The notes under the pieces: generated by a model | Databases searched by the model: none | What the model was told of the DNA's origin: nothing | The model's input: the letters and a program-made list of their open reading frames with translations, nothing else | Program-made: the position numbers and the translations under genes | Source of the DNA: Chloroflexota bacterium | GTDB lineage: Bacteria; Chloroflexota; Dehalococcoidia; GIF9; UBA5629 | NCBI GenBank assembly: GCA_026389715.1 | Contig: JAPLHK010000091.1 | Location: 1-32,807, forward strand | Direction of reading: 5' to 3' | Length of the DNA stretch: 32,807 bases | Shown here: positions 1 through 32,807 of the stretch, one piece after another | How positions within the stretch are numbered: the first letter of the stretch is position 1 | How the letters are laid out: each line of letters opens with the position of its first letter

Positions 1-1
1 C

Positions 2-2530
2 TTCTACTCGAACGGCTACGAACATTGGCTGTGGGACGATGCTAATTACCCACCGCGTCATGTGCAGGGCTTTTTCAAGAAGGCCGAACTAGAGCTTCTT
101 ATCCAAAGACGCACAACGCGACTTCCTCTTTCCACCGCAAGTATAGATACCGCCATTGTTGAACGCTATTACCAGACAAGAGCCATCCGGCGTATTACCG
201 AAGCTTTCGAGAGGGATCACGACCGTAAGTCGCTGCTGGTTATGGCTACCGGTGCAGGAAAGACCCGTACGGTTATTGCGCTGTGCGACCTGCTAATGCG
301 CTGCAACTGGGTCAAGAGGGTACTATTCCTGGCTGACCGTATAGCGCTGGTTAATCAGGCCGTCGGCGCATTCAAGAGGCACCTGCCTACTTCATCTCCC
401 GTAAATCTCGTGACTGAGAAATACATCGAAGGTCGTATATACGTTTCCACATACCCGACAATGATGAGTCTGATCGACGAGAGCCATGACAAGGAAAGGA
501 AATTCGGGGTAGGCCATTTTGATCTGGTCATCATTGACGAAGCCCACCGTTCCGTCTATAAGAAATATGGCGCAATCTTCGACTACTTTGATTCGCTGCT
601 GGTGGGACTGACGGCAACGCCGAAGGACGAAATAGACCATAACACTTACGGGCTTTTTGACCTGGAGATAGGCGTGCCGACTGATGATTACGAGCTTGAG
701 GACGCAGTAAAAGACGGCTTTCTAGTGCCTGCTCGGGCCGTTTCGGTACCGGTCAAGTTTCCATTGCAGGGTATTCGCTATGATCAGCTTTCAGATGAAG
801 AAAAAGAGCAATGGGACGCAGCTGAATGGTCAGAGGATGGCGAGATCCCCGATCGCGTCGAGGCAGCAGCGGTCAACAAATGGCTTTTCAACAAGGACAC
901 TGTTGACAAGGTGCTGGAGCATTTGATGATAAGAGGCCAGACCATAGCAGGCGGAGACCGCCTCGGAAAAACAATCATCTTTGCCAGAAACCATGACCAC
1001 GCCCAGTTCATTGCCGAACGCTTCGACGTCAACTATCCACACTATAAGGGAGAATTCGCACGCCTTATAGACGTTAGGGTGAACTACGCACAAACCTTAA
1101 TAGACAACTTCTCCAATCCAGATAAAGCCCCTCATATCGCAATTTCTGTGGATATGCTGGATACCGGAATAGATATACCGGAGGTGGTAAACCTGGTATT
1201 CTTCAAGCTGATGCGGTCAAAGACCAAGTTCTGGCAGATGGTCGGCCGGGGCACCCGATTGCGCCCTAATTTATTCGGACCAGGTAAGCACAAGGAATTC
1301 TTCTACATCTTCGACTATTGTCAGAACCTTGAATATTTCAGTGAAAACCCACCTTCGACCGAGGGTGCTGCAAACGAATCACTCAGTAAGCGGCTGTTCA
1401 CCGCGCGGTTGGAGTTAATTAGTGAGTTGGACCGTATGCAAGAGGCAACGGCCAAACAAGCTGTTGGGGTTCGCGAGCCAACAGCAGCATATGGTGAAGC
1501 AGCCACCGAGCAGCAACTGAGCAAAGAGCTATCAGAGCTCCTGCAGCAACAGGTAGCAGCTATGAATGTGAACAACTTTATCGTTCGCCCCAGGAGGCGG
1601 CTAGTAGAGAAATATACAAAACCTGAAGCGTGGCGCTCACTAAAGCCGGAAGATATTGGCGAATTGGCGCTGGGGTTGGCCGGGCTGCCCACTGAGCTAG
1701 TGGACGATGAGGAGGAGGCCAAGCGTTTTGACATGTTGATGCTCAGGCTGCAGTTGTCACTGCTACGGGACGAACCAGCCTTTGAACAGTTGCATCAGCA
1801 AGTACGGGCTATAGCAGGATTATTGGAGGAGAAGGCCACTATTCCAATGGTGCTAGCACAGATGCCCTTAATTCAAGATATTGAGACAGACACATGGTGG
1901 GAAGACATCACCACACCCATGCTGGAGAGCGCCCGCAAGCGACTGCGGTCACTGGTGAAGCTTATTGAGAAGGCGAGACGACAGCCGATTTACACTGACT
2001 TCACGGATCAAATCGAAGGCGAGACTACTGTAGAACTGCCAGGGTTCGGCGCGGGTATGGATTTCGAACGGTTCCGGGCCAAAGCTCGTCATTTCTTGAA
2101 AGAACATGAAGGCGATGTTACCATCCACAAACTCAGGTGGAACATGCAGCTTATGGCGAAGGACTTGGAGAATCTGGAACAGATCATGATAGACGCCGGA
2201 GTTGGCACACCAGCGGAATTCACCAAAGCTAAAGAGAAGAGCGGCGGTCTTGGGCTCTTCATCCGCTCCCTTGTTGGCCTGGATCGAGAAGCTGCAAAAC
2301 AGGCGCTGGGTCGTTTCCTATCCGACATATCTGTTACAGCTAACCAGATCGAGTTCATTAATCTCATCGTCGATCAATTAACAGAAAATGGAGTGATGGC
2401 CCCCTCACTGCTATACGAATCACCTTTCACCGACATCAGTCCACGGGGTCCAGAGGGTGTTTTTGAATCCGCGCGGGTTGACGAACTGGTTTCGCTACTG
2501 CATGAGATTCGACAGACCGCCGCGGTATAG
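2..2530 (+). CDS. hsdR: Type I restriction endonuclease R subunit (HsdR/EcoEI-like), 5' truncated by the window edge
   Basis: The frame stays open from base 2 ([37 protein letters not shown]...). It carries SF2 helicase motifs: MATGAGKT (Walker A), DEAHRS, GLTATP, and [11 protein letters not shown]. Confidence 0.93.
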
Positions 2531-3991
<1,461 letters not shown>

Positions 3992-4005
3992 GAGGTTACC
4001 ACTTA

Positions 4006-5001
4006 ATGGAACTTTTCAAGGGTATTAACCAGATTAAACTGCCTCTCAGCAAGGCCGGCCTGGATACGGTCAACGTCTACATCATCGAAGGCAAGGACGG
4101 GAACCTGATGATCGATACCGGCTGGAACACGCCCGAGGCATTCACTGCGCTGGCCCAGGAGATGAAAAACAGCGGCTTTGCCATGAAGGACATCACCAGT
4201 ATCGTGGTTACGCACCTCCACCCCGACCACATGGGCCTGGCCGGCAAGATCGCCGAGCTAACGGGCGCGGGCATAGTGGTCAGCGAAATCGAAAATAACC
4301 TGCTCGATTCGGTTTACACGCATCCCGAAAGCCTTATCAGCGAGATGATACTTTTCTTTATGGCCAACGGCGTGCCGGAATGGGAACTGAAGATGCTCGC
4401 GGAAGCTTCTTTCAATATACGCAACTATGTCTCCCCGTTTAAGGCTACTACCCTCCTGAAGGCCGGGGATACGGTTAATATGGCCCCTTTCAAATTCCAG
4501 GTAATCGCCACACCGGGTCACTCGCCCGGCCATATCTGCCTGTATGAACCGGATAAAAAATACTTCTTCTCCGGGGACCATGTCCTGGCGGAGGTGGTGC
4601 CCAATGTGGGCTACCACCCGCTTTCGGGTGAGAACCCGCTTGGTGATTATGTCAATTCGCTGAATGCGCTTGCGGAGCTCGAGGTCAGGCTTGTTTTCCC
4701 CGGGCACGGCCCGGTATTCAGCGGCCTCGGTCCCAAGATAGATGATATACAGCGCTTTCACCAGGACAGAATGTATAAAATCCAGCGCGCCATGGGGTTG
4801 GAGCAAAAAAATGCCTGGGATATCGCCAAGGCCATACCCTGGATTGTTAACGGCGAGGAAACAGCCTATGATAAACTTGAACCCATCGACAGGAGGCTGG
4901 CCGTGCTGGAAACCCTGGCACACCTGCAATACTTAGTCGCGGAGAACAGGGGTAAGAAGATCACTGAAGGGGAAAAAACGCTGTACTGGTCGGGAGAATA
5001 A
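4006..5001 (+). CDS. MBL-fold metallo-hydrolase
   Basis: THLHPDHMG (HxHxDH), TPGHSPGHICLY, FSGDHVL, VFPGHGPVF. Confidence 0.9.
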   Translation: MELFKGINQIKLPLSKAGLDTVNVYIIEGKDGNLMIDTGWNTPEAFTALAQEMKNSGFAMKDITSIVVTHLHPDHMGLAGKIAELTGAGIVVSEIENNLLDSVYTHPESLISEMILFFMANGVPEWELKMLAEASFNIRNYVSPFKATTLLKAGDTVNMAPFKFQVIATPGHSPGHICLYEPDKKYFFSGDHVLAEVVPNVGYHPLSGENPLGDYVNSLNALAELEVRLVFPGHGPVFSGLGPKIDDIQRFHQDRMYKIQRAMGLEQKNAWDIAKAIPWIVNGEETAYDKLEPIDRRLAVLETLAHLQYLVAENRGKKITEGEKTLYWSGE

Positions 5002-5424
5002 GTGGACAAGCTGCTGAAAAAGATACAATCCCTGAAGCTGGAATATAAGGACCGCCCCCAGCCTGAACTGCTGGTGGTCATGCCCAACCCGTACCCGGGC
5101 CAGGAATACGAGGTGCAGGTAAGCTCGCCGGAGTTCACCGCCCTCTGCCCGGTTAATCCAGGACAGCCCGACTTCGCCACAGTGACGATTAAATACGTAC
5201 CGTATAAATCGATTATCGAGTTCAAATCGCTGAAATTATATCTAACCAGCTTCAGGACGGTCTCGATATTTTACGAGGAATCCACCAACCGCATACTCGA
5301 GGACCTGGTCAAGGTTGTGAAGCCGAGGACGATGGAGATTGTATCCGAGTGGAATATCCGCGGCGGCATCTCAACAAAAATCACCTGTGTCTACAATAGA
5401 AAAAAACGCGCAAAAGGGGGCTGA
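5002..5424 (+). CDS. queF: QueF-family 7-cyano-7-deazaguanine (preQ0) reductase-like protein
   Basis: SPEFTALCPVNPGQPDFATVTIKYVP (catalytic Cys and Asp context), EFKSLKLYLTSFR (QueF motif), RGGISTKI. GTG start immediately after the MBL stop codon. Confidence 0.85.
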   Translation: MDKLLKKIQSLKLEYKDRPQPELLVVMPNPYPGQEYEVQVSSPEFTALCPVNPGQPDFATVTIKYVPYKSIIEFKSLKLYLTSFRTVSIFYEESTNRILEDLVKVVKPRTMEIVSEWNIRGGISTKITCVYNRKKRAKGG

Positions 5425-6441
<1,017 letters not shown>

Positions 6442-6468
6442 CTCATCCCGGGTATTACGGATTTTCCT

Positions 6469-7569
6469 ATGGAAGAGAGAGTAGCCGAAGGTAATAACAC
6501 CTGCGCAGCGCCGGCGGTCAATGCCGATCAGGCCTTCCAAAAACACTGGTTTTGCGCGGCACTGTGCAACGACGGCACGGTGGCCCCTGCAAACTTCCTG
6601 AGCACGCTTGAAAATTCCTTATTAGCCTGGATCGACTACCGCACGGCCAACTTCGAAACCGATGTCCACGGAGGCGCCGCCCAATTAGGATTCAGCGGAC
6701 AATTGGTCAGCGCCCTCTGCGATGACCCGAGGGTATTGTACGAAGACTATGACACCGAGATGGGCATCAAGTTACCCTCAATCCAGATCCGCATCACCGA
6801 TCATGTCGATGTGCAGTCATATCCCAGCATGCTGTTAATACGCAGAAACTTCATCCTGACCGTTCACCCCATACTGGTTGACCGCCGCTTCACCCGGCTG
6901 CGCCGCTATTCAAATACCATACTTTCCAAGATCCCCATGGATGCATCAGCAGAGGACAAGCTGACCATGCTGCTGATACGCATCATCGATCAGAATAACG
7001 ACCGCAATTTTGAGCACCTGCGGCAGATAGAGGAACGCGGCGACGATTTAAATAAAAGCCTCATGGATCCCAATGTGCCACGCGCAGCCCTGGGCCCCCA
7101 GATATACAATATGAAACACTCTTTGATTAAATACCTGAATGCCCTCTGGGAAACCGTGGATGTGCTGCACGACCTCCGCTATGGAGACGCCAACCTGCTG
7201 ACCAACGAAGATAAACTGTTAGACAGGATGGGTTTCCTGGCTGAGGATGTCAGCCACCAGATCAGTTTAGCCGAGCATATGTCGGACGTCCTGGCCTCGG
7301 GACTGGAGGTACTGCAGACGATTTATAATAACCAGCTCCAGGCCATGAATAACCGGATGGCCTACCTCATGACGTACCTGACGGTGCTGGGCACCGCTGT
7401 CCTGGTGCCCAACACGCTGGCAACCATCTTCGGCAATTCAGCCTTCGGTATGGCACAGAACGATATCGGGTGGTATATTACCATGCTGGTGGGCTCAACT
7501 ATAATCGCCACGGCCCTGGCATTCTGGTGGGTTAAGAAATCGGGCTTTATTCCCAAGAAGATGGACTGA
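6469..7569 (+). CDS. CorA-like (metal ion transporter superfamily) protein
   Basis: Long helical N-terminal region and two C-terminal TM helices (MAYLMTYLTVLGTAVLVPNTLATIFGNSAFGM and GWYITMLVGSTIIATALAFWWVKK), ending in the basic tail KKSGFIPKKMD. Confidence 0.75.
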   Translation: MEERVAEGNNTCAAPAVNADQAFQKHWFCAALCNDGTVAPANFLSTLENSLLAWIDYRTANFETDVHGGAAQLGFSGQLVSALCDDPRVLYEDYDTEMGIKLPSIQIRITDHVDVQSYPSMLLIRRNFILTVHPILVDRRFTRLRRYSNTILSKIPMDASAEDKLTMLLIRIIDQNNDRNFEHLRQIEERGDDLNKSLMDPNVPRAALGPQIYNMKHSLIKYLNALWETVDVLHDLRYGDANLLTNEDKLLDRMGFLAEDVSHQISLAEHMSDVLASGLEVLQTIYNNQLQAMNNRMAYLMTYLTVLGTAVLVPNTLATIFGNSAFGMAQNDIGWYITMLVGSTIIATALAFWWVKKSGFIPKKMD

Positions 7570-7580
7570 GGCTGAGATAA

Positions 7581-7667
7581 GATTGCTTCGTCGCCTGCGG
7601 GCTCCCCGCAATGACGAGGGGAAAAGTACCAAAAATGTCATTGCGAGCCCGAAGGGCGCGGCAATCC
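7581..7667. repeat. Inverted pair of a short intergenic repeat (GATTGC...GCAATGAC / GTCATTGC...GCAATCC)
   Basis: Left arm gattgcttcgtcgcctgcgggctccccgcaatgac (7581-7615). Right arm gtcattgcgagcccgaagggcgcggcaatcc (7637-7667). The right arm is an imperfect reverse complement of the left. Confidence 0.8.
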
Positions 7668-8543
7668 GTCCGTGGCGGTGAGCGACGCGCTTACCTGCCA
7701 CAGTTTCTTAGCCGTCTCTAAATCGCAGGCCTGGTCGGAGGGCCGGCAAGCGGTGCCACCGGTCTTTACGGCGGTCCATTTCAAGTGCTGCCCCGTCTCA
7801 AAGTACTGCCCCGTAACGCCCGCTATATCCGCGGATGCCGCAACGTAGAGCGGCAGCACCGCTCCCTGCGCGGGGCCTTTCATAAGAATCCTGAAAAATG
7901 TATCGACAAATTTGCTGGCGTGCGTCCAGATATTTGACGATACCGCGCCGGGACATACGCTGTTGGCCGTTACCCCCGTCCCCTCCAACCTCCGCGCCAG
8001 CTCATTGGTAAATATTATGTCGGCCAACTTGCTCTGGCCATAGATCAGGTCCCGGCCGTATTTTTTTTCACCCTGCAAATTATCGAAATCCAGGCGTACG
8101 GCTTTATGCAGCGACGAGGTCAGGTTGACTACCCTGGCCGGCGCAGCCCGTTTAAGCAGGTCCAGCAACAGGTTGGTAAGCATAAAACCGGCTATGTAGT
8201 TGACCGCCAGGGTCATCTCGATGCCGTCCACCGACAATTCCCGCTTGGCCATGATTATCCCCGCGTTGTTTACCAGCACGTGCAGGCTATTATGTTTTAT
8301 CCGGTAGGCCGTGGCCAGCTCCTTAACCCGGCCCTGCGAGGACAGGTCGGCCAGCATCAGGTCAACGGCCCGGTTTCCGCTGCCGTCCATAACGTACTCA
8401 AGCGCAGCTTTGCCGCGCGACGGATCACGGCAGACCATGGTCACCCGTGCGCCCAATTTAGCCAGGCCCAGGGCGATCTCACGCCCGATTCCGGAACTGG
8501 CGCCGGTAACCAGGCAATACTTTCCTTTAATATCCCAATCCAT
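7638..8543 (-). CDS. Short-chain dehydrogenase/reductase (SDR)
   Basis: GKYCLVTGASSGIG (TGxxxGxG), NNAG, YGQSKLAD (YxxxK). The ATG giving MDWDIKGKY is preferred; the ORF can extend to 8579. Confidence 0.9.
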   Translation of the reverse strand: MDWDIKGKYCLVTGASSGIGREIALGLAKLGARVTMVCRDPSRGKAALEYVMDGSGNRAVDLMLADLSSQGRVKELATAYRIKHNSLHVLVNNAGIIMAKRELSVDGIEMTLAVNYIAGFMLTNLLLDLLKRAAPARVVNLTSSLHKAVRLDFDNLQGEKKYGRDLIYGQSKLADIIFTNELARRLEGTGVTANSVCPGAVSSNIWTHASKFVDTFFRILMKGPAQGAVLPLYVAASADIAGVTGQYFETGQHLKWTAVKTGGTACRPSDQACDLETAKKLWQVSASLTATDGLPRPSGSQ

Positions 8544-8674
8544 CGGATTACCCGAATTACAATCCTGTATAACAGCCACGGGTAAATTTATAACATAAAT
8601 ATATCATTACATAAACTTTTTATAACGTTATACGTTTATATATAATAGACACCGGGTAAATTGGAGTAAACCTG

Positions 8675-9220
8675 GTGTTAATTGAAGAACAAGTAGTACA
8701 AAGGGCCGTAAATGGAGACAGAGAAGCATTTACGTATATATATGACCTGCACTTCGATAAGATCTACAGGTATATTTACGTCAGGGTGCACAGCCAGGCG
8801 GAAGCCGAGGACTTAACGCAGGATGTGTTTATCAAAGCATATGAAGGTATCAAGTCTTACAAGTGGAGGGACCTCCCCTTCACAGCCTGGCTTTTCAGGA
8901 TCGCCCATAACAGGGTCATCGACCATATCAGGAAAACTTCCAAGGAGAAAAAGGCCCCGCTGGAGGAAGCCGGAGCGATAAGTTCCGGCGACCCGGTATA
9001 TATGACAGAACTGAATTACGAGGTTTATCAACTTAAAGGCGCACTGGAGAAGCTGCCCGACGCACAGCGCGAGGTAGCCACCATGCGCTTTATTTCAGAG
9101 TTGTCGATATCTGAAGTGGCCCTGGCGCTGGGAAAAAGCGAAGGCACTGTGAAGGCACTGCAATTCAATGCAGTGGCCTCACTGAGAAAGTTGCTCATGG
9201 GTAAATTCGATGCCTATTAA
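8675..9220 (+). CDS. RNA polymerase ECF-type sigma-70 factor
   Basis: DREAFTYIYDLHFDKIYRYIYVRV, AEAEDLTQDVFIKAYEGI, FTAWLFRIAHNRVIDHIRK, and a sigma-4 HTH (ELSISEVALALGKSEGTVKALQFNAVASLRK). GTG start with a ggag Shine-Dalgarno (SD). Confidence 0.93.
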   Translation: MLIEEQVVQRAVNGDREAFTYIYDLHFDKIYRYIYVRVHSQAEAEDLTQDVFIKAYEGIKSYKWRDLPFTAWLFRIAHNRVIDHIRKTSKEKKAPLEEAGAISSGDPVYMTELNYEVYQLKGALEKLPDAQREVATMRFISELSISEVALALGKSEGTVKALQFNAVASLRKLLMGKFDAY

Positions 9221-10355
9221 AATCGAAGAAGCTTTCAACGATTGTTTTGAGCGGTTATCCGCCGGCGAAAGCCTGGATAGCTGTCTACATGACTATGAAG
9301 AATATAGTGCGAAATTAGACACGATGCTCAAGACCACCTTCGATATCAAGCGGCGGGCCTACCCCGTGCAGCCGAGGCCGGAATTTAAATACTGGGCAAG
9401 GGTGCGTTTGCAGGGCGTCCAGGATTATGTCAGCCGGCAGCCGGTCCAGGCCAGGCCTTCAGGTTTTAACCTGCGCCGTAACCTGGCGATATCCATGGCT
9501 GCACTGCTGGTCTTTGTCATAGCATCCAGCGGAACGGTGGCAGCCTCTTCGGATTCTCTGCCGGATGAACCCCTGTACGGCGTCAAATTAGCCGTGGAAC
9601 AGGCGCAGGTATCTTTGTCTTTTTCAGACGTTGATAAGGCAGAGCTATACGCCCACCTGGCGGAGAAAAGGGCGGGCGAGATCGTTGCCATGGCGCAGCA
9701 GGGCAAAACCGATAAGATGGAGACGACTACAGCCAATATGAATTATCAGCTCGACCAGGCTGAGCAATTTATAAGCAAATATGAGGAGGCCAATGCCACT
9801 ACTACGGCAGGAGAAGCGGCCGCTACTACTGCTCCATCAACAACCTCTACTGCTCCCATGAAAACAGACATTACCCCCCCTGATCAGAGCGCAGCCACTA
9901 CCGTTGCGCCCGGCCAGCAGGGCAATTTCACGCTTCCCCCCAAACCGCTCCCGGCGGCAACCAGGGCAGCAACCAACATCAGCAGGGCGAAAAACACCAT
10001 GAATGCCACCACCGCCAAAAGCCTGGCCGCATTGCAGAACGCGCTGGCCAACGCACCCGATTCCGCCAAACCGGCTTTGCTGGAGGTAATTCAACACACC
10101 AGGCAGGCTAATATACGGGCGCTGCAGCAGCTTAATCTCGATAACAGCCAGCAGGCCCCGCCGTCCGGCCTCAAGCCCAATGCAATGCCAACAGTGCCTG
10201 CTGATAAGCCAAAATACATACCTCCGCTCAATAATAACTTCAAGCCGGTTGACCCGCATCCCTTTAATAAGCCGGATTTGCATAACGCTCTCCCCCAGGG
10301 CGGCGTGAATAATCACACCGGTACCACCGATAATAGCGATGATGATCATAAATAA
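9210..10355 (+). CDS. DUF5667-type single-pass membrane protein, candidate anti-sigma partner
   Basis: N-terminal cytoplasmic-type segment (EEAFNDCFERLSAGESLDSCLHDY), one TM (NLAISMAALLVFVIASSGTVAA), then LPDEPLYGVKLAVEQAQVSLSFSDVDKAELYAHLAEKRAGEI. Overlaps the sigma gene by 11 bp. Confidence 0.75.
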   Translation: MPIKIEEAFNDCFERLSAGESLDSCLHDYEEYSAKLDTMLKTTFDIKRRAYPVQPRPEFKYWARVRLQGVQDYVSRQPVQARPSGFNLRRNLAISMAALLVFVIASSGTVAASSDSLPDEPLYGVKLAVEQAQVSLSFSDVDKAELYAHLAEKRAGEIVAMAQQGKTDKMETTTANMNYQLDQAEQFISKYEEANATTTAGEAAATTAPSTTSTAPMKTDITPPDQSAATTVAPGQQGNFTLPPKPLPAATRAATNISRAKNTMNATTAKSLAALQNALANAPDSAKPALLEVIQHTRQANIRALQQLNLDNSQQAPPSGLKPNAMPTVPADKPKYIPPLNNNFKPVDPHPFNKPDLHNALPQGGVNNHTGTTDNSDDDHK

Positions 10356-10377
10356 ACCGCAAAATATGGAGATAGTA

Positions 10378-11265
10378 ATGAAATACTCAGTAAAACCAAT
10401 TCTCTTTATAGCTACCCTGGCCGCACTGCTGGCCTCAATTGCCTGCAGTCAGTCAAATACAGTCAGCTCACCGCCGGCCGCTCCACCTGCTCCCAATGCC
10501 TTCCTGTCATCGAAGGCTGTATCAACAGATGCGGCTTATGCGCCGCAAGCCGGAGGTGCGGGTGGTTCCGGGGAGACAGCCGTGACGGAAGACCGCAAGA
10601 TAGTCAGGACCGGCTCGATTACCATGGAGGTCAGCGATATCAGCAAATCGCAGGCTGAGATAACCGATATCGCCGGCCAGTATAAAGGCTATGTGGTCTC
10701 CTCCAACCAGCGCGCAGACCAGGAGACACCCGGCGGTTTTATATCGATCAGGATACCGGCTGCCAGTTTCGATGATGTCATGCAAAAGCTGAGGGCACTG
10801 GCTGTTAAAGTAACCTATGAGACTACCAACAGCCAGGATGTCACCGAGCAATATATGGACCTCGATGCTCAACTGAAAAATTACCAGGCAACCGAGGCTC
10901 AATATCTCGAACTGCTGAAGAAAGCTGATAAGGTTACGGATATACTGGAAGTGCAACGTGAATTATCCAACGTGAGAGGCAATATTGAGAGGGTCAAGGG
11001 GAGGATGCTGTATTTAGAGCGCACTTCCGATATGTCGCTGATCGAAATCACCCTGGTAAACTCCAAGCCTATCGGTGAAAGCACCTGGGATGTTACCGGG
11101 ATATTCAAGTCCGCCGTCAACGGTTTAATCGTTCTGGGCAAATTACTCCTGGGCATCCTCATCTGGTTAGTGGTCTTCTCACCTGTATGGATAATCGCTC
11201 TGGTGATAATTTTCTTGGTCAGACGCAAGAAGAAGGCTCAGGCCAAAGCCGCAGCGCTAAAGTAA
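10378..11265 (+). CDS. DUF4349-type lipoprotein
   Basis: Signal peptide with lipobox-like LLASIAC. RKIVRTGSITMEVSDISKSQAEITDIAGQYKGYVVSS..., a coiled coil, and a C-terminal TM. Confidence 0.8.
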   Translation: MKYSVKPILFIATLAALLASIACSQSNTVSSPPAAPPAPNAFLSSKAVSTDAAYAPQAGGAGGSGETAVTEDRKIVRTGSITMEVSDISKSQAEITDIAGQYKGYVVSSNQRADQETPGGFISIRIPAASFDDVMQKLRALAVKVTYETTNSQDVTEQYMDLDAQLKNYQATEAQYLELLKKADKVTDILEVQRELSNVRGNIERVKGRMLYLERTSDMSLIEITLVNSKPIGESTWDVTGIFKSAVNGLIVLGKLLLGILIWLVVFSPVWIIALVIIFLVRRKKKAQAKAAALK

Positions 11266-11287
11266 TAATCACACGGATTAGTTATAA

Positions 11288-11314
11288 TAAAGGGCAGCCT
11301 AAGGCTGCCCTTTA
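11288..11314 (+). terminator. Intrinsic terminator-like hairpin downstream of the DUF4349 gene
   Basis: taaagggcagcc-taa-ggctgccctttA: long perfect stem, 3-nt loop, T-rich tail. Confidence 0.85.
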
Positions 11315-11353
11315 TTTATGCGGAAAGTGGCAAACACAGCGGAGGCAAAAGCC

Positions 11354-12357
11354 GTGAAACCTGTAGAATGGCTGGGTGACCGTCTCAAGATACTCGACCA
11401 GACGGAACTGCCGCTGGCTGAAAAATATTTACAGCTCACCGATTACCGTGATGTGATCTCGGCGATCAAGGAACTGCGGGTGCGCGGCGCCCCGGCCATC
11501 GGGATATCCGCCGCTTACGGTATCTGCCTGGGCGCATTGTCGATACGTGAAACCGCTACGCTGACTTTGCCGCTGCCAGGCCGACTGCGGTCAACCTGTT
11601 TCATGCCATCACTATCATGCGGGAGGCGGCCAAACCGCCGGCTACCGTCAGCGGGATAAAGGCGGCGCTGCTCAAAGCGGCCGTGGCCTTTAACCGGGAA
11701 GAAGAGACGGCTATGGCTAAATTGAGCAGGGCCGGAGCAGCTTTGCTGGCCGACGGCTTCACGGTCCTGACACACTGCAACACCGGGCAGCTTGCCACGG
11801 GCGTGCGGTACGGGACGGCCCTGGGCGTAATCAAGGCGGCTGTCGAACAGGGCAAGAGGATACGCGTCTACGCGGACGAGACCAGGCCGCTGCTGCAGGG
11901 TGCGCGGCTGACCACCTGGGAACTGAAAAGATTGAATATCCCGGTAACGCTGATCACCGACAGCATGGCCGGCTTCTATATGAGCAAAAAGGTGATAGAC
12001 TGCGTGATAACCGGCGCCGACCGCATAGCCTTAAACGGCGATACCGCGAATAAAATCGGCACCTACTCACTGGCTGTGCTGGCTAAGGAAAACCATATAC
12101 CTTTATATATCGCGGCACCCGTAAGCAGCATCGATTTTACCATTAAATCAGGCTCACAAATCAGCATCGAAGAACGCGATGAGCGGGAGATCCTGCAGAT
12201 CAGGGGAATTCAGATCGCGCCGGCCGGCGTCCACGCGGCAAATCCCGCCTTCGATATCACGCCCGGCAGATATATTAATGCTATCATTACCGACAGGGGT
12301 ATAGTTAAACCGCCGTATCAACGCAGCATACTCAAATTACACAAGGAGGGCAGCTAA
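11354..12357 (+). pseudogene. mtnA: S-methyl-5-thioribose-1-phosphate isomerase, disrupted by a frameshift/internal deletion near 11551-11577
   Basis: Frame 2 ORF MKPVEWLGDRLKILDQTELPL...RGAPAIGISAAYGICLGA. Frame 1 continues ...RPTAVNLFHAITIMREA...HCNTGQLATGVRYGTALGVIKAA...ETRPLLQGARLTTWEL...GADRIALNGDTANKIGTY...NPAFDITP. Together these cover one MtnA in two frames. Confidence 0.85.
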
Positions 12358-13220
12358 TGGATCAAGCCAGGGTCGGTATCATCGGGGGCAGCGGACTCTA
12401 CGACCTGGAAGGGATGACTCATGTCAGGGAAGTCCGCGTAAATACGCCGTTCGGCGATACCAGCGACCTGATCAAGCTGGGAAATATCGAGGGTGTGCAT
12501 GCCGCTTTTCTTCCCCGCCACGGCGTGGGCCACCGTATCAGCCCGTCCGAACTGCCTTCCAAAGCCAACATATATGCCCTTAAATCGCTGGGGGTGGAGT
12601 ATATTATCGCCATATCCACAGTCGGTAGTCTGAAGGAAAAAATCAAGCCCATGGATATCGTCATACCCGACCAGATCATCGACCGTACCTTCCTGCGGCC
12701 CGACACATTTTTCGGCAACGGTATCGTCGGACATATAGCCTTTGCCGATCCCTACTGTCCTTTGCTCAGCAACGTGCTTTACGATGCAGTGCACAAGACC
12801 GGCACACGCGCACACGACGGCGGTACCGTTATCGTGATGGAGGGCCCCCAGTTTTCGACCAGGGCGGAATCCGAGTTGTACAGGTCGTGGGGCGCCGACA
12901 TTATACTGATGACCGCCCTGCCCGAAGCGAAATTGGCCCGCGAAGCGGAGATATGTTACGGCATGATGGCAATTGTCACCGACTACGACTGCTGGAACGA
13001 ACTGAGTGAAACAGTTTCGGCGGAGATGGTCATATCCAACCTGAAGAAGAGCATAGGGGTGGCCAAGAAGGCGCTGCGCCACGCCATCATAAACCTGCCG
13101 GTCAAAAAGGATTGCGCCTGCGGGCATGCCCTGGAAAACGCTATAATTACCGATCCCCGCTTGATCCCGCCTAAAGCGAAAGAAGACCTGAGTATTATCA
13201 TTGGCAAATACATAAAGTAA
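12357..13220 (+). CDS. mtnP: S-methyl-5'-thioadenosine phosphorylase
   Basis: VGIIGGSGLYDLEG, LPRHGVGHRISPSELPSKANIYALKSLGVEYII, MEGPQFSTRAESELYRSWGADIILMTALPEAKLAREAEICYGMMAIVTDYDCW. Overlaps the mtnA stop (taATGg). Confidence 0.95.
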   Translation: MDQARVGIIGGSGLYDLEGMTHVREVRVNTPFGDTSDLIKLGNIEGVHAAFLPRHGVGHRISPSELPSKANIYALKSLGVEYIIAISTVGSLKEKIKPMDIVIPDQIIDRTFLRPDTFFGNGIVGHIAFADPYCPLLSNVLYDAVHKTGTRAHDGGTVIVMEGPQFSTRAESELYRSWGADIILMTALPEAKLAREAEICYGMMAIVTDYDCWNELSETVSAEMVISNLKKSIGVAKKALRHAIINLPVKKDCACGHALENAIITDPRLIPPKAKEDLSIIIGKYIK

Positions 13221-13233
13221 TATATGGATAGAG

Positions 13234-14256
13234 ATGCAGTTAAATTTCAATTGTGCGCCCACCCTCATCGGCAGTGTACCCTACACTGACCCGGCTGAGG
13301 CATGCGCTACGATAAGCAAACATCTGAAAGACCTGCCGGCCTGGCCTCAACTGCCCCGCAGGGTAAACCTGGAGAACCTGTACATTCAATACAGCGAGGG
13401 CTTCCCAGGCATCGAGATCGAAAACGAAAAGATACGGGTTGAAAAAGGCGCCGATTTCGATAATGAGCTGGAAAAGATATACACCGATGCACACGAAGAT
13501 AAATCCGACCGGTACGCGGTCAGCAAGGAGTACGCCGCCGGCCTGCATAGCTTTGCCTCGGGTCAAAAATCAAAAATACCTTTAGCCAAGGGCCAGCTTA
13601 TCGGTCCGGTAAGCTGGGGCTTATGTGTAACCGATCATTCGGGAAAAGGCATTATCTACGACGATGCGCTGGCGGATGCAACCGGCAAGTTCCTGAGATT
13701 AAAAGCAGCCTGGCAGGAGGCCTTCCTGGGTTCCATCGCCCGGCAGACCGTGATCTTTATCGATGAACCCTATCTCACTTCCCTGGGGTCTGCTTTTATA
13801 GCGCTGCCCAATGAACAGATCTCGCAGTTGATCAGCGAAGTGTTGACAGGTATATCCGGGATCAAAGGCATCCACTGCTGCGGGTCAACCGACTGGTCGC
13901 TGCTGCTGAACTTACCGGTTGATATCATCAGCTTTGACGCCTACAACTATCTTGACTCGATCCTGTGCTACCAGGAGGACCTGTGCTCTTTCGTCAAAAA
14001 GGGCAGGGCCGTAGCCTGGGGCATTGTCCCCAATGATGAAGACGTTTTGAGAAAAGAGTCGGTCGCTACCCTTTACGACCGCTTCTGCGACGCACTGGCG
14101 CCGCTGACCCGTGAAGGGATACCCATCCGGGACCTGGTCCGGCAAAGCATAATAACCCCGACCTGCGGCCTGGCATCTCTATCTCCAGATGCCGTGGAAC
14201 AGGTATTTGAGCTGCTAAACGGTGTCTCCGGCAGGATTCGCCGGAAATACAGCTGA
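13234..14256 (+). CDS. Core-MetE-like (cobalamin-independent methionine synthase C-terminal fold) methyltransferase
   Basis: APTLIGSVPYTDP, IDEPYL, IHCCGSTDW, ITPTCGLASLSPDAVEQVF: zinc-ligand pattern of MetE C-terminal domains. At 340 aa it has no MetE N-terminal domain. Confidence 0.8.
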   Translation: MQLNFNCAPTLIGSVPYTDPAEACATISKHLKDLPAWPQLPRRVNLENLYIQYSEGFPGIEIENEKIRVEKGADFDNELEKIYTDAHEDKSDRYAVSKEYAAGLHSFASGQKSKIPLAKGQLIGPVSWGLCVTDHSGKGIIYDDALADATGKFLRLKAAWQEAFLGSIARQTVIFIDEPYLTSLGSAFIALPNEQISQLISEVLTGISGIKGIHCCGSTDWSLLLNLPVDIISFDAYNYLDSILCYQEDLCSFVKKGRAVAWGIVPNDEDVLRKESVATLYDRFCDALAPLTREGIPIRDLVRQSIITPTCGLASLSPDAVEQVFELLNGVSGRIRRKYS

Positions 14257-14345
14257 TAAAAGCAGGCTGGCTTGAAATCCTGAGCCACTTTAGCGATAAT
14301 ACTGTACACATTCTTATTAAAAATAGCACCAGTAAAGGGTAGGAA

Positions 14346-14744
14346 ATGAACAAAAGTAAAAAAATGGCCATAATCAAACACAGGCGCAAGAGGAGGAAGT
14401 TCGAAGAGCGCCGCAGGTCTTTAGCCGTGTTGGCCGGTGAGCATAAGCCGGTTGTCAAAGAACCGGTTAAGAAAGAAATGGAGATGCCCAAACCGATTAA
14501 GGCTATTGCCGATATGTTGAAGCCGAAAAAGGCCACACCGGTTAAAAAAGTAGCACCCAAGAAAGAGAAACCCGTAGCTGCAAAAAAGGTCGAGGTTGTT
14601 GAAAAGGCGGAAAAACCTAAAAAAGCTCCGGTGAAAGCCAAGAAGTCTGATACCGCGGTAGCACCAAAAGCAACTGAAAAGGCTGAGGCGCCCAAAAAGG
14701 CCGCGGTCAGAAAGAAGAAGCCCGAATCCGCCAAAGAGAGCTGA
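14346..14744 (+). CDS. Small Lys/Ala/Pro-rich basic protein of unknown function
   Basis: RHRRKRRKFEERRR-like N-terminus (actual HRRKRRKFEERRR), then repetitive PKKA/PVKK/KKEKP tracts. Stop overlaps the next gene's ATG (tgATGggg). Confidence 0.65.
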   Translation: MNKSKKMAIIKHRRKRRKFEERRRSLAVLAGEHKPVVKEPVKKEMEMPKPIKAIADMLKPKKATPVKKVAPKKEKPVAAKKVEVVEKAEKPKKAPVKAKKSDTAVAPKATEKAEAPKKAAVRKKKPESAKES

Positions 14745-15256
14745 TGGGGCAAGCTTATCTGCTCACCGGCATGCCCGGTACAGGTAAAACCACGATCATC
14801 CGGCAGGCAATAACCCAGTCAAAGCGCAACGCCGGCGGTTTTTTCACGCAGGAGATTAGAAGCGTAGGCATACGTGAAGGCTTCCGTATTGTTACGCTCG
14901 ATGGAAAAGAGGCGGTACTTGCCCATATTGCCATTGACAGCCCGTTCCGTGTCGGAAAATACGGTGTCGATATCAGCGTCCTTGATACTATAGGAGTGGA
15001 TGCCATTTATAACGCAATTGCACACAACGACATTATTGTTATCGATGAGATCGGCAAAATGGAGCTTTTCTCTCCGCGCTTTATCACAGCGGTCCAGGAT
15101 GCCATAAACAGCCCGAAAAAGGTGCTGGGAACGATAACCTTAAAGCCGCATCCGCTGGCCGACACAATACGGCAAAACAGGAATATCAGGGTTACTGAAC
15201 TTTCCAGGCAAAACCAGAGTTTTGTTCTGGCTGAACTGATGGCCTGGCTTGCTTAG
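14744..15256 (+). CDS. THEP1-like nucleoside-triphosphatase (NTPase_1 family)
   Basis: YLLTGMPGTGKTTIIRQ (Walker A), GFFTQEIRSVGIREGFRIVTLDG, DIIVIDEIGKMELFSPRF. Confidence 0.88.
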   Translation: MGQAYLLTGMPGTGKTTIIRQAITQSKRNAGGFFTQEIRSVGIREGFRIVTLDGKEAVLAHIAIDSPFRVGKYGVDISVLDTIGVDAIYNAIAHNDIIVIDEIGKMELFSPRFITAVQDAINSPKKVLGTITLKPHPLADTIRQNRNIRVTELSRQNQSFVLAELMAWLA

Positions 15257-15263
15257 CTCGGTA

Positions 15264-15782
15264 ATGGGAATCGACCTTCAACCAATCGGCGAAATAGCCA
15301 GTGACGTGCTAACGGGTATATCCACCGGCCTGGCCGGCGCCTTCGGCAACCCCGTAAGGATCAATCCTGCTATCGGCGTCCCTGAGAGTTCCTACGTCCC
15401 GGACAGGAACCAGTACCTCGCCGACCTGATCCTCGCCGTATTAAAAACACATCAAAAGGCAGACCGCAGGCTCCTGGGTGTGGCCGATATCAACATTTAC
15501 TCACAGGGGCTGAACTTTGTTTTTGGGCAGGCCGATTACCACAACAGGATAGGCGTTATATCGTTGACCCTGCTCAAACAGGAAAACTACGGATTGCCGG
15601 GAGATACTGCGCTTCTCATAGAAAGGGCACAAAAGGAAGCGGTACATGAACTGGGCCACACTTTTGGTCTGGGACATTGCCAGGATGGAACCTGCGTTAT
15701 GCATTTCTCCAACAGTTTAATCGACACCGATGTAAAGAAGGTATATTTTTGCCGGCGCTGTCAGCCCAAATTAGTTTTATGA
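15264..15782 (+). CDS. Archaemetzincin-like zinc metalloprotease
   Basis: HELGHTFGLGHCQDGTCVMHFSNSLIDTDVKKVYFCRRCQPKL = HExxHxxGxxHCxxxxCxMxF...CxxC. The N-terminus MGIDLQPIGEI supports the ATG at 15264. Confidence 0.9.
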   Translation: MGIDLQPIGEIASDVLTGISTGLAGAFGNPVRINPAIGVPESSYVPDRNQYLADLILAVLKTHQKADRRLLGVADINIYSQGLNFVFGQADYHNRIGVISLTLLKQENYGLPGDTALLIERAQKEAVHELGHTFGLGHCQDGTCVMHFSNSLIDTDVKKVYFCRRCQPKLVL

Positions 15783-15844
15783 GAAGGCGTCTAATGTATT
15801 CGACAGGCGCCGGGTATCTCTTAACTTAAATTGCGGAGGGTAAA

Positions 15845-16393
15845 TTGAGTAAACTGGAAGATTACAGCGGTGAATTTAACCCGCACCTGAAGCCGAGTGA
15901 TTTCTCCTATGACGCCCTGGAAAAATTAATCAAAACGTACGGCCAATTGTATAAGGCACTCGACGGCTTCTGGTACCTGGCACTTATGGAAAAGTCCGGC
16001 AATGATGAGGCTCTGGCATGCGATATAGCCGTGTGGGAGAAACTGTGCGGATACGAGATGGAAAAGATAACCAAAAACTTCAACATCACGGGCAAGGATG
16101 TGAAATCTTTAATGAAAGCGTTTCAACTGAGCCCCTGGGCATGGAACCTTAAATGGGATTTTGAAGTGCTGGGAGACAATCACATCATATGGAAGGTCAC
16201 ACATTGCCCGACTGTCAAAGCGCTGGAACGCGAAGGACGGGGCCGGGAAAATGATATCTGCAACAATGTCGAGGTCAGGTTAAACCGGCTTTACGCTTCT
16301 TTTTTTAATCCCGCAATACAGGTAAACTGCCTGAAAACCCCTCCGCGCGCTGATGATAACGATTACTACTGCCGCTGGGAATTTAAAATGTAG
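15845..16393 (+). CDS. Conserved hypothetical protein (DUF6125-like, tentative)
   Basis: Intact 182-aa ORF with SD (ggaggg). LEKLIKTYGQLYKALDGFWYLALMEKSG...AWEKLCGYEMEKI resembles DUF6125-type proteins from memory only. Confidence 0.6.
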   Translation: MSKLEDYSGEFNPHLKPSDFSYDALEKLIKTYGQLYKALDGFWYLALMEKSGNDEALACDIAVWEKLCGYEMEKITKNFNITGKDVKSLMKAFQLSPWAWNLKWDFEVLGDNHIIWKVTHCPTVKALEREGRGRENDICNNVEVRLNRLYASFFNPAIQVNCLKTPPRADDNDYYCRWEFKM

Positions 16394-16447
16394 GGGAGGG
16401 TTTTTAAACACTCCCGAATGCGGGCGGACCTGAATGTACGCCCCTAC
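16390..16447. repeat. REP/BIME-like palindromic element, copy A
   Basis: GTAGGGG...CCCCTAC termini (7-bp perfect inverted), with internal hairpins gggagg..cactccc and gggcggacc..tgtacgccc. Similar to copy B at 25650-25708. Confidence 0.8.
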
Positions 16448-16495
16448 AGGACTGGGAATTTAAATTGTGAGTATTTTTTATTTTTTCAACCCTTA

Positions 16496-16524
16496 TTGAC
16501 AAATCAATAAATTACTCATATCAT
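16496..16524 (+). promoter_or_regulatory. Candidate promoter for the pan-operon leader (TTGACA-N17-TATCAT)
   Basis: TTGACA at 16496-16501 and TATCAT at 16519-16524. This predicts a start near 16530. Confidence 0.6.
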
Positions 16525-16529
16525 AATAA

Positions 16530-16667
16530 TGTCCATCGACCTGCAAGGCGGTGAGGCAAAGATCCTATAACTGAATACAAAGTCCGCTTGGATCAGCGAT
16601 GACCGAGACGGTATATACAGGTGACCTGCTGTTGACCTTCTCGGATGCTGCCGAGAAGGTTTTTTTA
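16530..16667 (+). promoter_or_regulatory. Structured 5' leader/attenuator (candidate unassigned riboswitch) upstream of DUF2520-panDBC
   Basis: Possible P1 gtc(c)atcg (16531-16538)/cgatgac (16597-16603); inner stem gatcc/ggatc; possible aag(g)cgg/ccgctt pairing; antiterminator ccgaga (16603-16608) against tctcgg (16639-16644); intrinsic terminator at the end. Confidence 0.55.
16635..16667 (+). terminator. Intrinsic terminator within the leader, 18 bp before the DUF2520 ATG
   Basis: accttctcgg-atgctg-ccgagaaggt followed by a T tract. Confidence 0.9.
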
Positions 16668-16684
16668 TTGTCTGCGAGGCTAAA

Positions 16685-17653
16685 ATGGGACATATAAAGA
16701 CGACAATAGGATTTATAGGCGCCGGGGTAACCGGCACGGCCCTTGCCTACCAGTTGTGGAGGCAGGGTTACCGCGTCGTTGCCGCGAGCAGCAGGAGCAT
16801 CGCTTCGGCGCAAAGGCTGGCTGCTAAGATTGAGGGCTGCGCGGCCTGCAGTTCGCCCCAGCAGGTGGCCGACCTCGCCCGGGTGGTTTTTATTACCACG
16901 CCCGACGATATCATCGCTGATATAGCTGCCAGGCTGAAATGGCACCCCGGCCAAACCCTTATTCACTGCAGCGGGGTACATTCCACCGATATACTTGAAC
17001 CCGCCCAAAAATACGGGGCCCACGTCTGCTGCCTGCATCCCCTGCAAACATTTGCCGGCATCGATGAGGCCATCAGCAATATCCCGGGCTCAACTTTTGC
17101 CATTGAAGGCGATGATTTCGGGCTATCCCTGGCCCGTCAACTGGCAACCGCACTGCAGGGAAATATCATCGTGCTCAAACCGGGTGACAAGGTGCTGTAT
17201 CACGCGGCGGCGGTTACACTCTCCAACTATCTCGTTACACTGATGAAAACATCCGCCGATCTCTGGCAGTCTTTCGGCATCCCCCGGGAAGAGGCTATTA
17301 AAGCCATGCTCCCCCTGCTCAAAGGCACCGTCAATAATATCGAGCGAGTGGGCATACCCGGCTGCCTGACAGGTCCGATTGCCAGGGGCGATGTTGAAAC
17401 CATACGCAAACATGTCGCCGCCCTGGAAAAAGACCACCCCGACGCCATCGACACCTACCGACTGATGGGACTCAAAACACTGGGTATCGCATTGGCCAGG
17501 GGACATCTCAGCCTTGAAACAGCCGGGGAGATCCGTGACATCTTAGAAGGGCACGGGCAACATATATCTTCTTATTACGATGACCTGTACCGGGAACTCG
17601 GCATCGATTTTAAATCCGAATATTCATCGGCGTCCGCCGACAAATTGATATAG
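16685..17653 (+). CDS. Rossmann-like / DUF2520 domain protein, candidate NAD(P)-dependent reductase of the pan operon
   Basis: TIGFIGAGVTGTALAYQL (GxGxxG), LIHCSGVHSTDIL, CLHPLQTFAG, YHAAAVTLSNYLVTL, LTGPIARGD. Confidence 0.85.
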   Translation: MGHIKTTIGFIGAGVTGTALAYQLWRQGYRVVAASSRSIASAQRLAAKIEGCAACSSPQQVADLARVVFITTPDDIIADIAARLKWHPGQTLIHCSGVHSTDILEPAQKYGAHVCCLHPLQTFAGIDEAISNIPGSTFAIEGDDFGLSLARQLATALQGNIIVLKPGDKVLYHAAAVTLSNYLVTLMKTSADLWQSFGIPREEAIKAMLPLLKGTVNNIERVGIPGCLTGPIARGDVETIRKHVAALEKDHPDAIDTYRLMGLKTLGIALARGHLSLETAGEIRDILEGHGQHISSYYDDLYRELGIDFKSEYSSASADKLI

Positions 17654-17689
17654 CAACATATATTCTATTGCTGTAAGGAGTGAAGAGAT

Positions 17690-18088
17690 ATGTCCACCAG
17701 AACTATGTTGAAAAGTAAAATACACAGGGCCAGGGTAACCGATTGCAATATCGATTATGAGGGCAGCGTCACCATAGACAGCGACCTTTTGAAAGCGGCG
17801 GACATCCTTTCTTACGAGCGCGTTGAGATATTGAATGTACATAACGGCGCACGCTTCAGCACATATGCCATCGAGGGTAATCCGGGGTCCGGGGACATAT
17901 GTCTAAACGGGGCCGCGGCAAGGCTGGCCAACAGGGATGACATCGTGATTATCCTTACCTATCACGAGGTCCCCAGCGATGAAGCAGCGCATGTGAAGCC
18001 CAGGATGGTATACGTCGATTCGCATAACCATATCAAGTCGACCAAGAACGTCGATGCCTGGATGGACGATCTGGTAGCTACAAAATAG
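17690..18088 (+). CDS. panD: Aspartate 1-decarboxylase
   Basis: [25 protein letters not shown] (GS self-cleavage site), [30 protein letters not shown] aaggag. Confidence 0.95.
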
Positions 18089-18104
18089 CAGCAGGCCGCT
18101 TTAC

Positions 18105-18929
18105 ATGCGCTTTACCATCAGCAAAATCCAGGATATGAAGCGGGCAGGTGAGAAGATCACCATGCTCACAGCCTACGATTATTCCATGGCTAAGATCGTC
18201 GACGAGGCAGGTGTGCCGCTCATCCTGGTCGGGGACACGCTGGGGATGGTGATGCTGGGTTATGAGACGACCGTCCCCTTGACCATGGAGGAGATGCTTC
18301 ACCATGCTAAAGCCGTAGTGCGCGGCACAAAGCAATCGCTGATTATCGGTGATATGCCTTTCATGAGTTACCAGGTCAGCGCGGCCGACGCAATGCGAAA
18401 TGCCGCCAGGTTTATGCAGGAAGCCGGCTGCCAGGCTGTAAAGCTTGAAGGCGGGGTAACGGTGGCCGACACCGTGAAACGCATCGTGGATTGTGGAATA
18501 CCGGTCATGGGACATATCGGGTTGACCCCACAGTCCATTCATCAGCTCAGCGGGCACCGTGTGCAGGGCAAAACAACGGATTCAGCCAGGCGCCTGCTTA
18601 ATGATGCTCTTGCGCTGGAACAGGCCGGCGCCTTTGCAGTGGTACTGGAACTCGTCCCCACCCTCCTGGCCAGGATAATCACCGCCAGGTTAAAGATACC
18701 CACCATCGGCATAGGCGCAGGCCCATACTGTGACGGCCAGGTACTGGTAATACACGATATGCTGGGATTGTTTACGGACTTCGTGCCTAAACACACCAAA
18801 CAGTATGCAAAACTGGCCGGGGTCATCAAGTCCGCCATCGGCGAATATATTACTGAAACGAAATCCGGCGTTTTCCCCTCATCGGAGCACGGCTCCACCA
18901 TGGATGAGGGCCTGCTGAAAGACCTCTGA
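18105..18929 (+). CDS. panB: 3-methyl-2-oxobutanoate hydroxymethyltransferase
   Basis: ITMLTAYDYSMAKIVDEAGVPLILVGDTLGMVMLGYETTVPLT, VKLEGG, VMGHIGLTPQS, IGIGAGPYCDGQVLVIHDMLG. Confidence 0.96.
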   Translation: MRFTISKIQDMKRAGEKITMLTAYDYSMAKIVDEAGVPLILVGDTLGMVMLGYETTVPLTMEEMLHHAKAVVRGTKQSLIIGDMPFMSYQVSAADAMRNAARFMQEAGCQAVKLEGGVTVADTVKRIVDCGIPVMGHIGLTPQSIHQLSGHRVQGKTTDSARRLLNDALALEQAGAFAVVLELVPTLLARIITARLKIPTIGIGAGPYCDGQVLVIHDMLGLFTDFVPKHTKQYAKLAGVIKSAIGEYITETKSGVFPSSEHGSTMDEGLLKDL

Positions 18930-18939
18930 GAATAACTTC

Positions 18940-19773
18940 ATGCAGATAGCCCGGTCCATTCCGGAGATGAAAGCGCTGCGCAGCAAATGCGCGGGATGTG
19001 TAGGTTTTGTACCTACCATGGGATACCTGCACGAAGGGCACCTCGAACTGGTGCGGGTAGCCGGGCGGGATAACCCGGTTGCAGTGGTGAGTATATTTGT
19101 TAACCCGACCCAGTTTGCCCCCAACGAGGATTATAAAGCCTACCCGCGCGACCTCGACCGTGACCTCGCAATGCTGGACAAAGTGAAAACCGGCATCGTC
19201 TTTATACCGGACAGCAATGAAATGTACGCCGCTGGATATAACACGTGGGTGGATGTACAGGGGATAACAGGCAAGCTGGAAGGCAAATCCAGGCCCACGC
19301 ATTTCCGCGGGGTGACCACAGTTTGTAACAAGCTGTTCAACATCGTGCGGCCCGATAAGGCCTATTTCGGCCAGAAGGATGCCCAGCAGGCCCTGGTAAT
19401 ACAGAAAATGGTCGCCGATCTGAATATGAACCTGGAAGTAATAGTCTGCCCTACCATACGGGAGAAAGACGGGCTGGCCATGAGCAGCCGCAATACCTAC
19501 CTCACCGATAGCGAACGCCTTTCGGCACCTGTCATTTACAGGTCGCTCTGCATGGCCGGGGACATGTTCGCAAAGGGCGAGCGTGACTCCGGGATTATCA
19601 GAAAGGCTATGGCCGACCTTATCTCGCGGGAACCGGCGGCCAAAATAGACTATGTCAGCATCGCCGATATGCAGACCCTCGACGAGGTAGACACGATCAA
19701 AAGCAAGGCGCTGGTGTCGCTGGCAGTCAGGTTAGGGAAACCCAGGCTGATCGATAATATCGTCCTGGGTTGA
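18940..19773 (+). CDS. panC: Pantothenate synthetase (pantoate--beta-alanine ligase)
   Basis: VGFVPTMGYLHEGHLELV, SIFVNPTQFAPNEDYKAYPRDLDRD, RPTHFRGVTTVCNKLFNIVRPDKAYFGQKDAQQ, REKDGLAMSSRNTYL. Confidence 0.97.
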   Translation: MQIARSIPEMKALRSKCAGCVGFVPTMGYLHEGHLELVRVAGRDNPVAVVSIFVNPTQFAPNEDYKAYPRDLDRDLAMLDKVKTGIVFIPDSNEMYAAGYNTWVDVQGITGKLEGKSRPTHFRGVTTVCNKLFNIVRPDKAYFGQKDAQQALVIQKMVADLNMNLEVIVCPTIREKDGLAMSSRNTYLTDSERLSAPVIYRSLCMAGDMFAKGERDSGIIRKAMADLISREPAAKIDYVSIADMQTLDEVDTIKSKALVSLAVRLGKPRLIDNIVLG

Positions 19774-19776
19774 TGC

Positions 19777-21003
19777 CTAATCCCGGATAAACAGTACCAT
19801 CCCGATAACAGCCATGCCGGCCATAATTGCGCCGAAGTAAAAGGGGGCGGCGGGGTTAACCGACTGCCACAGCCACCCGGCTACCAGGCTGGCAGGCAAC
19901 AGTGTTATACCCACCACACCATGGTACATACCGAAAGCTGTCCCGCGTTTATCTTCCGGCACCAGGTCGCAGACCAGCGCCCTGGCCACGCCCTCCGCTA
20001 AGCCGTAGTACAGGCCGTAAAGCCCCCACAGCAACCACACCGTCCATGGCTGGTCAAGGACGGCGAACCCCAGGTAAACAAGGGCGTATATACTCCAACC
20101 GAGCAAAATAACCTTGCGGCGGCCGATCTTGTCGGACAGGATACCGGAGGGGACGGAGAAAAGGGCGTAAACCGCGTTAAACAATACCAGCATCAATATA
20201 ATATAAAATACATTGTTGCCGAGGTTTTGCGCCCTGAGGATGAGGAAGGCGTCACTTGAATTACCCAGCGTGAAGAGAAAAACGATGCACAGGAAAATTT
20301 TGAATCTCTTGCCCAGAGCGGTTTCGGATACAGAGAGGGTTGTATTCTCAGCGGTTTTACAGGAAGGGGAAACCGGGCAGGCCTGCTGTTTGGGCGGCTC
20401 TTTGATAAACACGAAGAAAAACAGGGCAATAAATGCCGGTATAATCCCGAGGACGATCAGCCAGCGGTAGGTATCGATCTGCAGGTTTACGACTTCCCTC
20501 TGCAGCAAAAATACAACGGCGGCCGCTGCCAGTAAACCCAGAAACGCCCCGGAGGTGTCCATGGCCCGGTGAAAACCATAAGCTTTGCCCCGGTCAGCTT
20601 CACTGCTGGAATCAGCTACCAGGGCGTCACGGGGGGCGGTGCGTATACCTTTGCCGAACCTATCGGCGAAGCGGATGCCCATGATCGGCCCCCAGGTATT
20701 GGCGATCAGCATAAAAGGTTTCGCCAGTGTTGAAAGCGCATAACCGATAAACGACAGGCATTTTCTATTGCCCAGTTTGTCGCTTAACCATCCGCTCAAT
20801 ACCTTCAGTACAGAGGCCGTGCTTTCCGCGACGCCTTCAATTAAACCGATGATTACGGTCCCGGTCTGCAGCACATTAGCCAGAAAAAGAGGCAACAGCG
20901 TAAATATCAATTCGCTGCTGACATCGGTGAGGAAACTCACGAGGCCCAGATAAAAGATATTGGGATTCAGCCCGAATACCGGTTTCCTGTTGCCTTCACG
21001 CAT
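19777..21003 (-). CDS. MFS family transporter
   Basis: 12-TM hydrophobic pattern; FLTDVSSELIFTLLPLFLANVLQ, GWLSDKLGNRK, GRFADRFGKGIRTAPRDALVADS-like motif (actual GIRFADRFGKGIRTAPRDALVADS), SDKIGRRKVILLG. ATG with ggagg SD. Confidence 0.9.
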   Translation of the reverse strand: MREGNRKPVFGLNPNIFYLGLVSFLTDVSSELIFTLLPLFLANVLQTGTVIIGLIEGVAESTASVLKVLSGWLSDKLGNRKCLSFIGYALSTLAKPFMLIANTWGPIMGIRFADRFGKGIRTAPRDALVADSSSEADRGKAYGFHRAMDTSGAFLGLLAAAAVVFLLQREVVNLQIDTYRWLIVLGIIPAFIALFFFVFIKEPPKQQACPVSPSCKTAENTTLSVSETALGKRFKIFLCIVFLFTLGNSSDAFLILRAQNLGNNVFYIILMLVLFNAVYALFSVPSGILSDKIGRRKVILLGWSIYALVYLGFAVLDQPWTVWLLWGLYGLYYGLAEGVARALVCDLVPEDKRGTAFGMYHGVVGITLLPASLVAGWLWQSVNPAAPFYFGAIMAGMAVIGMVLFIRD

Positions 21004-21167
21004 CAATTGTTATCCTCCCGCTATAAGTATTGTCGAGGTTGATTTTGAAGCCAGTTTCTGTTAAATTAACAAGCTGGTTTGGCCATATTCTACTATTTTG
21101 CATGTATGTCCACAATGAATTACTATCCACCGGCGCGAAGCCTGATATTTTCGGAGGGTATTAGATC

Positions 21168-23372
21168 ATGGCAAAATTAAATCTCACTATCGACGAAAAA
21201 TCCATAAGCGCTGACAGCGAAAATTCCATACTTGAAGCGGCCAATCAAGCGGGGATTTATATCCCCACCCTCTGCTACCATCCCGACCTCAAGCCCGCAT
21301 GCTCATCCGGCAACTGCTCAGATGGGTGCGGTTTATGCGCTGTGGAAATAGCAGGACAAACTGAATTCGCCCAAGCATGCAGTACCAAAATTTTAGAAAA
21401 CATGACCGTCCGTACGGATACCGCCGCCATCAGGCAAAAGCAGAGGCAGGTTGTGGAGAAGATATTGGCTCAGCATCCCAATGCCTGCCTGACCTGCTGG
21501 CGCAGGGAGCGCTGCAAACCGTTTGACGTCTGCCTGCGCAACGTGGAAGTGACCGAGAGATGCGTCACCTGCCCCGAAAACGGGCATTGCGAACTTCAAC
21601 AGGTATGCGATTTCCTGGATATCGGCAACGAGAACCTGCCTTACCAGTACAGGAATCTGCCCATACAGCGGGATAACCCCTATTTCGACCTCGATTATAA
21701 CCTGTGCATAGCCTGCGGCCGCTGCGTGCGCGCCTGCCGCGACCTGCGCGGCATCAAGGCCCTTGATTTCAAGGAGATGAACGGTTTCAAGGTCGCCGGG
21801 CCGGTCAAAGCCACCTACCAGGAGTCCGGCTGCAAATATTGCTTCACCTGCGTTGAGGTTTGCCCTGTAGGCGCCATCGTTGATAAGCTGGCGCGCTACC
21901 GGGCTATCTCCGAATGGCAGGGATATGTAGTGCCCTGCAGCTATGCCTGCCCGGCGCACATCGACATACCCAGGTATATCAATTACATTGCCCGCGGCAA
22001 GTATCCCGAGGCGCTGGCCGTGGTCAGGGAAAAGGTGCCGTTCCCGGGTTCCCTGGGCCGCGTTTGCATACATCCCTGCGAGCAGGCCTGCCGCCGCGGC
22101 AAGCTGAACGATCCGCTGTGCATCAAGTTCCTCAAACGCTACGCAGCCGATCACGATAATGAACTGTGGAAGAAAGGCAACAAAGTATTGCCATCCACGG
22201 GCAAGAAAGTGGCGGTAGTAGGATCCGGGCCGGCCGGGCTCACTGCGGCATTCTACTTAGCCAAACTCGGACATTCGGTGACCGTCTTTGAAGCCCTGCC
22301 GCAAACCGGCGGCATGATGCGCGTGGGCATACCGGCCTACCGGCTGCCCCGGGAGATCCTCGATGCCGAGATCGACGAGATAAGAAAAGTCGGGGTGGAG
22401 ATAAAGGTAAACCAGAGGATCGAATCGATCGACAGCCTGGTGGACCAGGGTTTTAACGCCGTGTTCGTCGGCATCGGCGACCACAAGGGTTCCAAGATGG
22501 GCGCCGAAGGTGAAGACCTGCCCGGCGTACTGGACGGCGTGGACTTCCTGCGCACGGTAGCCCTGGGCGAGGAATTCAAGATCGGCAAAAAAGTGGCGGT
22601 TATCGGCGGAGGCAACTCCGCCATCGACTGCGCGCGCGTGGCGATCCGCGTGGGGTCCAGCGACGTAACGATTGTCTACAGGCGCACCAGGGCAGAGATG
22701 CCCGCCGCGCCGGAAGAAGTTGAGGCGGCCATCCACGAAGGCATACAGGTGATATTCCTGGCGGCGCCCAATAAAATTACGCCCAGGGACGGCAGGCTGG
22801 CCCTTGAATGTATAAAAATGAGGCTGGGTGATCCCGACGCCAGCGGGCGCCGCAGCCCGGTGAGGATACCCGGCAGCGAGTATACCACCGAGTACGACAA
22901 TATAATCGCAGGAATCGGCCAGGCGTCGGATATACCCGCCAAATTCGACCTGGCAGTAAACCGCGGCAACATCAAGGTCAATGACAAAACTTTAGAAACC
23001 AATCGGAAAGGCGTATTCGCGGGCGGCGATATAGCCACAGGTCCCGCTTCCGTGATCGGCGCCATTGCCCAGGGAAGGTTGGCTGCGTCTTCCATAGATA
23101 AGTTCCTGGGAGGCAAAGGGCAAATCGAAGAGGCGCTGGCCCCCATCGAGGAGATGGAACCTTGGTTCGGCGAGGATGCTGATTTCTCGAGCAAACGTCA
23201 GCCCGCCATGCCGGAGCTTGAGAACAGCAAGCGGCTGAATAATTTCGACGAAGTTGAATTCGGGTTCAATGAGCAGACGGCTATCGATGAAGCGAAGAGA
23301 TGCTATAAATGCCATTACAGGTTAAAGCTCTCGCATCCCGTGCAGCCGCCGGTAAAAGTTAAATCTGCCTGA
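21168..23372 (+). CDS. Multidomain Fe-S flavoprotein: 2Fe-2S/NuoG-like N-terminus fused to a GltD-like NAD(P)/FAD oxidoreductase
   Basis: IPTLCYHPDL...CSDGCGLCAVEI, C/H-rich CLTCWRRERCKPFDVC..., CIACGRCVRAC and CKYCFTCVEVCPVGAI (4Fe-4S), then CIHPCEQACRRG, VAVVGSGPAGLTAAFYLAKLGHSVTVFEA, VAVIGGGNSAIDCARVA, VFAGGDIATGP. Confidence 0.9.
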   Translation: MAKLNLTIDEKSISADSENSILEAANQAGIYIPTLCYHPDLKPACSSGNCSDGCGLCAVEIAGQTEFAQACSTKILENMTVRTDTAAIRQKQRQVVEKILAQHPNACLTCWRRERCKPFDVCLRNVEVTERCVTCPENGHCELQQVCDFLDIGNENLPYQYRNLPIQRDNPYFDLDYNLCIACGRCVRACRDLRGIKALDFKEMNGFKVAGPVKATYQESGCKYCFTCVEVCPVGAIVDKLARYRAISEWQGYVVPCSYACPAHIDIPRYINYIARGKYPEALAVVREKVPFPGSLGRVCIHPCEQACRRGKLNDPLCIKFLKRYAADHDNELWKKGNKVLPSTGKKVAVVGSGPAGLTAAFYLAKLGHSVTVFEALPQTGGMMRVGIPAYRLPREILDAEIDEIRKVGVEIKVNQRIESIDSLVDQGFNAVFVGIGDHKGSKMGAEGEDLPGVLDGVDFLRTVALGEEFKIGKKVAVIGGGNSAIDCARVAIRVGSSDVTIVYRRTRAEMPAAPEEVEAAIHEGIQVIFLAAPNKITPRDGRLALECIKMRLGDPDASGRRSPVRIPGSEYTTEYDNIIAGIGQASDIPAKFDLAVNRGNIKVNDKTLETNRKGVFAGGDIATGPASVIGAIAQGRLAASSIDKFLGGKGQIEEALAPIEEMEPWFGEDADFSSKRQPAMPELENSKRLNNFDEVEFGFNEQTAIDEAKRCYKCHYRLKLSHPVQPPVKVKSA

Positions 23373-23385
23373 AGAGGAGGTTTGC

Positions 23386-24222
23386 GTGTTCAAAATAGTT
23401 GCCAAGGAGAAACTGACCCCGGTAATCGACTGCCTCAAGGTCGAAGCGCCGGCGCTGTCCCGCAAGGCCCGGGCCGGGCAATTCGTTATTATACGCGTGG
23501 ATGAGGTTGGCGAGCGCATCCCGCTGACCTTAGCTGACTGGGATGCCAAAGAAGGCACTATCACGCTGGTGGCCATGCAGGTCGGCACCTCCACCAAGAA
23601 ACTGGGAGCACTTAAGGCGGGGGATAATCTTCAGAATCTTGTAGGCCCGCTCGGCTTACCCTCCGACATTGAGAAATTCGGCACGGTGATTTGCGTGGGC
23701 GGCGGTGTCGGCATCGCCCCTATTTATCCCATCGCGAGGGCGTTGCGGGAAGCCGGTAACAAGGTCATATCCATCATCGGGGCCAGGAACAAGGATTTGC
23801 TCTTCTGGGAAGACCGTATGAAAAAGGTCAGCGATGAATTGATCGTAACCACGGACGATGGCTCCTATGCCCGCAAGGGACTGGTAACAGAACCTTTGAA
23901 GGAAAAACTGGATGCGGGTAAGATTGACCGCGTGATCGCCATCGGCCCGGCGGTCATGATGAAATTCTGTTCCCTGACCACCAAACCCTACAATGTTCCC
24001 ACAATCGTAAGTTTGAACTCTATCATGGTGGACGGCACAGGTATGTGCGGATGCTGCCGTATCTCGGTGGGCGGTGTAACCAAATTCGCCTGCGTGGACG
24101 GTCCGGACTTCGACGGCCACCAGGTTGACTGGAATATTGCCTTCGACAGGCAGAAGGTATATCTGAAAGAAGAAAAAGACTCCCTGGATAAATGGGAATC
24201 ATGCCAGTGCGGCAAATCTTGA
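23386..24222 (+). CDS. NfnA/PyrK-like FAD/NAD-binding, 2Fe-2S subunit (sulfide/dihydroorotate dehydrogenase-like)
   Basis: GQFVIIRVDEVGERIPLTLADWD, ICVGGGVGIAPIYPIARAL, GARNKDLLFWEDRM, TTDDGSYARKGLVTEPLK, MVDGTGMCGCCRISVGGVTKFACVDGPDFDGHQVDW. Confidence 0.92.
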   Translation: MFKIVAKEKLTPVIDCLKVEAPALSRKARAGQFVIIRVDEVGERIPLTLADWDAKEGTITLVAMQVGTSTKKLGALKAGDNLQNLVGPLGLPSDIEKFGTVICVGGGVGIAPIYPIARALREAGNKVISIIGARNKDLLFWEDRMKKVSDELIVTTDDGSYARKGLVTEPLKEKLDAGKIDRVIAIGPAVMMKFCSLTTKPYNVPTIVSLNSIMVDGTGMCGCCRISVGGVTKFACVDGPDFDGHQVDWNIAFDRQKVYLKEEKDSLDKWESCQCGKS

Positions 24223-24237
24223 TAAGAGAGGCTGAAG

Positions 24238-25653
24238 TTGGAAGATAAACCCAAATCAAAAATCAATCTCAACCGCGTGGATATGCCCCGGCAGGACCCC
24301 TTGGTCAGGGCACACAATTATAATGAAGTCGCCCTCGGCTACAGCGATGACATGGCCAGGCAGGAGTCCACCCGCTGCATACAATGTCCCAAGCGCCCCT
24401 GCGTAGCCGGCTGCCCGGTAAATGTGGATATACCCGAATTCATCAAAGCTGTCAGGGACAACAATATGCCTGAAGCCGTGAAAATCCTCAAGAGCAAGAA
24501 CGCCCTGCCGGCTATCTGTGGCAGGGTCTGTCCGCAGGAAACCCAGTGTGAACAGGTATGTTCGCTGGGCAAGAAAGGCGCTCCCATTGCCATAGGCCGG
24601 CTTGAGCGCTACGTGGCCGACTGGGACCTCGGCCATAAAGAGTCGGCATCGCCCACACAGGTACCGCCCCCTACCGGGAAAAAAGTGGCGATAATCGGCT
24701 CCGGGCCGGCCGGTCTCACCTGCGCAGCCGACCTGGCCAAGCTCGGCCATAAAGTGACGATGTTTGAGGCCCTGCATACCGCCGGGGGCGTCCTCATGTA
24801 CGGCATACCCGAATTCAGATTGCCCAAGAAAGTGGTCCAGGCTGAAGTAGATTATGTAAAATCACTGGGTGTTGATGTGCAGCTTGATTCCGTGATGGGC
24901 AAACTCGCCACTGTCGACGAGCTGTTAAGCACAGGTTACGCTGCCGTGTTCCTGGGCACCGGCGCCGGGCTACCCATGTTCATGGATATACCGGGCGAAA
25001 ACCTCAACGGCGTCTATTCAGCCAACGAATACCTGACCAGGGTCAACCTGATGAAAGCATACCTCTTCCCGGAATACGACACACCCATAAAGATAGGTAA
25101 GAGGGTCGCGGTTATAGGCGGGGGAAACGTTGCCATGGACAGCGCGCGCTGCGCGCTGAGGTTAGGGGCGGACAAAGTGTATATCGTTTACCGCCGGTCG
25201 CGCGCCGAGATGCCCGCCCGCCATGAGGAAGCCGAGAATGCCGAGGAGGAAGGGATCATCTTTAAGCTCCTCACCAACCCCAAGCAGATCATCGGCGATG
25301 ATAAAGGCTGGGTCAAAGGCATGGAATGTTACGAGATGGAACTGGGTGAACCGGATGCCAGCGGCAGGCGGCGCCCCATCACCAAGCAGGGCAGTGAATT
25401 CATTATGGATGTCGACGTGGTAGTAGTTGCCCTCGGCACCACGCCCAACCCGCTTATCCCTGCCACCACCAAAGGCCTTGAGATCACCAAACGGGGCACC
25501 GTAGTAGCGGACGAACAGAGCGGTAAAACGGTCAAGGATAGGGTATGGGCAGGCGGCGACGTGGTAACAGGGGCAGCAACCGTAATCAGCGCCATGGGCG
25601 CGGGAAAACGGGCAGCGGCCTCAATTCACGCTTTCCTGACGGATCAAAAGTAG
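24238..25653 (+). CDS. NADPH-dependent glutamate synthase small-subunit-like protein (GltA/NfnB type)
   Basis: RCIQCPKRPCVAGCPVNVDIPEFIKAV, ICGRVCPQETQCEQVCSLGKKGAPIAIGRLERYVADW, IIGSGPAGLTCAADLAKLGHKVTMFEAL, VAVIGGGNVAMDSARCALRLGA, VWAGGDVVTGAATVISAMGAGKRAA. Confidence 0.93.
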   Translation: MEDKPKSKINLNRVDMPRQDPLVRAHNYNEVALGYSDDMARQESTRCIQCPKRPCVAGCPVNVDIPEFIKAVRDNNMPEAVKILKSKNALPAICGRVCPQETQCEQVCSLGKKGAPIAIGRLERYVADWDLGHKESASPTQVPPPTGKKVAIIGSGPAGLTCAADLAKLGHKVTMFEALHTAGGVLMYGIPEFRLPKKVVQAEVDYVKSLGVDVQLDSVMGKLATVDELLSTGYAAVFLGTGAGLPMFMDIPGENLNGVYSANEYLTRVNLMKAYLFPEYDTPIKIGKRVAVIGGGNVAMDSARCALRLGADKVYIVYRRSRAEMPARHEEAENAEEEGIIFKLLTNPKQIIGDDKGWVKGMECYEMELGEPDASGRRRPITKQGSEFIMDVDVVVVALGTTPNPLIPATTKGLEITKRGTVVADEQSGKTVKDRVWAGGDVVTGAATVISAMGAGKRAAASIHAFLTDQK

Positions 25654-25708
25654 GGACGGGTCTTTAGACCTGTCCGAAGAGCGGGCGGACATGAATGTCC
25701 GCCCCTAC
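25650..25708. repeat. REP/BIME-like palindromic element, copy B
   Basis: GTAGGGA...CCCCTAC termini; hairpins gacgggtc-ttta-gacctgtc and gggcggacat-ga-atgtccgccc (perfect 10-bp arms). Confidence 0.85.
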
Positions 25709-25733
25709 AGCTTGTATTGGAAGAGCCTATTAG

Positions 25734-25763
25734 TTGACAGTCATACAACATTTTGTTTATTAT
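25734..25763 (+). promoter_or_regulatory. Candidate promoter for the T-box/trpB transcript (TTGACA-N18-TATTAT)
   Basis: TTGACA at 25734-25739 and TATTAT at 25758-25763, just upstream of the T-box stem I. Confidence 0.65.
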
Positions 25764-25779
25764 AAGAACAATTGAATAT

Positions 25780-26056
25780 TTGAAAGGCTGTGAACGGGAA
25801 TAGTAGGTTTCGCAGCGAAGGCTACAGAGAGTCAGAACGGTGAGAGCTGACGCCGGAGCGGAGATTGAATGGACCCGGGAGCCGCAAACCGAAAGAACCT
25901 GGTTCAAGTAGGCTTTGACGCAGGGATAGCGTAATCAGAATCCAGGGTATCGCCGGTAAAATGGCCGTACCTGAAAGAGATGGTTCAGCAATGAACTAAT
26001 TAGGGTGGCACCGCGAAGCTTAGCCTCTCGCCCCTTCGGCGAGAGGCTTATTTTAT
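25780..26056 (+). ncRNA. T-box leader, tRNA-Trp specific (specifier TGG at 25870-25872)
   Basis: Stem I elements (aatagta, cagagagtc, gagattgaaTGGacccgggag), the gtaggctttgacg linker, the T-box motif tAGGGTGGCACCGCGa (26002-26015), and an intrinsic terminator gcctctcgcc-ccttc-ggcgagaggc + T tract (26023-26055). Confidence 0.93.
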
Positions 26057-26074
26057 TATATGGAGGTTTGCAAC

Positions 26075-26119
26075 ATGGTATTTCATATGTGGCCCTGGCG
26101 GGCCGAGAATTTGGTCTGA
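26075..26119 (+). CDS. Candidate Trp leader peptide MVFHMWPWRAENLV
   Basis: SD GGAGGT 8 nt from the ATG; 14 codons with tgg-ccc-tgg. Lies between the T-box terminator and trpB. Confidence 0.6.
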   Translation: MVFHMWPWRAENLV

Positions 26120-26168
26120 TCAACCGTCATAGTGAATTACGCATAAAAATAAATAAAGAGGTAATAAA

Positions 26169-27446
26169 ATGGCTAAAAAATTAACAAAGTTCATTCTCCC
26201 CGAAAAGGACATGCCAACTTCCTGGTATAACATCCTCCCGGATCTGCCGGAGCCTTTGCCTCCGATATTACACCCGCAGACGCATGAACCGACTATCCTG
26301 CCTCCACCCCTGTTCCCCTCCACCCTGAACGACCAGGAATTCAGCAAGGAACATTTCATCGAGATCCCCGACGAGGTTCTGGACGTTTACAAAATGTACC
26401 GCCCGACGCCGCTTATCCGCGCCTACAGGCTGGAGAAGGCCCTTGGCACACCGGCCCAGATATTCTACAAATACGAGGGTGTCAGCCCGGCCGGCAGCCA
26501 CAAACTCAACACCGCCATCGCCCAGGCCTATTACAACAAGAAGGCCGGCCTCAAGCAGGTCAGCTACAACCAGAAGCTTTACCGCCGCATCATGATGGAG
26601 ACCTGGGGCGCCAAGGTCGTTGCCAGTCCCAGTACCGATACCAACTTCGGCAAACAGGTGCTGGCTGAGGACCCCAATTGCCCGGGCAGCCTGGGCATGG
26701 CCATCAGCGAAGCCTGCGAGGACGCCTTCAGCCGCGATGACACCAGCTACTCTCTCGGCAGCGTATTGAACCACGTCATATTGCACCAGTCCATAATCGG
26801 ACTTGAGACCAAGAAGCAGCTGGAAATGGCCGACGTCGAAGCCGACATCATCATCGGCTGCGTGGGCGGCGGCAGCAATTTCGGCGGACTGGCCGTCCCC
26901 TTCGTAAAGGACAAGATGAAGGGCAAGAAGATAGAGATCATTGCCGTCGAGCCCACCGCCTGCCCCAGCATGACCAAGGGACCGCTGGCCTGGGACTTAG
27001 GCGATGTGGCGGGCATGGCCCCGATCGTCATGATGTACACGCTCGGCCATTCATTCATCCCGTCACCCATCCACGCAGGCGGCCTTCGCTACCACGGCAT
27101 GTCGCCGCTGGTATCCCACCTGCACAAACTCAAGTTGATCGACGCCAGGGCAGTAAACCAGAAGGCCACATTCGAGAGTGCGATCCAGTTCGCCCGCACC
27201 GAGGGCATTATACCGGCCCCCGAACCATCCCATGCTATCAAGGTCACCATCGACGAAGCCCTCAAATGCAAGGAGTCCGGGCAGAAGAAGGTCATCGTCC
27301 TGGGACTCAGCGGACACGGCCATTTCGACCTGAGCGCCTACGAGCAGTTCCTCTCCGGTAAACTGGAGGCCGACGCCTACGATGAAGCTAAGGTGAAACA
27401 GGCGCTGGCGCAGCTTCCCAAGATAGATTATGTAGCACCCAAATAA
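26169..27446 (+). CDS. trpB: Tryptophan synthase beta chain, TrpB2 type, with an apparent in-frame internal deletion
   Basis: [110 protein letters not shown] is joined directly to [11 protein letters not shown]; the expected ETGAGQWG segment is absent. Confidence 0.9.
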
Positions 27447-27456
27447 CCAACATGCT

Positions 27457-27485
27457 GAGCGGCGGGGTATAATACCCCGCCGCTC
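27457..27485. terminator. Strong hairpin downstream of trpB (no clear T tract)
   Basis: gagcggcggggta-taa-taccccgccgctc: 13-bp perfect stem. Confidence 0.7.
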
Positions 27486-27513
27486 CATACTCAACCCCTC
27501 TTATCGCTCATCT

Positions 27514-27543
27514 TTGCCTGCTAAAATAGCCTTATGCTACAAT
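27514..27543 (+). promoter_or_regulatory. Candidate promoter for the HtrA-type protease gene (TTGCCT-N18-TACAAT)
   Basis: -35 at 27514-27519 and -10 at 27538-27543, 38 bp upstream of the ATG. Confidence 0.55.
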
Positions 27544-27580
27544 CCCAACACTATTCCAATGCATATCGAGGTTATTTAGC

Positions 27581-28726
27581 ATGAAAAATTTCGCAGTAAT
27601 TTCAGTTCTGCTTGCAGTTATGCTGCTCAGCAGCGGATGCTATTTTGAATTCAGATCTTCTTCAGCCTTACCACCAAACGCACCACCCGTAACGCAAACA
27701 GCGCAGGCAACGCAGACCGTGCAGGACTCTGCCACGCCTATCGACCCGGCCTGGCAATCACCGGGTATCTCTGAAAGTTCCATCGCCCTGCCCAGCATAG
27801 CCGACGTCGTGGAGAAAGGAAACCCGTCCGTGGTTACGATTACAACCGAGCAAATCGTAAACGACATGTTCAGCAGGCAATTGACGGAATCCGGCGCAGG
27901 TTCCGGCTGGATACTTGATCAAAAGGGGATAATTGTGACCAACAATCACGTCGTCGAGGGCGCCAGCAAGGTAATCCTGCAATTCTCCGATGGCAGGACT
28001 TCCGAGTGCACTTCGGCCAATGTATTCCGCGATCCGTTGACAGATATGGCCATAATTAAAGTTGATTCACCGGGTCTGCCGGCGCTTTCCGTCGGGGATT
28101 CTTCAAAATTGAGGGTTGGCGACTGGGTGGTGGCTATCGGCAACCCCCTGGGTAAAGGCATACGCGCCAAGGAGGGAACGATCAGCGGCCTTAAAGTGTC
28201 ACTGTCGGTCGATGAGGAAGAATCACTGCATGACCTGATCGAAACATCCACAGCCATTAATCCGGGCAATAGCGGCGGACCATTGCTGAATATGAAAGGT
28301 GAGGTTATCGGTATAACGAGCGCCAAGATCTCAGCAGTCGGCGTTGAGGGCATGGGTTACGCCATCAGTATAAATTCGGCGATGCCGATTCTGCAGGAAC
28401 TAATTAATAAAGGTTATATAACCCGTCCATTCCTGGGGGTAGAGCTGTATACCGTCAATGATTATGTGGCCTATTATAATAACCTGCCGGTCAACCGGGG
28501 GGCAGTTGTCACAGTAGTTCAACCCGGCAGTCCGGCCGCAGATGCGGGACTGCGGCGTTTCGATGTTATCCTGAAATACCAGAATAAGGATATCAGCACC
28601 GCCTCCGAATTACTTCGTGAGCTGCGGAACTCTAAAATAGGCGAGGAAGTGACCATTACCTACATGCGGGGAAAAAATACCTTAACCACGTCCGCCCGGC
28701 TTGTCACCAGTCCACCTCCAAAATAG
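27581..28726 (+). CDS. HtrA/DegP-like trypsin-type serine protease with PDZ domain, lipoprotein signal
   Basis: Lipobox LLSSGC; catalytic contexts VTNNHVVEG (His), DPLTDMAIIKVD (Asp), INPGNSGGPL (Ser); C-terminal PDZ RGAVVTVVQPGSPAADAGLRRFDVI. Confidence 0.93.
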   Translation: MKNFAVISVLLAVMLLSSGCYFEFRSSSALPPNAPPVTQTAQATQTVQDSATPIDPAWQSPGISESSIALPSIADVVEKGNPSVVTITTEQIVNDMFSRQLTESGAGSGWILDQKGIIVTNNHVVEGASKVILQFSDGRTSECTSANVFRDPLTDMAIIKVDSPGLPALSVGDSSKLRVGDWVVAIGNPLGKGIRAKEGTISGLKVSLSVDEEESLHDLIETSTAINPGNSGGPLLNMKGEVIGITSAKISAVGVEGMGYAISINSAMPILQELINKGYITRPFLGVELYTVNDYVAYYNNLPVNRGAVVTVVQPGSPAADAGLRRFDVILKYQNKDISTASELLRELRNSKIGEEVTITYMRGKNTLTTSARLVTSPPPK

Positions 28727-28760
28727 CCGGCGCGCGATTGATGGGATAAGACCGGTGTTT

Positions 28761-31705
28761 CTAAGGCTCCTGTTTGCGGATAGCCAGTGTTACCTCAATA
28801 CCCGAGAGTTTAAATTTTTCTGTGCGGGCTACCTCAGCGGGGATTCCCTTTAACAATGCAACCGACAATGTCTCCTGCTGTATATAATCCGCGAATGCTG
28901 CCATCACGTTATCTACCTGGTCATTGCCCAGATAATTGGTAGTGATATGGTCCGCGATCTCCAGGCCAGCCGACCGCCTCATGGTCTGAACGCGCCTGAC
29001 TATTTCCCTGGCAAGGCCTTCCTGCAACAGTTCGGGGGTTATCTCTGTCACCACACCCACCTGGTAATCTCCGTCAACAGCAACGGACATCGCCTTACCT
29101 TCTTTCAATTCTTCAGATGTGAATTCGATATCTTTAACATTCAATTCATCAAGGATTTGAGAACACAAATTCTTCAGCGCTTCCTGCTCATGCGCCGACC
29201 TTGCCTTGACTACCACCCTGGGCAGCGGTTGCCTGACCTTTACAGCGCTCTTGGACCTGGCTGCCCGCCCCATGCTGCAGATTTTCATCGCCAACTCTGT
29301 ATCTTCGATGATAACTGCGTTAATTAAATCCCTGTCGGCTACGGGGAATGAGACAAGATGCACGCTTTCCGGCGCTTTGCCGTCCACGCTCCGCACCAGG
29401 TTTTGATACATCTCATCGGCAACAAACGGGATGAACGGCGCCAGCAATTTTGAAAGGGTCACCAGCGTTTGATAAAGGCAATTGTACGCGGACAGCTTAT
29501 CGTCGTCGTTCTGACTCTTCCAGAAACGTCTCCTGCTTCGCCTCACATACCAGTTGGAAAGGTCGCTGACGAAAGATTCGATCTTACGTCCTGCCGTAGT
29601 CGGGTCATAATTAGCCAGCAGTTCATCCACATCTAAGACTAATTGATTTAACCTTGACATCAGCCATTTGTCGAGTTCCGAAGTCAACGAAACGGGTTGA
29701 GTACCGGGGATAAAATTATCGATATTGGCATATATAACAAAAAAAGAATAGGTATTCCAGAGGGTCATGAGGAAATTACGCATTACTTCGACAACCATAT
29801 CGGGTGACATGCGGCGCACATTACCGGGAGGCCCTGAGGTAAACATATACCACCTGAGCGCGTCTGCGCCGGAAGAATCCAGGACTGTCCAGGGATCAAC
29901 CACGTTACCGCGGGTCTTGCTCATTTTCTCACCCTCGGCATCCAGTATATGTCCCAGGCAGATGACATTCTTATAGCAAGGCTGTCCGAATACCAGGGTC
30001 GATATGGCATGCAGGCTATAGAACCAACCCCTGGTCTGGTCGACTGCTTCCGATATATAATCCGCCGGAAAGCTTTCTTTGAATTTGCTGTCATTCTCAA
30101 AAGGATAATGCCACTGGGCAAAAGGCATGGCGCCCGAGTCGAACCAGCAGTCGATAACCTCAGTCTGGCGGGCCATCTTTCCGCCGCACTCCGGGCAATC
30201 GTAGCTAATATCATCAACGTAGGGACGGTGCAGGTCCATATCCCCGGCAAATCCCTTTAACCCCTTCCTGGCCTTTATCTCGTCTAAACCACCCAGGCAC
30301 TCAAAGTGATTGCAGTTTTCGCAATTCCAGATATTTAGCGGTGTGCCCCAGTATCTCTCCCTTGAAAAAGCCCAATCCACGTTATTCTGCAGCCAATCAC
30401 CAAAACGGCCTTCCTTTATGTGTTCGGGATACCAGTTGATCTGCCGGTTCCCTGCGATCATCTCGTCCTTTTTGGCGGAAGTCCTGATATACCATGTCTT
30501 CTTGGCATAGTAAACCAGCGGCGCATCACACCGCCAGCAGAAAGGATAGGTATGGGTAATCTTACCGCTTTTATGCAGCAAACCCCTCCTGTCTAAATCT
30601 GCAAGCACCTCAGGGTCCGCTGCCTTAACAAATTTCCCCGAGAACGGATATGTACCGGTTATATTACCGCTGAGATCAACCTGCTGAACAAAGTCCAGGT
30701 TATGCTCAAGACCCGCCAGGAAATCCACTTCACCGAAGGCGGGTGCTATGTTGACTATGCCCGTCCCATCTTCCAGAGATACGATATCAGCAGTGATTAC
30801 TTTATAGGTCAGGTGAGCATCAGGTTCCTGGATATCGAATTGCCCCGGTTGTCCCTCGCGGGCACGTTTCCGCTCCACGTTGAACTCATGCGGATTGAAA
30901 AGAGGAATATATAGGGACCCGGTCAATTGGCTGCCTTTGATGGTTTTTAATACAGGCCTATCCCCAATCCCGGCTTGCTCCATCAAAGCTCTGGCAAATA
31001 CCAGGAAGTCACCCTGGTACTCTATCACGGCATAGTCGGCATCCGCAGCCAGTGCGAGCGACGTGTTGCCGGGCAACGTCCAGGGCGTCGTCGTCCAGGC
31101 CAGAAAATAGGCCTTGCCATCTGAAACAGCTTTGCTTAGGGAAAAGCCCGGCGATTTTTCCCCGGCAATTTCCGCAGGAAGCGCCTTTATCTGAAACTTA
31201 ATATAGACCGATGGATCGACAGTGTCATCCTTATATCCCAGCGCAACTTCGTGCGAGCTTAGTGACGTCCCGCACCTGGGGCAATGGGGGGTGACTTTAT
31301 ATCCCTGATATATCAACCCTCGAGATATTTGAAGACGCTTTCGCGGCAGAGGGCATTAAATTTCGCCACGCCGTAACTTTCAATCTGCGCTTTACCGGTG
31401 AATCCCAGTTGCTTTTCGACCTCGAGTTCCACCGGTAACCCGTGAGTATCCCAGCCAGCCTTCCTGGGCACACAAAACCCTTTCATGGTCTTATAGCGTG
31501 GAATAACGTCCTTGAAAACCCTCGACAACACGTGATGTATGCCGGGGTTACCATTGGCAGTGGGCGGACCCTCGTAAAAAATGTATTTAGGGGAAGAACT
31601 CCTGGCCTCAATGCTTTTTTCAAAGATGCGGTTAGCACGCCAGAATTCGAGTATTTTCCTTTCAATTTCGGGGAAACTGACTTTGCTGTTTACAGGCTGG
31701 AACAT
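28761..31705 (-). pseudogene. ileS: Isoleucyl-tRNA synthetase, split in two frames with an internal segment missing near 31313-31320
   Basis: N-part (31313-31705): YEGPPTANGNPGIHHVLSRVFKDVIPRYKTMKGF...GWDTHGLPVELEVEKQLG...FNALCRESVFKYLEG*. C-part (28761-31316): (GL)IYQGYKVTPHCPRCGTSLSSHEVALGYKD...KMSKTRGNVVDP. The two are out of frame. Confidence 0.9.
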
Positions 31706-31707
31706 GT

Positions 31708-32367
31708 TTAGCGCTTCCCGGGCTGAATCACCACACAGCGTCCATCACCTTCACCAGTGCTCAGTGTATTAACGTCCGCATGGTCGGCCAGGGTTATGTG
31801 AATTATCCTTCTTTCATCCGGTGGCATGGGTTCCATGGTAACCGGGCGTTTCCTCCTGGCAACCTGTTCAGCCAGGCGAAGTGCGAGCTTCTTCAAAGCC
31901 TCATAGTGGCGTTTCTTGTACCAATCGACATCCACATTTACCGATACCCATTTCTTCAACTTCTCAGCGACAATCAGCCTGACCAAATATTGCAGGGAAG
32001 ATAAGGCCTGTCCCCTGCGGCCGATCAAAACACCGAGGTCATCACCTTCAATATTGAGCAAGACCGGTGTATTTATATCAGGAGCCAGGGTAACCTCTAC
32101 AGTTGCGCCGATTCCCATGACACGTAATATGTCGCATAAAACCTGCCTGGCGGTATCAGCCTCGCCGTTCTCTGCGCCTGCTGCCCTGTTATAGTCATCT
32201 TCCAGGATCACTTTAATCCTGGCATCCTCAGCACCCACACCCAACACGCCGGACTTGCCCTTTTTCAACACGATTATCTCCAGGTCGTCCCGTGCTACAC
32301 CAAGTTGCTCCAGCGCGATCCTGGTTGCTTCTTCAACTGTCTTAGCGCTTATCTCCAGTTCTCTCAA
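31708..32367 (-). CDS. jag: Jag/SpoIIIJ-associated RNA-binding protein (Jag-N, KH, R3H)
   Basis: MRELEISAKTVEEATRIALEQLGV, GKSGVLGVGAEDARI, IGRRGQALSSLQYLV, LALRLAEQVARRKRPVTMEPMPPDERRIIHITLADH. Confidence 0.94.
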   Translation of the reverse strand: MRELEISAKTVEEATRIALEQLGVARDDLEIIVLKKGKSGVLGVGAEDARIKVILEDDYNRAAGAENGEADTARQVLCDILRVMGIGATVEVTLAPDINTPVLLNIEGDDLGVLIGRRGQALSSLQYLVRLIVAEKLKKWVSVNVDVDWYKKRHYEALKKLALRLAEQVARRKRPVTMEPMPPDERRIIHITLADHADVNTLSTGEGDGRCVVIQPGKR

Positions 32368-32807
32368 TTCTTTTTATTGCTTCCTTCTTTTAATGCCCTC
32401 TGCTGGTCAGAGGCAGCAGTTTGCGGTTGCGGTTTGAAAGAGGGAAATGTAAAGTAACCCCAACCACCACCGACAAAATACTGTATCACAATTCCAATTA
32501 TATTTGATACGACCCAGTACAAAGCGAGGCCGCTGGGAAAAGACAGCGTAAAGAAGGCAAACATCATCGGCATCATCATGGTAGTCATGCTGGCCATCTG
32601 CGCCTGCTTGGGATCAGTGGAAGGCGCAGTAACCATTTTCTGCTGCACCCACATCGAGAGGCCCACCAGGATAGCCAGTATTAATGTGGGATCCGGCTGT
32701 GATAGTTTCAAGCCCAAAAATTCCTCGTTCAGAGGTATAGCCTGTCCAACGATATCCCACGAATATAAATGCTGCGATAATGACAGCAGGTTTTCCGGCG
32801 TCGCCGC
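32364..32807 (-). CDS. yidC: YidC/Oxa1-family membrane protein insertase, N-terminus beyond the window edge
   Basis: The frame is open to base 32807 (AATPENLLSLSQHLYSWDIVGQAIPLNEEFLGLKLSQPDP...). MTTMMMPMMFAFFTLSFPSGLALYWVVSNIIGIVIQYFVGG. Confidence 0.93.
   Translation of the reverse strand, partial: AATPENLLSLSQHLYSWDIVGQAIPLNEEFLGLKLSQPDPTLILAILVGLSMWVQQKMVTAPSTDPKQAQMASMTTMMMPMMFAFFTLSFPSGLALYWVVSNIIGIVIQYFVGGGWGYFTFPSFKPQPQTAASDQQRALKEGSNKKN

Follow-up and report, generated by a model that had tools for sequence, protein, structure and literature searches.

A conserved leader ORF with a hairpin-based Trp codon upstream of trpB2: a putative second tryptophan sensor behind a T-box

The T-box and the leader ORF upstream of trpB2

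Why should a tryptophan biosynthesis gene that lies behind a Trp-specific T-box also have, between the T-box terminator and its own start, a short ORF with Trp codons? The question arises in the window analysed here, a stretch of 32,807 nucleotides from the Dehalococcoidia MAG G000 (2.02 Mb in 120 contigs), whose nearest named relatives are Dehalococcoidia and Chloroflexi MAGs. The gene is a trpB of the TrpB2 type, as judged by profile matches to NF009057 and TIGR01415. The T-box in front of it reaches 105.6 bits with the RF00230 model, for which the gathering score is 93, and its specifier codon, read from the alignment, is UGG, matching the regulated amino acid; it is the only T-box found in the whole G000 genome. 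T-boxes are known in Dehalococcoides at trpE and at a trpB-like gene (Wels et al. 2008, PMC2494555). The window T-box shares its kind, the kind of gene and the bacterial class with these, while that paper does not mention a leader peptide.

The leader ORF noticed at this place in a first-pass annotation was confirmed, as was its frame, which is not that of trpB2 (offset 94, i.e. +1, between the two starts; Table 1). The spacing of eight nucleotides given there between GGAGGT and the ATG holds only when it is counted from GGAGG, the distance from GGAGGT to the ATG at 26075 being 7 nt, and the gap to trpB2, given as 50 nt, is 49 nt from the leader stop to the ATG at 26169.

Table 1. Features of the leader region in the window
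Feature	Position	Strand	Basis
Trp-specific T-box	25781..26038	+	RF00230 match; specifier UGG in GAAUGGACCCGGGAGC
Intrinsic terminator of the T-box	26022..26048	+	11-pair stem, T-rich tail
Shine-Dalgarno sequence (SD) of the leader ORF, GGAGGT	26062..26067	+	Read directly; GGAGG recurrent among relatives
Leader ORF MVFHMWPWRAENLV and stop	26075..26119	+	Translation; about 45 leaders with an orthologous W-P ORF
Conserved Trp codon UGG, 5' base of hairpin	26090..26092	+	Frame shared with leader ATG in 36/37 leaders
Hairpin GGCCC-UGGC-GGGCC, including Trp codon	26091..26104	+	Arms conserved among leaders; compensatory variants seen
Second Trp codon, in hairpin loop, not conserved	26096..26098	+	Loops variable among leaders
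A+U-rich spacer to trpB2 SD	26105..26157	+	Low G+C over the leader set
trpB2 (TrpB-like, TIGR01415), with 93-nt in-frame deletion at 26555/26556	26169..27446	+	Profile matches; comparison with relatives

Conservation and distribution of the UGG hairpin leader

We gathered trpB2 leaders from public genomes and searched them with a strict detector, consisting of an SD, an ATG and an in-frame TGG that opens a G+C hairpin. It picked up the element in 33 of the 97 trpB2 leaders; the corresponding figure for control windows was 11 of 1705. About 45 leaders share a conserved core, in which an SD and an ATG are followed, after five to eight codons, by a TGG at the base, on the 5' side, of a short G+C hairpin. 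Counts by frame in a later collection of 186 leaders were 43 in frame versus 5 and 5. When the TGG-hairpin and the SD-ATG were each located without using the frame, the TGG was in frame with the ATG in 36 of 37 leaders, although the distance between the two was 15, 18, 21 or 24 nt (binomial p 2e-16, a value that ignores kinship among leaders); in the sole exception, L020, an in-frame GTG serves as start. Conservation of an in-frame UGG argues for reading of the codon by the ribosome, and ribosomal sensing of this Trp codon appears well supported by the comparison. The first-pass annotation had proposed that a biosynthetic gene is served here by two Trp signals on one transcript, a Trp T-box and, after it, a leader ORF with Trp codons. 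It had named absence of the SD, the ORF or the Trp codon from relatives as grounds for refutation, and the comparison came out in its favour.

The annotation had also stressed the pair of Trp codons (W-P-W), but only the first is conserved, the second lying in a variable loop. More than one W occurs in 15 of the 45 leader ORFs, with just one conserved UGG. The residue following this Trp is Pro, save where the stem sequence differs, and from one to 21 codons separate the W from the stop, which may fall anywhere from one codon past the TGG to the start of trpB2. The consensus hairpin is TGGCCC-N3-7-GGGCC, with A or G as the next base in 37 of 45 leaders. Its arms show compensatory variants, GGCGCC/GGCGCC in L024, L028 and L034 and GGCCA/UGGCC in L062, while the loops vary (GTTG, GGCG, GGCA, TAGA and others). 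In L059, judged by eye, the TGG has become the stop TGA and the arms have changed together to GACC/GGTC, so that the hairpin is kept and the Trp codon lost. No U-tract follows the leader hairpins, and no Rfam 15 family was found at the leader, at gathering in the window or at E <=0.01 in 15 loci that carry it. MAFFT misaligned the variable SD-ATG spacing, so the leaders were compared by pattern and by frame and not through a covariance model.

Between hairpin and gene lies a spacer with a mean G+C of 0.27 over the leader set, the median distance from hairpin to start being 62 nt. In the window, the simple form of the hairpin has a predicted probability of only about 0.01, and its 3' arm prefers a downstream GGUC. 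This GGUCU partner is kept in L001-L004 and L025 and is not conserved outside the window's genus, within which the alternative fold, as modelled, may matter. A different RNA switch, pairing gagaat with attctc in the 5' end of trpB2, had been suggested in the annotation; it fails in relatives such as L003, where attctc is absent from that position.

A pattern scan over the whole of 393 genomes of the class yielded 35 matches, spread over 33 genomes, and the reversed control pattern gave one. Where the gene after a match with A+T-rich flanks was readable, it was trpB2 or, at L226 and L233, a TrpX-like gene; the other matches, in G+C-rich surroundings, look like chance hits inside coding sequence. 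At L226 and L233 the leader is placed behind a Trp T-box and before a TrpX-like gene for a tryptophan ABC transporter substrate-binding protein, identified by NF041285 at 1e-70 to 1e-74, which is below the curated cut-off. L233 has extra sequence between leader and gene. G341 has two copies of trpB2, each with a leader. Confinement of the leader to trp genes is supported by these positions. On a FastTree TrpB2 tree, about 14 changes are needed to account for leader presence and absence; deep branches, Atribacterota and Spirochaetota among them, have the W-type leader, and many trpB2 leaders, a good many of them behind a T-box, have no such ORF.

The specifier could be checked in 39 of the T-boxes with a leader, and it is UGG in every one (36 by pattern, three by eye). 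An Rfam search found no T-box at the leader-bearing loci L106, L034, L024, L041, L060, L064 and L234 (the L029 locus). At L106, in G011, the leader lies between trpA and trpB2, and some 6 kb before it the contig has a T-box, directly in front of a trpE that has no leader of its own. The gene order at L034 is trpB-trpA-leader-trpB2, and L029 is a further example of a T-box-free or mid-operon leader. L064 belongs to a spirochaete genome, G405, in which no T-box was found at all. A possible classical trp attenuator, with an ORF ending in IEWRRANSS and a stop and with terminator-like repeats, is seen at L064 no more than 700 nt upstream of trpB2 and 5' of the TGG-hairpin leader. By its occurrence without a T-box and in mid-operon between trpA and trpB2, the leader element is independent of the T-box, and the idea that it forms part of the T-box unit is not supported. 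We also considered whether codon-hairpin leaders are general behind T-boxes, and found none behind other T-boxes in two T-box-rich Atribacteria genomes: on inspection, about 20 of these had no comparable leader downstream, while the trpB2 T-box (L281) has one.

In 14 leaders (L008, L009, L010, L011, L013, L015, L042, L107, L120, L122, L127, L134, L219, L221) the same site is occupied by an SD, an ATG and an immediate stop, for example AUG-UAG, located 48-69 nt upstream of trpB2 and often just after trpA. Two-codon versions (MF, ML or MN before the stop) were seen behind T-boxes in other genomes of the class. When a short ORF at this site is longer than two codons, it almost always has a TGG, which is nearly always in frame at the hairpin base. 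The start-stop ORFs fit a constant 'ribosome present' state, and fit a non-sensing role too.

Possible modes of action of the leader

The leader looks like a second, largely undescribed Trp sensor, and a search of open-licence papers found no prior description of a UGG-hairpin leader. In Bacillus subtilis, the rtpA/yczA (anti-TRAP) operon has a T-box and a Trp leader peptide in tandem (Chen and Yanofsky 2003, 2004, as cited in PMC11255114), and the parts follow in the order Trp T-box, Trp-codon leader ORF and gene, with charging of tRNA-Trp read twice. In the window and its relatives, a Trp-codon leader ORF likewise stands between T-box terminator and gene. In place of several Trp codons (three in the rtpA leader), however, these leaders have one conserved UGG built into a hairpin; they have no fixed overlap of stop and SD, the 49 nt of the window varying in relatives; and they precede trpB2 or trpX, in some genomes with no T-box or between trpA and trpB2. 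Classical trp attenuators (E. coli trpL and the actinobacterial trp leaders, PMC1262725) also have one or more Trp codons in a short ORF and in the 5' arm of a hairpin. They differ from the present leaders, which lack a terminator with a U-tract, mostly have a single Trp codon and in many cases stand after another attenuator or in mid-operon; no intrinsic terminator competing with the leader hairpin was found in 25650-26250, where the T-box terminator is the only terminator-like site. The actinobacterial cys leader peptides (PMC1262725) resemble them in being ORFs with regulatory codons and no recognisable terminator, but concern another amino acid and have no conserved hairpin on the regulatory codon.

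The chances seem to us about even that the leader senses Trp through a ribosome, as a device distinct from the T-box, and acts through shielding of the spacer upstream of the gene. The leader would be entered once the T-box lets RNA polymerase pass or, in other genomes, within a trp operon. A ribosome would load at the strong SD and meet the single UGG five to eight codons on. We infer that, when Trp-tRNA is scarce, the ribosome would be parked there and hold the UGG hairpin open, and that, when Trp-tRNA is plentiful, it would advance, the hairpin would shut and the A+U-rich spacer upstream of trpB2 would be left free of ribosomes. A ribosome parked about 60-80 nt upstream could keep expression of trpB2 (or trpX) up by shielding the spacer from RNase or Rho, rather than by uncovering an SD, and the AUG-UAG mini-ORFs could be a fixed 'ribosome present' version of the same arrangement.

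Spacer shielding was chosen as the putative output after other outputs had been considered. Relief of a sequestered trpB2 SD by the stalled ribosome was rejected, the modelled change in accessibility being negligible and in the wrong direction, from 0.60 (0.595) in the free leader to 0.58 (0.580) with a stalled ribosome. The leader hairpin was also rejected as an intrinsic terminator, for want of a U-tract, and a nascent-peptide arrest of the TnaC type was judged unlikely, only five to eight variable residues preceding the Trp. The stable SD accessibility, the variable stop and the lack of a U-tract terminator together leave an effect via occupancy of leader and spacer, whether by shielding from decay or Rho or by coupling. 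Rho and RNase Y are both present in G000. Rho was not detected in the leader-bearing G301 (91% complete), nor was a full RNase Y in the leader-bearing G306 (95% complete) or G406; with each of them absent or incomplete in some MAGs that have the leader, neither can be taken as a universal or required partner.

Among the alternatives, it is conceivable, if unlikely, that the ORF senses nothing and merely holds a ribosome on the mRNA, for coupling, reinitiation or stability. The start-stop mini-ORFs, which have no Trp codon, favour this role, whereas the TGG of nearly all longer ORFs and the restriction of the wider matches to trp genes argue against it. Less likely again is a ribosome-dependent transcription attenuation, in which the UGG hairpin would be strand 1:2 and a stall would free its 3' arm for downstream pairing. 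Such a scheme would suit the Trp codon in the 5' arm, like that of E. coli trpL, and the GGUCU partner in the window's genus. That partner is lost beyond the genus, however, no U-tract terminator follows the leader hairpin, and most cases already have a transcription attenuator, the T-box.

We consider distinctly improbable an rtpA-type control, the analogy raised in the annotation, in which a ribosome finishing the leader ORF would hinder initiation at trpB2 and a stall at the UGG would relieve the block. The order of parts is that of rtpA, and four leaders (L024, L028, L029 and L034) have their stop close to or at the SD or start of trpB2. The window stop lies farther upstream, however, and those of L062, L093, L095 and L101 come one codon past the Pro that follows the UGG, which leaves some 60-70 nt or more to the start. 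Since stop position is this variable, SD accessibility does not respond to the stall and the gagaat/attctc pairing fails in relatives, blocking of the SD is unlikely. A chance ORF or functionless inherited sequence is scarcely credible: short ORFs are common and some relatives lack the leader, but the frame test, the control windows, the compensatory hairpin changes and the deep spread on the TrpB2 tree all speak against it.

Returning to the ribosome-read sensor, we suggest tentatively, with the balance tipped slightly against so full a description, that these sequences make up a largely undescribed class of Trp leader. Its mark would be a single UGG, read in frame and forming the base of a short G+C hairpin; it would give ribosome-read control of trpB2 or trpX after antitermination in several phyla, would alternate with AUG-stop ORFs, could set one gene of an operon apart, and would act through spacer occupancy, not terminator or SD switching. 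If this is true, double reading of tRNA-Trp on one transcript is no peculiarity of Bacillus anti-TRAP but is met with again, in different phyla, at genes for biosynthesis and for transport. The part read by the ribosome could then stand alone, even in mid-operon, where it would set trpB2 apart, and one regulatory codon in a short hairpin, with neither a terminator nor an SD switch, would have an output outside the existing models of leader peptides.

State of trpB2 and other features of the contig

Compared with L002 and the other relatives examined, the trpB2 of the window has a clean in-frame deletion of 93 nt, with no obvious direct repeat at the joint. The 31 missing residues include a segment, TETGAGQWG, that is present in relatives and that we take to hold the catalytic Glu. 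On the same contig, ileS (28761-31705, minus strand) is split: its N-terminal part (profile 3-126) lies at 31313-31705, the remainder (profile from 169) is in another frame, and about 42 residues are missing between the two. Two faults in essential-type genes on one contig suggest an assembly error, and the trpB2 deletion is probably either an assembly fault or the mark of a dead copy. Elsewhere in the window, a pan motif (RF01749) was found at 16531-16615 with 37.3 bits, just above threshold; downstream of it are an ORF at 16685-17653 with weak matches to reductases and dehydrogenases, and panD (17690-18088).
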